Assembly: GCF_001942405.1 (NCBI RefSeq)
Contig: NZ_MKKA01000002.1
Coordinates: 1 to 64,000, forward strand
Length of the DNA: 64,000 bases
Reading direction: 5' to 3'
Source of the DNA: Ornithinimicrobium sp. CNJ-824
GTDB taxonomy: Bacteria; Actinomycetota; Actinomycetes; Actinomycetales; Dermatophilaceae
The position numbers and the translations under genes are program-made. The notes beneath the pieces are model-generated. The model was given only the letters and a program-made list of their open reading frames with translations, was not told where the DNA came from and did not search any database. How positions within the stretch are numbered: the stretch's first letter is position 1; the number at the start of each line of letters is the position of its first letter. Positions 1 through 64,000 of the stretch are shown in pieces.

Positions 1-173
1 ACCCCCGCCACGCCGACCCACCACCACAGTCCTACCAGGACCCACCACCGCTCCTGGACACCTTCCACGGCCGACCACCCACCACCGCACCACCACCCCC
101 CACCCACCCCACCGACGACAGCGACCACGACCAGGCCGACGACCAGGACGACCCCCTCCCACGCAGCGCCTGA
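1..173 (+). CDS. C-terminal tail of an unidentified protein (partial)
   Basis: One frame is open from base 3 to a TGA at 171-173, giving about 56 residues. It is rich in Pro, His and Asp, contains PPPLLDTFHG and ends in an acidic stretch followed by PLPRSA. No domain is recognisable. Tails like this are common on actinobacterial DUF222/HNH endonuclease (13E12-type) proteins, so that is a possible identity, but only the tail is visible. It ends about 55 bases before the convergent pabAB gene. The compositional bias means chance openness cannot be excluded. Confidence 0.4.
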   Translation, partial: PRHADPPPQSYQDPPPLLDTFHGRPPTTAPPPPTHPTDDSDHDQADDQDDPLPRSA

Positions 174-227
174 GGGTCCGGCTCCCCGCGGTCTCGTGCC
201 CCCGGGGGCCGGCAGGTCCAGCCCTCC

Positions 228-2339
<2,112 letters not shown>

Positions 2340-2348
2340 GCGCCCGGC

Positions 2349-3323
2349 TCAGCCCCGCGGTCGGAGCCGGACGTGGGGCAGCGCCGGCGCGGGCAGGGAG
2401 TCCCCCGGGTAGTCGACCGCGCCGAACCTGCCGTCCTCGGCATGGCCGAGCTCGGCCTGCCACTGCTCGCGCGCCTCGACGACGTCGTCGTGGTTGCGGC
2501 CGACGAAGTTCCACCACATGACGATCTCCTCGCCGAACGGCGTGCCGCCCAGCAGCACCACCCGGGCGCCATCGGCCCCGGAGGCCAGCTCGAGGGTGTC
2601 CCGGCCGGGGGGCAGGTGGAGCAGGTGCGCGGTCGGCACGTCCTCGCCGGCGACCCGCACCTCGCCGCGGTCCAGCAGCACCCCGTGCTCGAAGGTCGGG
2701 TCCAGGTCCAGCACCAGGGACGCGTGCGGGTGCAGCACGATCTCGGCCCCCAGCAGCGGGGAGTATGTCGTCACGGGGCTGACCGCCCGCGTGCCCGCCA
2801 GGCCCAGCTTCCCGAGGAAGACGCTGGCCACCGCCCCGTCCACCTCGACCGGCCCGGGGACGTGGTGGACGAAGGACGCCTCGACGTCGGCGTGCTCGGC
2901 CGGCAGCGCGGTCCACAGCTGCACGCCGTGCAGCACCGTCGTCGAGGACGTCGACACCTCGCTGTGGCACACCCCGTGGCCGGCGGTCATGAGGTTCAGC
3001 TCCCCCGGGACCACCATCGCGTGGACGCCGGTGCTGTCCCGGTGCTCGATCTCGCCCTGGAACAGCCAGGACACCGTCTGCAGTGCGGTGTGCGGGTGGG
3101 GCGGCACGACCATGCCGCCCGTGTCGGCGACGTCGTCCGGCCCGTAGTGGTCCACGAAGCACCACGCCCCCACCATCGTGCGTCCGCGGGCGGGCAGGGT
3201 GCGCCGCACCCGCATCGCCCGGGGACCGCCGAGCGGCACCTCCCGGGGCGGGACCAGCTCGGCCCGGTCGTGCGCCTCCTCGCCGCAGACCCGCTCCGGA
3301 GGGTCCTTCTCCAGGGTGCTCAT
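2349..3323 (-). CDS. Pirin family protein (bicupin)
   Basis: The 324-residue protein has the pirin cupin fold. The four iron ligands of the family are recognisable: two His in PPHPHT, and His and Glu in AGHGVCHSE. Pirins are iron-binding proteins; several bacterial members have quercetin 2,3-dioxygenase activity and others act as redox-sensitive regulators, so the role here is open. The ATG at 3323 is chosen because residues before it do not resemble pirins and because CACACT lies exactly 6 nt upstream, as expected for a leaderless mRNA. pabAB follows after 9 bp. The gene diverges from the NADH dehydrogenase gene. Confidence 0.88.
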   Translation of the reverse strand: MSTLEKDPPERVCGEEAHDRAELVPPREVPLGGPRAMRVRRTLPARGRTMVGAWCFVDHYGPDDVADTGGMVVPPHPHTALQTVSWLFQGEIEHRDSTGVHAMVVPGELNLMTAGHGVCHSEVSTSSTTVLHGVQLWTALPAEHADVEASFVHHVPGPVEVDGAVASVFLGKLGLAGTRAVSPVTTYSPLLGAEIVLHPHASLVLDLDPTFEHGVLLDRGEVRVAGEDVPTAHLLHLPPGRDTLELASGADGARVVLLGGTPFGEEIVMWWNFVGRNHDDVVEAREQWQAELGHAEDGRFGAVDYPGDSLPAPALPHVRLRPRG

Positions 3324-3426
3324 CCCCCCAGTGTGGCAGGGGGCCGCCACCCACGTGACCCACGTCATCCCGTCGTAGGTGGCCGCCGGAGGGAAGAATC
3401 CGGGTCGCCAGGGCGCTGTCCACCCC

Positions 3427-4872
3427 ATGACTGCGCCCACGCCCACGCCCGCCTCGACCCACCGCGTCGTCGTCGTCGGCTCCGGCTTCGGCGGCCTGTT
3501 CGCCACCAAGGCCCTCGACGAACCGGAGGTGGCCGTGACGATGGTCGCCCGCACCAGCCACCACCTCTTCCAGCCGCTGCTCTACCAGGTGGCCACCGGG
3601 ATCCTGTCCGAGGGCGTGATCGCGCCCACGACCCGGGACGTGCTCGCCAGCCAGGACAACGTGCAGGTCATGCTGGGCGACGTCACCGGCATCGACCTCG
3701 AGGCACGCACCGTGACCGCCGGCACCGTGGGCCAGGAGACCGTCTACCCCTACGACAGCCTCATCGTCGCCGCCGGGGCCAACCAGTCGTGGTTCGGCAA
3801 CGACAGCTTCGCCGAGTTCGCCCCCGGCATGAAGACCATCGACGACGCCCTGGAGCTGCGCGGCCGCATCTACGGCGCGTTCGAGATGGCCGAGGTGGCC
3901 GCCGCCGCCGGCCGGCACGACGCGGTCCGCCGGCTGCTGACCTTCGTCGTCGTCGGCGCCGGGCCGACGGGCGTGGAGATGGCCGGCCAGCTGGCCGAGC
4001 TCTCCCGCCGGACCCTGACCAAGGAGTTCCGCCACATCGAGCCCGGCTCGGCCCGGATCATCCTGCTCGACGCGGCGGACGCGGTCCTCAGCAGCTTCGG
4101 CCCGGGGCTGGCCACCCGCACCAAGCGGGACCTGGAGAAGGTCGGCATCGAGGTCCGGCTCAACACCATGGTGGTGGACGTCGACGCCGGCGGGCTGGAG
4201 GTGCGCACCCCGGACGGCTCGACCGAGCGGATCGAGGCGACCACCAAGGTCTGGGCCGCCGGCGTGCAGGCCAACCCGTTGACGAGGACGCTGGCCGAGC
4301 AGTCCGGCGCCGAGCTCGACCGGGCCGGGCGCATCGCCGTCAACCCCGACCTCACCCTCCCGGGCCACCCCGAGGTCTACGCGGTCGGCGACATGGTGGC
4401 CCTCGAGGACGTCCCCGGCGTGGCCCAGGGCGCGATCCAGATGGGCCGGCACGCGGCCGACCAGGTCCTGCGCCGCCTGCGCGGGGAGGAGACGGGCCAG
4501 CCGTTCGAGTACTTCGACAAGGGCTCGATGGCCACGATCTCCCGCTTCCGCGCGGTGATGAAGCGCGGCCGGATCGAGCTGACCGGCGTGCCCGCGTGGG
4601 TGGCCTGGCTGGCGGTGCACCTCTTCTACATCATCGGCTTCAAGTCCCAGGTCACCACGCTCATGCACTGGGCCGTGAGCTTCGTCGGCCGGGACCGCTC
4701 CGAGCGCACCGTCACCGAGCAGCAGGTGCTGGCCCGGCTGGCGATGGAGTACCTCGGCGAGGACTTCCTGCGCACGTCCCTGCGCAAGGAGCCGGTGGAG
4801 CGCCGGACGCTGACCCGCCACCCGTCCGACGAGACGTCCGTCGACGAGGAGCCGGGCGGGCAGAGCTCCTAG
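3427..4872 (+). CDS. ndh: Type II NADH dehydrogenase (NDH-2)
   Basis: This 481-residue single-subunit, non-proton-pumping NADH:quinone oxidoreductase is a peripheral membrane flavoprotein. It has two Rossmann motifs: VVVVGSGFGG near the N terminus for FAD, and VVVGAGPTGVEMAG around residue 180 for NADH. A third conserved segment, VYAVGDM, lies near residue 320. The C-terminal section (FYIIGFKSQVTTLMHW) matches the membrane-binding end of actinobacterial NDH-2. The ATG at 3427 is preferred to an upstream in-frame start at 3379 because the protein then begins just before the first Rossmann strand. It is monocistronic and its end nearly abuts the convergent elaA-like gene. Confidence 0.92.
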   Translation: MTAPTPTPASTHRVVVVGSGFGGLFATKALDEPEVAVTMVARTSHHLFQPLLYQVATGILSEGVIAPTTRDVLASQDNVQVMLGDVTGIDLEARTVTAGTVGQETVYPYDSLIVAAGANQSWFGNDSFAEFAPGMKTIDDALELRGRIYGAFEMAEVAAAAGRHDAVRRLLTFVVVGAGPTGVEMAGQLAELSRRTLTKEFRHIEPGSARIILLDAADAVLSSFGPGLATRTKRDLEKVGIEVRLNTMVVDVDAGGLEVRTPDGSTERIEATTKVWAAGVQANPLTRTLAEQSGAELDRAGRIAVNPDLTLPGHPEVYAVGDMVALEDVPGVAQGAIQMGRHAADQVLRRLRGEETGQPFEYFDKGSMATISRFRAVMKRGRIELTGVPAWVAWLAVHLFYIIGFKSQVTTLMHWAVSFVGRDRSERTVTEQQVLARLAMEYLGEDFLRTSLRKEPVERRTLTRHPSDETSVDEEPGGQSS

Positions 4873-4873
4873 G

Positions 4874-5329
4874 TCAGCCCTGCCCCGCCCCGCCCGGCCG
4901 CAGGACCATGGGCAGGTGCGGGATCCCGTCCTCGACGAAGTCGGGGCCGGACCGCACGAACCCGAACCGGGCGTACCACCCCTCCAGGTAGGTCTGCGCG
5001 TCGAGGACCACCTGGGCCTGCCCGGACCGGCGCAGCGCCGCCCGGACGAGCGCGTCGGCATACCCCTGCCCCCGGTGTCCCCGCACGGTGGCGACGCGCC
5101 CGATCCGGCGGGTGCCGCCCTCGTCGGTGAGCAGCCGCAGGGTCGCCACCGGGGTGCCCCCGACCTCCACCCACAGGTGCTCGGTCGTGGCGTCCGCGTC
5201 ACGGCCGTCCAGCTCGGGGTAGGCGCACTCCTGCTCGACGACGAAGACGTCCACCCGCAGACGGAGCAGGTCGTGCAGGGTGGTCGGGTCGAGGTCGCGC
5301 AGGCGGGCGGCGCGCACGTCGGGAGCCAT
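4874..5329 (-). CDS. ElaA-like GNAT N-acetyltransferase
   Basis: The 151-residue protein matches the ElaA branch of the GNAT superfamily over its full length. The N-terminal LLRLRVDVFVVEQECAYPE segment is typical, and the acetyl-CoA loop is RGHRGQGYADAL. The biological substrate of ElaA proteins is not established. The start at 5329 has TACCCT 6 nt upstream, so the mRNA is probably leaderless, and that hexamer overlaps a GGCATACC octamer. The gene diverges from the PHP-domain gene across 53 bp. Confidence 0.85.
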   Translation of the reverse strand: MAPDVRAARLRDLDPTTLHDLLRLRVDVFVVEQECAYPELDGRDADATTEHLWVEVGGTPVATLRLLTDEGGTRRIGRVATVRGHRGQGYADALVRAALRRSGQAQVVLDAQTYLEGWYARFGFVRSGPDFVEDGIPHLPMVLRPGGAGQG

Positions 5330-5382
5330 GCAGGGAGGGTATGCCGTCGCGCCAGGGGCGGGCGCGGCCTACCGTGGCTGCC

Positions 5383-6438
5383 ATGCCGATCGAGCCCGTC
5401 GACGCCCTGCGCCGGATCGCCTACCTGCTGGAGCGGCACCGCGAGTCCACCTACCGGGTCGAGGCCTACCGAACTGCGGCCGCGGCGATCCTGCCGCTCG
5501 GCGAGGACGAGGTGCGCCGCCGGGTCCGGGAGGGCACGCTCCGCGAGCTGCCCGGGGTCGGGGCCTCCACGTCGGCCGTGGTCGAGCAGGCCGTCACCGG
5601 GGCGGTGCCCGACAAGCTCGCCGAGCTGGAGCGCACGCACGGCGGCCCGCTGGTCGAGGGCGGCGAGGCGCTGCGGGCCCGGCTGCGGGGCGACCTGCAC
5701 ACGCACTCGTCGTGGTCCGACGGCGGCTCCCCGGTCGAGGAGATGGTGGCCTCGGCGATGGAGGCGGGGCACGAGTATCTCGCGCTGACCGACCACTCCC
5801 CCCGGCTGACGGTGGCCAACGGCCTGTCCGCGGCCCGCCTGCGGCGCCAGCTCGAGGTCGTCGACGCGGTCAACGCGCACACGGGCGCCTCGTTCACCCT
5901 CCTCAAGGGCATCGAGGTGGACATCCTCGACGACGGGGAGCTCGACCAGGACCGCGACCTGCTGGCCCGGCTCGACGTCCGGGTCGCCTCCGTGCACTCC
6001 AAGCTGCGGATGGAGCGGGCGGCGATGACCCGCCGGATGGTCGCCGCCGTCCGTGACCCGCTGACGAGCGTGCTCGGGCACTGCACCGGGCGGCGGGTGA
6101 TGCCGCGGGCCGGCGACCGGGGCGGGGAGGGGCGCAGCGGCGGGCGCACCCGGCCGCCGAGCGAGTTCGACGCCGAGGCCGTGTTCACCGCGTGCGTCGA
6201 GTCCGGGACCGCGGTGGAGATCAACTCCCGGCCCGAACGGAAGGACCCGCCCGACGAGCTGATCACGCTGGCGCTGGAGCTGGGCTGCCTGTTCGCGGTC
6301 AGCACCGACGCGCACGCCCCCGGCCAGCTCGACTTCCTGGCCTACGGGTGCGAACGGGCGCAGCGCCTGGGCGTGCCGGTCGAGCGCGTGGTCAACACCT
6401 GGCCGGTGGACCGTCTGGTGGACTGGGCCCGCCCCTGA
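5383..6438 (+). CDS. PHP-domain phosphoesterase with N-terminal helix-hairpin-helix region (PolX-related)
   Basis: The 351-residue protein begins with a PolX-like helical region (about 1-90; RIAYLLERH and the hairpin segment LRELPGVGAS). A complete PHP metal-dependent phosphoesterase domain follows. Its metal-binding motifs are DLHTHSSWSDG, ALTDHS, KGIEVDIL, ASVHSK, GHCTGR and STDAHAPGQLD. The nucleotidyltransferase domain that precedes PHP in full family-X polymerases is absent, so it is not a polymerase. Hydrolysis of a phosphate ester or DNA 3' end is plausible but unproven. TACCGT sits 7 nt before the ATG at 5383, which supports that start and a leaderless mRNA. Confidence 0.85.
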   Translation: MPIEPVDALRRIAYLLERHRESTYRVEAYRTAAAAILPLGEDEVRRRVREGTLRELPGVGASTSAVVEQAVTGAVPDKLAELERTHGGPLVEGGEALRARLRGDLHTHSSWSDGGSPVEEMVASAMEAGHEYLALTDHSPRLTVANGLSAARLRRQLEVVDAVNAHTGASFTLLKGIEVDILDDGELDQDRDLLARLDVRVASVHSKLRMERAAMTRRMVAAVRDPLTSVLGHCTGRRVMPRAGDRGGEGRSGGRTRPPSEFDAEAVFTACVESGTAVEINSRPERKDPPDELITLALELGCLFAVSTDAHAPGQLDFLAYGCERAQRLGVPVERVVNTWPVDRLVDWARP

Positions 6439-6475
6439 CGGAATGCCGCCCCGGGGTCCGCCTGTTGGCCCTGAC

Positions 6476-7171
6476 ATGCGTATCGCACTCGTCGGAGCCC
6501 ATGGCCACATCGCCCGCCTCGCCGGACCCCTGCTCCAGCAGGCCGGCCACACCGTCAGCGGGATCGTCCGCAACCCCGACCACGAGACCGACGTCCGCGA
6601 GGCCGGCATGGAGCCGGTCGTCGCCGACGTGGAGCAGCTCGACGTCGGCGGTCTCACCCGCCTCCTCGACGGGCACGACCTCGTCGTCTGGTCCGCCGGG
6701 GCCGGCGGCGGCAACCCCGAGCGCACGCTGGCCGTCGACCGGGACGCGGCGATCCGCTCGATGGACGCCGCCCAGGCGGCCGGCGTCGAGCGCTACGTCA
6801 TGGTGTCCTACGCCGGTTCCCGCCCCGACCACGGTGTGCCGCAGGACAACCCGTTCGCCACCTACGCCGACGCCAAGGCGGCCGCCGACATGCACCTGCG
6901 CGAGAGCTCCCTGGGATGGACGATCCTCGGCCCGAGCCGCCTGACCGACGACCCCGGCACGGGGGCGGTCGAGCTCGTCACGGCCGACGGCTCCGGGCGG
7001 CCCGCCGAGGGGTTCGAGGGTGGCGAGGTGCCCCGGGCCGACGTGGCCGCCGTCCTCGCCGCGGTCGTCGAGCGGCCCCGGCTGGCGGGCACCACGCTGG
7101 TGTTCAACGGTGGCGACGTCCCCGTGGACGCGGCCCTGGACACGGTCCTCGACGGCCGGCCGGACGCCTGA
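6476..7171 (+). CDS. NAD(P)-binding Rossmann protein (atypical SDR, YwnB/NmrA-like)
   Basis: The 231-residue protein has an N-terminal dinucleotide site (MRIALVGAHGHIARL), VVWSAGAGGG at the end of strand 4, and a YADAKAAAD segment in the position of the SDR Tyr-x-x-x-Lys. The short length and C-terminal form (TILGPSRLTDDPGTG) match the atypical SDR group often annotated as NAD(P)H-binding or SDR family oxidoreductase. No substrate can be assigned. It follows the PHP gene by 37 bp and may be co-transcribed. The ATG at 6476 begins directly at the Rossmann strand. Confidence 0.85.
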   Translation: MRIALVGAHGHIARLAGPLLQQAGHTVSGIVRNPDHETDVREAGMEPVVADVEQLDVGGLTRLLDGHDLVVWSAGAGGGNPERTLAVDRDAAIRSMDAAQAAGVERYVMVSYAGSRPDHGVPQDNPFATYADAKAAADMHLRESSLGWTILGPSRLTDDPGTGAVELVTADGSGRPAEGFEGGEVPRADVAAVLAAVVERPRLAGTTLVFNGGDVPVDAALDTVLDGRPDA

Positions 7172-7194
7172 CGGGACCCTGGCCGCACCGCATT

Positions 7195-7223
7195 TTGGCG
7201 TCCGGCCCGGCATCCCGTATGCT
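7195..7223 (+). promoter_or_regulatory. Promoter of the tRNA-Glu/Asp/Phe cluster
   Basis: TTGGCG at 7195-7200 and TATGCT at 7218-7223 are separated by 17 bases. This is a good housekeeping-sigma (-35/-10) match about 60 bases before tRNA-Glu. No other promoter-like pair is obvious between the upstream gene and the tRNAs. Confidence 0.65.
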
Positions 7224-7282
7224 CTCTCACTGTCCTCAACGGAACCGAGCAGGGCTTCTGAGCGAGGGACCGGGCAGGACGG

Positions 7283-7355
7283 GTCCCCATCGTCTAGTGG
7301 CCTAGGACCCCGCCCTTTCACGGCGGTAACACGGGTTCGAATCCCGTTGGGGATG
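7283..7355 (+). tRNA. tRNA-Glu (anticodon TTC)
   Basis: A cloverleaf of 73 nt. The acceptor stem is GTCCCCA/TGGGGAT with a closing G-U pair and discriminator G. The anticodon stem-loop CCGCC-CTTTCAC-GGCGG places TTC in the loop, and the T-arm contains GGTTCGAATCC. The sequence closely resembles E. coli tRNA-Glu. The 3' CCA is not encoded. Confidence 0.96.
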
Positions 7356-7377
7356 CACAGGTCTCGTCCTGTTACGA

Positions 7378-7451
7378 GGCCCCGTGGCGCAGTTGGTTAG
7401 CGCGCCGCCCTGTCACGGCGGAGGTCGCGGGTTCGAGTCCCGTCGGGGTCG
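7378..7451 (+). tRNA. tRNA-Asp (anticodon GTC)
   Basis: A cloverleaf of 74 nt. The acceptor stem is GGCCCCG/CGGGGTC with discriminator G, the D-arm holds GCGCAGTTGGTTAGCGC, and the anticodon loop CTGTCAC gives GTC. The T-arm is GCGGGTTCGAGTCCCGT. CCA is not encoded. It lies 22 bases after tRNA-Glu. Confidence 0.96.
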
Positions 7452-7510
7452 CAGAGAGTGCGGCGTGGCTCCTGGTCCAAGGACCGGGGGTCACGCCGGT
7501 GCACTACTCG

Positions 7511-7584
7511 GGCCAGGTAGCTCAGTTGGTACGAGCGTCCGACTGAAAATCGGAAGGTCGGCGGTTCGACCCCGCCCCTGGCCA
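7511..7584 (+). tRNA. tRNA-Phe (anticodon GAA)
   Basis: A cloverleaf of 74 nt. The acceptor stem is GGCCAGG/CCTGGCC with discriminator A, the anticodon loop CTGAAAA gives GAA, and the T-arm is GGCGG-TTCGACC-CCGCC. CCA is not encoded. It is the last gene of the cluster and is followed immediately by a terminator. Confidence 0.96.
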
Positions 7585-7592
7585 CGGCGACA

Positions 7593-7627
7593 AGCCGCGG
7601 GGCGCCCCTGAGACCCCCGCGGCTTTC
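7593..7627 (+). terminator. Rho-independent terminator of the tRNA cluster
   Basis: A perfect 10-bp stem (AGCCGCGGGG at 7593-7602, CCCCGCGGCT at 7615-7624) has a 12-nt loop. It is followed by a short T run, the last base of the stem contributing to TTT. It starts 9 bases after tRNA-Phe. Confidence 0.8.
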
Positions 7628-7721
7628 GCGCGTCCGGGGCCGGTGACGACGCCCCGGCATGGTGAGATTTAGCGCACGTGGGCCTTCCCCAATTGCATCC
7701 CCGCCCGCCCCTGTGGTGAAG

Positions 7722-7740
7722 TAAGGGTTGCCTTGCCTCA
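7722..7740 (+). promoter_or_regulatory. IdeR/DtxR-like iron box upstream of the ferric transporter operon
   Basis: The 19 bases TAAGGGTTGCCTTGCCTCA match the IdeR/DtxR consensus (TWAGGTTAGSCTAACCTWA) at 14 positions by my alignment and keep its dyad layout. The box ends 48 bases before the start of the iron-binding lipoprotein, a normal position for an iron-dependent repressor. Iron repression of the three transporter genes is inferred from the site and the gene content. Confidence 0.6.
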
Positions 7741-7788
7741 ACGATGTTGCGCAAGCAGACCCTGTCGCATCACACCTCGGGAGACCCG

Positions 7789-8877
7789 ATGACCCTCCGC
7801 GCACCGCGCACCGTCGCCACCCTCGCCGCCCTCGCCGCGCTCGGCCTCACCGCCTGCGGCTCCGACGCCGAGGAGCCCGCCGGGTCCGACGGCACCGACG
7901 GCACGACCGAGGACGCCGCCGCGAGCGCCCCCGCCGAGGGTGACGGGACGGTCACCCTCTACAGCGGCCGCAACGAGGACCTGGTCCAGCCCGTCCTCGA
8001 CGCCTTCACGGACGAGACCGGGATCGAGGTCGAGGTCCGCTACGCCGACACCGCCGCGATGGCCGCCCAGATCCTGGAGGAGGGCGACAACTCCCCGGCC
8101 GAGGCCTTCCTCGCCCAGGACGCCGGCGCCCTGGGGGCCGTCGCCAAGGAGGGGCGTCTGCTCGAGCTGCCGCAGGAGACCCTCGACCTGGTGCCGGAGA
8201 CCTACCGCTCCCAGGACGGCGACTGGGTCGGCCTCACCGGCCGGGCCCGGGTGCTGGTCTACAACAAGGACGCCGTCGCCGAGGACGAGCTGCCCAGCTC
8301 GGTGCAGGAGCTGACCGAGGACGAGTGGGCCGGCCGCGTGGGCATCGCCCCGACCAACGCCAGCTTCCAGTCCTTCGTCACCGCGATGCGGGTCCAGGAG
8401 GGCGACGACACCGCCCGGCAGTGGCTCACCGACATGGCCGCCAACGACCCGCAGGTCCGGGAGAAGAACGGCATCATCGTCGCCGACGTCGACTCCGGCG
8501 CGATCGACACCGGCCTGGTCAACCACTACTACCTCTACGAGCTCGCCGAGGAGCAGGGCGTGCCGGCCGAGGAGCTCTCCGCCGCGCTGCACTTCTTCCC
8601 CGACGGCGACACCGGTGCCCTCGTCAACATCTCCGGCATCGGCCTGGTCGACGAGCAGCCGGACGGCGAGGCCCAGGCGCTCGTGGACTACCTGCTCTCC
8701 GAGGCGGGGCAGACCTACTTCGTGGAGAACACCCACGAGTACCCCATGGTCGAGGGCGTCGAGCCCGACGCCTCGCTGCCCCCGCTGGACAGCCTGGACG
8801 TGCCGGACATCGACCTCAACGACCTCGACGACCTCCAGACGACGATCGAGATGATCTCCGAGGCAGGCTTGCTCTGA
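7789..8877 (+). CDS. Ferric iron ABC transporter, substrate-binding lipoprotein
   Basis: The 362-residue protein has a lipoprotein signal peptide with lipobox LTAC (Cys23), an Asp/Glu/Ala-rich linker, and a periplasmic-binding domain of the FbpA/FutA ferric type beginning VTLYSGRNEDLVQPVLDAF. The NHYYLYEL segment carries the adjacent tyrosines that bind Fe(III) in this family, and ALVNISGIGLV is also typical. The ATG at 7789 follows GGGAG and starts exactly at the signal peptide; an upstream in-frame ATG at 7744 would spoil it. It is the first gene of a three-gene transporter operon downstream of an iron box. Confidence 0.92.
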   Translation: MTLRAPRTVATLAALAALGLTACGSDAEEPAGSDGTDGTTEDAAASAPAEGDGTVTLYSGRNEDLVQPVLDAFTDETGIEVEVRYADTAAMAAQILEEGDNSPAEAFLAQDAGALGAVAKEGRLLELPQETLDLVPETYRSQDGDWVGLTGRARVLVYNKDAVAEDELPSSVQELTEDEWAGRVGIAPTNASFQSFVTAMRVQEGDDTARQWLTDMAANDPQVREKNGIIVADVDSGAIDTGLVNHYYLYELAEEQGVPAEELSAALHFFPDGDTGALVNISGIGLVDEQPDGEAQALVDYLLSEAGQTYFVENTHEYPMVEGVEPDASLPPLDSLDVPDIDLNDLDDLQTTIEMISEAGLL

Positions 8878-10489
8878 CCCGACGACCGCACCCAGCGCTC
8901 ACCGCCGGGGCCCTCGTGGCCACGGCGGTGGCGCTCATCCCCCTGGGCTACCTGCTGCTGCGGACGGCCCAGGGGGGCCCGTCGTCCTGGTGGGACACGG
9001 TCGTCACCCCCCGCACCGCCACGTTGGCGAGCACCTCCCTGCTGCTCGCCGCCGTGGTCACCCTCGCCTGCCTGGCCATCGGGGTGGCCGGTGCGTGGCT
9101 GGTCACCCGCTCCGACGTCCCCGGCCGACGGCTCCTCGCCGTCCTGCTGGCCCTGCCCCTCGCGGTGCCCAGCTACGTCGCGGCCTTCACCTGGGTCTCG
9201 GTGGCCGACCTGTGGTCCGCCGACCCCGGCACCCGGTTCGAGGGATTCACCGCCGCCGCCGTGGTGCTGACCCTCTACACCTACCCCTACGTCTACCTGC
9301 CCGTCGCCGCGGCGCTCGTGCGCGTGGACCCCGGCCAGGAGGAGGTCGCCCGGTCGCTGGGCCGCGGCCCCTGGAGCACCCTGACCACGGTCACCCTGCC
9401 GCAGGTGCGCCCCGCGATCGCCGGCGGCGCACTGCTGGCCTCCCTCTACGTGCTGGCCGACTTCGGGGCCGTGTCCATCCTGCGGGTGGACACCTTCACC
9501 CGGGCGATCTTCACCGCGTTCAACGCCGGCTTCAACCGGACGATGGCGCTGACCCTCGCCACCCTCCTCGTGCTCATCACCCTGGTCATCCTGTGGGGCG
9601 AGGGCCGCACCCGCCGGGCGGGGGCGCGGTTCTCCTCCCCGCGGGTCGTGCGCCCGGCCCGCGCCCTCCACCTGGGGGTATGGCGCTGGCCCGCCCTGGC
9701 AGGTCTGGTCGCCGTGGTCCTCGCCGCCCTGGGCGTGCCCGCCCTGTCCCTGGTCCGGTGGATCGGCGACGGGACCTCGGGCTCGCAGGCGTGGGAGCGG
9801 CTCGGGGAGGCCGCGGTCGGGTCCTTGACCGCCGCCGGGGCCGGGGCGCTGCTGACCATGGCCCTGGCCCTGCCCGTGGGCATCCTCGCCGCCCGGCACC
9901 CGGGGCGCCTGTCCGCGGCCCTGGAGCGGGCGGCATACCTGGCCCACTCCCTGCCGGGCGTCGTCGTCGGCCTGTCGCTGGTGTTCTTCGGCGTCACCGT
10001 GGCGCTGCCGTTCTACCAGACGACCTGGCTGCTGGCACTGGCCTACGCCACCCTCTTCCTGCCGCTGGGCGTCAGCGCCGTCGCCTCGGCCGCGGGCCAG
10101 GCGCCGCCCTCGCTGGAGGAGGCCGCCCAGGCGCTGGGCACCAGCCCGGCGGCGGTGTTCCGCCGGGTCACCCTGCCGCTGACCCTGCCGGGGATCGGCG
10201 CGGGCGCGGCGCTGGTGTTCCTCACCGCGATGAAGGAGCTGCCGGCGACCCTGCTGCTGCGACCCACCGGCACCGAGACCCTGGCGACCAGGCTGTGGAG
10301 CGCCACGGCGATCGGCCGCTACGCCGAGGCCGCCCCCTACGCCCTCGTCCTCGTGGCGCTGGCGGCGATCCCGACCTGGCTGATCACCCGGCGCAGCGGC
10401 ATCCTGCCGGCGGCCGCGGCCGACGGGCCGGCCGTCGAGGTGGCCGAGCTCGAGGAGCCCGAGGTCGATCTCGTGAGAGACATGCAACC

Positions 10490-10493
<4 letters not shown>
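8874..10493 (+). CDS. Ferric iron ABC transporter, fused-dimer permease (FbpB type)
   Basis: The protein has about 12 hydrophobic segments in two homologous halves. Each half carries a binding-protein-dependent EAA loop: EEVARSLGRGPWSTLTTVTLP and EEAAQALGTSPAAVFRRVTLP. This is the fused layout of FbpB/SfuB iron permeases. The start is uncertain. The frame contains no ATG near its beginning; CTG at 8874 would overlap the preceding stop by four bases and give MLTRRPHPALTAG, while GTG at 8916 would start just before the first membrane segment. The stop overlaps the start of the ATPase gene (ATGA). It acts with the flanking binding protein and ATPase. Confidence 0.88.
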
Positions 10494-11598
<1,105 letters not shown>

Positions 11599-11602
<4 letters not shown>

Positions 11603-12141
11603 GCGGCCCGGCCGCCCCACGGGCCGCCCCACGGGCCGCCCCACGGGCTGGCTCGCGGTCCGCCCAGCGGGTCGGCCCGGTCAAGGCGCTGGCCCGGGAC
11701 CCCCGGGTGCTGCGCGTCGGGATGAACGCCTGGCCGCCCTTCCTCTTCTCCGGGATCCACGTGCAGCACATCGCCGAGGACTTTCGCGAGGTCGCCGTCC
11801 GGCTGCGGCACACGCCGCTGACCAGCAACTACGTCGGCACCCAGTTCGGCGGGTCCATCTTCGCGATGTGCGATCCATTCTGGATGCTCATGGTCATGCG
11901 CAACCTCGGCCGGGGCTACGTCGTGTGGGACCGGGCGGCCGAGGTCGAGTTCCTCGCCCCGGGCCGTGGGCCGGTGGGCACCACCTTCCACCTGACGCAG
12001 GAGGTGCTCGACGAGCTGCAGGTGCGGGCGGACGACGGCGACCGGGTGCTGCGCTGGTTCGACAACGACGTCGTCGCGGACGACGGGACCCTCGTCGCGC
12101 GGGTCCGCAAGCAGGTCTACGTCCGGCGCGCCAGGGGCTAG
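11599..12141 (+). CDS. DUF4442 hotdog-fold protein
   Basis: The 180-residue protein resembles DUF4442 proteins (thioesterase-like hotdog fold) from about residue 35 on, with NAWPPFLFSGIHV and SNYVGTQFGGSIFAMCDPFWMLM. No substrate is known. A GTG at 11599 overlaps the ATPase stop (GTGA). The first 20 residues are low-complexity, encoded by three exact copies of a 12-bp unit at 11611-11646, so a later start is possible. The coupling looks genuine, but a functional link to iron transport is not evident. It converges with the YbdK gene, leaving no room between the stops. Confidence 0.75.
11611..11646 (+). repeat. Three 12-bp tandem repeats inside the DUF4442 gene
   Basis: The unit gccgccccacgg is repeated three times without change at 11611-11622, 11623-11634 and 11635-11646, then decays. 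In frame it encodes Ala-Pro-Arg-Ala-type repeats at the start of the protein. The exactness suggests recent slippage. Confidence 0.9.
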
Positions 12142-13228
12142 GCCCCCTCGACCGTGAGCCGGGCCACGTCGGCCACGACGGCGGCCAGGTGCCCGGTCCG
12201 GCGCAGGACCTCCCGCTGCCGCGTGGCCTCGCCCCCCTGCCGGAGGACCCGGCCCATCCCCTCCTCCACCAGGGCCAGGTCCCCGGTCTCCACCAGCGCG
12301 GGACGCACGAAGGTGACCAGGTCGCCCATCACCCGGCCCGCCGGCGCGAGCCGGCCGGTGGCCGGGTGCACCAGGTGGCCGGTGAGCCCGGCCCGCGAGG
12401 CCTGCCAGGTCGCGGCCCGCAGGGTCGTCGTCCCGGCCAGCGGACGGTCCCGCACCGCGGCACCGTCCACGGTGCTCCCGTGCGCGGCCACGGTCTCCAC
12501 GAGGGCCCGGACCAGGACGGCGAGCAGCACGGTCACCCGCACGTCCGGGCAGACGTCGGCGACGCGGACCTCCACCGTCGACTGGTGGTGGGACAGCCGG
12601 GCGTCCAGGTAGAGACTGCCCCGGTCGAGGATCACCCCGGTGTCCAGCAGTCCGTCGACGAGGGCCCGGTAGCCCTCGGCCGTGCCGACGATCGGCGGCG
12701 GCCCCCCGGAGGGCCAGCGGGCCATGAGCTGCCAGCGGTAGCTGGCGTAGCCGGTCTCCTCCCCGCCGGCGAACGGCGACCCGGCGGACAGGGCCAGCAG
12801 GGCCGGCAGCCACTCCCGGACCCCGTCGAGCACGACCGCCCCCTCGTCCTCGTCGGCACCTCGACGTGGACGTGGCAGGCGCAGGTCAGGTGCTGACGGG
12901 CCAGGGCGCCGTAGGCCTCGAGGATCCGCCCGTAGCGCTCGACCGGCCGGACGACCCCGCGCGTCGGCAGGGGTGAGGTGCTCAGCCCGGCAGGGACCGC
13001 CCCCCGGTCGCCCGCCCGGGCGGCGACCTCCGCCCGGGAGCCGAGCAGGTCGGCGAGCAGGTCCTCGGCACCCTCCTGGGGCCGGGTCCGCGTCTCGACC
13101 ATCTGCTCGAGGAACTCCCCGGTGATCTGGTCGTCGCTCTCCCGCAGGATCTCCCCGGCGACGGGCACGAGCTTCCCGGTGCGCACGTCGACCAGGAGCA
13201 GCTCCTCCTCCACGCCGACGGTCCGCAT
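12138..13228 (-). CDS. YbdK-type carboxylate-amine ligase (glutamate-cysteine ligase 2 family), frameshifted
   Basis: The N-terminal frame begins MRTVGVEEELLLVD and reaches CHVHVEV; the C-terminal frame resumes with LDGVREWLPALLALSAGSPF and ends at 12138. One missing base near 12855 separates them. Restoring it gives about 363 residues, the normal YbdK length. YbdK enzymes have weak glutamate-cysteine ligase activity and their physiological substrate is often unknown; mycothiol producers do not need glutathione. GAGACT lies 6 nt before the ATG at 13228, fitting a leaderless start. It follows the PhzE-like gene by 4 bp. I read the break as a sequence error. Confidence 0.82.
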
Positions 13229-13232
13229 CCGC

Positions 13233-15140
13233 CTAGTCTCCCCCCGCAGGCGCCCCCACCGCGTGCCGAAGCAGCCCGTGCAGGGTGACCAGCCCGTCGC
13301 GGGAGAGCACCGACTCGGCATGGCCCTGGATCGTGGCGACCCCCCGGCCGCGCAGCGCCACGACGCCCTTGCCGTCCTCGTGCAGGGCCGTCTCCAGCTC
13401 CCGCCCGGCCAGCACCGGAGCCGCTGCCGAGGGTCGGGCGACGAAGGTGTTGTAGAAGCCGATCAGCCGCCGCCGCCCCCACAGGTCGACGGGCAGCTGC
13501 ACCCCCTGGTTGGGCCGGTCCAGCGCCGAGATCTCCAGGCCGGCCAGGTCGCACAGCACCTGGTGGGACAGGCACACGGCCAGCAGCGGCCGGTCGGCCT
13601 CGAGCCGGGCCAGGGCCAACGCGCGCAGGCGGGCGATGCGCGGGTCGCGCCGCCGCGTGGGGTCGCCCGGCCCGGGACCGAGCAGCAGCAGGTCCACCTC
13701 CGGGTCCAGCACGTCCGCCACCTGCACGTCCTCCCACCGTCGGACGGTGGCGACCATCCCGACGTGGCGGACCATGTGGGCCAGCATCTGGGTCCAGGTG
13801 TCCTCGGCGTCGACGACGAGCACCCGCCGGCCCGCGAGGTCGGGGTCCGGGCGCACCTCCTGCGGCGAGAGCCAGAACGGCGAGAGGGTCTCGTTGCGCG
13901 CGGCCAGGGCCTCGGCGACGCCGGGCAGGGAGGCGAGCTGCACGGCATACCCCTCGCCCCGGCGCTCCCGCAGCCCGAGCGCGGCGAGCATGCCGCGCGC
14001 CTTGGCGCTGGTCTCCTCGACCTCTGAGCGCGGGTCGGAGTGCCGCACGAGGGTGGCGCCGGCGCTGACGGTGATCGCACCCTCGTCGTCGACGTGGGCG
14101 GTGCGGATGAGGATCGGGGCGTCCAGCCGCTCCCCGCCCTCCTCGTCGAGGTCCACGAGGGCCAGCACCCCGGAGTAGTAGCCGCGGCCGCCGGGCTCGT
14201 GCCGGCGGATCACGCTGCAGGCGTTCTCCATCGGCGAGCCGGTCACCGTCGGCGCGAACATGGTGGCGCGCAGCACGTCCCGCACGTCGGCCTCGCTGGA
14301 CCCGTCGAGGAGGTACTCGGTGTGCGTCAGGTGGGCCATCTGCTTGAGCAGCGGGCCGGTGATCCGGCCGCCGTCGGAGCAGATCTGGGCCATCATCTTC
14401 ATCTCCTCGTCGACCACCATGAAGAGCTCCTCGGTCTCCTTGGTGTCCTGGACGAAGTCGGTGAAGGCGGCCGTCACCACGCTGCCGTCGGGGTCGGCGC
14501 CGCGCGGGTGGCGGAAGGTGCCCGAGATGGGGTTCATCCACACCCGGCCGTCCTTGACGCTGACGTGCCGCTCGGGGGTGGCGCCGACGAGGGTGTGGCC
14601 GGGGGTGTGCACCGCGAACGTCCAGTAGGCGCCCCGCTCGTCGGTCAGCAGCGTCCGCAGCCAGGTCAGCGCCGCCAGCGCGGGGTCGGTCCCGGTGCGG
14701 CACAGCACGTCCCGGCGGATGACGAAGTTGGCGCCCTCGCCGGTGCCGATCTCCTCGGTGATGACCCGCTCGACGATCCGGGCGTAGTCGTCGTCGGAGA
14801 CGCTGAAGCGCTCGTCGGTCACCTCGACGGGGACCGTGGGCAGCGCGGCGACGAGCTCGTCCACGGGCAGGTGCTGGTATGCCGTGGGGCCGGCCGGGCG
14901 CAGCACGCGCAGCGGGGTGCCGTCGTCGTGGGCGGCGAAGCCGCGCTCGGTGATCTGCCGGTAGGGCACGAGCGCAAGCACGGGCTCGCCCTCACGCGGC
15001 CGGGGCAGGTCGGCCAGACGGGAGAGGTCGACGACGTCGCCGACGATCACCTCGGCCCCCTGCTGGCCCTCGCGCCGCAGGACCGCCCAGGACTGGCCGG
15101 CGGGGTCGGCGAGGATCTGGTCGAGGACACGTGCGGGCAT
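13233..15140 (-). CDS. PhzE-like anthranilate/ADIC synthase family protein
   Basis: The 635-residue protein has a chorismate-binding domain first (about 110-385; NPISGT at 203-208, DEEMKMMAQIC, APTVTGSPMENA). A glutamine amidotransferase domain follows (about 435-630; GPGPGDP, nucleophile Cys523 in AVCLSHQ, His607 and Glu609 in GHAES). This domain order and the CLSHQ and NQGVQ motifs are those of PhzE, which makes 2-amino-2-deoxyisochorismate, rather than TrpE/TrpG or PabAB. No other phenazine gene is nearby, so the product could equally be anthranilate or another aminated chorismate derivative. GAGACT 7 nt before the ATG at 15140 suggests a leaderless mRNA. Confidence 0.85.
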   Translation of the reverse strand: MPARVLDQILADPAGQSWAVLRREGQQGAEVIVGDVVDLSRLADLPRPREGEPVLALVPYRQITERGFAAHDDGTPLRVLRPAGPTAYQHLPVDELVAALPTVPVEVTDERFSVSDDDYARIVERVITEEIGTGEGANFVIRRDVLCRTGTDPALAALTWLRTLLTDERGAYWTFAVHTPGHTLVGATPERHVSVKDGRVWMNPISGTFRHPRGADPDGSVVTAAFTDFVQDTKETEELFMVVDEEMKMMAQICSDGGRITGPLLKQMAHLTHTEYLLDGSSEADVRDVLRATMFAPTVTGSPMENACSVIRRHEPGGRGYYSGVLALVDLDEEGGERLDAPILIRTAHVDDEGAITVSAGATLVRHSDPRSEVEETSAKARGMLAALGLRERRGEGYAVQLASLPGVAEALAARNETLSPFWLSPQEVRPDPDLAGRRVLVVDAEDTWTQMLAHMVRHVGMVATVRRWEDVQVADVLDPEVDLLLLGPGPGDPTRRRDPRIARLRALALARLEADRPLLAVCLSHQVLCDLAGLEISALDRPNQGVQLPVDLWGRRRLIGFYNTFVARPSAAAPVLAGRELETALHEDGKGVVALRGRGVATIQGHAESVLSRDGLVTLHGLLRHAVGAPAGGD

Positions 15141-15324
15141 GGGGCACAGTCTCGCACCCGGCGGGGCCGTCCCCGGGTGCCCGCCCTCACTCCCCAGGAT
15201 GACGACACGAGGTCGGGCCGCGCCTAGGGTGAGGGCTCCGGGACGGGTCCACGCACGGTCCTGGTCGGTGGCGGTGCGGGGGGTCACGGCACCACCGAGG
15301 ACCCAGGTCTGCAGGGAGATCGCC

Positions 15325-16430
15325 ATGTCCCGTCCGTCCATCACCACCCTCGTGTGCTGCGGCACGCTGGCGACGGCCCTGGTCGCCGCCCCCGCCCACG
15401 CCGGCCCCGGGGCCGAGCCGGAGACCGTCGCCGAGGGCCTCGCGGGGCCGCTCACGCTGGCCGTCCACGACAACTCGCCCGGGGTCTACGTCACGCAGAC
15501 CTTCGCCGGGCTGCTGACGTCGATCGACCGGAAGGGACGGACCGACCTGGTCGCCGACGACAACCCGGCCGGCGAGGTCGTGGGCGTGAGCCTCGGGGGC
15601 GGGAGCGTCTACTACGTCGGGACCGACTACGCCGGCTGGTCGAGCCACGTCTACCGCATCGGTCCGCGCGGTGACGTGACCCGGGTCAGCGACGACCTCT
15701 TCGCCCACGAGGCGATGCACAACCCCGACGGTGGGGCGACCTACGGCTTCACCGACCTCGACGCCGGCTGCGCCGAGGAGCTGGCGGCCTTAGAGTCCGA
15801 GAACCCAGGCCTGCCGATGCTGTTCGGGTACTCCGGGATCATCGAGTCGCACGGCTACCAGACCTCGGTCCGCCAGGGCGACGTCTACGTCGCGGACGCT
15901 GCCGCGAACGCCGTCCTGCGGGTGGACGGCCGAACGGGTGCCATCAGCACCGTCGCGGTGATCCCGTCCACGCCGGTCACCGTCGACGCCGGGATCCACG
16001 CCATGATCGAGGGGATGGCTGAGATGGACCTGCCGGACTGTCTGGTCGACCAGCGCTTCACCCCTGAACCCGTCCCCACCGACGTCGAGGTCGGCGAGGA
16101 CGGCATGCTCTACGTCTCCACGTTGCAGGGCTGGCTGGGCGAGAGCACGCCACTCAGCTCGGTCTACCGGGTCGACCGTCCTCGGGCGCGACCTCCTGGG
16201 TCGCCGGTGGCCTGCACGGCGCCACCGGGCTGGCCCTGCGGGACCAGGACATCGTGGTCGCCGAGATGTTCGGCGGACAGGTGTCGATGATCCCCGGCGG
16301 CAGCGCGAGCGCGCAGGCGCTCTTCGCCGCGCACAGCCCGGCGGACGTCGAGGTGCACGGCTCCATGCTCTACGCGACGACCGGGACCTTCGCCGAGTCG
16401 GGGTCGGTGGTGCGCCTGCGCCTGCCGTGA
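15325..16430 (+). CDS. Secreted ScyD/ScyE-family (NHL-like beta-propeller) protein, frameshifted
   Basis: The protein has a cleavable signal peptide ending at AHA and a repeated beta-propeller pattern ([44 protein letters not shown]), as in ScyD/ScyE family proteins. After VYRVD, near 16177, one base is missing. The other frame continues with [28 protein letters not shown] and ends at a TGA at 16428-16430, giving about 369 residues in all. The start follows a GGGAG ribosome site. The role is unknown. It converges with ilvD. Confidence 0.75.
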
Positions 16431-16440
16431 GCCGGTGCGG

Positions 16441-19603
<3,163 letters not shown>

Positions 19604-19722
19604 GGGAGTGCCTTTCGTGGTGGTGCCGGAGCGGCGGGGGAGGGTGGAGGTGGGGGGTCGGTGGGCCTCGGGGGCCGTGGGGACGTCGCGGTCGGGGAGC
19701 GGGTAGTCGTGGAGCAGGGTCA

Positions 19723-21546
19723 TCACTCGTCCTCGCCGAAGTCGGGGGTCAGGTCGCGGGCGTGCTGGATGGCGTCGTTGCTCGTGCCGGCGGGGACCAT
19801 CGGCCAGACCATCGAGTCCTTGCTGACCCGGAAGTCGACGACGACCGGCTGGTCGTCGACGGCCATGGCCTGCTCGATCGTGCGGTCGACGTCCTCGCGG
19901 GTGTCGCAGCGCAGCCCCACGCAGCCGTAGGCCTGGGCCAGGGTGGTGAAGTCCGGGATCTGCGCCGACGGCAGCTGGGAGGCGCTGAACCGCTCGGAGT
20001 AGAACAGCGCCTGCCACTGCTTGACCATCCCCAGGGCCGCGTTGTTGATGATGGCGACCTTGATCGGGATGCCTTCGACCGCGCAGGTGGCCAGCTCCTG
20101 GTTGGTCATCTGGAAGCAGCCGTCGCCGTCGATCGCCCACACCGTGCTGCCGGGCATGGCGACCTTGGCGCCCATCGCGGCGGGCACGGCATACCCCATC
20201 GTCCCCAGCCCGCCGGAGTTGAGCCAGCGGCGCGGCTGCTCGTAGCCGATGAACTGGCTGGCCCACATCTGGTGCTGCCCGACGCCGGAGGCGAAGATCG
20301 CGTCCGGGCCGGCGAGGACGCCGAGCCGCTCGATGACGTACTGGGGCGCCAGGGCGCCGTCGCTGGGCTCGTCGTAGCCCAGCGGGTAGCGGCTCTTCCA
20401 CCCGCGGCAGCGGGCGTTCCACGCCGCGTAGTCGTAGGTGGCGCCCTCGGCGGTGCGGCGGGTCCACTCGGTGATGAGCAGCTGGATGGTCGAGCGCGCG
20501 TCACCCAGCAGGCCGACCTCGGTGGGGAAGTTCTTGCCGATCTCGGCCGGGTCGATGTCGGCGTGCACGATCTTCGCGCCGGGGGCGAAGGAGTCCTTGG
20601 CTCCGGTGACCCGGTCGTCGAACCGGGCGCCCAGGCTGACGATGAGGTCGGACTTCTGCAGGGCGGCGACGGCGGAGACCGTCCCGTGCATCCCGGGCAT
20701 CCCCATGTGCTGGGGGTGGCTGTCGGGGAAGGCGCCGCGGGCCATGAGCGTGGTGACCACCGGCATCCCGGTCAGCTCGGCCAGGGCGCGCACCTGCTCG
20801 TGCGCCTCCGCCCGGATGCAGCCGCCGCCGACGTAGAGGACCGGGCGCCGCGCGGTGAGCATCAGCTCGACGGCGTCGCGCACCTCCTGCGGCGCCGGGA
20901 CCGAGGCGGGCCGGTAGCCGGGCATCGGCAGCTGGCGCAGCTCGTCGGTGGCGTGGGCGGTCAGGGCGTCCTTGGTGATGTCGACCAGGACCGGGCCGGG
21001 CCGGCCGCTGGCCGCCAGGTGGAAGGCCGAGGCGATCGTCGCGGCGATCTCGTCGGGCCGGGTGACGAAGAAGGAGTGCTTGGTCACCGGCATCGAGATC
21101 GAGCGGATGTCGGCCTCCTGGAAGGCGTCCGAGCCGATCGCGGTGCTGGCGACGTTGCCGGTGATGGCCACGATCGGCACCGAGTCCATGTTGGCGTCGG
21201 CCAGCGGGGTGACCAGGTTGGTCGCCCCCGGCCCGCTCGTGGCCAGGCACACGCCCACCTTCCCGGTCGCGGCTGCATACCCTTGCGCGGCGTGGCCGGC
21301 GCCCTGCTCGTGGCGGACGAGGATGTGCCGGATGCCCTCGGCCTCGTAGAGGGCGTCGTAGAGGGGCAGCACCGCCCCGCCGGGAAGTCCGAAGATGTGC
21401 TCCACCCCGACCCGCCGGAGGGTGTCGACGAGCTGCTCCGCGCCGGTGCGGGGGGTGCCGTCCGCCGACCGCCCGCCGGTGCTGCCGGGGGCGGTCACGG
21501 TCGCGCCGTCGGTGATGCTGTCGCTGCTCACGGGGGTGGCGGTCAT
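19723..21546 (-). CDS. ilvB: Acetolactate synthase large (catalytic) subunit
   Basis: The 607-residue thiamine-diphosphate enzyme performs the first common step of branched-chain amino-acid synthesis. Visible features are the N-terminal [17 protein letters not shown] with the catalytic Glu in [16 protein letters not shown], the FAD-binding middle domain, and the ThDP/Mg motif [29 protein letters not shown]. It is the first structural gene after the leader peptide and attenuator at 21601-21708. ilvN, ilvC and ilvD follow on the same strand. Confidence 0.96.
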
Positions 21547-21600
21547 CGTCCTGTGTCCTGACTACGAGGGGTGCTGGGGAGGGTCGGAGGGTGGTCGGGC

Positions 21601-21636
21601 AACAAAAACCCCTCGGCCCGGAGGGCTGACGAGGGG
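21601..21636 (-). terminator. Attenuator terminator between the ilv leader peptide and ilvB
   Basis: Read on the minus strand, CCCCTCG (21636-21630) pairs with CGAGGGG (21615-21609). An inner GCCC/GGGC stem extends the hairpin, and TTTTTGTT follows (21608-21601). Upstream, GGACGCG inside the leader coding region can pair with CGCGTCC just before the terminator, giving the alternative fold expected of an attenuator. It lies 54 bases before the ilvB start. Confidence 0.85.
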
Positions 21637-21657
21637 AGGACGCGGCGCGGTCTGGGT

Positions 21658-21708
21658 TCAGGCCGTGGCGCGTCCCTGGCTAATAAGTACGAGAGCGAAG
21701 TGCTGCAT
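21658..21708 (-). CDS. ilv operon leader peptide (attenuation)
   Basis: An ATG at 21708 opens a 16-codon frame, MQHFALVLISQGRATA, ending in TGA at 21658. The run Leu-Val-Leu-Ile places regulatory branched-chain codons in the middle. It precedes a strong terminator and ilvB, which is the classical arrangement for ribosome-mediated transcription attenuation. No ribosome-binding site precedes it. A promoter-like pair ends 7 nt before the ATG, so translation is probably leaderless. Confidence 0.82.
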   Translation of the reverse strand: MQHFALVLISQGRATA

Positions 21709-21715
21709 GGGCGCA

Positions 21716-21744
21716 ACTCTGACCCATCGCTGCCCCGACGTCAA
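21716..21744 (-). promoter_or_regulatory. Promoter of the ilv leader and operon
   Basis: On the minus strand TTGACG (21744-21739) and CAGAGT (21721-21716) are 17 bases apart. The -10 hexamer ends 7 nt before the leader ATG, predicting a transcript that starts at or next to that ATG. The -10 is a weak consensus match. Confidence 0.55.
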
Positions 21745-21825
21745 CCCTCTGGATGGATATGTGACCGAGCGCACAGGTATGCAGTCGCGCTGTCGTCGGC
21801 GCGGGCGACCGGTTCCCGTCGCTAT

Positions 21826-21846
21826 CGATATGACGTTGACATGTCG
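21826..21846. promoter_or_regulatory. Imperfect dyad upstream of the PadR gene, possible operator
   Basis: CGATATG (21826-21832) and CATGTCG (21840-21846) form an inverted repeat with one mismatch around a 7-base centre. It lies 24 bases before the regulator's start. PadR regulators often bind ATG-containing dyads at their own promoters. The assignment is by position and symmetry only. Confidence 0.4.
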
Positions 21847-21870
21847 ACACCGCGGGTCGACGATGGAGGC

Positions 21871-22686
21871 ATGACACCGCGACGTGGGGGCTTCGACCCC
21901 GAGCAGTTCTTCGGCCCCGAGGGCCCGTTCGGTCCGCGGGGACCGATGGGCCCGGGGGGCATCTTCGGTCCGCAGGGACCGTTCGGCACGGGCGGCTGGC
22001 CCGGCGTGGACCTGGGCGGCACCGGGTTCGGCGACCGGCACCAGCACCGCCGCGGCGGCCAGCAGGGCCGCGGGCGTCGGGCCCGCCGGGGCGACGTGCG
22101 CAACGCCGTCCTGCACCTGCTCGCCGGCGGCCCGATGAACGGCTACCAGCTCATGCAGGAGATCTCCGAGCGGACGTTCGGCGAGTGGCAGCCCAGCTCG
22201 GGGGCGATCTACCCGGCGCTGGCGCAGCTGGAGGACGAGGGACTCATCGAGCAGGTCGAGCACGACGGCCGCAAGGCCTACACCCTCACCGACGCCGGGA
22301 GGCAGGCCGCCGAGGACGGGCCCGACCCCGGCTTCGCCGCCGGGCACGAACCGGCCGACCCGTGGGCGGGCAGCGGTCACGGGGAGGGCGCCCGGACCGG
22401 GGGTCGTCGCGGCGGTCGGCGGGAGGCGGGCCGGGGCAGCGGCACCCGGCTGTGGAAGGCCGTCGGCGGGCTGGCCGTGGCCGCGCAGGCCGTGGGCCAG
22501 TCGGGCGACGACGGGCTGACCGAGCGAGCGGCCGGGCAGCTGGACCGGACCCGGCGCGAGCTCTACCGGATGCTGGCCGAGGCCGAGGTCGCCCGTGAGG
22601 ACGACCTCGACGACGACGCCGACGACTGGTCGGGCGGCGTCGACGAGGAGACCGATCACGTGGACGGCGAGATCATCGAGGACTGA
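21871..22686 (+). CDS. PadR-family transcriptional regulator with a Gly/Pro-rich N terminus
   Basis: The 271-residue protein starts with a Phe-Gly-Pro-rich segment (repeats such as GPEGPFGPRGP, about 10-55). An Arg-rich stretch and a PadR winged helix follow at about 75-150 (AVLHLLAGGPMNGYQLMQEI, SGAIYPALAQLEDEGLI). The C terminus is acidic and helical and likely mediates dimerisation (TRRELYRMLAEAE). GGAGG precedes the ATG at 21871. It diverges from the ilv leader region. Effectors and targets are unknown; autoregulation through the upstream dyad is possible. Confidence 0.88.
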   Translation: MTPRRGGFDPEQFFGPEGPFGPRGPMGPGGIFGPQGPFGTGGWPGVDLGGTGFGDRHQHRRGGQQGRGRRARRGDVRNAVLHLLAGGPMNGYQLMQEISERTFGEWQPSSGAIYPALAQLEDEGLIEQVEHDGRKAYTLTDAGRQAAEDGPDPGFAAGHEPADPWAGSGHGEGARTGGRRGGRREAGRGSGTRLWKAVGGLAVAAQAVGQSGDDGLTERAAGQLDRTRRELYRMLAEAEVAREDDLDDDADDWSGGVDEETDHVDGEIIED

Positions 22687-22740
22687 GCCTGCGGGGGCGC
22701 CCCTCGCGCGGCCGGCCGGCGGGAACGGCATACTGACCCC

Positions 22741-24133
22741 ATGGCCGATCACTTTGACGTTGTTGTCCTGGGCGCGGTCCCGGTGGGTATGTCGCGGCGA
22801 TCCGCGCGAGCCAGCTGGGCAAGAAGGTGGCCGTCGTCGAGAAGAAGTACTGGGGCGGGGTCTGCCTCAACGTCGGGTGCATCCCGTCCAAGGCGCTGCT
22901 GAAGAACGCCGAGCTGGCCCACACGCTGCAGCACGACAAGAAGAAGTACGGCATCGAGGGCGACGCCACGATGTCCTACGGCCCGACCTTCAAGCGCAGC
23001 CGGCAGGTCTCGGCGGGCATCGTCAAGGGTGTCCACTTCCTCATGAAGAAGAACAAGATCACCGAGATCGACGGCTGGGGCACGCTCACCGGCCCCAAGA
23101 GCATGGACGTCGCGCTCAACGACGGGCAGACCCAGCAGCTGGAGTTCGACGACCTCATCATCGCCACCGGCTCGGTCACCCGGATGCTGCCGGGCGTCGA
23201 GGTGAGCAAGAACGTCGTCACCTACGAGGAGCAGATCCTCGACGAGGAGCTGCCCGGCTCGATCATCATCGCCGGCTCCGGCGCCATCGGCGTGGAGTTC
23301 GCCTACGTCATGAAGAACTTCGGGGTCGACGTCACGATCGTGGAGTTCCTGGACCGGATGGTCCCGGCCGAGGACGCCGACATCTCCAAGGAGCTGGCCA
23401 AGCACTACAAGAAGCTGGGCGTCAAGGTCCTCACCGGGACCAAGGTCGAGGCGGTCGAGGACACCGGCTCCGGCGTGAAGGTGAAGGTGAGCAAGGACGG
23501 CAAGGAGGAGACGCTCGAGGCGGACCGGCTCCTGTCGGCCATCGGCTTCGCTCCCCGCACCGAGGGCTTCGGCCTGGAGTCCACCGGCGTCGAGCTGACC
23601 GACCGCGGCGCCATCGCGATCGACGACTACATGCGCACCAACGTCGACGGCGTCTACGCCATCGGCGACGTCACCGCCAAGCTCATGCTGGCGCACGTGG
23701 CCGAGGCGATGGGCATCGTCGCCGCCGAGGTCATCGCCGGTGCCGAGACCATGCCGCTGGACTACCGGATGATCCCCCGCGCCACCTACTGCCACCCGCA
23801 GGTCGCCTCGATGGGCCTGACCGAGCAGCAGGCCAAGGACGCCGGGCACGAGGTGCGGACCGCGAGCTTCCCGTTCACCGCCAACGGCAAGGCGATGGGC
23901 CTGGGCGACGCGGTCGGCTTCGTCAAGGTCGTCGCCGACGCGAGCACAACGAGATCCTCGGCACGCACATGATCGGCCCGGACGTCACCGAGCTGCTCCC
24001 GGCCGTCAACGTCGCGCAGACGTGGGACCTGACCGCCGACGAGGTCTCCCGCGTCGTCTTCGCGCACCCGACCCTGGGTGAGGCCGTCAAGGAGGCCATG
24101 CACGGCATCGCCGGCCACATGATCAACTTCTGA
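22741..24133 (+). CDS. lpdA: Dihydrolipoyl dehydrogenase (E3), two frameshifts
   Basis: This FAD enzyme reoxidises lipoamide in the 2-oxoacid dehydrogenase and glycine-cleavage complexes. The redox disulfide motif [16 protein letters not shown], the NAD site [14 protein letters not shown] and the C-terminal [15 protein letters not shown] are present. A base is missing near 22772, where [18 protein letters not shown] is broken, and another near 23940 before [13 protein letters not shown]. Restoring both gives 464 residues, the normal length. CATACT lies 6 nt before the ATG, suggesting a leaderless mRNA. The first codons (TTT, GTT, GTT) are unusually A/T-ending. Confidence 0.9.
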
Positions 24134-24156
24134 CGCGGGCGGGAGGGCCGGTCGGG

Positions 24157-25688
24157 ATGGCCGCACGCTCCGGCGTGGGGCGTGCCGCCCTGCTCGTCGC
24201 CGTCCTGACCGCCGTCTCGACGTCCTGGGTCTGGTCCGGGACGCCGTCCTCGCCGCCGTCTACGGGGCGGGCCCGCAGCTGGACGCCTGGTTCGTGGCCC
24301 TCGGCCTGTCCAGCATCCTGCTCGGTGTCCTCGGCACCTCCCTGACCCGGGCGGTCACCCCCGTCGTGGCCCGGGAGGTGGACGCCGAGGGGGACGAGTG
24401 CCGGGGCCATCCCGGCTGGTGGACGGCCACGGTGGTGGGCACCGTCGGGCTGGGCGTCGTCGGGGTCGTCCTCGGTCTGGCGGCGGCCCCGATCTCGGTG
24501 GTCCTGGCCCCCGGACTGGCCCGGACCGACGACGGCACGCTCGTCCTGCTGGTCCGGGTCGTGCTGCTCGCGACCGTGCTCATCGCCGCGACCGACCTGC
24601 TCGCGGGCCTGGCCCACGGGCACGGGGTCTTCCGCTGGGTGGCCCTGCAGGGCATCCCGTTCAACCTCGTGATGATCGCCGCCGCCGGGCTGCTGGGCCC
24701 CCGCTACGGCGTCGCGGCGCTGGCCTGGGGGTTCGTCGTCGGGTCGCTGCTGCGCATGCTGCTGCAGCTGTGGCCCGCCTGGCGGCAACGGTGGCGGCTG
24801 GCCACGCGGATCGACCTGCGGTCCCCCGGCTGGCGCGAGATCGCCGCCATGGTGCCCGCCCTGATGCTCGGCCAGGCCGTGGTCAACGTCAGCACGATCG
24901 TCGACCGGGCCGTGGCCTCGACCGTGCAGGAGGGCGCGGTCTCGGCGATCTTCCTCGGCTGGCGGCTGACGAACCTGCCGGAGACGCTCGTCGTCGCCGC
25001 CCTCATGGCCCCCCTCTACCCGGCGATGGGCGCGGCCGCGGGCCGACCCCGCGAGCTGCGCGCCCTCCTCCACCGGGGCACCGGCGTGACGCTGACCATC
25101 CTCGTTCCGGTGGTCGCCGCCCTCGCGGTGGTCCCGGACCGGGTCGTCGCGCTGGCCTTCGGCCGGGGCTCCTTCGACGAGGAGGCCGTGGCCATGACCG
25201 CCACGGCGGTGGTGTGGTTCCTGCCCGCGCTGCTGGCCGTCGGCTGGCGCCACGTCGTGGTCAGCGCCTCCTACGCGGTCGGCGACACCCGGGGGCCGGT
25301 GGCGATCGGCGTCGTGGCCATGGTGGTCAACGTCGTCGGCGACCTCGCGCTGGCCCCCGTCCTCGGCGTGCGGGGCATCGTCCTGGCCACCTCGGTCTCG
25401 ATGCTGCTCGCGGCCGTCCTCACCAGCTGGTACGTCGCCGACCGCCACCGGCTGCTCGACGTGGCCCGGGCCCGCGGCCAGGTGGTGCGGGCCCTCGTCA
25501 CCGGCCTGGCCGCGGGGCTGGCCGCCGCGGCCGCGGCGGAGGTGCTCACGGGGTCGCCGGACCTGCTCGTCGTCCCGGTCGTCGGACTCGCCGCCCTCGG
25601 CGGCCAGCAGGCCGTCCTGCACCTCGCCCGCTTCCCCGAGCGGCGGGTGGCCGGCGAGGTCGCGACCCTGCTCATGCGTCGCCGTTGA
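24157..25688 (+). CDS. MurJ/MviN-type lipid II flippase family protein, frameshifted
   Basis: The start MAARSGVGRAALLVAVLTAVST is followed by one missing base near 24222. The other frame continues VLGLVRDAVLAAVYGAGPQLDAWFVALGL and runs to 25688, giving about 510 residues and about 14 membrane segments. The N-terminal GLVRD...YGAG...DAWFVA pattern is that of MurJ (MOP superfamily), which flips lipid II across the membrane. The Arg and Asp positions in this first loop are conserved. It begins 23 bases after lpdA. Confidence 0.8.
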
Positions 25689-25709
25689 CGGGACGGGGCC
25701 CCTGGGTCC

Positions 25710-26915
25710 TCAGGACGCGAGCGCGTCGACCTCGACCACGTCGGCGGGCGCCGTCGTCTCCGGGTCCGGGTCGTCGGGCCGGAGCCGCGCGGTCAGCAGG
25801 TGGGCGACCGGGCCGGGATCGTCGAGCCGGACCAGGCTGTGCCGGGCCCCGACGGACCAGCGCAGGCTGTCGCCCACGTCCCGGACCAGCCCGCCGCGGC
25901 GCTCGGTGCGGGCCCGCCGCAGGTCGCCGACCAGCCACTGGTAGCGGACCCCCACCCGGCCGTCCGGCAGCGGTGGCACCGGCCGGTCCAGCGCTCCTCG
26001 GACCCAGGCGTCCAGCAGCCCGGGGCGGGCCCCCTCCGCGAGCGCCACCGACCCGAACGGGCGACCGTTGAGGTCGATCAGCCGGGGCGTCCCGTCCTTC
26101 CCGGTGAGGAACTGCAGCTCCACGAGCCCGACCCAGCCGATCCGGCGCAGCAGCTCCTCGCTGAGCCGGGCGAGCTCGGGGTCCACCGGCACCGTGACCG
26201 CGCGGGCCGAGGCACCGTGCGGCGTCGGCCACAGCCGGGGTGCGACCTGCTGCACGCGCCCCAGGAGCCGCCCCTGGTGCATCACCCCGACGAGTGCGCC
26301 GAGCCGCCCCCGGACCGGCACCTGCAGGACCGGGTCGTCCCCGTGCGCGCGGATCCGGGCGAGCTGGCCGGCCAGGGCGTCGAGGTCGCCGCACACCTCG
26401 GCCTCGACCCGGTGGCGCCGGGTCGTCCCCGGACGCCAGTGGGTGCGTGACTTGACCACCACTGGCAGCGGGACACCGGCCAGGTCGGCGTCCTCCCCCG
26501 GCAGCCAGGTGCGGGGCGCGTCCAGCCCGACGGCGTGGGCGTCCTCCGTCAGCCCCCGCTTGTCCAGCGCCCGCTCGACCACCTCGGGAGGAGGTGCGGC
26601 GACCGGGACGGGCAGCCGGTCGGCCACGTGGGACAGGGCCGCCATCCAGTCGTCGCCGGCCCCGACGACGAGGTCGTAGCCCCCGGCCTCCACCACCGCG
26701 GTCACCACCCGGACGAACTCCTCCAGCGTCCCCCGGACACGGGGGACGACGTGCGTGGCCGACACCGCCCGGGAGGCCCCCACAAATCCCCCCGAGGCCC
26801 GGGGGGTGCCCGCCCCCACGCGCCAGCCGTGGCGACGCAGCGCCCGGGCGACCGTGACCGCCGCCCGGTCCCGCACGTGCGCCAGGACCAGCACTGATCC
26901 TGGCGAGGGGGACAT
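25710..26915 (-). CDS. ATP-grasp carboxylate-amine ligase of unknown substrate
   Basis: The 401-residue protein has a PylC/CarB-like layout. An N-terminal nucleotide-type domain (VLVLAHVRDRAAVTVARALRRHGWRV) is followed by an ATP-grasp region with LPVVVKSRTHWRPG, the ATP/Mg residues in GWVGLVELQFL, and PRLIDLNGRPFGSVAL. Such enzymes ligate a carboxylate to an amine using ATP; the substrate cannot be read from sequence. The ATG at 26915 has TAGGTT 7 nt upstream, fitting a leaderless mRNA. It converges with the MurJ gene, which by position only hints at an envelope role. Confidence 0.8.
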   Translation of the reverse strand: MSPSPGSVLVLAHVRDRAAVTVARALRRHGWRVGAGTPRASGGFVGASRAVSATHVVPRVRGTLEEFVRVVTAVVEAGGYDLVVGAGDDWMAALSHVADRLPVPVAAPPPEVVERALDKRGLTEDAHAVGLDAPRTWLPGEDADLAGVPLPVVVKSRTHWRPGTTRRHRVEAEVCGDLDALAGQLARIRAHGDDPVLQVPVRGRLGALVGVMHQGRLLGRVQQVAPRLWPTPHGASARAVTVPVDPELARLSEELLRRIGWVGLVELQFLTGKDGTPRLIDLNGRPFGSVALAEGARPGLLDAWVRGALDRPVPPLPDGRVGVRYQWLVGDLRRARTERRGGLVRDVGDSLRWSVGARHSLVRLDDPGPVAHLLTARLRPDDPDPETTAPADVVEVDALAS

Positions 26916-27284
26916 GCCGCCCAACCTAACAACCGGCCGGGCCACGATCCTGCCCATCCGCCCCGGTGTCGCCGCGGCACGGACGGCCCTGAGGAAGGGG
27001 TAGCGGCCGCGGTCCTCCCCCCGCTACGGTGGCAGGGCTGCCGCCCGCGCGCACGACGCAGTCCCCTCCATCGCCGGAGCGGAGACCGGGCGGACTGTTC
27101 GCCGTCCGGCGCGACCGGGCGGTCTCGGGGACCGACGACCTGGCGCCCGCGGAGCGGGCTCCAGCGCCGACCACCATCTCCCTGACCGGACCGTGCCGAC
27201 GACACGCGCCGCAGGCCAGGCGGTCAGGACCGTCCGGGGTCGATCACGCTGCTGCGCGACCCCTGCTCGAAGGGAGCTCCTCCC
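26916..27284. other. Intergenic region between the ATP-grasp and VWA genes
   Basis: These 369 bases hold the ATP-grasp start region on the minus strand and the 5' flank of the VWA gene. A nested hairpin can form at 27142-27168 (GGCGC/GCGCC outside GGAG/CTCC). No RNA gene or convincing reading frame is visible. A GTG-initiated open frame from 27029 looks like a by-product of composition. Confidence 0.5.
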
Positions 27285-28583
27285 ATGGTTCATGCTCTGC
27301 GCACCACGGTCGCCGTCGCGGCCGCGGTCGCCCTCGTCCCGGCCGTCGCCCACGCGGGCGTCGACCCCGTCAGCTACGACGACGCCCTCGACCCGGGCTC
27401 GTCGGTCACCGTGACCAAGACGGTCACGACACCGGAGATCGCCCCCATGCCCGACATCGTGCTGCTCGTCGACCGGACCGGCAGCATGGGCGGGGCGATC
27501 GGCAACGTCAAGGCCAACATGAACGCGATCGTCGCGGCCGTCGAGGCACAGGCCCCGGAGGCGCAGTGGGCGGTCGCCAGCTACTGCGACGTCGGGGAGC
27601 CGAACCCGTTCCTGCTGCACACGGACCTGACCGACGACCCGGGCTCGGCCACGAGCGCGGTCGACGGGATCACGCTGTGCAACGGAGGCGACGGACCCGA
27701 GGACCAGCTCAACGCCCTCCACCAGATCGGCGCCGGCGGTGAGGCGGTCACCTTCCGCGAGGACTCCTCGCGCATCGTCGTCTGGTTCGGCGACGCGCCG
27801 GGGCACGACCCCAGCCTGGGCGTCACCGAGACGGCCGCCACCACGTCGCTGACGGACGTCGGCGCCAAGGTGCTGGCCGTCAGCGTCGGCGCGAACCAGC
27901 TCGACGCCTCCGGCCAGGCCACCCGCATCACCACGGCCACGGGCGGCGCCCTCTACTCCGGGGTCGGCGCCGGCGACCTGTCCGCGACCATCCTCGCGGG
28001 GCTGACCAACCTCCCGGTCGAGGTCGGGGCGAGCGCCACCTGCGACCCGGGGCTCGAGGTCACGCTCGACCCCGCGACGAGGACCGTCACCAGCGGCGAG
28101 GACGCCGTCTTCACCGAGACGATCAGGGTCGCCACGGACGCCGAGGAGGGTGCCACCCTCTCCTGCGAGGTCCGCTTCACCCTGGACGGCCAGCCGGCCG
28201 GCGAGGGCTGGACCCAGACGGTGACGATCGACGTCAACGACGTCACGGCACCGGTCGTCGCCTGCGAGCAGGGACCGAACCCCGCCGGCCGGATCCCGGC
28301 CTCGGACAACCCCGACGGCTTCTACCGGCTCACCGTCGGCGACAACGTCGACGACGCCCCGCTGGTCACCGTGGAGGACACCGGGTCGGACGCGTCCTTC
28401 GGACCGTACGCCTCCGGCACGACGATCAAGCTCACCCAGGCCCCCGGGGCCACGCCGTCCGACCGGGCCTTCCGCGGCGAGGTCGACCGGCAGATCCGGC
28501 TGAAGGGCGACGCCCGCATCGTGGCCACGGACGCCGCCGGCAACACCGCGACGGCGACCTGCGAGGTCCCGCCGACGCCGTGA
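27285..28583 (+). CDS. Secreted VWA-domain protein, integrin-beta-like
   Basis: The 432-residue protein has a signal peptide ending at AHA (about 1-24) and then a von Willebrand A domain (about 56-250). The metal-ion site begins at Asp63 in LLVDRTGSMGG, where the second position is Thr rather than Ser. NGGDGPEDQLNAL and VVWFGDAPGHD further resemble the I-like domains of integrin beta chains. Two beta-rich segments follow (about 250-335 and 345-430), the second ending GDARIVATDAAGNTATATCEV. No membrane anchor or sorting signal is visible, so it is probably released. Its ligand is unknown. Confidence 0.83.
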   Translation: MVHALRTTVAVAAAVALVPAVAHAGVDPVSYDDALDPGSSVTVTKTVTTPEIAPMPDIVLLVDRTGSMGGAIGNVKANMNAIVAAVEAQAPEAQWAVASYCDVGEPNPFLLHTDLTDDPGSATSAVDGITLCNGGDGPEDQLNALHQIGAGGEAVTFREDSSRIVVWFGDAPGHDPSLGVTETAATTSLTDVGAKVLAVSVGANQLDASGQATRITTATGGALYSGVGAGDLSATILAGLTNLPVEVGASATCDPGLEVTLDPATRTVTSGEDAVFTETIRVATDAEEGATLSCEVRFTLDGQPAGEGWTQTVTIDVNDVTAPVVACEQGPNPAGRIPASDNPDGFYRLTVGDNVDDAPLVTVEDTGSDASFGPYASGTTIKLTQAPGATPSDRAFRGEVDRQIRLKGDARIVATDAAGNTATATCEVPPTP

Positions 28584-28604
28584 CGCACGGCTGAGCCACC
28601 CCTT

Positions 28605-28641
28605 GACGCGGGGCCGGAACCGCCCGCCCCGGCCCCGCGTC
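28605..28641 (+). terminator. Strong hairpin after the VWA gene (no T tract)
   Basis: A perfect 13-bp stem, GACGCGGGGCCGG (28605-28617) with CCGGCCCCGCGTC (28629-28641), encloses an 11-nt loop 21 bases after the VWA stop. The bases after it (atacccctg) lack a T run. It probably ends or stabilises the VWA transcript before the next gene. Confidence 0.6.
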
Positions 28642-28682
28642 ATACCCCTGTCACCGTCGACCACGGACCGCAGGAGGCTGCC

Positions 28683-30734
28683 GTGCCCGCATCCACCGCA
28701 CTCCGACGGGTGGGCCTGCCGCTCACCGCCGTCGTCGCCCTCGCCGCCTGCGCACCGGCCCCGTCCGAGCCGGACCCGGTCCGCCCGGGGTCCACCGGCA
28801 CCTCCACGCCCGCCCCGTGGGACGAGGGGGCCGCCCGGGCCGCGGTCACCGCCCTGCCGGCCGGCTACCTGGCCCCGTTCGACGACTGCTCCCAGCTGCT
28901 GACCTACTACCAGGCCAACGCCCTGGAGCTGGTCACCCCCTACGGACTGGGGGGCGGCGGGTGGCACTTCGGCGCGGACGACTCCGTGGCGATGGAGGAC
29001 TCCGCCGCGGGCGACGCCGGTGCCGCCGCCGGCGGCGACGGCGGGGCGCAGGCGCCGGCGCACTCGAGCACCAACGTGCAGGAGGAGGGTGTCGACGAGG
29101 CCGACGTCGTCAAGACCGACGGCCGCGTCCTGGTCACGACGACCGGCGGGCAGGTGCGGGTGGTCGACCTCGCCGCCGAGGAGGTCGTGGCCCGGATCGC
29201 CCTTCCCGGCCGGCGCGACCAGGCCTCCCCCCGCGAGCTCCTCCTGGACGGCACCACCCTCGTGGTCCTCGGGGAGGAGTGGGCCTCGCCGCAGCCCGTC
29301 GACGGGCTGCGCGTGGCCTACCCGCCCAGCCGCACCCTCGTCATGACCGTCGACCTGTCCGACCCCGCCGACCCCCAGGTGGTGGGCACCGTCCGGGTCG
29401 AGGGGTCCTACCGCGCCGCCCGGATGGTCGACGGCACCGTGCGGCTCGTCCTCGTCACCGACCCTCCGGGGGTGCGGCAGACCCAGCCCGACTCGGGCAG
29501 CCTCCGGGCCGAGGACGAGGCCGAGGAGCGCAACCGCGAGCTGATCCGCTCCACGACCATCGAGGACTGGGTGCCGCACCGCCAGGAGCTGGACGCCGAC
29601 GGGCGGGTCGTGGGCACCGAACCGCTCCTGGAGTGCTCGCAGATCTCCCGGCCGCGCGACCCGGCCGGACTGTCGACGATGTCGGTGCTGACCTTCGACC
29701 CGGCCTCCGGGCAGGTCACCCCCACCTCCGGCGCCGGGCTGGTGGCCAGCGGCAGCACCGTCTACGCCTCCCCCGACCGGCTCGTCGTCGGCACCAGCGC
29801 CTGGGACGCCTGGCAGTGGGCGGCCACGAGCATGCCGTGGCCGCAGGACCGGCCGACGCGCACGGACCTGCACACCTTCGACATCTCCGACCCGGACGCC
29901 ACCGCCTACGTCGCCTCCGGCAGCGTCGACGGGCACCTGCTCAACCAGTGGGCCCTCGACGAGCAGGACGGCGTCCTGCGGGTGGCCACCACCGTCGACC
30001 CGCCCGGCCGCTCCCAGGTCTCCAGCTCCTCCCTCGTCGTCCTCGCCGAGGAGGGCGAGGAGCTGGTGGAGACCGGCCGGCTGGACGGCCTGGGCGAGAC
30101 CGAGCAGATCTACGCGGTGCGCTACCTGGACGCCGACCTGGCCGCGGTCGTCACCTTCCGGCAGACCGACCCGCTCTACCTCGTGGACACCTCCGACCCC
30201 GCCGCGCCGACCCTGGCCGGCGAGCTGAAGATCCCGGGCTACTCGGCCTACCTGCACCCGGTGGGCGAGGGCTGGCTCCTCGGCGTCGGGCAGGACGCCG
30301 ACGAGCGGACCGGGCAGACGAAGGGCCTGCAGGCCTCGCTCTTCGACGTGCGCGACGTCAACGCGCCCGTGCGCACCGAGGTGCTGACCTGGCCGGAGAG
30401 CTACTCCCCCGTCGAGTGGGACCACCGGGCCTTCACCCTCTGGCCCGCCACCGGGCAGGCCTTCCTGCCGGCGATGACCTGGGGCACGGTCTCCGCCGAG
30501 GACGGCGAGGTCGTCCAGGACGGACCCAGCTTCGCCGGCGTCCTGGCCCTCGACGTCGGCCCCGGGACCCTGGCGGAGGCCGGACGGGCCCGGACCATGG
30601 GCGAGGAGCGCGGGGGCGACGCCCCCTCCCGCACGATCGTCGTCGGGGACGACCTGTGGGCCCTCGACCACGAGGGGTTGTCGCGGTTCGACCTGCGGAC
30701 CCTCGAGGGCGGCTGGGCGGTCGACCTGCCCTGA
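28683..30734 (+). CDS. Beta-propeller domain lipoprotein (PF09826-like)
   Basis: The 683-residue protein has a lipoprotein signal with lipobox LAAC (Cys23), a linker, and a large domain beginning SSTNVQEEGVDEADVVKTDGRVL, the hallmark of the secreted beta-propeller family PF09826. Repeating blades such as LHTFDISDPDATAYVASGSVDGHLLNQW and PLYLVDTSDPAAPTLAGELKIPGYSAYLHPV fill the rest. The function is unknown. The GTG at 28683 follows AGGAGG. It is the second secreted protein in tandem with the VWA gene, separated by a strong hairpin. Confidence 0.87.
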   Translation: MPASTALRRVGLPLTAVVALAACAPAPSEPDPVRPGSTGTSTPAPWDEGAARAAVTALPAGYLAPFDDCSQLLTYYQANALELVTPYGLGGGGWHFGADDSVAMEDSAAGDAGAAAGGDGGAQAPAHSSTNVQEEGVDEADVVKTDGRVLVTTTGGQVRVVDLAAEEVVARIALPGRRDQASPRELLLDGTTLVVLGEEWASPQPVDGLRVAYPPSRTLVMTVDLSDPADPQVVGTVRVEGSYRAARMVDGTVRLVLVTDPPGVRQTQPDSGSLRAEDEAEERNRELIRSTTIEDWVPHRQELDADGRVVGTEPLLECSQISRPRDPAGLSTMSVLTFDPASGQVTPTSGAGLVASGSTVYASPDRLVVGTSAWDAWQWAATSMPWPQDRPTRTDLHTFDISDPDATAYVASGSVDGHLLNQWALDEQDGVLRVATTVDPPGRSQVSSSSLVVLAEEGEELVETGRLDGLGETEQIYAVRYLDADLAAVVTFRQTDPLYLVDTSDPAAPTLAGELKIPGYSAYLHPVGEGWLLGVGQDADERTGQTKGLQASLFDVRDVNAPVRTEVLTWPESYSPVEWDHRAFTLWPATGQAFLPAMTWGTVSAEDGEVVQDGPSFAGVLALDVGPGTLAEAGRARTMGEERGGDAPSRTIVVGDDLWALDHEGLSRFDLRTLEGGWAVDLP

Positions 30735-30903
30735 GAGGGGCCTGCGGCGCAGGGCCGGAAGATCGGCAGGAACCAGCGTCCCGCGGCCCCGCCACCGGCC
30801 GTCCTGCCCCGCAGAGTGGCGTGGACCGAAGCGAAACCCCTTGAGAAGCACTTCTCGTCGAGGATCCTGCGTCCAGGGGAGTCCGGAACACGACGGGAAC
30901 GAA

Positions 30904-30933
30904 TTGACTTCGGTGACGCGCCGCTGCTAGACA
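30904..30933 (+). promoter_or_regulatory. Promoter of the metY leader
   Basis: TTGACT (30904-30909) and TAGACA (30928-30933) are separated by 18 bases. The -10 hexamer ends 7 nt before the ATG of the short leader frame, predicting a transcript beginning at that codon. This is the best promoter match upstream of metY. Confidence 0.6.
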
Positions 30934-30940
30934 TCTCCCC

Positions 30941-30976
30941 ATGACCACCGACCGTCGCCGAATGCGCAGCTGCTGA
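30941..30976 (+). CDS. Putative leaderless leader peptide upstream of metY
   Basis: The frame is ATG to TGA with 11 codons, MTTDRRRMRSC. It has no ribosome site, but a promoter's -10 ends 7 nt before the ATG. Actinobacterial sulfur-metabolism genes are often preceded by short, frequently leaderless ORFs with Arg-rich centres and cysteine near the end that sense charged tRNA-Cys. This one shares the Arg run and terminal Cys. It ends about 150 bases before metY. Its length makes chance occurrence possible. Confidence 0.5.
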   Translation: MTTDRRRMRSC

Positions 30977-31124
30977 GCCTCCCCCTCGCAGCCTGCGCCC
31001 CCGTGCGCGACCGTCGCGCCCCCGGTGCCCCACGGCATACCTCCACCGCTGCCGAGGCGGGCTCAGCAGAGTGAACTCCCTCCCTCACCCTGCACCCCCA
31101 CCGCCCGGAAGGCACCGATCCCCC

Positions 31125-32477
31125 ATGAGCACCAGCACCCCCCCGCGCCCAGTCGTTCGAGACCCGCCAGATCCACGCCGGCCAGACCCCCCGACGCCGC
31201 GACCGCGCCCGGGCCCTGCCGATCTACCAGACCACCTCCTACGTCTTCGACGACGCCGACCAGGCGGCGAACCGGTTCGCCCTCGCCGAGCTCGGCCCCA
31301 TCTACACCCGGATCACCAACCCGACCCAGGAGGTCGTGGAGAACCGCATCGCCGACCTCGAGGGCGGCGTGGGCGGGCTGCTCGTGGCCTCCGGCTCCTC
31401 GGCGATCACCCTGGCGATCCTCAACCTGGCCCGCGCCGGCGACCACGTCGTGGCCAGCCCGCAGCTCTACGGCGGGACCCAGAACCTGTTCGCGCACACC
31501 CTGCCCCGGCTGGGCATCGAGGTGAGCTTCGTCGACGACCCGACCGACCCGGAGAGCTGGCGGGCCGCGGCGCGCCCGGAGACCAAGGCGTTCTTCGGCG
31601 AGACGATCGCCAACCCCAGCAGCGAGGTGCTCGACATCCGGGCGGTGGCCGACGTCGCCCACGAGGTCGGGGTCCCGCTGATCGTGGACAACACCATCGC
31701 CACGCCCTACCTGTGCCGGCCGATCGAGCACGGGGCCGACGTCGTCGTCCACTCGGCCACCAAGTACCTCGGCGGGCACGGCACCTCCATCGCCGGGGTG
31801 ATCGTCGACGCGGCCGGTTCGACTACGGCAAGGGCGACCGCTTCCCCGGCTTCACCGAGCCCGACCCGTCCTACAACGGGCTCGTCTACGCCGAGACGCT
31901 CGGCGCCGACGGGATCTTCGGGGTCAACCTCTCGTTCATCCTCAAGGCCCGGGTCCAGCTGCTCCGCGACCTGGGCCCGGCGGTCGCCCCCTTCAACGCC
32001 TTCCTCATCGGGCAGGGCGTGGAGACGCTGTCGCTGCGGCTCGAGCGGCACGTGGCCAACGCGCGGCAGGTCGCCACCTGGCTGGCCGCGCACGAGCAGG
32101 TCGAGCGGGTGCACTACGCCGGCCTGCCGGACCACCCCTCGCACGAGCTGGCCCAGCGTTACCTGCCCGAGGGCGCCGGGGCGGTCCTCGCCTTCGAGAT
32201 CACCGGCGGCGCGGAGGCCGGGCGGGCGTTCGTCTCGGCGCTGCAGCTGCACAGCCACGTGGCCAACATCGGCGACGTGCGCTCCCTCGTCATCCACCCC
32301 GCCTCCACCACCCACAGCCAGCTGTCGGAGGAGGCGCAGCGGGCCGCCGGCGTGACCCCCGGCCTCGTCCGGCTCGCGGTCGGCATCGAGGGCGTCGAGG
32401 ACATCCTGGCCGACCTGGGCACCGGGTTCGAGGCGGCCGCCCGGGTCGCCGGCACCGCCGCCACCGAGGCGGCCTGA
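31125..32477 (+). CDS. metY: O-acetylhomoserine sulfhydrylase, two compensating frameshifts
   Basis: This PLP enzyme of the Cys/Met-metabolism family makes homocysteine from O-acetylhomoserine and sulfide. Motifs include [38 protein letters not shown], the PLP lysine in [14 protein letters not shown], and [13 protein letters not shown]. An extra C in a run near 31139 and a missing G near 31812 shift the frame out and back, so the ends are in one frame and the middle in another; corrected length is about 450 residues. metX follows after 3 bases. Both shifts look like sequence errors. Confidence 0.9.
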
Positions 32478-32480
32478 GCC

Positions 32481-33644
32481 GTGGCCCCCGGCCGCCGCAC
32501 GCAGCCCGTCGGCGACCTGACGCTGGAGTCCGGCCAGGTCCTCGAGGGCGTGCGGGTGACCTACCAGACCTGGGGCCGGCTCAACGAGGCCGGGGACAAC
32601 GCCGTGCTGGTCCTGCACGCGCTGACCGGCGACAGCCACGTCGTCGGTCCGCGCGGGCCGGACCAGCCGACCGAGGGGTGGTGGCCCGGCCTGGTCGGGC
32701 CGGGCTGCCCGGTCGACACCGACGAGTGGTTCGTCGTCGCCCCGGCCGTCCTCGGCGGCTGCGGCGGCACGACGGGGCCCGCGTCGGCGGCTCCCGACGG
32801 CCGGCCCTACGGGTCCTGCTTCCCCCGGATCACCGTCCGCGACCAGGTCCGCGCGGAGGCGCTGCTGGCCGACGCGCTCGGCATCCGCAGCTTCGCCCTC
32901 GTCGTCGGCGGCTCGGTCGGCGGGATGCGCGCGCTCGAGTGGGCGGTCACCCTCCCGGGCCGGGTCAGACGGTGCGTCGTGCTCGCCGCCGGTGCCGCGG
33001 CCACCGCCGACCAGATCGCCTGGTCGGTGCCCCAGCAGCACGCCGTCCGGCTCGACCCGGCCTTCCACGGGGGCGACTACTACCCCGGTCCCGGGCCGCG
33101 GCAGGGGCTGGCGATCGCCCGCCAGATCGCGCACGCCACCTACCGCTCCGCCGAGGAGCTCGCGCTGCGCTTCGGGCGCGACGGCCAGGCCGGGGAGGAC
33201 CCCCTGCGCGGGGGCAGGTATGCCGTGCAGTCCTACCTGGAGCACCACGGCGCCAAGCTCGTGCGCCGGTTCGACGCGAACGCCTACCTCGTGCTGACCG
33301 AGGCGATGAACTCCCACGACGTGGGGCGGGACCGGGGCGGGGTGGACGCCGCGCTGCGCCGGATCACCGCCGAGCTGACGGTCGCCGTCGTCTCCAGCGA
33401 CCGGTTGTTCACGCCCGCCGACGGGGCCGTGGTCGCCCGCTCGCCCGCCTGCCGCGAGCTGGCCACGATCGACTCCCCCTACGGGCACGACGCCTTCCTC
33501 GTGGAGACCGACCAGGTCTTCGCGATCGTCTCCCGGGCGCTGCGCGGCGACCCGGTGCCGGAGGAGAACCGCCCCCGCCGCCCCGCCGCGACGGCGACCG
33601 GACCGGCCACCCCGGCGCTGGTGGCCGGACCGAGCCTGTGGTGA
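32481..33644 (+). CDS. metX: Homoserine O-acetyltransferase
   Basis: The 387-residue alpha/beta-hydrolase-fold enzyme acetylates homoserine and supplies the substrate of MetY. It has VLVLHALTGDSHV, the nucleophile Ser in GGSVGGMRALEW, and the C-terminal Asp and His of the triad in VVSSDRLFTP and SPYGHDAFLVE. The GTG at 32481 lies 3 bases after the metY stop, so the two are co-transcribed. The C-terminal Pro/Ala-rich 25 residues are not conserved. An AGG-TAT-GCC codon run at about 33215 contains the GGTATGCC octamer. Confidence 0.94.
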   Translation: MAPGRRTQPVGDLTLESGQVLEGVRVTYQTWGRLNEAGDNAVLVLHALTGDSHVVGPRGPDQPTEGWWPGLVGPGCPVDTDEWFVVAPAVLGGCGGTTGPASAAPDGRPYGSCFPRITVRDQVRAEALLADALGIRSFALVVGGSVGGMRALEWAVTLPGRVRRCVVLAAGAAATADQIAWSVPQQHAVRLDPAFHGGDYYPGPGPRQGLAIARQIAHATYRSAEELALRFGRDGQAGEDPLRGGRYAVQSYLEHHGAKLVRRFDANAYLVLTEAMNSHDVGRDRGGVDAALRRITAELTVAVVSSDRLFTPADGAVVARSPACRELATIDSPYGHDAFLVETDQVFAIVSRALRGDPVPEENRPRRPAATATGPATPALVAGPSLW

Positions 33645-33669
33645 AGGGCGCGGCTGGCAGACTGCTGCG

Positions 33670-34902
33670 GTGACCAGCCGCGCCGACCGCCTCCTCGTGG
33701 CGCTGGCGCTGTCGTCCGGCCCCCTGGTCTCCCTCGGCCTGGCCCGGTTCGCCTACGCCCTGCTCCTGCCGGAGATGTCGGCCGAGCTGGGCTGGACCTG
33801 GTCGCAGGCGGGGGCGCTCAACACCGCCAACGCCGCCGGCTACCTCGCCGGCGCCCTCGTCGCCGCGCCGACCGCCCGGGCGCTGGGCACCGGCCGGGCG
33901 TTCCTGCTGGGGTCCGCGGTCTGCACCGCGGCCCTGCTCCTGACCGCGCTGACCGGCACCTACGGCGTGCTGCTGCTCGCCCGCGCGGCCGCCGGGGTCG
34001 GTGGGGCCTGGGCGTTCGTCCTCGGCGCGGCGCTCGTCGCCGCCGCCGGTGCCGAGGGCACGCCACGCCGGGCGGCGCTGATGCTGGGGCTCTACTACGG
34101 CGGCGCGGGCGGTGGGATGACCCTGGCCGGGCTGCTCGTGCCGTGGGTCCTGGACCGTGCGCCCGGGTCGGCCGTGGACGTGCCCGGGGCGGGCGGGCTG
34201 GTCGGCTGGCAGCTGGGGTGGGTGGCCCTGGCCGCCCTCGGGGCCCTCGCCACGGTCGTCGCGGCCGGTGCGCTGCGGTCGACGGCCGACCCCGCCCCTC
34301 CCTCGGCCGAGCACCGCCGGTGGGACCGGGGGCGGATCGGGTGGCTCTCGGGCGGCTACACCTTCTTCGGGCTGGGCTACATCGCCTACCTGACGTTCGT
34401 CGTCGCGTTCCTCCAGGAGCAGGGCGTCGGGCTGGCGACGGTGGCCGCGTTCTGGGTCGTCGTCGGGCTGGCGGCGTCGGCGGGCTGGTTCGTCTGGGGG
34501 CCCCTCATCGGGCGGCTGGGCGGGTCCCGGGCGATGACCGTGCTGATGACCGTGCTCGCCCTGGGCACCGTCCTGCCGGTCGTCGTCGCGCAGACGTGGG
34601 CGTTCTTCGTGTCCGGCGTCGTCGTGGGCGGCACCTTCCTGTCGGTGGTGACGGCGATGACGGTCGGGGTGCGCCGGGTGCTGCCCGCCGGGCTGTGGAC
34701 CTCGGGGCTGGCCTTCGCGACCGCGGCGTTCGGCGCCGGGCAGACGGTCGGCCCCTGGCTCACCGGCTGGTTCTCCGACCGGCTCGACAGCCTCGGCGCC
34801 GGGCTCGTCCTGTCCGCCGCGCTCCTCGTGGCCGGGGCCCTGCTCGTCCTTCCCCAGCGCGAGCCGGGAACCGCCCGGGGCGGCCCCGCGTCGGACCCCT
34901 AG
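33670..34902 (+). CDS. MFS transporter of the YbfB/YjiJ family
   Basis: The 410-residue protein has about 12 membrane segments. It begins with the LARFAYALLLPEM segment typical of YbfB/YjiJ major-facilitator proteins, has a central cytoplasmic loop (about 200-220), and its second half starts GGYTFFGLGYIAYLTFVVAF. The substrate is unknown. The start is GTG at 33670, with CAGACT 6 nt upstream (leaderless type). It follows metX by 25 bases, and no functional link is evident. Confidence 0.82.
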   Translation: MTSRADRLLVALALSSGPLVSLGLARFAYALLLPEMSAELGWTWSQAGALNTANAAGYLAGALVAAPTARALGTGRAFLLGSAVCTAALLLTALTGTYGVLLLARAAAGVGGAWAFVLGAALVAAAGAEGTPRRAALMLGLYYGGAGGGMTLAGLLVPWVLDRAPGSAVDVPGAGGLVGWQLGWVALAALGALATVVAAGALRSTADPAPPSAEHRRWDRGRIGWLSGGYTFFGLGYIAYLTFVVAFLQEQGVGLATVAAFWVVVGLAASAGWFVWGPLIGRLGGSRAMTVLMTVLALGTVLPVVVAQTWAFFVSGVVVGGTFLSVVTAMTVGVRRVLPAGLWTSGLAFATAAFGAGQTVGPWLTGWFSDRLDSLGAGLVLSAALLVAGALLVLPQREPGTARGGPASDP

Positions 34903-34932
34903 ACTGGCACCCCGGGAGGGAAAGGAGACCAC

Positions 34933-35418
34933 ATGGACTGGCTGCGGGACACGCAGTGGCTGTGGTGGCTCGGTGCGGCGCTGGCGTTCGGCGTCGTGGA
35001 GATGACCACGCTCGACCTGCTCTTCCTCATGCTGGCGCTGGGTGCCCTCGTGGCCGCCGTCGTCGCCGGCGCGGGGCTGCCCATCCTCGTCCAGGTGCTC
35101 GTCTTCGTCGGGGCGGCCGCCCTGTTCGTGCTCGCCCTGCGCCCCATGGCGCTGAAGTACCTGCGGCTGGAGGGCAAGGGCGCCGTCATCGGCGTCGAGG
35201 GCAACGTCGGCCACCCGGCCACCGTCGAGCAGACGGTGACCGACCGGGCCGGCCTGGTCAAGCTGCGCGGCGAGACCTGGACCGCGCGGGCCGAGCTGGC
35301 CGGGCAGACCTTCGCCCCCGGCGACGTGGTGACCGTGGTCCGCATCGACGGCGCCACCGCGGTCGTCGCCGCGGCCACCCCCGAGGACAAGCCGCTGGAG
35401 CCTCCCCCGCAGGACTGA
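34933..35418 (+). CDS. NfeD family membrane protein
   Basis: The 161-residue protein has three to four N-terminal membrane segments (about 10-75) and a C-terminal soluble OB-fold domain (about 90-150; GLVKLRGETWTARAEL). This is the short NfeD type that partners SPFH/stomatin proteins. GGGAGGGAAAGGAG precedes the ATG, and a TAGACT hexamer about 30 bases upstream may be its -10. The SPFH gene follows after 42 bases, the usual pair. Confidence 0.88.
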   Translation: MDWLRDTQWLWWLGAALAFGVVEMTTLDLLFLMLALGALVAAVVAGAGLPILVQVLVFVGAAALFVLALRPMALKYLRLEGKGAVIGVEGNVGHPATVEQTVTDRAGLVKLRGETWTARAELAGQTFAPGDVVTVVRIDGATAVVAAATPEDKPLEPPPQD

Positions 35419-35460
35419 GGCCAGCAGCACCCCCTCCCCCGACCTCTTGAAGGAGCATTC

Positions 35461-36785
35461 ATGCCAGACCCCGTCAGCATCATCGTGTGGGCGGTCGTCG
35501 CCCTGCTCGTGCTGTTCACGATCGTGGCGATCGCCCGCGCGATCCGGATCGTCCCCCAGGCCACCGCCGTCATCGTGGAGCGGCTGGGCAAGTACGACCG
35601 CACCCTGGACGCCGGCCTGCACTTCCTCATCCCCTTCATCGACCGGCCCCGCTCGGTCGTGGACCTGCGCGAGCAGGTCGTCAGCTTCCCGCCGCAGCCG
35701 GTCATCACCAGCGACAACCTCGTCGTCTCGATCGACACCGTCATCTACTTCCAGCCCACCGACCCCAAGGCGGCGACCTACGAGATCGCCAACTACATCC
35801 AGGGCATCGAGCAGCTGACCGTCACCACGCTGCGCAACGTCATCGGCTCCCTCGACCTGGAGCAGACCCTGACCAGCCGCGACATGATCAACGGCCAGCT
35901 GCGCGGCGTCCTCGACGAGGCCACCGGCCGCTGGGGCATCCGCGTCAACCGCGTCGAGCTCAAGGCCATCGACCCGCCCGCCTCCGTGCAGGACTCGATG
36001 GAGAAGCAGATGCGCGCCGAGCGCGACCGGCGTGCCACGATCCTCAACGCCGAGGGCGTCAAGCAGTCCCAGATCCTCACCGCCGAGGGTGAGAAGCAGG
36101 CCCAGATCCTGCGCGCCGAGGGCACGGCCCAGTCGGCGATCCTGGAGTCCCAGGGTGAGGCCCGCGCGATCCTGCAGGTCTTCGACGCCATCCACAAGGG
36201 CAACCCCGACAGCAAGCTGCTGGCCTACCAGTACCTGCAGATGCTGCCGCAGATCGCCCAGGGCGAGTCCAACAAGATGTGGGTCGTGCCGAGCGAGCTC
36301 ACCTCCGCGCTGGCCGGGATCGGCGACGCGCTCGGCGGGGGCGAGCGCTCGCGTGGCTCCAACTACCTGGACGCCCCGTCCTCCCAGCTGCGGCCGGACG
36401 CCGGCGACACCGGGCTGGACGACCTGGACACCCCCACCCTGGAGGACCCGCGCGAGGCGCTGCGCCGGGCCCGGGCGGAGGCCGAGGACGCCTCCCGGCA
36501 CGCCGAGGGGGCGACCAAGCAGCGTTCCGGCAAGGAGGCCGAGGCCGCCGTGGCCGAGGCGCCCGCAAGGCCAGGGCCGCCCAGCAGCAACGCGCCGACC
36601 AGGACTCCCCCGAGCTGGGCACCCTGCCGCAGCAGGAGCAGGTCGTCCCCGACGTCCCGGGGCAGCCGGACCCCGCACGGGCGGAGCAGCCTGAGCAGGG
36701 CGCCCACCGGGACCAGCCCGGCGCGCACTCCTGGGAGCGCCCCGAGGGCGAGCGCAAGCCCTGGGACCAGAGCCAGCAGGACTGA
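35461..36785 (+). CDS. SPFH/Band 7 (stomatin-like) protein, frameshifted near its 3' end
   Basis: One N-terminal membrane segment (about 5-25) is followed by an SPFH domain (RIVPQATAVIVERLGKY, VDLREQVVSFPPQPVITSDNLVV) and an alanine/glutamine-rich coiled coil (about 180-245; TAEGEKQAQILRAEGTAQ). A missing C near 36565 (EAP-RKARAAQQQ) opens a false path into the next gene. The true frame ends ERKPWDQSQQD with a TGA at 36783-36785, giving 441 residues. Stomatin-type proteins scaffold membrane microdomains with NfeD partners; the specific role is unknown. Confidence 0.87.
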
Positions 36786-36894
36786 GCCGACCGCGGCTCC
36801 GTGCCGCTGCACCACCCCGGACGGGGCTGTGACCGAGCAGGTCGCGGCCCCGTCCTCGGTTGAGGCCGGGGCCGCGGCAGGCCAGGGTGGGGAC

Positions 36895-38583
36895 ATGCGG
36901 ATCACCGACACCAGCGACCTGTGGTGGAAGAACGCCATCGTCTACTCGATGGACGTGGAGACGTTCTACGACGCGGACGGCGACGGGGTGGGTGACATCC
37001 AGGGGCTGGCCCGACGGATCGACTACCTCGCCGACCTGGGCATCACCTGCCTGTGGCTGATGCCGTTCTACCCCAGCCCGGACCGGGACGACGGCTACGA
37101 CGTCATGGACTACTACGGCGTCGACGAGCGGCTGGGCAACCACGGCCAGTTCGTCGAGCTGGTCCGGCTCGCGCACGACCGCGGGATCCGGGTCATCGCC
37201 GACCTGGTCATCAACCACACCAGCGACCAGCACCCGTGGTTCAAGGCCTCCCGGAGGGAGAAGGACCCGGAGAAGAACTACTACCGCGACTTCTACGTCT
37301 GGCGGCCGGACGACCCGGGCGACACCTCCGACCAGGTCGTCTTCCCCGACGAGGAGGACTCGATCTGGGAGCTGGACGAGCGGACCGGCGAGTACTACCT
37401 GCACCACTTCTACAAGCACCAGCCCGACCTCAACCTGGACCACCCGGCGGTGGTCGACGAGATCATGCGCACGGTCGGCTTCTGGCTGCAGCTGGGGCTG
37501 GACGGCTTCCGCGTGGACGGCGTGCCCTTCTTCGAGCAGTCCGCCGAGGCGACCGGCTCCCCGGAGTACGTGGTCGACCCCCACCGGTTCATGAAGCAGC
37601 TGCGCGACTTCCTCTCCCGGCGCAACGGCTCGGCCATGATGCTGGGCGAGGTCAACCTGAGCAGGGAGGAGCAGCTGCGCTTCTTCGGCGGGGACGCCGC
37701 CGACGAGATGCACATGCAGTTCGACTTCATCACCATGCAGCGCACCTACCTGGCACTGGCCCGGCAGGACGCCCGCCCGCTCGTCGAGGCCCTGCACGGA
37801 CGTCCGCCGATCCACCGCACCTGCCAGTGGGCCACCTTCCTGCGCAACCACGACGAGCTGACGCTGGACAAGCTCACCGAGGAGGAGCGCCAGGAGGTCT
37901 TCGCCGCGTTCGGCCCCGAGGAGCGCATGCAGGTCTACGACCGGGGGCTCAAGCGTCGGCTGCCGCCGATGATGGGCGGCGACCCGCGGCGGGTCCGGAT
38001 GGCCTACTCCCTGATGTTCTCCCTGCCCGGCTCCCCCTCCCTCTACTTCGGGGAGGAGATCGGCATGGGCGAGGACCTCGAGGCCGAGGGCCGGATGGCG
38101 GTGCGCAGCCCGATGCAGTGGAGCCCTGGGAAGAACGGGGGGTTCTCCACGGCCAGGCCCTCCCGGCTCGTCCAGCGGGTGGTCCCCGGCCCCTACGGGC
38201 CCGAGCACGTCAACGTGCTCACCCAGCAGCACGACCCGGACTCGCTGCTGTCCTGGATCCGTGGTCTCATCGACATCCGCAAGGCCTGCCCCGAGGTGGG
38301 CTGGGGCGAGCTGACCGTCCTGGAGCACGACGCCGGCCCCCAGGTGCTGGCGCACCGCCTCGACATCGACGCCTCCGCTGTCCTGGCGGTGCACAACCTG
38401 GGCGCCGAGCCGGTCACCGTGGAGGTGGACGTCGACGGGCCGATCGCCGACCCGCACCTGACCGACCTGCTCTCCCACGAGACGCTGGAGGTCGAGCAGG
38501 GCGGGACGCTGACGGTCCAGCTCGACGGCTACGGCGTGCGCTGGGTGCGGCTGCGGCCGCAGGGCCAGCTGTCCATCCCGTGA
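36895..38583 (+). CDS. GH13 alpha-amylase family enzyme, trehalose-synthase-like
   Basis: The 562-residue protein is a GH13 (beta/alpha)8 enzyme with the four family regions: DLVINH, GFRVDG with nucleophile Asp208, LGEVN with acid/base Glu252, and FLRNHDE with Asp320. The sequence around NHTSDQHPWF, CQWATFLRNHDELTLDKL and RSPMQWSP closely follows trehalose synthase (maltose alpha-glucosyltransferase). It is shorter than full TreS and has no maltokinase domain, so maltose/trehalose interconversion is a good guess but not certain. The ATG at 36895 follows GGTGGGG. It was artificially joined to the SPFH frame by an upstream indel. Confidence 0.88.
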   Translation: MRITDTSDLWWKNAIVYSMDVETFYDADGDGVGDIQGLARRIDYLADLGITCLWLMPFYPSPDRDDGYDVMDYYGVDERLGNHGQFVELVRLAHDRGIRVIADLVINHTSDQHPWFKASRREKDPEKNYYRDFYVWRPDDPGDTSDQVVFPDEEDSIWELDERTGEYYLHHFYKHQPDLNLDHPAVVDEIMRTVGFWLQLGLDGFRVDGVPFFEQSAEATGSPEYVVDPHRFMKQLRDFLSRRNGSAMMLGEVNLSREEQLRFFGGDAADEMHMQFDFITMQRTYLALARQDARPLVEALHGRPPIHRTCQWATFLRNHDELTLDKLTEEERQEVFAAFGPEERMQVYDRGLKRRLPPMMGGDPRRVRMAYSLMFSLPGSPSLYFGEEIGMGEDLEAEGRMAVRSPMQWSPGKNGGFSTARPSRLVQRVVPGPYGPEHVNVLTQQHDPDSLLSWIRGLIDIRKACPEVGWGELTVLEHDAGPQVLAHRLDIDASAVLAVHNLGAEPVTVEVDVDGPIADPHLTDLLSHETLEVEQGGTLTVQLDGYGVRWVRLRPQGQLSIP

Positions 38584-38629
38584 CCGGCCCCCGCCGGCCC
38601 TCCCCCACCCCGCCCCCGGAAGGACGCGC

Positions 38630-39586
38630 ATGACCAGGATCGGCTTCCACGCCTCGCACGAGCAGATCAGCCCCCGTCAGCTGCTGGCCGACGTCCAGCA
38701 CGCCGAACGCGCCGGGTTCCAGATGGCCATGTGCTCGGACCACCTCTTTCCCTGGAGCGCCCGGCAGGGCCACTCGGGGTATGCCTGGTCCTGGCTGGGC
38801 GCTGCCCTGGCCACCACGGACCTTCCCCTGGGGTGCGTGTCCGCCCCCGGCCAGCGCTACCACCCGGCCGTGCACGCCCAGAAGATCGCCACCCTGGGCC
38901 AGATGTTCCCCGGGCGCTTCTGGGTGGCCCTCGGCAGCGGCGAGAACGTCAACGAGCACGTCACCGGCGAGGCGTGGCCCCGCAAGGAGGAGCGCGTCCT
39001 CCGGCTGGAGGAGAGCGTGGACGTCATCCGGCGGCTGCTCGCCGGCGAGGAGGTCTCGCACGAGGGGAGGATCACCGTCGACCGCGCCCGGGTGTGGGAG
39101 CGGGCCGACCCCGCCCCTCTGCTCGTCGGCCCGGCCGTCTCGGTGGAGTCGGCCGCCCGCGTCGCCGGGTGGGCCGACGGCCTGGTGACGATCAACCAGC
39201 CGGTCGCGACGCTGCGCGAGCTGCTCGCCGCCTACCGCGACGCCGGTGGGCGGGGGCGGACGTCCCTGCAGGTCCACCTCTCCTGGGCGCCCACCCAGGA
39301 GGACGCCGAACGGATCGCCGTCGAGCAGTGGCGCTCCAACGTCTTCTCCGAGCCGGTGAACTGGGACACCGCCACCACCGAGGGCTTCGACGTCGCCTCC
39401 GAGCACGTCGGGGTGGACGTGGTCCGGGACGGGGTGCGCATCTCCAGCGACCTGGGGCAGCACCGGGAGTGGCTGGCCGAGTACGCCGAGCTGGGGTTCG
39501 ACGACCTCTACCTGCACCACGTGGGGCAGGAGCAGACAGCCTTCGTCGACGCCTTCGCCGAGGAGGTCCTGCCGGCGCTGCGCTGA
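38630..39586 (+). CDS. LLM-class flavin-dependent oxidoreductase (TIGR03885-like)
   Basis: The 318-residue luciferase-like TIM-barrel protein contains GFHASHEQISPRQLLADVQHAERAGF, MCSDHLFPW, LGSGENVNEHV and HVGQEQ. These match the TIGR03885 subgroup, which is described as a non-F420 flavin-dependent family. The substrate is unknown. GGAAGG lies a few bases before the ATG. It starts 46 bases after the TreS-like gene and is likely co-transcribed with it. Confidence 0.87.
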   Translation: MTRIGFHASHEQISPRQLLADVQHAERAGFQMAMCSDHLFPWSARQGHSGYAWSWLGAALATTDLPLGCVSAPGQRYHPAVHAQKIATLGQMFPGRFWVALGSGENVNEHVTGEAWPRKEERVLRLEESVDVIRRLLAGEEVSHEGRITVDRARVWERADPAPLLVGPAVSVESAARVAGWADGLVTINQPVATLRELLAAYRDAGGRGRTSLQVHLSWAPTQEDAERIAVEQWRSNVFSEPVNWDTATTEGFDVASEHVGVDVVRDGVRISSDLGQHREWLAEYAELGFDDLYLHHVGQEQTAFVDAFAEEVLPALR

Positions 39587-39611
39587 GGACCGGGGGCCGG
39601 CCCGGCCGCCC

Positions 39612-41339
39612 TCAGCGCATCCGACGCAGGACGACCGACTCCCACCCGGGCAGCGTGCCGTCGGCGAGCACGGACCGGGCCGCCTCCGGGGAGGTCGGCA
39701 CCAGCACCTCGGCGTCGGCCCAGCCCTGCACCAGCTCGGGGGGCAGGACGACCTCCTCCCGGGTGAAGGCCGCGAGCACGAGCAGCTCGGTGCCCTCGTG
39801 CCGGCGGGCGTAGGCCCACAGGTCCGGGTGGTCCGTCGCCAGCGGCTCCACGTCGCCGTGGGCCACGGCGGTCTCGGTGTGCCGCAGCCGGATCAGGTCC
39901 CGGTAGTGCTCCAGCACCGACCCCTCCACGCCCGCCTGGGACTCCACGTTGATCTCGGTGTGGTTGTCCGCCACCGCGATCCACGGCTCTCCGGTGGTGA
40001 AGCCCGCGTGCGTCCCGGCCGTCCACTGCACCGGGGTGCGGGCGTTGTCGCGGCTCTTGGCCGACAGCCCCGGCAGCACCTCCTCGACCGTCCGCCCGGT
40101 GGCGGTCTGCTCCCGCAGGTAGTTCACCGACTCGATGTCGCGGAACTGCTCCGGGGAGGTGAAGCCCACGTTGGTCATCCCGATCTCCTCGCCCTGGTAG
40201 ACGTAGGGCGTCCCCCGCATGAGGTGCAGCACCGTCGCCAGCGTCCGCGCCGAGCGGGAACGCCATACCGCGTCGTCGTCGCCGAAGCGGGACACCACGC
40301 GCGGCTGGTCGTGGTTGTCCCAGTAGAGGCTGTTCCAGCCCACGTCGGCGAGCCCGGTCTGCCAGGCCATGAGGTTCTCCCGCAGCCGGGGCATGGACAG
40401 CGGGGCCACGTCGAACTTGCCCCCCGGCCCCGCGTCGAGGTCGACGTGCTCGAACTGGAAGACCATGTCGACCTCGCGCCGGGCCGGGTCGGTGAACAGC
40501 CGCGCCTGGTCGACGGTGACGCCGGGCATCTCGCCGACGGTGAGGAAGGCGTGCGGGTGGTCGGCGAAGACCTCGCGGTGCATCTCCTGCAGGTGCTCGT
40601 GGACCTTCGGCCGGGTGGCCACCATGGAGAACGCGTCACCCCACAGGCCGTCCTGCGGCACCGGTCCGTCGGGGTAGCCCTCGGGCTTGTCGATCAGGTT
40701 GATGACGTCCATCCGGAAGCCGTCGACGCCCCGGTCCAGCCACCAGCGCATCATCGCGTGGACCGCCTGCCGGACCTGCGGGTTCTCCCAGTTGAGGTCG
40801 GGCTGCTTGCGGCTGAACAGGTGCAGGTAGTACTCCCCCGAGGCCTCGTCCCACTCCCACGCGGAGCCGGAGAAGAAGGACCCCCAGTTGCTCGGCTCCG
40901 CCCCCGGCTGCCCGCCGACGTGGCCCGGCCGCGGCGGCGCCCAGTGGTACCAGTCGCGTCGCGGCGAGTCCGTGGACGAGCGGCTCTCCAGGAACCAGTC
41001 GTGCTCGTCGCTGGTGTGGTTGACGACGAGGTCCATGACGACCCGCAGCCCCCGCTGGTGGGCGGCGGCGATCAGCTCGTCGAGGTCCGCGAGCGTGCCG
41101 AACACCGGGTCGACGTCCTGGTAGTCGCTGATGTCGTAGCCGTTGTCGTCCTGCGGCGAGCGGTAGACGGGCGAGAGCCAGACGACGTCCACCCCCAGGT
41201 CGGCCAGGTGGTCGAGCCGGCCGATGATCCCCCTGAGGTCGCCCACGCCGTCGCCGTCGCTGTCGGCGAAGCTGCGGGGGTAGATCTGGTAGACGACGGC
41301 GCTCTTCCACCAGTCGCGGGGCAGGTCCTGGGTCAGCAC
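39612..41339 (-). CDS. GH13 alpha-glucosidase (oligo-1,6-glucosidase type)
   Basis: The 575-residue cytosolic enzyme cleaves alpha-glucosides such as maltose or isomaltose. The family regions are DLVVNH, GFRMDVINLI with the nucleophile Asp, VGEMPG with the acid/base Glu, and YWDNHDQPR. The DVINLI segment after the nucleophile is usual in oligo-1,6-glucosidases. The GTG at 41339 begins MLTQDLPRDWWKSAVVYQIYP and has TACCCT 7 nt upstream, so it is probably leaderless. It converges with the oxidoreductase gene. Together with the TreS-like enzyme it suggests alpha-glucan or trehalose catabolism here. Confidence 0.92.
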   Translation of the reverse strand: MLTQDLPRDWWKSAVVYQIYPRSFADSDGDGVGDLRGIIGRLDHLADLGVDVVWLSPVYRSPQDDNGYDISDYQDVDPVFGTLADLDELIAAAHQRGLRVVMDLVVNHTSDEHDWFLESRSSTDSPRRDWYHWAPPRPGHVGGQPGAEPSNWGSFFSGSAWEWDEASGEYYLHLFSRKQPDLNWENPQVRQAVHAMMRWWLDRGVDGFRMDVINLIDKPEGYPDGPVPQDGLWGDAFSMVATRPKVHEHLQEMHREVFADHPHAFLTVGEMPGVTVDQARLFTDPARREVDMVFQFEHVDLDAGPGGKFDVAPLSMPRLRENLMAWQTGLADVGWNSLYWDNHDQPRVVSRFGDDDAVWRSRSARTLATVLHLMRGTPYVYQGEEIGMTNVGFTSPEQFRDIESVNYLREQTATGRTVEEVLPGLSAKSRDNARTPVQWTAGTHAGFTTGEPWIAVADNHTEINVESQAGVEGSVLEHYRDLIRLRHTETAVAHGDVEPLATDHPDLWAYARRHEGTELLVLAAFTREEVVLPPELVQGWADAEVLVPTSPEAARSVLADGTLPGWESVVLRRMR

Positions 41340-41361
41340 GCACCCCAGGGTATGGGGTGGC

Positions 41362-41943
41362 TCAGCCGGGTGCGCGCCCCAGCATCGCGACCAGCCGGTC
41401 GAGCGGGGCGTCCGAGGCGGCCGGCACCGGCGGCGCGAAGAGTCCCTCCAGCCCGCCGGCGGCCACCCGCGGCTCCTCGTAGGCACGGGCCTCCGCCACC
41501 GCCTCGGCCGCCGGCGTGTACGGCTGGCCGGTCGCCACCGCGAGGTCCCAGCCGTGCACGACGAGGTCGACGAGCATCTGGGCGGCGTACTCGGTCACCG
41601 GGAGGGCCCCGGCCGACACCTCCACGGTCCGCGCCGGGTCCTCGACGTAGGCCCAGGCCAGCAGGGAGGAGGTGACCGCCGAGCGCCACGCCCCGACCGG
41701 GTCCTCCCCCAGCACGTCGCCGTCGTAGGCGTCACCGACGTCGGCCGGGCTCTCCCCGGCGAGCAGTCGCGGGGCCCACAGGTGCTCGGCCGTGAGGTGG
41801 TTCACGAGCGTCCGCACGTCCCAGCCCTCGCACGGCGTCGGGGCGTCCCACCGCCCGGCGGGCACCCCCTCGACGAGGTCGGTGACGGCGGCGGCCGCAG
41901 AGGGCAGCACCTGGAGCACGCGCGGGCTGGTCGGTCCGTCCAT
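41362..41943 (-). CDS. TIGR03086 / mycothiol-dependent maleylpyruvate isomerase-like protein
   Basis: The 193-residue protein has the DinB-like metal-binding helical fold of the TIGR03086 family, with PTPCEGWDVRTLVNHLTAEHLW at about 36-57 and DLVVHGWDLAVATGQ at about 125-139 carrying the metal-ligand histidines. Members are often mycothiol-dependent enzymes of unknown substrate. The ATG at 41943 has GACGCT 6 nt upstream. It diverges from the amidohydrolase gene with only 39 bases between the two start codons. Confidence 0.85.
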   Translation of the reverse strand: MDGPTSPRVLQVLPSAAAAVTDLVEGVPAGRWDAPTPCEGWDVRTLVNHLTAEHLWAPRLLAGESPADVGDAYDGDVLGEDPVGAWRSAVTSSLLAWAYVEDPARTVEVSAGALPVTEYAAQMLVDLVVHGWDLAVATGQPYTPAAEAVAEARAYEEPRVAAGGLEGLFAPPVPAASDAPLDRLVAMLGRAPG

Positions 41944-41982
41944 GGCCCCAGCGTCGCACGGGCACGTCCTACGCTGGCGGCC
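41944..41982. promoter_or_regulatory. 39-bp divergent promoter region with overlapping leaderless-type promoters
   Basis: The two ATG codons at 41943 (-) and 41983 (+) face away from each other. The minus-strand -10 is GACGCT (complement of 41950-41955), 6 nt from its start; the plus-strand -10 is TACGCT (41970-41975), 7 nt from its start. The outer parts, ggccccagcgt and acgctggcggcc, are near-inverted repeats. There is no room for separate -35 boxes without overlap, so the genes are probably expressed from mutually interfering promoters. Confidence 0.5.
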
Positions 41983-43191
41983 ATGTGGATCCGTCGCTGC
42001 CGCCCGTGGGGCGGCCAGGTGTCCGACGTCCGGGTCGAGGGCGAGCTGGTCGCCGAGGTGGTGCCCGGGGGCGCGGGGGAGGGACCGGCCGGGGAGGAGG
42101 AGGTCGACGGCCGGGGACGGCTGCTGCTGCCGGCCTTCGCCGACGTGCACGTACACCTGGACTCCACCCGCCTCGGGCTGCCGTTCCGCCCGCACACCGG
42201 CGGCCCGGGGGTGTGGACGATGATGCTCAACGACCGCCGCCACTGGCGGGACGCCGAGGTCGGGATCGTCGAGCGGGTGGCGCACACGCTCGGGCTGATG
42301 GTGGCCCGCGGGACGACCCGGGTGCGGTCCTTCGCCCAGGTCGACGTCGACGCCGGGCTCGAGCGGCTCGAGGCCGTGCTCGCGGCCCGGGAGACGCACC
42401 GGGACCGCGTGGAGGTGCAGGTCGTCGCCTTCCCGCAGGCGGGGCTGCTGCGCGAGGAGGGGTCGGTGCAGGTGCTCGAGGACGCGCTGCGGGCCGGGGC
42501 CGACGTCGTCGGCGGCATCGACCCGTGCAGCCTCGACCGGGACCCGGTGCGCCACCTCGACCTCGTCTTCGGCCTCGCCGAGCGGCACGGCCTGCCGGTC
42601 GACGTCCACCTGCACGAGCCCGGCGAGCTGGGCCGCTTCTCGGCCGACCTGATCCTGGAGCGGACGGTGGCGCTGGGGATGCAGGGCCAGGTGCTGGTCT
42701 CCCACGGCTACGGGCTGTGGGACGGCACCGAGAGCCAGACCCGCGCGCTGGTCGAGCGGCTCGCCGAGGCCGACGTCGCGACGGCGACCGTGGCGCCCGG
42801 CGGACGGGCGAACCTGCCCCTGGAGCAGTTCGCCGAGCACGGCGTCCGGGTCGGCCTGGGCGAGGACGGGCAGCGCGACTACTGGTCGCCCTACGGCAAC
42901 GCCGACATGCTCGACCGCACCTGGCAGCTGGCCTTCACGCACGGCTTCCGCCGGGACGAGCTCGTCGAGCACTGCCTGGCCGTGGCCACCCGGGGCGGGG
43001 CCTCGATCGTGGACCGGGCCCTGCCGCGGCTCACGGGTGTGTCCGACCGGCCCGGGCTGGCCGTCGGCGACCGGGCCGACCTCGTGCTCCTCGACGGGGA
43101 GACGCCGACCTCCGCCGTGATGGACCGGGGCACCGACCGGACCGTCCTGCACCGCGGCCGGGTCGTGGCCGAGGCGCTCGAGCTGGTCTGA
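41983..43191 (+). CDS. Amidohydrolase, cytosine deaminase-like
   Basis: The 402-residue protein is a metal-dependent TIM-barrel amidohydrolase. The metal site HxH is His56 and His58 in FADVHVHLD. Further ligands lie in VDVHLHEPGE and SHGYGLWD, and the conserved Asp in GLGEDG. The layout, with a C-terminal DLVLLDGETP strand, resembles CodA/AtzC-type deaminases. Substrate specificity cannot be fixed; N-isopropylammelide- or cytosine-like rings are typical for the group. The ATG has TACGCT 7 nt upstream. Confidence 0.84.
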   Translation: MWIRRCRPWGGQVSDVRVEGELVAEVVPGGAGEGPAGEEEVDGRGRLLLPAFADVHVHLDSTRLGLPFRPHTGGPGVWTMMLNDRRHWRDAEVGIVERVAHTLGLMVARGTTRVRSFAQVDVDAGLERLEAVLAARETHRDRVEVQVVAFPQAGLLREEGSVQVLEDALRAGADVVGGIDPCSLDRDPVRHLDLVFGLAERHGLPVDVHLHEPGELGRFSADLILERTVALGMQGQVLVSHGYGLWDGTESQTRALVERLAEADVATATVAPGGRANLPLEQFAEHGVRVGLGEDGQRDYWSPYGNADMLDRTWQLAFTHGFRRDELVEHCLAVATRGGASIVDRALPRLTGVSDRPGLAVGDRADLVLLDGETPTSAVMDRGTDRTVLHRGRVVAEALELV

Positions 43192-43197
43192 CCGGAC

Positions 43198-43722
43198 CTA
43201 CTGCAGGTGGGCCAGGACCACCCGCACGGCCCGCTCCACCGGCAGGGCGACGTCGACGAGGACGCCGCGCTCATCCGGCTCGAGCAGCTCGAGGGTGTCC
43301 AGCTGGGACTCCAGGAGGGTGGGCGGCATGAAGTGCTCACGGCTCTCCATCCGCTCGAGCAGGATCCCCTTGTCGCCGTGCATGTGGACGAAGTAGGTCC
43401 CCGCTCCCCCGTCGCGCAGCAGGTCGCGGTAGCTGCGCTTCAACGACGAGCAGGACAGGACCGTCGACTCTCCGCGCTCGTCCCGCTCCCGGGTCCAGTC
43501 CGCCAGCGTCCGCAGCCAGGGCCACCGGTCCTCGTCCATCAGCGGCCGGCCGCTGGCCATCTTCTCCACGTTGGCGCGGGGGTGGTACTCGTCCCCCTCC
43601 GCGAACTCCCACCCGAGACGCTCGTGGAGCGCCCGGGCGATGGTGCTCTTCCCGCACCCGGAGACGCCCATGACGACGACGTGGACGGGGACGTCGGGCA
43701 CGGGCTCGAGGAGCGGGGTCAT
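43198..43722 (-). CDS. Gluconokinase
   Basis: The 174-residue P-loop kinase (GntK/IdnK family) phosphorylates D-gluconate to 6-phosphogluconate. It has GVSGCGKSTIA, the substrate-binding EGDEYHPRANVEKMASGRPLMDEDRWPWL, and SCSSLKRSYRDLLR. I use ATG 43722 rather than the in-frame GTG at 43731 because TACGGT lies exactly 7 nt before it and no ribosome site serves either. No gluconate permease is adjacent. It converges with the amidohydrolase gene. Confidence 0.92.
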   Translation of the reverse strand: MTPLLEPVPDVPVHVVVMGVSGCGKSTIARALHERLGWEFAEGDEYHPRANVEKMASGRPLMDEDRWPWLRTLADWTRERDERGESTVLSCSSLKRSYRDLLRDGGAGTYFVHMHGDKGILLERMESREHFMPPTLLESQLDTLELLEPDERGVLVDVALPVERAVRVVLAHLQ

Positions 43723-43809
43723 GACGGTCACCGTAACGAAGGGTCTGGCCCGACGGCAGCGGGTTGCCGCCAGTTGTCCGCCCGGGGCCCGGCCCCGGCG
43801 CGGGTCCGC

Positions 43810-44541
43810 TCAGCCGAGCTCGTCGACGACCCGGGCCACGAGCGCGGCCTGGGCGTCGACGGCATACCCCGGCAGGGCGTCCCCCGCCTGCTCCGCCAGG
43901 ACGGAGAGCTCGGTGCAGCCCAGGAGGACCGTGTCGGCCTCCCCGCGGAGCCGCCCGACGAGCTCGAGGAAGTGCCCGGTCGGGACGTGGACCCCGGCCT
44001 TGACCCCCTGGTAGATCATCGCCATGACCGCCCGCTGGCCCTCCTCGTCCGGCAGCAGCGGCTCGGCGCCCAGGCCGGCCAGCGCGTCCTGGTAGACCCG
44101 GCTCAGCACGGTCCCGTCGGTGGCCAGCACCAGCACGCGAGGTCGCGCCGCGCCCTGCGCGCCGGCCCGGTCGACGGCCGCCCCGGCGCCGACGCGCACG
44201 AGCGAGAGGAGCGGCAGCGGCAGCTCCGCGGGCAGGAAGGCGTGCGAGGTGTTGCACGCGACCACCGCGCAGGTGGCGCCGAGCCGCGCCAGCAGCTCCA
44301 GGTCCCCCACGAGGTATGGCGTGGGGTCGGGCAGGTCGGGGTCGAGCAGCCGGGCGGTGCGGTCGGGGGTGGAGGCGTGACCGAGCACGACGGTGTCGAT
44401 GTGGTCCTGGTCGCGCCCGGCCGGCGTGGCCCGCACGAGCGCGTCGAGGAAGGCGACGGTGGCCGCCGGCCCCATCCCGCCGAGGACCCCGAGCACCGGC
44501 CGGTCCCAGGTGGGCGGCAGCAGCCGGTCGTCGGCGGTCAC
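43810..44541 (-). CDS. Aspartate/glutamate racemase family protein
   Basis: The 243-residue protein has the two-domain Asp/Glu racemase fold. The N-terminal motif is LGVLGGMGPAATVAFLDALV. The two catalytic cysteines are in VVACNTSHAF and LLGCTELSVL, so it should be an active PLP-independent racemase. Aspartate is more likely than glutamate from the GGMGPAAT start. The GTG at 44541 overlaps the stop of the upstream ATP-grasp gene (GTGA), so translation is probably coupled. Confidence 0.88.
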   Translation of the reverse strand: MTADDRLLPPTWDRPVLGVLGGMGPAATVAFLDALVRATPAGRDQDHIDTVVLGHASTPDRTARLLDPDLPDPTPYLVGDLELLARLGATCAVVACNTSHAFLPAELPLPLLSLVRVGAGAAVDRAGAQGAARPRVLVLATDGTVLSRVYQDALAGLGAEPLLPDEEGQRAVMAMIYQGVKAGVHVPTGHFLELVGRLRGEADTVLLGCTELSVLAEQAGDALPGYAVDAQAALVARVVDELG

Positions 44542-45838
44542 GAGGTCACCGGCCTGCGGTAGTACCGGGCGAAGCTGCGCGCGTAGAGCAGGTCGTTCTT
44601 CAGCTGGGCCAGGCGCCGGTCCCGCCCGCGGTCGGGCCCGTAGACGAACGGCCGCACGACCCGCCCGGTGCGCCGGATGCGGGCGAGCCGCTCGCGGGTC
44701 CCCGGGTCGGTGACGTAGCGGCGCAGCAGCGGGACGGGCACGATCGAGTAGAGCCAGTCGTCGGTCTCCGGGCCGGTCTCCAGGCCGTCGTAGGGGTCCA
44801 GCCCCTCGACGTGCTCGCGCACCCAGGGCGTGGCGACCGGGTGGCCGGCCGCGGTGAGGTAGCCGTGCGAGCGGCCCAGGCGGGGGTTGAGCTCGAAGAA
44901 GTGCTCCCGGCCGTCGCGCGGGTCGACCTTGATGTCGAAGTTGGCCCAGCCGGTCCACCCCACGTGCTCCAGCAGCCGGGTGGCGTCGGCCATCGCGGTG
45001 GCGCTGGCCCCGTGGACGACCGCCAGCGGGTTGCCGATCATCCCCGGGTCGTGGTCCTCCAGCAGCACGTGCCCCATCCGGCCCCAGCGGACCCGGCCGG
45101 ACCGGTCGGAGTAGGTGGTCAGCACGCGCATCTGCTCGTCGCCGCCGGGGACCCGCTCCTGGACGACGAGGGCGCCGGCGTACCCCGCGCCGGTCATGAC
45201 GCGCCGCAGCGCGAGCAGCTCCGCGACCCCGTCGGCGTAGCGACCTTCTGCTTGCCCGCGTAGAGCAGCCCGTGGAAGGCGGGCGAGTCGGCCGGCTTGA
45301 CGACGAGCGGCGCGCGCAGGTCGGCCAGCAGCGCGGGCACCCCGGACTCGGGCACGTCGGGGTCGAGAACGACCGTGCGCGGATGGGCGACCCCGACCTC
45401 GGCGCACACCTGGGCGAAGCGCTCCTTGTCGCTGAGCGCTTCGATGAGCGGCAGCTCGGGGTAGGGCACCACGACCCGCTCGTCGAAGCGGTCCCGCAGC
45501 GAGACGATCCGCTCGACCCACCAGTCCATCGTCCCCATGAGCATGACCCGGCGGTCGGGGTGGGCGTCGGCCACCCGGTGCACCGCGGCCACCACCTCGT
45601 CGAGGTCGTCGAGCCCGGGCACGACCTCGTCGTCGATGATCGCCGAGCCCCGCACCGGGGCCGGCACGCCCCGGGTCATCACCGTCGTGCGCACCCCGAG
45701 CTCGCCGTGGAAGGCCCGGGCGAGGGTATAGGTCGCCAGCTCGCCCCCGATGACCACGGGCACGAACGGGACGATCGGGGGGTGCGGGGGCATGCGGGAA
45801 AAGTACCAGCCGGGGCCGTGCCGGCCGCTGGTCGTCAT
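44538..45838 (-). CDS. ATP-grasp ligase of unknown substrate, frameshifted
   Basis: The first frame carries PPIVPFVPVVIGGELATYTLARAF, YPELPLIEALSDKERF and VVKPADSPAFHG; after AGKQK near 45242 a base is missing. The second frame continues RYADGVAELLALRRVM, VVQERVPGGDEQM, FDIKVDPRDGREHFFELNPRLGRS and ends at 44538, giving about 433 residues. Resembles carboxylate-amine ligases. ATG 45838 overlaps the YigZ stop (ATGA), and its own stop overlaps the racemase start (GTGA), so the three proteins are probably made together. A ligase next to a racemase may join a D-amino acid to something, but this is inference. Confidence 0.8.
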
Positions 45839-46485
45839 GGCGTCGCGGGCCCCTCGTCCGCCCAGCTGCGGACCCGGCTGTCCTCGTCGACGACGGCGGC
45901 GCCGCCGGTGAGCCCGGCGAGCAGGCCGGGCAGCTCGTCGGCCCGGTCGACCGGCACCTGCACGCGCAGCCGCACCTGCTCGGCATACCCGACCGAGGGG
46001 ACCGGCACGCGCCGCGCGCGCAGGTCGTGCTCGAGGCGGCCGGCCAGGTCGTGCCCGACCACGACGTCGACCTCCTCGACCTGCACCCGGGTGAGCACCC
46101 GCGCCTGCGCGACGGCCTCGCGGACCGCTCCCGAGTAGGCCCGGACCAGTCCCCCGCCCCCCAGCAGCGTCCCGCCGAACCACCGGGTGACGACGGCCAC
46201 GACCTCGGTCAGCCCCGACCCGGTGAGCACCTCGAGCATCGGCGCCCCGGCGGTGCCGGCCGGCTCCCCGTCGTCGTTGCTGCGCACGGTCGCCCCGTCC
46301 GGACCGAGGACGAACGCGGAGCAGTGGTGGCGGGCGTCCCAGAAGGTGCGGCGGGCCTCCTCGACGACCGCGCGGGCCTGGTCCTCGTCCTGGGCGCGGC
46401 GCAGCCAGCAGGTGAAGACCGACCGGCGGTCCTCGACCGTCGCCTCGGCCGCGGCGGCCACGGTGCGGTAGGAGGTGGGACCCAT
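45835..46485 (-). CDS. YigZ/IMPACT family protein
   Basis: The 216-residue protein matches the YigZ family throughout: RRSVFTCWLRRAQDEDQARAVVEEAR, DARHHCSAFVLG, SNDDGEPAGTAGAPMLEVL, VTRWFGGTLLGGGGLVRAYS, and a C-terminal ferredoxin-like domain. The family is universal but its biochemical role is unsettled. TACCCT lies 6 nt before the ATG, so it is probably leaderless. Its stop overlaps the start of the ATP-grasp gene. It diverges from the CopC-like gene. Confidence 0.9.
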   Translation of the reverse strand: MGPTSYRTVAAAAEATVEDRRSVFTCWLRRAQDEDQARAVVEEARRTFWDARHHCSAFVLGPDGATVRSNDDGEPAGTAGAPMLEVLTGSGLTEVVAVVTRWFGGTLLGGGGLVRAYSGAVREAVAQARVLTRVQVEEVDVVVGHDLAGRLEHDLRARRVPVPSVGYAEQVRLRVQVPVDRADELPGLLAGLTGGAAVVDEDSRVRSWADEGPATP

Positions 46486-46545
46486 CCGGGCAGGGTATGC
46501 GCTCCGGCGTCCGACGGGGCGTCGGAGTCGGCCTACAGTGGAGGG

Positions 46546-47115
46546 GTGCTCAGGTTCCTGCGTCCCCTCCTCCTCGTCCTGCTCACCGGGCTGCTCCTGG
46601 CCCCCGGCGCCGCCTCCGCGCACGACCAGCTGGTCGGGACCGACCCCGAGGACGGGGCGGTGCTGGCGCAGGCCCCCGGCTCGCTGACCTTCACCTTCTC
46701 CGGCGAGGTGGCGGTCATCGGCGCGCAGGTGGCGGTGACCGGCGGCCCGGGGGGCGACTACCTCGTGGGCGAGCCGGTCGTGGACGGTCAGGACGTGGTC
46801 CAGGAGGTCGCCGGGATGGAGGAGGGGACCTACCAGGTGGCCTGGCGGGTCACCAGCTCCGACGGCCACCCGATCTCCGGCACGCTGGGCTTCACCGTCG
46901 GCGAGGGGGCCGACCAGGGCGCGGCCCAGGAGCAGGGCACGGCCCAGGAGCAGGACGCGACCGACGACGCCGCCCAGGACGAGGAGGCCGGGTCGCCCGT
47001 GGCGCAGGGTGTGGACACCGGGCTGCCCGGCTGGGTCTGGGTCGTCCTGGGCCTGGCGGTGGTCGGGCTGGGCGCCATCCTCGTGCACACCTGGACCCGC
47101 AACCGGCGCGGCTGA
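46546..47115 (+). CDS. CopC-domain copper-binding protein, membrane-anchored
   Basis: The 189-residue protein has a signal peptide ending ASA, so the mature chain would begin with His (HDQLVGTDPEDGAVL) as in CopC copper sites. A CopC beta-barrel follows (about 26-120; WRVTSSDGHPISGTLGFTVGEG, carrying a second His region), then a Gln/Ala/Asp-rich linker and a C-terminal membrane helix (WVWVVLGLAVVGLGAILV) with a basic end. No CopD or other copper gene is adjacent. The start is GTG at 46546 with TACAGT 6 nt upstream. Confidence 0.88.
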   Translation: MLRFLRPLLLVLLTGLLLAPGAASAHDQLVGTDPEDGAVLAQAPGSLTFTFSGEVAVIGAQVAVTGGPGGDYLVGEPVVDGQDVVQEVAGMEEGTYQVAWRVTSSDGHPISGTLGFTVGEGADQGAAQEQGTAQEQDATDDAAQDEEAGSPVAQGVDTGLPGWVWVVLGLAVVGLGAILVHTWTRNRRG

Positions 47116-47262
47116 GCAGCCCCGGTCCGGGCGATGCGGGTCGTGAGCCCCGTCTCATGTAACCTTGGCCCCACGAACATTCGCACTCCCGGACCGGCTG
47201 CGCGACCAGGTTGATCAGCCAGCGGTGCCGCTCCGGACGACACGACACGAGGGGGTCACGCC

Positions 47263-47508
47263 ATGGGGCGCGGCCGAGCCAAGGCAAAGCAGATCAAGGT
47301 CGCCCGGAAGCTGAAGTACTCGGCTCCCAGCACCGACCTCACCGCCCTGGAGCGAGAGCTCCGCAGCGCGCGAGGTGAGTTTCCCGACGACAGCGACCAC
47401 GTGGACGCCGAGGAGGAGGACGACGAGGACCCCTACGCGGCCTACGTCGACGACACCGACGACGACGAGGACGACGCCTGGGCCCCGGGAGACCCCGACC
47501 CGAGGTGA
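47263..47508 (+). CDS. DUF3073 protein
   Basis: The 81-residue protein begins MGRGRAKAKQIKVARKLKYSAP, the highly conserved basic segment of DUF3073, and ends in a very acidic tail. The family is restricted to actinobacteria and its function is unknown; the charge pattern suggests nucleic-acid or ribosome contact. It is monocistronic, with 147 bases of upstream DNA in which no clear operator is seen. Confidence 0.92.
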   Translation: MGRGRAKAKQIKVARKLKYSAPSTDLTALERELRSARGEFPDDSDHVDAEEEDDEDPYAAYVDDTDDDEDDAWAPGDPDPR

Positions 47509-47538
47509 TCGTCCCCGTCCGGGCGTCCGGGTGGTGAG

Positions 47539-49311
<1,773 letters not shown>

Positions 49312-49366
49312 GCCGCGCGCACGGCATACCCTGGGAGGTCGGCGACGACGGGGAGGACCGGACGGC

Positions 49367-49902
49367 ATGGCGCAGCGAGCACGGCACGAGGCCAGGTGGA
49401 CGGCCGACGACGCCGTCGTCAAGGGGAAGGTGCGGCGCAACCGGCTCTGGGTCGTCCTGCTTCTCTTCGGTCTCGTCGGCGTGCTCTCGACGTGGGCCTA
49501 CACCCGGCTGCTGAACTTCCAGGACCTGCAGGTGCAGCTGCGGGTGTGCCAGGAGCCGTTGGGCGAGGACGCCACGGGTGCCGACGTCACGGCGGCCGGG
49601 TGCGTCCCGACCGACGTCACCGACGAACGGGTGCGGCTGTGGCACCAGTCCAGCCCGCGCGACCCCGTCTCCGCCGAGGGTCCGACGTGGCTGTTCGAGG
49701 ACGTGCCGATCGACACGGTGGCCAACGCCGTGCAGGTGGACCTGGCCGACCCGGCCCGCAGCGTGGTGCTCTTCGACCACGAGGAGGGCGGCGTGCGCAC
49801 CGCCCTGACGCCCGACGCCGCCGACACCCGGTGGACCGGGACCGTCGCACCCGGGGACCGACCAGCTACTGGCTGCTGGTGACGCCCGCTCAGGCGGGGT
49901 AG
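49367..49902 (+). CDS. Single-pass membrane protein of unknown function, frameshifted at the end
   Basis: The protein has a basic cytoplasmic N terminus (about 1-27), one membrane helix (LWVVLLLFGLVGVLSTWAY, about 28-47) and an extracytoplasmic domain with two cysteines. I do not recognise the family. A missing base near 49858 gives a premature end; the other frame continues TSYWLLVTPAQAG and stops at 49902. That makes about 178 residues, overlapping the 3' end of purM by 13 bases. A GGAGG-like ribosome site and a GGCATACCCT element at 49323 lie upstream. Confidence 0.65.
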
Positions 49903-50996
49903 TCCCCCACCATCATCACGGCGCCCCCGTCGACGCCCTTGGCACCCTGCACGACCGGCGCCCCGTACATCGACACGGTGCTGGGATCGCCGACCGCCCC
50001 CACCACCCAGGCCTCTGTGCCGTGCGCCCGCAGGATCTCCTGGGCGCGAGCGACACCCTCCGGCGCCACGACGGCGACGAAGCCGACGCCCATGTTGAGC
50101 GTCTGCTCCAGGTCGGCCAGCGGCACCCGGCCCAGCTCCTGCACCAGGCGGAAGACGGGGGGCGGCGACCAGACCCGCTCGACGGTGGCCAGGGTGTCCC
50201 TGGGCAGCACCCGGGCCAGGTTGGCGGCCAGCCCGCCGCCGGTGACGTGCGACAGCGCGTGCAGCCCTACGTCGGCCCGGACCACCTCGAGCAGCGCCCG
50301 GGTGTAGATCCGCGTGGGCTCCAGGGCCTCCTCGCCGATCGTGCGGCCGAGCTCGTCGACGTGCCGGTCCCAGCCCCACCCGGCGGCCGCGACGACCCGG
50401 CGGACGAGGGAGTAGCCGTTGGAGTGCAGCCCCGAGGACGGCAGCGCCAGGACGACGTCGCCGCGCTCCACCCGGTGCGGCCCCAGGACGAGGTCGTGCT
50501 CGACGACCCCGGTGGCGGCGCCGGCGACGTCGTACTCGTCCGGCTCCAGCAGCCCGGGGTGCTCGGCGGTCTCGCCGCCGACGAGGGCCACGCCGGCCAG
50601 CTCGCAGCCGCGGGCGATGCCGGAGACGATCGCGGCGATCCGCTCGGGGACGACCCTGCCGCAGGCGACGTAGTCGGTCATGAACAGCGGCTCGGCCCCG
50701 CTGACGACGATGTCGTCGACGACCATGCCGACGAGGTCCTGGCCGATGGTGTCGTGCACGCCCATCGCCTGGGCGACCGCGACCTTGGTGCCGACCCCGT
50801 CGGTCGAGGTGGCCAGCACGGGGCGGCGCATCCCCTTGAGCGCCGAGGCGTCGAACATCCCGGCGAAGCCGCCGAGCCCGCCGAGCACCTCGGGCCGCTG
50901 GGCCCGGCGCACGGAGTCCTTCATCAGCTCCACCGCGCGGTCCCCGGCGTGGACGTCCACGCCCGCGCTGGCATAGGTGATCGGCTGGTCGGTCAT
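49890..50996 (-). CDS. purM: Phosphoribosylformylglycinamidine cyclo-ligase (AIR synthetase)
   Basis: The 368-residue enzyme performs the fifth step of purine synthesis. Motifs are TSTDGVGTKVAVA, GQDLVGMVVDDIVVSGAEPLFMTDY, LVGGETAEHPG, SSGLHSNGYSLVRRV and TGGGLAANLARVLP. It lies 37 bases after purF on the same strand and is co-transcribed with it, the common actinobacterial pair. Confidence 0.96.
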   Translation of the reverse strand: MTDQPITYASAGVDVHAGDRAVELMKDSVRRAQRPEVLGGLGGFAGMFDASALKGMRRPVLATSTDGVGTKVAVAQAMGVHDTIGQDLVGMVVDDIVVSGAEPLFMTDYVACGRVVPERIAAIVSGIARGCELAGVALVGGETAEHPGLLEPDEYDVAGAATGVVEHDLVLGPHRVERGDVVLALPSSGLHSNGYSLVRRVVAAAGWGWDRHVDELGRTIGEEALEPTRIYTRALLEVVRADVGLHALSHVTGGGLAANLARVLPRDTLATVERVWSPPPVFRLVQELGRVPLADLEQTLNMGVGFVAVVAPEGVARAQEILRAHGTEAWVVGAVGDPSTVSMYGAPVVQGAKGVDGGAVMMVGDYPA

Positions 50997-51033
50997 CGGA
51001 TCCTCCGGACGGGTCGGTACGGCGCGGCTCGGG

Positions 51034-52622
51034 TCAGGGACGACGCACGGCGTCGGAGCCGCCCAGGGCCGCGGACGGGGCGACCCCCTCGACGTCGAGC
51101 GTGCCCACGTCGGTCGGGTCGGCCCCCTCGCGGACGGGGAACTGCAGCTCGAGCACGTCCTTGCCCAGCTGGTCCTCGGCGGGCAGCTCGATGGGGTAGC
51201 TGCCGCTGAAGCAGGCGGTGCACAGGGCGGACGGGTCCTGCTCGGTCGCCGCGACCATGCTGTCCTCGCTGATGTAGCCCAGCGAGTCGGCCCCGATGGA
51301 GGCCCGGATCGAGTCGGTGTCCAGGCCGGTGGCGATCAGCTCGGCGCGGGTGGCGAAGTCGATGCCGTAGAAGCACGGCCAGCGCACCGGCGGGGAGGAG
51401 ATGCGCACGTGCACCTCGGCGGCGCCGGCCTCGCGGAGCATCCGCACGAGGGCCCGCTGGGTGTTGCCGCGGACGATCGAGTCGTCGACGACGATGAGCC
51501 GCTTGCCCTTGATGACGTCGCGCAGCGGGTTGAGCTTGAGCCGGATGCCGAGCTGGCGGATCGTCTGGCTGGGGGCGATGAAGGTGCGGCCGACGTAGGC
51601 GTTCTTGACCAGCCCGTGGCCGAAGGGGATACCGGAGGCCTCGGCGTAGCCGATCGCCGCCGGCGTGCCCGACTCCGGGGTCGGCATGACCAGGTCGGCC
51701 TCGACGGGGTGCTCCCCCGCGAGCCGGCGGCCCATCTCCACCCGGGCGCGTAGACCTCCCGCCCCGCGATCGTGGTGTCCGGCCGGGCCAGGTAGACCCA
51801 CTCGAAGACGCACCGCTTGGGGGCGGCGGGGGCGAAGCGCTGCGAGCGCAGGCCGTTCTCGTCGACCGCGACGAGCTCGCCCGGCTCCACCTCGCGGACG
51901 ACCGAGGCGCCGACGATGTCCAGGGCCGCGGTCTCGGAGGCCACCACCCAGCCCCGCTCGAGACGACCGAGGACGAGGGGACGGACCCCCTGCGGGTCGC
52001 GGGCGGCATACAGGGTGGTCTCGTCGCAGAAGACCAGGCTGAACGCGCCCCGCAGCTGGGGCAGGACCCGCATCGCCGCCTCCTCCAGCGGCAGGTCGGC
52101 GTCGGCCGTGAGCAGGCCGGTGACGATGGCCGTGTCCGTGGTGTTGCCGCGCCCGACCTCCCCGGGGGAGGTGCGCAGGTCGCCGCCGTGCGACTCGGCG
52201 AGCAGGTCGCGCAGGGCCGCGGTGTTGATGAGGTTGCCGTTGTGGGTGAGGGCGACCGTGTGGTCGGCGGTGCCGCCCAGGGTGGGCTGGGCGTTCTCCC
52301 ACGAGTTGCGGCCGGTGGTGGAGTAGCGGCAGTGGCCGACGGCCAGGTGGCCCTGCAGGGAGGCGAGCGCCGACTCGTCGAAGACCTGGCTGACCAGCCC
52401 GACGTCCTTGTAGACGACCAGCCGCTGCCCGTCGCTGGTGGCGATGCCGGCCGCCTCCTGGCCGCGGTGCTGGAGGGCGTAGAGGCCGAAGTAGGCGAGC
52501 TTGGCGACCTCCTCGCCGGGGGCCCACACCCCGAACACCCCGCAGGCGTCCTGGGGCAGGCGCTCCCCGGGCAGCAGGTCGTGCGAGAGCCGTCCGTCAG
52601 CGCGTGCCACGTCCCCGATCAT
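51034..52622 (-). CDS. purF: Amidophosphoribosyltransferase, frameshifted
   Basis: This is the committed enzyme of purine synthesis. A short propeptide precedes the nucleophile cysteine in QDACGVFGVW (class II amidotransferase), followed by LQHRGQEAAG, HCRYSTTG and LTHNGNLIN. The phosphoribosyltransferase part has LIVVDDSIVRGNT. Near 51752 a base is missing (GREVYA-ARVEMGRRL); restored length is about 529 residues. The ATG at 52622 begins MIGDVARADGRLSHDLLPGE. The gene diverges from the DsbA-like gene; purM follows. Confidence 0.92.
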
Positions 52623-52672
52623 CCCACAGGGGCCAGGAGGGGTATGCCGTGCGACCGCCTACCCTGGGCCGG

Positions 52673-53335
52673 GTGCGCATCGACATCTGGTCCGACATCG
52701 TCTGCCCCTGGTGCTCCATCGGCCGACGCCGGCTCGAGCAGGCCATCGAGGTCGTCCGTGCCGAGGACGGCGACGGTGCCGACGGCGTCGAGGTCGTCTG
52801 GCGGTCCTTCCAGCTCGACCCGGACGCCCCGGTCCCGCCGGCCGAGACGACGGTGGAGGCGCTCGGGCGGCGCTACGCGGCCGGGCCGGCCCAGGTGGCG
52901 GCGATGGTCGGGCAGGTCCGCGACCTGGCCGCCCAGGAGGGGCTGACGCACCGCCCGGAGGAGGCGCCCCACGTCAACAGCCACGACGCGCACCGCCTCC
53001 TGCACCTGGCCCGGGAGATCGGCGGCTCCGCGCTGCAGGCCCGGCTCGTCGAGGCGCTGATGGCGGCCTACCACGCGGACGCGCGGGACGTCAGCGACCA
53101 CGACGTGCTGACGGAGGTGGCGGTCGGGGCCGGGCTGCCGGCCGACCGGGTGGGCGCGGTGCTCGCCGGCGAGGAGTATGCCGACGCGGTCGCCGCGGAC
53201 ATCGCGCGGGCACGCGCCTACGGCGCCACGGGGGTCCCGTTCGTCGTCGTCGCCGACCGGTACGGCGTGGCGGGGGCCCAGCCGGTCGAGGCCTTCGCCG
53301 ACGCGATCAGGCGGGGGCTGGCCGACGTGGCCTGA
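52673..53335 (+). CDS. DsbA family oxidoreductase, FrnE-like
   Basis: The 220-residue cytosolic thioredoxin-fold protein begins MRIDIWSDIVCPWCSIGRRRLEQAI, with the CPWC motif at its first helix. It has the FrnE/2-hydroxychromene-isomerase-like alpha insertion, APHVNSHDAHRLLHLA, and the cis-Pro strand GVPFVVVADRYGVAGAQP. FrnE proteins are disulfide oxidoreductases or isomerases. The start is GTG at 52673; TACCCT lies 7 nt before it, so it is probably leaderless. It diverges from purF. Confidence 0.9.
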   Translation: MRIDIWSDIVCPWCSIGRRRLEQAIEVVRAEDGDGADGVEVVWRSFQLDPDAPVPPAETTVEALGRRYAAGPAQVAAMVGQVRDLAAQEGLTHRPEEAPHVNSHDAHRLLHLAREIGGSALQARLVEALMAAYHADARDVSDHDVLTEVAVGAGLPADRVGAVLAGEEYADAVAADIARARAYGATGVPFVVVADRYGVAGAQPVEAFADAIRRGLADVA

Positions 53336-53357
53336 CGAGGGCGGTCGGCGAGGCCGG

Positions 53358-53636
53358 TCAGTCCTGGCCGCGCAGGCTGGCGCGGTCGGCCACCAGGTAG
53401 GCCACCGCCGCGAGCAGGCCCAGGACGATGGCGCCCACCGCGGCGAGCAGGACCACCTCCTGCACCTGCGTGCGGCCGGCGGCGTTGGGCCCCAGCCAGC
53501 CCAGCAGGCCGCCCAGGACCGCGCCCAGCACGGCCCCGGTCGTCAGGAACCGGACCAGGTCCGGCCGTCGACGCACCGGCACGTGCTCCGGCCCGGGCCG
53601 GTCGACGGTCTCGAGGTCGTCTCGCTCGCGTGCCAC
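53358..53636 (-). CDS. Small two-helix membrane protein
   Basis: The 92-residue protein has a charged N terminus (about 1-28) and two membrane helices: FLTTGAVLGAVLGGLLGWLG (about 30-49) and VVLLAAVGAIVLGLLAAVAYLVA (about 61-83). I do not recognise the family, though similar small proteins are common in actinobacteria. The GTG at 53636 is supported by GATACT exactly 6 nt upstream, giving a leaderless start. It converges with the DsbA-like gene and diverges from the LuxR gene. Confidence 0.7.
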   Translation of the reverse strand: MARERDDLETVDRPGPEHVPVRRRPDLVRFLTTGAVLGAVLGGLLGWLGPNAAGRTQVQEVVLLAAVGAIVLGLLAAVAYLVADRASLRGQD

Positions 53637-53763
53637 CCTCCCAGTATCACCCCGGTGCCTGGGAGGACGCTCCGCCGAGCGCGCGGCCGCCGGAGACGGC
53701 ACAATCGCTGCCAAGGTCGGCCGCCGCCGGTGGCCGCAGGTCGCACGGGCAAGGGAGCTCCGC

Positions 53764-54609
53764 GTGGTCGCCGGTCCCACCCCCGCCGAGCTGGCGGTGC
53801 AGATCCTGGACACGCAGGACGTGCCCACCGCCGCCGAGGTTCTCGGCGACTGGCTGCTGCGGCTGACCGGAGCCTCGATGGCCGTCCGCGTGCGCATGGG
53901 CACCGCCGATGGCGACTGGCAGATCATGGCCTCGGCCCGCACCGAGCTGCCGCCCCCCGACGCCTGGCCGGGGCCGGACCGGCTGCGGGAGCACCCGCTC
54001 AACCGCTTCCACCGCGCGACCGGCAGCCTGCGTCCCACCCTGCTCCGGGAGGCCCAGGCCGCGGGCTGGGACCTCGACGACCGGGCCCACGAGGAGTTCG
54101 AGCGGCTGCGCCTCACCGGCCACCAGCTCACGGTCCCGACCCTGCGCGGCCCCGAGCCGCTGCGCAGGGGCGGGTGGTTGGGCTGGGTCCTGGTGTCCGA
54201 CGACGTGCTCGACGCGCGGGCCGTGGACCGGCTGGTCGCCGCGCTGCCGACGGTGGTCGGGGCCGACTCCCACCTGGGTCTGCTGGACCGCCTCGCCCCC
54301 GCGCCGCCCGAGGCTCCTCCGCTCACCGGCCGAGAGCGGATGGTCCTGCTGATGCTGGCCCAGGGCCGCACGGCCGCGGGGATCGCCTCCCGGCTGGCGA
54401 TCTCCCCGCGGACCGTGCACAAGCACCAGGAGCACCTCTACCGCAAGCTCGGCGCGGTCGACCGGCTGTCGGCCGTCCTCGCCGGGCAGCGGCTGGGGCT
54501 GCTCCCGGCACCGCCCCTCCTGGACCCGGTGCCGGAAGGCTCCGTCCGCGACCGGGCGCTCACTCCATCGGCGGCAGCGTGCAGCCTGCCTCGACCAGGG
54601 CGGGCATGA
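53764..54609 (+). CDS. LuxR-type HTH transcriptional regulator
   Basis: The 281-residue protein has an unrecognised N-terminal sensor-like domain (about 1-185; GAF-like in pattern, with MAVRVRMGTADGDWQIM). A LuxR/GerE helix-turn-helix follows at about 190-245 (LTGRERMVLLMLAQGRTAAGIASRLAISPRTVHKHQEHLYRKLG). The GTG at 53764 has AAGGGAG 6 bases before it; longer in-frame extensions are not supported. No kinase partner is adjacent. Its 3' end overlaps the 3' remnant of the IS-disrupted gene by about 50 bases. Confidence 0.82.
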   Translation: MVAGPTPAELAVQILDTQDVPTAAEVLGDWLLRLTGASMAVRVRMGTADGDWQIMASARTELPPPDAWPGPDRLREHPLNRFHRATGSLRPTLLREAQAAGWDLDDRAHEEFERLRLTGHQLTVPTLRGPEPLRRGGWLGWVLVSDDVLDARAVDRLVAALPTVVGADSHLGLLDRLAPAPPEAPPLTGRERMVLLMLAQGRTAAGIASRLAISPRTVHKHQEHLYRKLGAVDRLSAVLAGQRLGLLPAPPLLDPVPEGSVRDRALTPSAAACSLPRPGRA

Positions 54610-54884
54610 GCATGCCGAAGAGGCTGCCGAAGTGGTCGTCGGTGAGGTAGCCGATCGGCGGGGGGTTCTTGCCCTTGGCGTGGGCCCCGGCCCCGATGGT
54701 GGCCCTGCTGTGGACGAGCGGCTCCTGCGGGAACTCCCACAGCTGCACCCAGTCGGCCACCACCGCGTCCGCGACCGGACCGCAGGTCTCCTGCTCGTCC
54801 GGGGCGAGGAGGAACATCCGCACCATCCCGCTGACCGGCACCCAGGCGGTGCCGTTGGCGGCCAGCCCCTGTGCGTCAGGATGA
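54560..54884 (-). pseudogene. 3' part of a small secreted-protein gene, cut by the IS
   Basis: The minus-strand frame reads ...AQGLAANGTAWVPVSGMVRMFLLAPDEQETCGPV and ends ALVEAGCTLPPME at 54560. It is open right up to the IS left end and has no start of its own beyond an internal GTG at 54841. I take it as the C-terminal part of the protein whose signal peptide is at 56365-56509, because both are on the same strand, flank the IS directly and together make a complete small secreted protein. The exact joint is not resolved. Confidence 0.6.
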
Positions 54885-54987
54885 GGTGAGACACCACCGC
54901 TGATCTGCTACTGACCTCGCACGGGGCGAGAAATGGACACTTTGAGATGACGATGACGGTTGCTGACGTCGCGCCGATGATGGGGCC

Positions 54988-55350
54988 ATGGCTCCTCGTG
55001 CTGACCGTCCCAAGCGGCGCTCGTTCACCGCCGAGTTCAAGGCGGCGATCCTGGCCGAGTACGACGCCGCGGGCAGGGAGGAGCGAGGCGCGATCCTGCG
55101 CCGTGAGGGTCTGTACACCTCCCACATCGCCGAGTGGCGCAAGGCCGCGCAGGCCGGCTCGCTGTCCGGGCTGGGCAGCAGGCCGCGGGACCGGCGCGAG
55201 CGGGAGGTGCAGGCGCTACGGGTCCGGGCGGAGAAGGCCGAGGCCGAGCTGGCCAGGACCAAGGCGGCGCTGGACCTGATGGGAAAAGCACACGCGCTCT
55301 TGGAGACGCTCTCCGAGAGCGCGGACAAGCCGCCGCGGTCGCCGCGGTGA
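54988..55350 (+). CDS. IS3-family transposase OrfA
   Basis: The 120-residue protein has an N-terminal helix-turn-helix (RRSFTAEFKAAILAEYDAAGREERGAILRREGLYTSHIAEWRKA) that binds the IS ends. A heptad-rich coiled coil (about 70-105; REVQALRVRAEKAEAELARTKAAL) serves oligomerisation. It shares its first 100 residues with the OrfAB fusion and on its own acts as a regulator in IS3 elements. Confidence 0.9.
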   Translation: MAPRADRPKRRSFTAEFKAAILAEYDAAGREERGAILRREGLYTSHIAEWRKAAQAGSLSGLGSRPRDRREREVQALRVRAEKAEAELARTKAALDLMGKAHALLETLSESADKPPRSPR

Positions 55351-56348
55351 TCAACCCAGCCGTGGACGAGGTGGCCGAGCACGTCGGCACCGCCAGGGCG
55401 TGCGCGCTGCTGGGCCGCTCCCGCGCCGGCCACTACCGGGCCAAGAACCCGCCACCGCCACGCCCGTCGCCACCCCGGCCGGCACCGGCGAACAAGCTGA
55501 CACCGGCCGAGCGGGCCCACGTGCTGTCGGTGCTGACCAGCGAACGGTTCGCGGACAAGTCGGTCGCCCAGGTCTGGGCCACGCTGCTGGACGAGGGCAC
55601 CTACCTGTGCTCGAGGTCGACGATGCACCGCATCCTGCGCGAGCACGACATGGCCGGGGAACGGCGCCGGCAGGCCACCCATCCGCCCCGGCAGCGACCG
55701 GAGCTGGTGGCCACCGCCCCGGGGCAGGTGTGGTCCTGGGACATCACCAAGCTCAAAGGGCCGGAGCGGGGCGTGTACTACGACCTGTACGTCGTGCTCG
55801 ACATCTTCTCCCGGTTCGTCGTGGCCTGGACCATCGCGGCCCGCGAGGACGCCGACATCGCCAAGAACCTGCTCGAGCACGCGATGGGCATCCACGGGGT
55901 CCCCGAGGCGATCCACGCCGACCGGGGCACCTCGATGACCTCCAAACCGGTGGCCCAGCTGCTGGTGGACCTGGGCGTGGCCCGCTCCCACTCGAGGCCG
56001 CACGTGTCCAACGACAACCCCTACAGCGAGGCGGCGTTCAAGACGCTGAAGTACGCCCCGGTCTTCCCCGAGCGCTTCGGGTCGCTGGCCGACGCCGGCG
56101 CGTTCGCCGAAGCCTTCTTCGCCTACTACAACCACGAGCACCGCCACTCCGGGATCGGGCTGCACACCCCCGCCAGCGTCCACTACGGCACCGCCACCCA
56201 GGTCCGCGCCCAACGCCAGGCCACCCTGGACGCTGCCTACGCCGCCCGCCCCGAACGCTTCGGCCACCGCCGACCCCAAGCGCCGAACCTGCCCACCGCG
56301 GCGTGGATCAACCAACCCTCACAGGAGGCTCTCATACAGACCGCCTGA
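54988..56348 (+). CDS. IS3-family OrfAB transposase, by -1 frameshifting
   Basis: The slippery heptamer G-GGA-AAA at 55281-55287 sits in the correct phase of orfA. A -1 slip there continues as STRALGDALRERGQAAAV into orfB, giving about 453 residues. OrfB has the DDE catalytic triad: Asp in VWSWDITKL, Asp in AIHADRGTSM, and Glu in SNDNPYSEAAFKTLKY. The frame is undamaged, so the element may be active. Confidence 0.85.
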
Positions 56349-56364
56349 CGGAACCTGTCTCACC

Positions 56365-56509
56365 CGCCTTGACACTTTCCGAGCTGCTCGTAGGCCTGCT
56401 CCTGCCAGTCGTGCTTGTAGCACTCGTGCGCCGAGGCCGCGGTGGCCCCGACCAACGACAGGGCGGCCCCGGCCGCCAGGGCCCCGACGGCCCGTTGTCC
56501 CATCCGCAT
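56365..56509 (-). pseudogene. 5' part of a small secreted-protein gene, cut by the IS
   Basis: An ATG at 56509 preceded by AGGAG opens MRMGQRAVGALAAGAALSLVG followed by ATAASA, a clear signal peptide. The mature start is HECYKHDWQEQAYEQLGKCQGG, and a TGA at the IS end then stops the frame. Small actinobacterial secreted proteins with a mature AHEC start are known but have no assigned function. The remaining part appears to lie at 54560-54884. Confidence 0.62.
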
Positions 56510-56610
56510 GGCTGCTCCTTCGTCGTCGTGCGCCCCGGCGGGGCGCCCCGGACCAGCGTGGCGGCAGCGGTGCGGCGGGCACCATACGCAGTGGTGCGTA
56601 CGCGGGCGGC

Positions 56611-57012
56611 TCAGACGAGGGGCAGGTGGCCCGACAGGTCCGCCCGTTGCCCGGACGCGCTGACCGTCCCCTCCTCGACGGCCTGCGCCCAGGACAGCCT
56701 GCCGGTGGCGAGGGCCAGCCAGGTGGCCGCGTCGGTCTCGACGACGTTCGTCGGGGTCCCGCGGGTGTGCCGCGGGCCCTCGATGCACTGGACGGCGGCG
56801 TAGGGCGGGACCCGCACCTCCACCGAGCGGCCGGGGGCGCGCAGCGCCAGCTCCTCGGTGGTCCAGCGCACGGCCGGACCCAGCACGGCGCGCCCGAGCG
56901 CGGCGGTGGCGGCACGCCATACCTGCGGGTCGTCCTCCCCCTGGGTGGCCGCGCGCCAGGCCGCCAGGGCCTGTTCCCCCTCGGCGGGGTCGGTGCGCCG
57001 TCGGGCGGGCAC
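56611..57012 (-). CDS. Sterol carrier family protein (actinobacterial)
   Basis: The 133-residue protein has the conserved segments [38 protein letters not shown] and [42 protein letters not shown] of the small actinobacterial SCP2-like family. In many relatives it lies beside purine genes; here it is separated from purFM by the LuxR gene and the IS. The ligand is unknown. It follows arcA by 3 bases on the same strand. Confidence 0.85.
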
Positions 57013-57015
57013 GCC

Positions 57016-58254
57016 TCAGCCCAGCGGGTCGCGCTCGATCGGGCAGGACATGCAGCGCGGACCGCCGCGGCCCCGGCCCAGCTCGGAGCCGGACATCGTC
57101 AGCACCTCCACGCCCTGGGCGCGCAGGTAGTCGTTGGTCACCGTGTTGCGCTCGTAGCCCACGACGACGCCGGGCTCCAGCGCGAGCACGTTGCAGCCGT
57201 CGTCCCACTGCTCGCGGGCCGCGGCGCGCGGGTCCTGGTCGGCGGCGAGCACGCGCAGCGAGTCCAGGCCCAGCGCCTCGGCGATGACGTCCATCATCCG
57301 TTCGGGCGCGTTGCGCCGGATGACCACGTCGACCTCCCCGTCGCCCGCCACGTCCCCGGCGGTCATCGTCCACGACGGCAGGTCCGGAAGCCCGCTGTAG
57401 CGGGTGAAGGTGCCCTCGTCGATCATCGTCATCACGGTGTCCAGGTGCATGACCGCCCGGGCCTTGGGCATGTCCAGCGCGACGACCGTGGTGACGTCGC
57501 CGGCGGCGAGCATGCGGCGCGCGAGCCGTTCCACGCCCATCGGCGTGGTGCGCTCGGACAGCCCGACGAGGACGACCCCCCGGCCGAGGACGAGGATGTC
57601 GCCGCCCTCGGCGGTGGCCGGTCCGTCGTGCACGCCGTGCGCCCACCAGCGCATGCCCGCGTCGGCGAACATCGGGTGGTAGGTGTAGATGGCGTCGTAG
57701 TGCACCGTCTCCCGGCGCCGCGCCTTCTTGTGCATCGAGTTGACCGCGACGCCGTCGTGCACCCAGGCGGAGGTGTCCCGGGTGAACAGGTGGTTGGGCA
57801 GCGGCGCGAGCACGGCGTCGTGCAGGTCCAGCTGCTCGATCATCAGGCTCTGCGGGGAGGGGATGGCGTCGAGCACCTCGGCCTTGGTGATCCCCCCGAT
57901 GAGGTGGCGGGTCAGCCGGGCGTCGTCCATCTGCTCGAAGGCGGTGCGCAGCTCCTCCGCGGCCATCGGCCCCACGTGCCGCTGGTCCAGGGAGGCGTCG
58001 AGGATGTAGCGGCGCGCCTCGGGAACGGCGACGGTCTCGCGCAGCAGCTGGTCGAAGTGGTGGACGGTGATACCGCGGTCGGTCATCAGCCGGGAGAAGT
58101 GGTCGTGCTCCTCCTGGGCCTTCTCCACCCACAGGATCTCGTCGAAGAGGTAGCGCTCCTTGTTCGCCGGGGTCAGGCGGTGCATCTCCAGGCCCGGGCG
58201 GTGGACGATGACCTGGCGCAGGCGACCGACCTCGGAGCCGACGTGGAACGGCAT
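57016..58254 (-). CDS. arcA: Arginine deiminase
   Basis: The 412-residue enzyme hydrolyses arginine to citrulline and ammonia. It has [13 protein letters not shown] at the start, [34 protein letters not shown] and catalytic Cys401 in [14 protein letters not shown]. The ornithine carbamoyltransferase, carbamate kinase and antiporter genes that usually accompany it are not adjacent. The start codon at 58254 lies within a GGTATGCC octamer. Confidence 0.95.
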
Positions 58255-58377
58255 ACCGTGGCTTCCTCTCTCGTGGGACGCCCGAACGGGCGGCGGGGCG
58301 CCTCATCCTCCCACGGACGAGGTATGGGGTGCAGGTGCCGTCAGGGGTGGTCGGGCGCCGGTGGCAGGATGGCGCCC

Positions 58378-59427
58378 ATGCGAGCCACGATCCTCCACGC
58401 GCCCGGTGACGTCCGCCTCGAGGAGGTGCCCGACCCCACCCTGGTCCGGCCGACCGACGCGATCGTCCGGGTGACCGCGAGCTGCGTCTGCGGGTCGGAC
58501 CTGTGGCCCTACCGGGGCATCAACCCGGTCGACAAGCCGCGGCGGATCGGCCACGAGTTCGTCGGGATCGTCGAGGAGGTCGGCGACGAGGTGACCTCGG
58601 TGCGGCCGGGGCAGTTCGTCATCGCCCCGTTCCGGTTCAGCTGCGGCCGGTGCGCCCACTGCCGCAACGGCGTGCAGACCTCGTGCGTGCTGGGCGGCGA
58701 CGGCTGGGGCGGCCGGGACGGCGACGGGGAGTGGACGCCCGGGTGCCAGGGGGACGTGATGCGGGTGCCCTACGCCGACGCCACCCTCGTCGCCACGCCC
58801 GAGGTGCCCGACGAGGAGCTGCTGCCCTCGATGCTGGCGCTGTCCGACGTCATGGCCACCGGGTGGCACTGCGCGGTCTTGGCGGGGGTGCAGGAGGGCG
58901 AGACCGTCGTCGTCGTGGGCGACGGGGCCGTGGGCCTGTCGGCGGTGCTCTCGGCGGCCCGGATGGGCGCCGGCCGGGTCGTGGCGATGTCGCGCCACGA
59001 GCCGCGCCAGGACATCGCCCGCCGGTTCGGCGCCACCGACGTCGTCGCCGAGCGGGGCGAGGAGGGTGCGGAACGGATCCTGGAGCTGACCGACGGCGTG
59101 GGGGCCGACCGCGTGCTCGAGTGCGTCGGCACCGGGGAGTCGATGACCCAGGCGTTCGACTCGGCGCGCCCGGGCGGGACCGTGGGCTTCGTCGGCGTCC
59201 CGCACGGCGTGGAGGTGCCGGTCCGACGGATGTTCCGGCACAACGTCGCGCTGGCGGGCGGGGTGGCTCCGGTCCGGCACTACCTGGAGCAGCTGCGCGA
59301 CGACGTGCTCGCCGGCGAGATCGAGCCCGGCCTCGTCTTCGACCTGACGCTGCCGCTGGCCGAGGTGGCCGAGGCCTACCGGGCGATGGACGAGCGCCGG
59401 GCGATCAAGGTCATGCTCACGCCCTGA
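58378..59427 (+). CDS. Zinc-dependent alcohol dehydrogenase family protein
   Basis: The 349-residue medium-chain dehydrogenase has the catalytic-zinc region VCGSDLWPYRG and GHEFVGIVEEVG, and the structural-zinc cysteine cluster SCGRCAHCRNGVQTSC. The NAD site is VVVVGDGAVGLSAVLSA. It resembles threonine dehydrogenase/Zn-ADH proteins that have a WGGRDGDGEWTPGCQGDVMRVPYAD insertion. The substrate is unknown. The ATG at 58378 is chosen over an in-frame ATG at 58369: CAGGAT lies 7 nt upstream, and an AGGA motif could also serve. Confidence 0.9.
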   Translation: MRATILHAPGDVRLEEVPDPTLVRPTDAIVRVTASCVCGSDLWPYRGINPVDKPRRIGHEFVGIVEEVGDEVTSVRPGQFVIAPFRFSCGRCAHCRNGVQTSCVLGGDGWGGRDGDGEWTPGCQGDVMRVPYADATLVATPEVPDEELLPSMLALSDVMATGWHCAVLAGVQEGETVVVVGDGAVGLSAVLSAARMGAGRVVAMSRHEPRQDIARRFGATDVVAERGEEGAERILELTDGVGADRVLECVGTGESMTQAFDSARPGGTVGFVGVPHGVEVPVRRMFRHNVALAGGVAPVRHYLEQLRDDVLAGEIEPGLVFDLTLPLAEVAEAYRAMDERRAIKVMLTP

Positions 59428-59446
59428 GGGGGTCCGGGGATGGAAG

Positions 59447-59536
59447 AACCCCTCGCGCACCTGGAAGAGCTCACCTGCCCTTGCTGCATTCCTGCCCTGG
59501 GGGAGTTCAGTGAGGTACCACCGCACGAGGGGTCCG
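59447..59536 (-). ncRNA. ffs: Bacterial small signal recognition particle RNA (4.5S)
   Basis: The minus strand contains the apical core CAGGGCAGGAATGCAGCAAG with the GGAA loop region and AGCAAGG asymmetric bulge of SRP helix 8. It is flanked by ACTCCCC and GAGCTC stem segments and closed by CCCCTCG (59532-59526) with CGAGGGG (59455-59449). Streptomyces SRP RNA has nearly the same core. A promoter lies just upstream. It converges with the alcohol dehydrogenase gene, its 3' end lying about 20 bases from that stop codon. Confidence 0.9.
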
Positions 59537-59542
59537 GGGACC

Positions 59543-59572
59543 AGTGTAGGCGACCGGCGACGGGCGGGCCAA
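59543..59572 (-). promoter_or_regulatory. Promoter of the SRP RNA
   Basis: On the minus strand TTGGCC (59572-59567) and TACACT (59548-59543) are 18 bases apart. They place a start at about 59536, immediately before the closing stem of the RNA. Confidence 0.65.
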
Positions 59573-59818
59573 CGAGCGGGTCGACGTGCGGTCGACGTGC
59601 GGGCCGCGCCGAGTGATGGCCTCACGGCGCCCGCCACGCGGTACGCTGGTGGTGCCATCGCGGCTGGACACCTCCGACGCGTCGATCTGCTGCAGATCCG
59701 CTGGACCAGCTCGCTCCCGGGGACGTCTCCGTCCGGGGCTGCCGGGCGTCCTCGCCTGCGGGTGAGGTGCGGGCCAGGTCCCGCCGGGGATTGACCGACC
59801 ACTCCTGAGGAGGAGTTC
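59573..59818 (+). other. Leader region of the SNF2-type helicase gene
   Basis: These 246 bases upstream of the helicase start hold no convincing reading frame. A GGACG/CGTCC hairpin can form near 59719-59735, and the end carries the ribosome site GAGGAGGAG. The length and GC-rich foldability suggest a long 5' untranslated region, but no known RNA family is recognised. Confidence 0.4.
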
Positions 59819-61993
59819 GTGGCTCGAGGAGCCCAGCGTCCCAGCGGCGCACGCACGCGTCAGAACGGCGCACGCACGCGCCAGCACGACGCCCGCACCC
59901 GCACCCGGCGCGGGCCTGGCCACGACGCCGACGGCACGATCCAGGTGCTCGCCAAGGTGGTCCGCGAGGTCGAGGCCGCGGTCAGGCGCGGCCGCACGCC
60001 CCCCTCGGTCCGGACGAAGTTCCAGGTGGTGGCGCTCCTCATGCGTGAGGAACGGGCCCGCGTCAAGGCGGACGGGGAGATGTCGGCGGCGCGGCGTACC
60101 GAGGAGCTCAAGCGCCTCGACGGCATCGCCACCATCCTGGCGACGACCGCCGCCCGCGACACCACCCTCCTCGGCCTGCTCGCCGACGACGCCGTCATCA
60201 CCGACCGGGCACGGTCGTTGCGCCGCGAGCTCCTCGAGCAGGCCGGCGTCGAGGTGCCGGAGGAACCCGTCGAGCAGGCCCCGCCGGCCGAGCCCACGCC
60301 GGCCGTGCAGCGACAGGTGGTGCCCCCGTCGGTGCTCTCCCGTCAGCGCGCCAACCCCTTCCTCCCGCCCGACTTCTCCGCCGTCGCCCGGCGCACGGCC
60401 AGGCCCCGCCGCCTCGCCGGCTGGGAGCTCATCGAGCCGTTGCTGCGGTCCTTCGAGGACGGCGGGGCGCTCTCGTGCATGGACCTGCCGGAACCGGCCC
60501 CCACCCTGCTGCCCGACGGGCTCGAGCTCATGCCGCACCAGGCGAGGGTGGTCGCCGCGGCCGCGGCGGGCCACCGGACGTTCCTGCTGGCCGACGAGCC
60601 CGGCCTGGGCAAGACGGCGCAGGCGCTGCTCGCCGCCCAGGCGGCGGACGCCTACCCGCTGCTCGTCGTCGTGCCGAACGTGGTCAAGATGAACTGGGCG
60701 CGCGAGGCCGCGCTGTGGACCCCCGCCCACCGGGCCACGGTGGTCCACGGCGACGGGCACTCGATCGACGGCTTCGCGGACATCATCGTCGTCAACTACG
60801 AGGTGCTCGACCGGCACGTGGGCTGGCTCGGGGAGCTGGGCCTGCGCGGGATGGTCGTCGACGAGGCCCACTACATCAAGAACCGCAAGTCGCAGCGGTC
60901 CCAGCACGTCCTGCGCCTCTCCGAGCGCATCCGCACGCGGACCGGCCACCCCCTGCTCATGGCCCTCACCGGCACGCCGCTGATCAACGACATCGAGGAC
61001 TTCACGGCGATCTGGCAGTTCCTCGGCTGGATCGACGAGACCCGCCCGGTCGGTGAGCTGATGGAGGCGCTCGAGGAGATCGGTCTCACGCCGGCCGACC
61101 GGGGCTTCTCCGCCGCCGCCCGCGCCGCCGTCGTCGAGCGCGGCATCGTGCGGCGACGCAAGGTGGACGTGGCCACCGACCTGCCCGCCCGCCGCGTCGC
61201 CGACGTGCCGGTGGAGCTCGACGACGAGGCCGGCCGCTCCGTCCGGGCCGCGGAGCAGAGCCTGGCCCGCCGTCTCGTCGCGCGCTACGAGCAGGCGCTG
61301 GAGGCGCGACCCGGCGGCGGGGCCGTCGAGGGCGTCGACCACGACCTCGTGCGGAAGGTCGCCGCCAGGGAGCGGGCGAGCAGGGCGACGGCCTCGGACG
61401 AGAACGTCTTCAGCATGATGCGGCGCATCGGTCAGGCGAAGGCGGGGCTCGCGGCCGACTACGCCGCGCAGCTGGCCCGCAGCGCCGGGAAGGTCGTGCT
61501 CTTCGCCAAGCACATCGACGTCATGGACACCGCCGAGGAGACCTTCGCCCGGCGGGGCATCCGGTACGCCTCCATCCGCGGGGACCAGACGGCGTCGGCC
61601 CGGCAGAAGCACATCGACGCGTTCACCGAGGGCCCGGACGTGGCCGTCGCCGTGTGCTCCCTGGCCGCCGCCGGCGTGGGCATCAACCTGCAGGTGGCCT
61701 CCAACCTGGTCCTGGCGGAGCTGTCGTGGACCGACGCCGAGCAGACCCAGGCCATCGACCGCGTCCACCGCATCGGGCAGGAGGAGCCGGTCACGGCGTG
61801 GCGGATCATCGCCGCGCAGACCCTCGACACGAGGATCGCCGAGCTCATCGACAGCAAGGCGGGGCTGGCGGCGCGGGCCCTCGACGGGGCCGACCAGGAG
61901 ATCCCCGACTCGGCCGACGTCCAGCTCGAGGCGCTCGTCACGCTCCTCGAGGAGGCGCTCGGGGAACGCGTCGCGGGGCCGGCGGTGGGCTGA
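59819..61993 (+). CDS. SNF2-family DEAD/DEAH-box helicase-like ATPase
   Basis: The 724-residue protein has an Arg-rich N terminus (about 10-30) made of three 7-residue repeats (GARTRQN, GARTRQH, DARTRTR). A helical domain (about 38-150) and a SNF2 ATPase follow (about 215-700). The ATPase has Walker A DEPGLGKTAQALL, DEAH in VVDEAHYIKN, motif III LTGTPLIN, motif V GVGINLQVASNLVLAELSW and motif VI QAIDRVHRIGQEEPV. It resembles SMARCAL1/HepA-type annealing helicases in layout. No defence or methylase partner is adjacent. The GTG at 59819 follows GAGGAGGAG. Confidence 0.88.
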   Translation: MARGAQRPSGARTRQNGARTRQHDARTRTRRGPGHDADGTIQVLAKVVREVEAAVRRGRTPPSVRTKFQVVALLMREERARVKADGEMSAARRTEELKRLDGIATILATTAARDTTLLGLLADDAVITDRARSLRRELLEQAGVEVPEEPVEQAPPAEPTPAVQRQVVPPSVLSRQRANPFLPPDFSAVARRTARPRRLAGWELIEPLLRSFEDGGALSCMDLPEPAPTLLPDGLELMPHQARVVAAAAAGHRTFLLADEPGLGKTAQALLAAQAADAYPLLVVVPNVVKMNWAREAALWTPAHRATVVHGDGHSIDGFADIIVVNYEVLDRHVGWLGELGLRGMVVDEAHYIKNRKSQRSQHVLRLSERIRTRTGHPLLMALTGTPLINDIEDFTAIWQFLGWIDETRPVGELMEALEEIGLTPADRGFSAAARAAVVERGIVRRRKVDVATDLPARRVADVPVELDDEAGRSVRAAEQSLARRLVARYEQALEARPGGGAVEGVDHDLVRKVAARERASRATASDENVFSMMRRIGQAKAGLAADYAAQLARSAGKVVLFAKHIDVMDTAEETFARRGIRYASIRGDQTASARQKHIDAFTEGPDVAVAVCSLAAAGVGINLQVASNLVLAELSWTDAEQTQAIDRVHRIGQEEPVTAWRIIAAQTLDTRIAELIDSKAGLAARALDGADQEIPDSADVQLEALVTLLEEALGERVAGPAVG
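59846..59908 (+). repeat. Three 21-bp repeats in the helicase N terminus
   Basis: Units at 59846-59866, 59867-59887 and 59888-59908 encode GARTRQN, GARTRQH and DARTRTR. The first two differ at only three bases and the third is diverged. The products form a basic tail that could bind nucleic acid. Confidence 0.8.
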
Positions 61994-62000
61994 GGCCGCC

Positions 62001-62677
62001 TCACCCCAGCCACCAGGCCACGGCCACCCCGGCCCCCGCGACGAGGAAGGCGAGCGCCCAAATCCGGTCGAGGTTGACCCAGTGCGAGCGCAGCACCCGC
62101 AGGCCGAGGACCTGGTAGACCACCAGGGCGGTGGCCCCGGCGGCCAGCGCCATCCCGAGGGCGTGGACGAGCGCGACCAGGACGGCCGCCCCCAGGTCGC
62201 CGGCGAGCGCCCCGGCGACGGCGTCCTCGTGGCCGCTCGTCGTCGTGGCCAGCAGCACGGGGGCCAGCATCAGACCCGCCCCGGTCGCCGTGGACATGAG
62301 GAAGGACCACCAGGCCAGCTGCCAGGGCCGCAGCCGCATCCCGACCCATCGGAAGTGCCGGGGCCGCAGCAGCTGCACGGCCCGACGACCACCAGGACGA
62401 GCGCCACGGCGCCCAGGGCGAGGCTGCGGGAGACCTGGCTGGCGAAGAGGGTGACGACCAGGGCGGTCGGCAGCACCGACAGCTCGTGGCCCAGCACGAT
62501 CCACGCCAGGGAGCGCAGCAGGGCCCGCCGGCTCTTCTCCTGCAGCCCGTAGGACAGCGCGAACAGCCAGCCCATGGCGGGGTTGACCCCGTGGAAGAGC
62601 CCCAGCCCCAGGGCGGCGAGCAGCGCGGCGACGTCGACCACCCCGCCCCCGGCGTGGCCGGCGTGGGTCAGCAGCAC
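62001..62677 (-). CDS. Six-helix membrane protein linked to the selenium-binding protein gene, frameshifted
   Basis: The protein has GLGLFHGVNPAMGWLFALSYGLQE in the first helix, ALLRSLAWIVLGHELSV in the second, and HFRWVGMRLRPWQLAWWSFLMSTATGAGLMLAPV after a break. A missing base near 62382 splits two frames; the restored length is about 225 residues. I do not recognise a characterised family; the His-rich N terminus (MLLTHAGHAG) and conserved polar helices suggest a metal or small-molecule transporter. The GTG at 62677 begins 7 bases after the SBP56-like stop, so it is in the same operon. Confidence 0.7.
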
Positions 62678-62684
62678 CGGCCGG

Positions 62685-64000
62685 TCAGCTGAAGCAGTAG
62701 GAGTCGCTGGAGGCGTCGCCGCCCTCGAGGTGGGTCTGGTGCACGCGGTTGCCGCGGAAGTCGTCCCCGTGGGGGAAGAACCGCTCGTCCAGCGTCATCC
62801 GGCCCGTCCCGGGGTCGATGTCGGCCTTGGCCATCCAGGCGCCCACCCCGTCGGGGTAGAACTGGTCGTCCCAGGCGCCGTACAGCGAGTTGGTCCAGTA
62901 GACCCGCCGCCCGTCGCGGCTGATCTCCACCATCTGCGGGGCGCCGGCCAGCGGCAGGTCGGGGGCGGCGGGGTGGCTGGCCCGCGTCATGATGCCGCCG
63001 AGCCGGATCTCGCCGACCTGCCTCGGGTGCAGCGGGTCGGTGACGTCGAGCTGGATGCTCTGCCCGGTGCCGAAGCAGGAGACGTAGAGGAACCGGTCGT
63101 CGACGGACAGGTCGATGTCGGTGATGAGCGGGGGGACCGCCTTGAACGGCCGCAGCAGCTCGGGCAGCCGGTCGACGTCCTCGTCGGCCACCGGCTCGGC
63201 CGGGATGTCGAACACCTTGGTGATGGTGAACTCGCCGTCCCGGCCGTCGCGCTGCCAGCACCAGATCGAGCCGGAGAGGTCCTCCAGGCTCAGGACCACG
63301 CCGACGAAGCCGTACTGCTGGTCGGGGTCGTGGGCCGGCCGCAGCTCCAGGGCCATCTGGTACTGCGGGCCGAGCTCGAGCGTCTGCAGGTGGGTGCGGC
63401 GGACGAGGTCGAAGACGTGGACCTTGTTGCCGTAGCGGCCGGCGAGCAGGTCCTCGGGCAGCACGCCGTTCTCCACCTGGCGGGGGGTGCCCCACTCGCT
63501 GGTGATCATCCGGTCGTGGTTGAGGTGCCACCAGAAGTCGTAGGCCAGGTACTGCTCGCCGCGGTCCTTCTCCCAGGTGCCTTGACCTCGAAGGTGTCGT
63601 GGTCCAGCAGGGCGATCCCGCCCGGCCCCTCGTCCCCCCTCGGCGGAGCCGAGGTTGGTGACGTAGATCCCCTCGGGACCGCAGTGGGCGGTGTGCGGGC
63701 GGGAGTAGCCGCTGCGGGCCTTGTACACCTCCGGCTCGATGACCTTGGCGATCGTGGGGTTGCGGGGGTCGTCCCTGACGTCGACGAAGTGGATCCGGGA
63801 GGAGCGCAGGCCCATGAGCAGCAGGTAGCGCCGCTCGACGTGCGGGTGGGCGCTGCCGGGGCACAGGGCCGAGGAGCAGGCGTTCCAGCGTGGTGGTGCA
63901 GCTCGTCGCCGACGTTCGGCATCTCGCACCAGCCCACCACCTGCCCGTAGTCCGCCGCCGCGGGGTCGACGGAGACGACCGCGAGCGCGTCCTTGCCCGG
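62685..64000 (-). CDS. Selenium-binding protein (SBP56) / methanethiol oxidase family, partial, frameshifted
   Basis: The protein runs beyond the right edge, so its N terminus is missing. Visible family segments are WNACSSALCPGSAHPHVERRYLLL, DFWWHLNHDRMITSEWG, PPLITDIDLSVDDRFLYVSCFGTG, GAPQMVEISRDGRRVYWTNSLYGAWDDQFYP and HQTHLEGGDASSDSYCF. They cover the histidines that bind copper in methanethiol oxidases. Three indels break it: a missing base near 63886, an extra G in a run near 63638 and a missing base near 63583. The likely reaction is oxidation of methanethiol to formaldehyde, H2S and H2O2; some members bind selenium. Confidence 0.88.
   Translation of the reverse strand, partial: GQGRARGRLRRPRGGGLRAGGGLVRDAERRRRAAPPRWNACSSALCPGSAHPHVERRYLLLMGLRSSRIHFVDVRDDPRNPTIAKVIEPEVYKARSGYSRPHTAHCGPEGIYVTNLGSAEGGRGAGRDRPAGPRHLRGQGTWEKDRGEQYLAYDFWWHLNHDRMITSEWGTPRQVENGVLPEDLLAGRYGNKVHVFDLVRRTHLQTLELGPQYQMALELRPAHDPDQQYGFVGVVLSLEDLSGSIWCWQRDGRDGEFTITKVFDIPAEPVADEDVDRLPELLRPFKAVPPLITDIDLSVDDRFLYVSCFGTGQSIQLDVTDPLHPRQVGEIRLGGIMTRASHPAAPDLPLAGAPQMVEISRDGRRVYWTNSLYGAWDDQFYPDGVGAWMAKADIDPGTGRMTLDERFFPHGDDFRGNRVHQTHLEGGDASSDSYCFS

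Follow-up and report, generated by a model that had tools for sequence, protein, structure and literature searches.

A conserved leaderless-type leader ORF upstream of metY-metX in Ornithinimicrobium as a candidate sensor of methionine and/or cysteine supply

In actinobacteria, the leaders so far known to sense sulfur amino acids through the ribosome are poly-Cys open reading frames (ORFs). In a polycysteine small ORF (sORF) attenuator, stalling of the ribosome makes the ribosome-binding site of the next gene accessible. The polycysteine leaderless sORFs of mycobacteria were reportedly described by Canestrari et al. in 2020. This work is cited in the passages of PMC9094748 considered here, and precursors of it appear in passages of PMC4633059. 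In the corresponding part of an earlier comparative study of cys operons (Seliverstov 2005, PMC1262725), leader peptides are described with Cys codons near the stop and without a terminator, and Rho is suggested.

A leader peptide named metL, MSTTSDRTPATEATTTPGARCMCRRMCAF followed by a stop codon, has been predicted upstream of metNIQ in S. lividans TK24 (PMC8079986). In the section of that paper dealing with metL, its authors report hairpins and no typical terminator (PMC8079986). A full-text search of the non-subscription literature returned no description of a metY upstream ORF (uORF) beyond this predicted metL, and in a string search of full texts with the peptide core PMC8079986 was the sole relevant paper among the matches listed.

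Here, we focus on the leader of the metY-metX operon in a stretch of 64,000 nucleotides from Ornithinimicrobium sp. CNJ-824 (NZ_MKKA01000002.1, positions 1 to 64,000), called the window throughout. Based on comparison with related genomes, we consider it probable that this leader acts as a leaderless ribosome-sensing attenuator of metY-metX that responds to the supply of Met and/or Cys.

Architecture and conservation of the leader

In the window, TTGACT is followed after 18 nt by TAGACA and, 7 nt further on, by the uORF ATG at 30941 (Table 1). The codons ATG ACC ACC GAC CGT CGC CGA ATG CGC AGC TGC TGA give the 11-codon peptide MTTDRRRMRSC (whole uORF peptides are written here up to their stop codon), and 148 nt separate the uORF stop (30976) from the metY ATG (31125). 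Both the promoter and the 11-codon ORF of a preliminary description of this DNA are therefore present in the window sequence, and their arrangement is kept in 20/20 clade A leaders (see below). A generic sigma-70 scan of 30600-31300 called no promoter; its rule wants T as the last base of the -10 element, and TAGACA was missed because it has no T at that position. A terminator scan of 30600-31300 gave 0 terminator-like sites. In the whole window, Rfam matched three tRNAs and an SRP RNA and nothing else.

Table 1. Features of the metY-metX leader and operon in the window.
Feature	Positions	Strand	Basis
-35 element TTGACT	30904..30909	+	TTGACTTCG kept in 20/20 clade A leaders
-10 element TAGACA	30928..30933	+	clade A 20/20: spacer 17-18 nt, 6-8 nt to ATG
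Predicted transcription start	about 30940-30941	+	promoter spacing
Leaderless-type uORF MTTDRRRMRSC	30941..30976	+	sequence and clade A comparison
Codon pair CGA-ATG (Arg-Met) in uORF	30959..30964	+	20/20 clade A, 10/10 clade B, 26/26 survey uORFs with Met-Cys
Cys codon TGC and stop TGA	30971..30976	+	Cys terminal in 20/20 clade A
RNA box 1, uORF end, GCTGCTGAGCCT	30969..30980	+	pairing potential with box 2 or box 4
RNA box 2, CCTCGCAGC	30984..30992	+	pairing potential with box 1 or box 3
RNA box 3, GCTGCCGAGGC	31048..31058	+	pairing potential with box 2 or box 4
RNA box 4, GGGCTCAGCAG	31059..31069	+	RNAalifold consensus pairs box 4 with uORF end; 98.6% of cells paired, 20 sequences
metY (O-acetylhomoserine/O-acetylserine sulfhydrylase)	31125..32477	+	frame broken in window assembly
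metX (homoserine O-acetyltransferase)	32481..33644	+	NF047917, 491.9 bits, cut-off 475

The metY ATG (31125) and the first matched residues (31156) are in different frames, and a second frame change within the match occurs near 31812. The broken frame is either an assembly error or a real mutation. The product of the gene 5' of the leader (28683-30734) has a Beta_propel domain (PF09826, 403.5 bits), and the end of a Beta_propel gene also precedes metY in two relatives (G016 and G027). About 50 nt 5' of the -35 element, an inverted repeat GAGAAG-ca-CTTCTC (30843-30856) can be seen by eye.

Loci from the genus (Serinicoccus/Ornithinimicrobium) and beyond were supplied by a metX search over 58 genomes; in four relatives (G031, G033, G034 and G035) metY is missing near metX. 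Sorted by leader, the 31 genus genomes comprise clade A (19, window included), clade B (10), and a remainder of two (G020 and G008). The 20 clade A leaders come from the 19 genus genomes and the record O. cerasi (L078); one of these genomes, G004, had no metX match and was recovered through the motif. All 20 have TTGACT, a spacer of 17-18 nt, 6-8 nt from the -10 element to the ATG, and an in-frame uORF ending in RRM(R/C)(R/S)C and the stop. The -10 element was picked here as the best match to TAGAAC, and it starts with TA in 18/20 leaders (exceptions G006 and G021). One extra whole codon is found in 3/20 uORFs, and since these insertions amount to a whole codon, the frame is kept in clade A. 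The codons between the ATG and the peptide core vary.

The motif CGAATGYGNNGCTGCTGAG with up to 1 mismatch matched 21/58 genomes, once in each and always in the genus, compared with 2 matches for the reversed pattern; the 21 are the 19 clade A genomes and two of clade B (G015 and G022). A stricter form of CGAATGYGNNGCTGCTGAG matched 10 named stretches, nine from Serinicoccus/Ornithinimicrobium and one labelled 'Acidobacteria ATN4'. The contig with this label ('Acidobacteria bacterium ATN4', L080, QEUR01000107.1) has the same leader as contig C242 of G004, and the label likely reflects a mislabelled assembly. The proposal of a conserved leader ORF before metY-metX is strongly supported by the 20/20 clade A leaders and by the 21/58 matching genomes, all in the genus. 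Loss of the ORF between close relatives, which had been named as evidence against it, was looked for, and the ORF was instead kept in every clade A leader. The Arg run to which the preliminary description drew attention stands in part: two Arg residues before Met are constant, whereas the run itself changes (RRR, GRR, SRR).

Such a spacing between the -10 element and the ATG is typical of leaderless actinobacterial genes, and judged by it the uORF is probably leaderless. Among 36 leaders from other families, 33 have TANNNT at a distance of 6-8 nt from the uORF ATG, as against 2.9% of background positions, and the three exceptions (G301, G320 and G226) all belong to family f3. The TAGAAC-like -10 element of clade A is unlike this TANNNT.

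A short R-M-C uORF before metY and its relation to SAM-IV

Outside the genus, a metY search was run over 198 genomes of the order, and 80 leaders were hand-picked from the matches listed for spread over families (16 tool families, with 11 loci from the window's own family; neither the genus nor any genome examined before was included). A short uORF with in-frame CGA-ATG is present in 26/80 of these survey leaders and absent in 54/80. The uORFs have 5-8 codons (MFRRMCR, MTRRMCR, MQTRRMCR, MTCRMCR, MTKRMCC and similar) and are spread over tool families f3, f9, f10, f13, f14, f16 and f20. A further test for any short uORF with an internal Met-Cys found the same 26/80, every one with CGA before the Met; the shuffle background for Met-Cys uORFs had a mean of 0.8 and at most 2 per 80 loci (20 rounds).

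A search with the motif CGNCGAATGTGYCGNTGA only matched 41/297 genomes of the order. Among 30 fetched loci, 25 lie directly 5' of metY with an in-frame start, a count that covers 30 of the 41 matched genomes and partly overlaps with the survey genomes. The other five (L171, L176, L177, L182 and L187) do not lie 5' of metY, and L176 still has an in-frame start. As this motif-only search landed before metY in 25/30 loci, the mini leader peptide is metY-specific in the searches made. Outside the order, CGNCGAATGTGYCGNTGA matched 3/197 class genomes (L198-L200), none with metY in the locus, and RTGACCTGTCGAATG matched 0/148 class genomes. An in-frame start in L198 was taken as chance, and a motif match without metY context (L087) was dropped. 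Within the searches made, the R-M-C mini-uORF core marks metY leaders of the order.

Literal patterns of the metL core matched 0/396 genomes of the phylum and 0/11 genomes of the class genus g114 (presumed Streptomyces). In 16 chosen genomes a lone match (L081) reads MCRRMCQ, with CGG and not CGA, and overlaps the 3' end of a long opposite-strand reading frame; it was taken as chance.

The window fits the mini-uORF pattern, with its in-frame CGA-ATG upstream of metY. Its uORF has no Cys directly after the Met (RMRSC), and the congener G016 has RMCRC; RMRSC is most readily understood as a derivative of RMCR, with the G016 form in between. The preliminary description had treated the window uORF as a shorter variant of the polycysteine sORF. 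This assignment is given up, and the uORF is instead placed in a widespread R-M-C family of its own (26/80 survey leaders; 25/30 motif loci). In six loci (L132, L133, L134, L122, L130 and L131), a palindrome-like motif, for example GTCTCAC-TAT-GTGAGA, can be seen by eye some 40-60 nt 5' of the uORF ATG. It lies 5' of the uORF promoter and is perhaps the operator of a transcription factor.

The SAM-IV riboswitch (RF00634) was found at gathering score in 10/10 clade B loci and in neither the window nor 19 further clade A loci. In clade B, SAM-IV is followed by a uORF with a GTG start and CGA-ATG, and then by metY (loci L048-L057), and the two remaining genus genomes, G020 and G008, carry SAM-IV but lack a uORF of this kind. 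Rfam found SAM-IV in 13/20 mixed loci, and its gathering-score scan of 20 uORF-bearing survey loci returned no SAM-IV and no family at all. By a simple regular expression, SAM-IV is present in 28/80 survey loci, one of which also has the uORF, and 27/80 have neither. By these counts, SAM-IV and the uORF mostly replace each other. They stand in tandem in clade B, in five members of f16 (G184, G050, G084, G114 and G128), and in G036, G039 and G057.

A known Rfam element as the window leader was rejected: neither the leader nor the 20 uORF-bearing loci has a gathering-score match, and a known riboswitch class is therefore not the answer. When 10 loci were scanned by E-value, a single match, to a Neisseria frameshift element, was obtained below threshold and was taken as chance.

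Pairing potential of the leader RNA

The foldable sequence noted earlier between uORF and metY is confirmed by the pairing potential of four conserved boxes (Table 1), by the RNAalifold helix, and by the fold of the window leader (z = -4.48 against dinucleotide shuffles). Over the 20 clade A sequences, 98.6% of cells are paired in helix 1:4 and 87.2% in helix 2:3. The two-helix structure is 93.5% paired versus 28.8-45.5% with partners slid, and the alternative helix 1:2 is 98.1% paired versus 26.3-57.6%. RNAalifold picks helix 1:4 unprompted. A helix of 10-12 bp to the uORF end is found in 18/20 leaders, where 0-1 of 300 shuffles reach each; in the other two (G001 and G027), helix 1:4 has an A.C mismatch and shuffles are not beaten. 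In G025 and G002, boxes 2:3 pair weakly (-5.2 kcal/mol), and 3:4 is weak too. Covariation is thin, with one double-changed pair in alignment A1 (G025 and G002) and one in alignment A2, and shuffle controls are not clearly exceeded.

The arrangement resembles a trp-type attenuator in that the sensing codons lie in segment 1 of helices 1:2, 2:3 and 3:4, which are mutually exclusive in their pairing potential. A U-run intrinsic terminator was not found (0 sites in 30600-31300). Because the Cys codon and the stop are both inside conserved RNA boxes, their conservation in clade A may serve pairing.

In other families, the CGA-AUG-UGC codons are part of a hairpin that also contains a conserved GCGCACGTTCG box. 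This hairpin has 91.5% of cells paired versus 17.0-56.9% when slid (28 sequences), and the covariation score of A2 is reached by 26/500 shuffles; the 28 loci of A2 were chosen for carrying the motif and are a biased sample. Pairing alone does not explain the CGA codon, because clade A keeps CGA and the GCGCACGTTCG partner is not among its conserved boxes. In clade B, GCTGAGTC:GACTCAGC or a longer helix is found in 6/10 leaders, a marginal result reached by 2 to 31 of 200 shuffles, and in the other 4/10 no helix stands out against shuffles.

Sensing, output and comparison with known systems

In the proposed attenuator, transcription would start at or beside the ATG at 30941, and the 11-codon leader peptide would be translated directly by a 70S ribosome. 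The last uORF codons (Met, Cys, stop) are in or just before box 1. With Met-tRNA or Cys-tRNA in short supply, the ribosome would pause at the ATG or the TGC codon and cover box 1, leaving box 2 free for box 3 and blocking helices 1:4 and 3:4. When both tRNAs are plentiful, the ribosome would depart, the other helices would form, and metY expression would fall. Since no U-tract terminator was found, the output would probably be termination by Rho in the C-rich 3' portion of the leader, or a change in metY translation.

All uORFs counted have a Met preceded by CGA (20 in clade A, 10 in clade B and 26 in the survey). They all have Cys too, which shifts in position, being found after Met, before Arg or last (RMC, CCRM, RMRSC). 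CGA makes up 14/674 Arg codons in 35 metY genes and 42/934 in 29 metX genes. The MetY of G016 is named a bifunctional OAH/OAS sulfhydrylase by NCBIfam (NF005872, 722.1 bits, cut-off 703), and because such an enzyme could serve both amino acids, Met and Cys are both fitting signals. A sensor of Met and/or Cys is favoured over one of Cys alone, since Met with CGA is invariant, Cys shifts, and MetY could serve both. Taken together, Met or combined Met/Cys sensing seems at least as likely as Cys sensing. By comparison of sequences, a leader ORF that would control the sulfur operon is well supported, and the poly-Cys family and single-amino-acid readings are less so.

Tentatively, the proposal can be taken further. 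The metY-specific uORFs of 5-12 codons, found in at least seven further families within the order, might be combined Met and Cys sensors, with CGA-AUG-UGY as a built-in slow site. The rare CGA would then be in the P site ahead of two sulfur amino acid codons, and a shortage of either Met-tRNA or Cys-tRNA would be read by one ribosome. In the window branch, SAM-IV may have been lost and the uORF may have become the 5' end of the transcript, aminoacyl-tRNA sensing having replaced metabolite sensing.

Cysteine sensing, put forward in the preliminary description, is plausible. That Cys would be the sole signal, with a shortage of Cys-tRNA causing a stall at the terminal TGC and with Met and CGA incidental, is doubtful. 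The retention of a Cys codon at shifting positions (20/20 clade A, 10/10 clade B, 26/26 survey uORFs) is consistent with it, as is the composition of MetY, which is almost free of Cys (7/14000 codons in 35 metY genes; 109/10598 in 29 metX genes). Leader ORFs with Cys codons have also been described in actinobacteria (PMC1262725, PMC4633059). However, the more invariant part is CGA-ATG, two uORFs carry Met and no Cys (G036, MNHHRMRR; G047, MTRRMRS), and the operon product homocysteine goes to Met. The survey count must also be read with care, as the 26 uORFs were tallied as Met-Cys and are partly selected, though a query for CGA-ATG only gave the same 26.

It is improbable that the conserved unit is a structured RNA element (a riboswitch or a protein-binding site) in which the ORF is passively kept or merely protects the RNA. 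The long exact nucleotide boxes, the base-level conservation of CGAATG, the downstream pairing and the z-score of the fold would all suit such an element. It does not account for the conservation of start, frame and stop, for indels of whole codons in 3/20 leaders, or for third-base changes (TGC/TGT, CGT/CGC). In addition, CGA-ATG-TGY stays in frame across families despite differing numbers of codons before it, and clade A shares its peptide core with the other families but not its downstream boxes.

We give an equally low probability to constitutive translational delivery or protection from Rho, in which the uORF would load ribosomes and exclude Rho and no amino acid would be sensed. The leaderless-type promoter spacing and the empty terminator scan agree with it, and for leaders of M. 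tuberculosis both expression that depends on a uORF and termination by Rho have been reported (PMC11260477, PMC12810186). It leaves the invariant CGA-ATG-TGY and the retention of Cys unexplained; furthermore, as the uORF stop lies so far before metY, little coupling between the two is expected. A macrolide-type arrest peptide was also considered on account of R-M-R and was dropped because the target is metY. A chance ORF in GC-rich DNA, suggested by a length of only 11 codons and by absence from 54/80 survey metY leaders outside the genus, is already refuted by the conservation and shuffle results.

If the Met and/or Cys attenuator proposed here is true, a metY sensor of 5-12 codons with a fixed core shows how few codons a working sensor needs. 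The metY uORF also offers a clean way to test whether the sensitivity of an attenuator is set by one rare Arg codon in front of the sensing codon.

Among known elements, SAM-IV (RF00634) is alike in that it precedes metY in clade B and in further families, some of which have the CGA-ATG uORF after it, and differs in being missing from the window branch. If true, the swap between SAM-IV and the uORF in sister lineages shows metabolite sensing and tRNA sensing replacing each other.

The predicted metL, as presented in the passages cited of PMC8079986, shares with the window uORF a start predicted to be leaderless and a Met-related target, and has a C-terminal C-R-R-M-C core close to RRMCR before a stop (metL itself ends in CRRMCAF). 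It differs in having 29 codons and Met import as its target, a comparison made by peptide and not by codons.

The leaders of Seliverstov 2005 likewise have Cys near the stop, lack a terminator and have Rho as a possible output, while that study states that conserved RNA regulatory structures were not seen before methionine operons (PMC1262725). In the account of the uORFC-8-2 motif drawn on here (PMC8632094), the Cys codons of a uORF also lie in the first stem of an attenuator. However, there are two tandem Cys codons at about positions 14-15, a 3' run of U is taken as a terminator, and the regulated protein is CysS (PMC8632094).

The mycobacterial polycysteine sORFs resemble the window uORF in being short ORFs of leaderless type with Cys codons, a sulfur-metabolism target and proposed ribosome sensing. 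They have a run of Cys near the stop, whereas the window uORF has one Cys codon; CC pairs occur only in its relatives, for example MTCCRMPNR. Unlike them, the window uORF has the invariant CGA-ATG, a stop 148 nt from the target start, and downstream RNA boxes of its own, the four boxes ending at 31069, 55 nt before the metY ATG.
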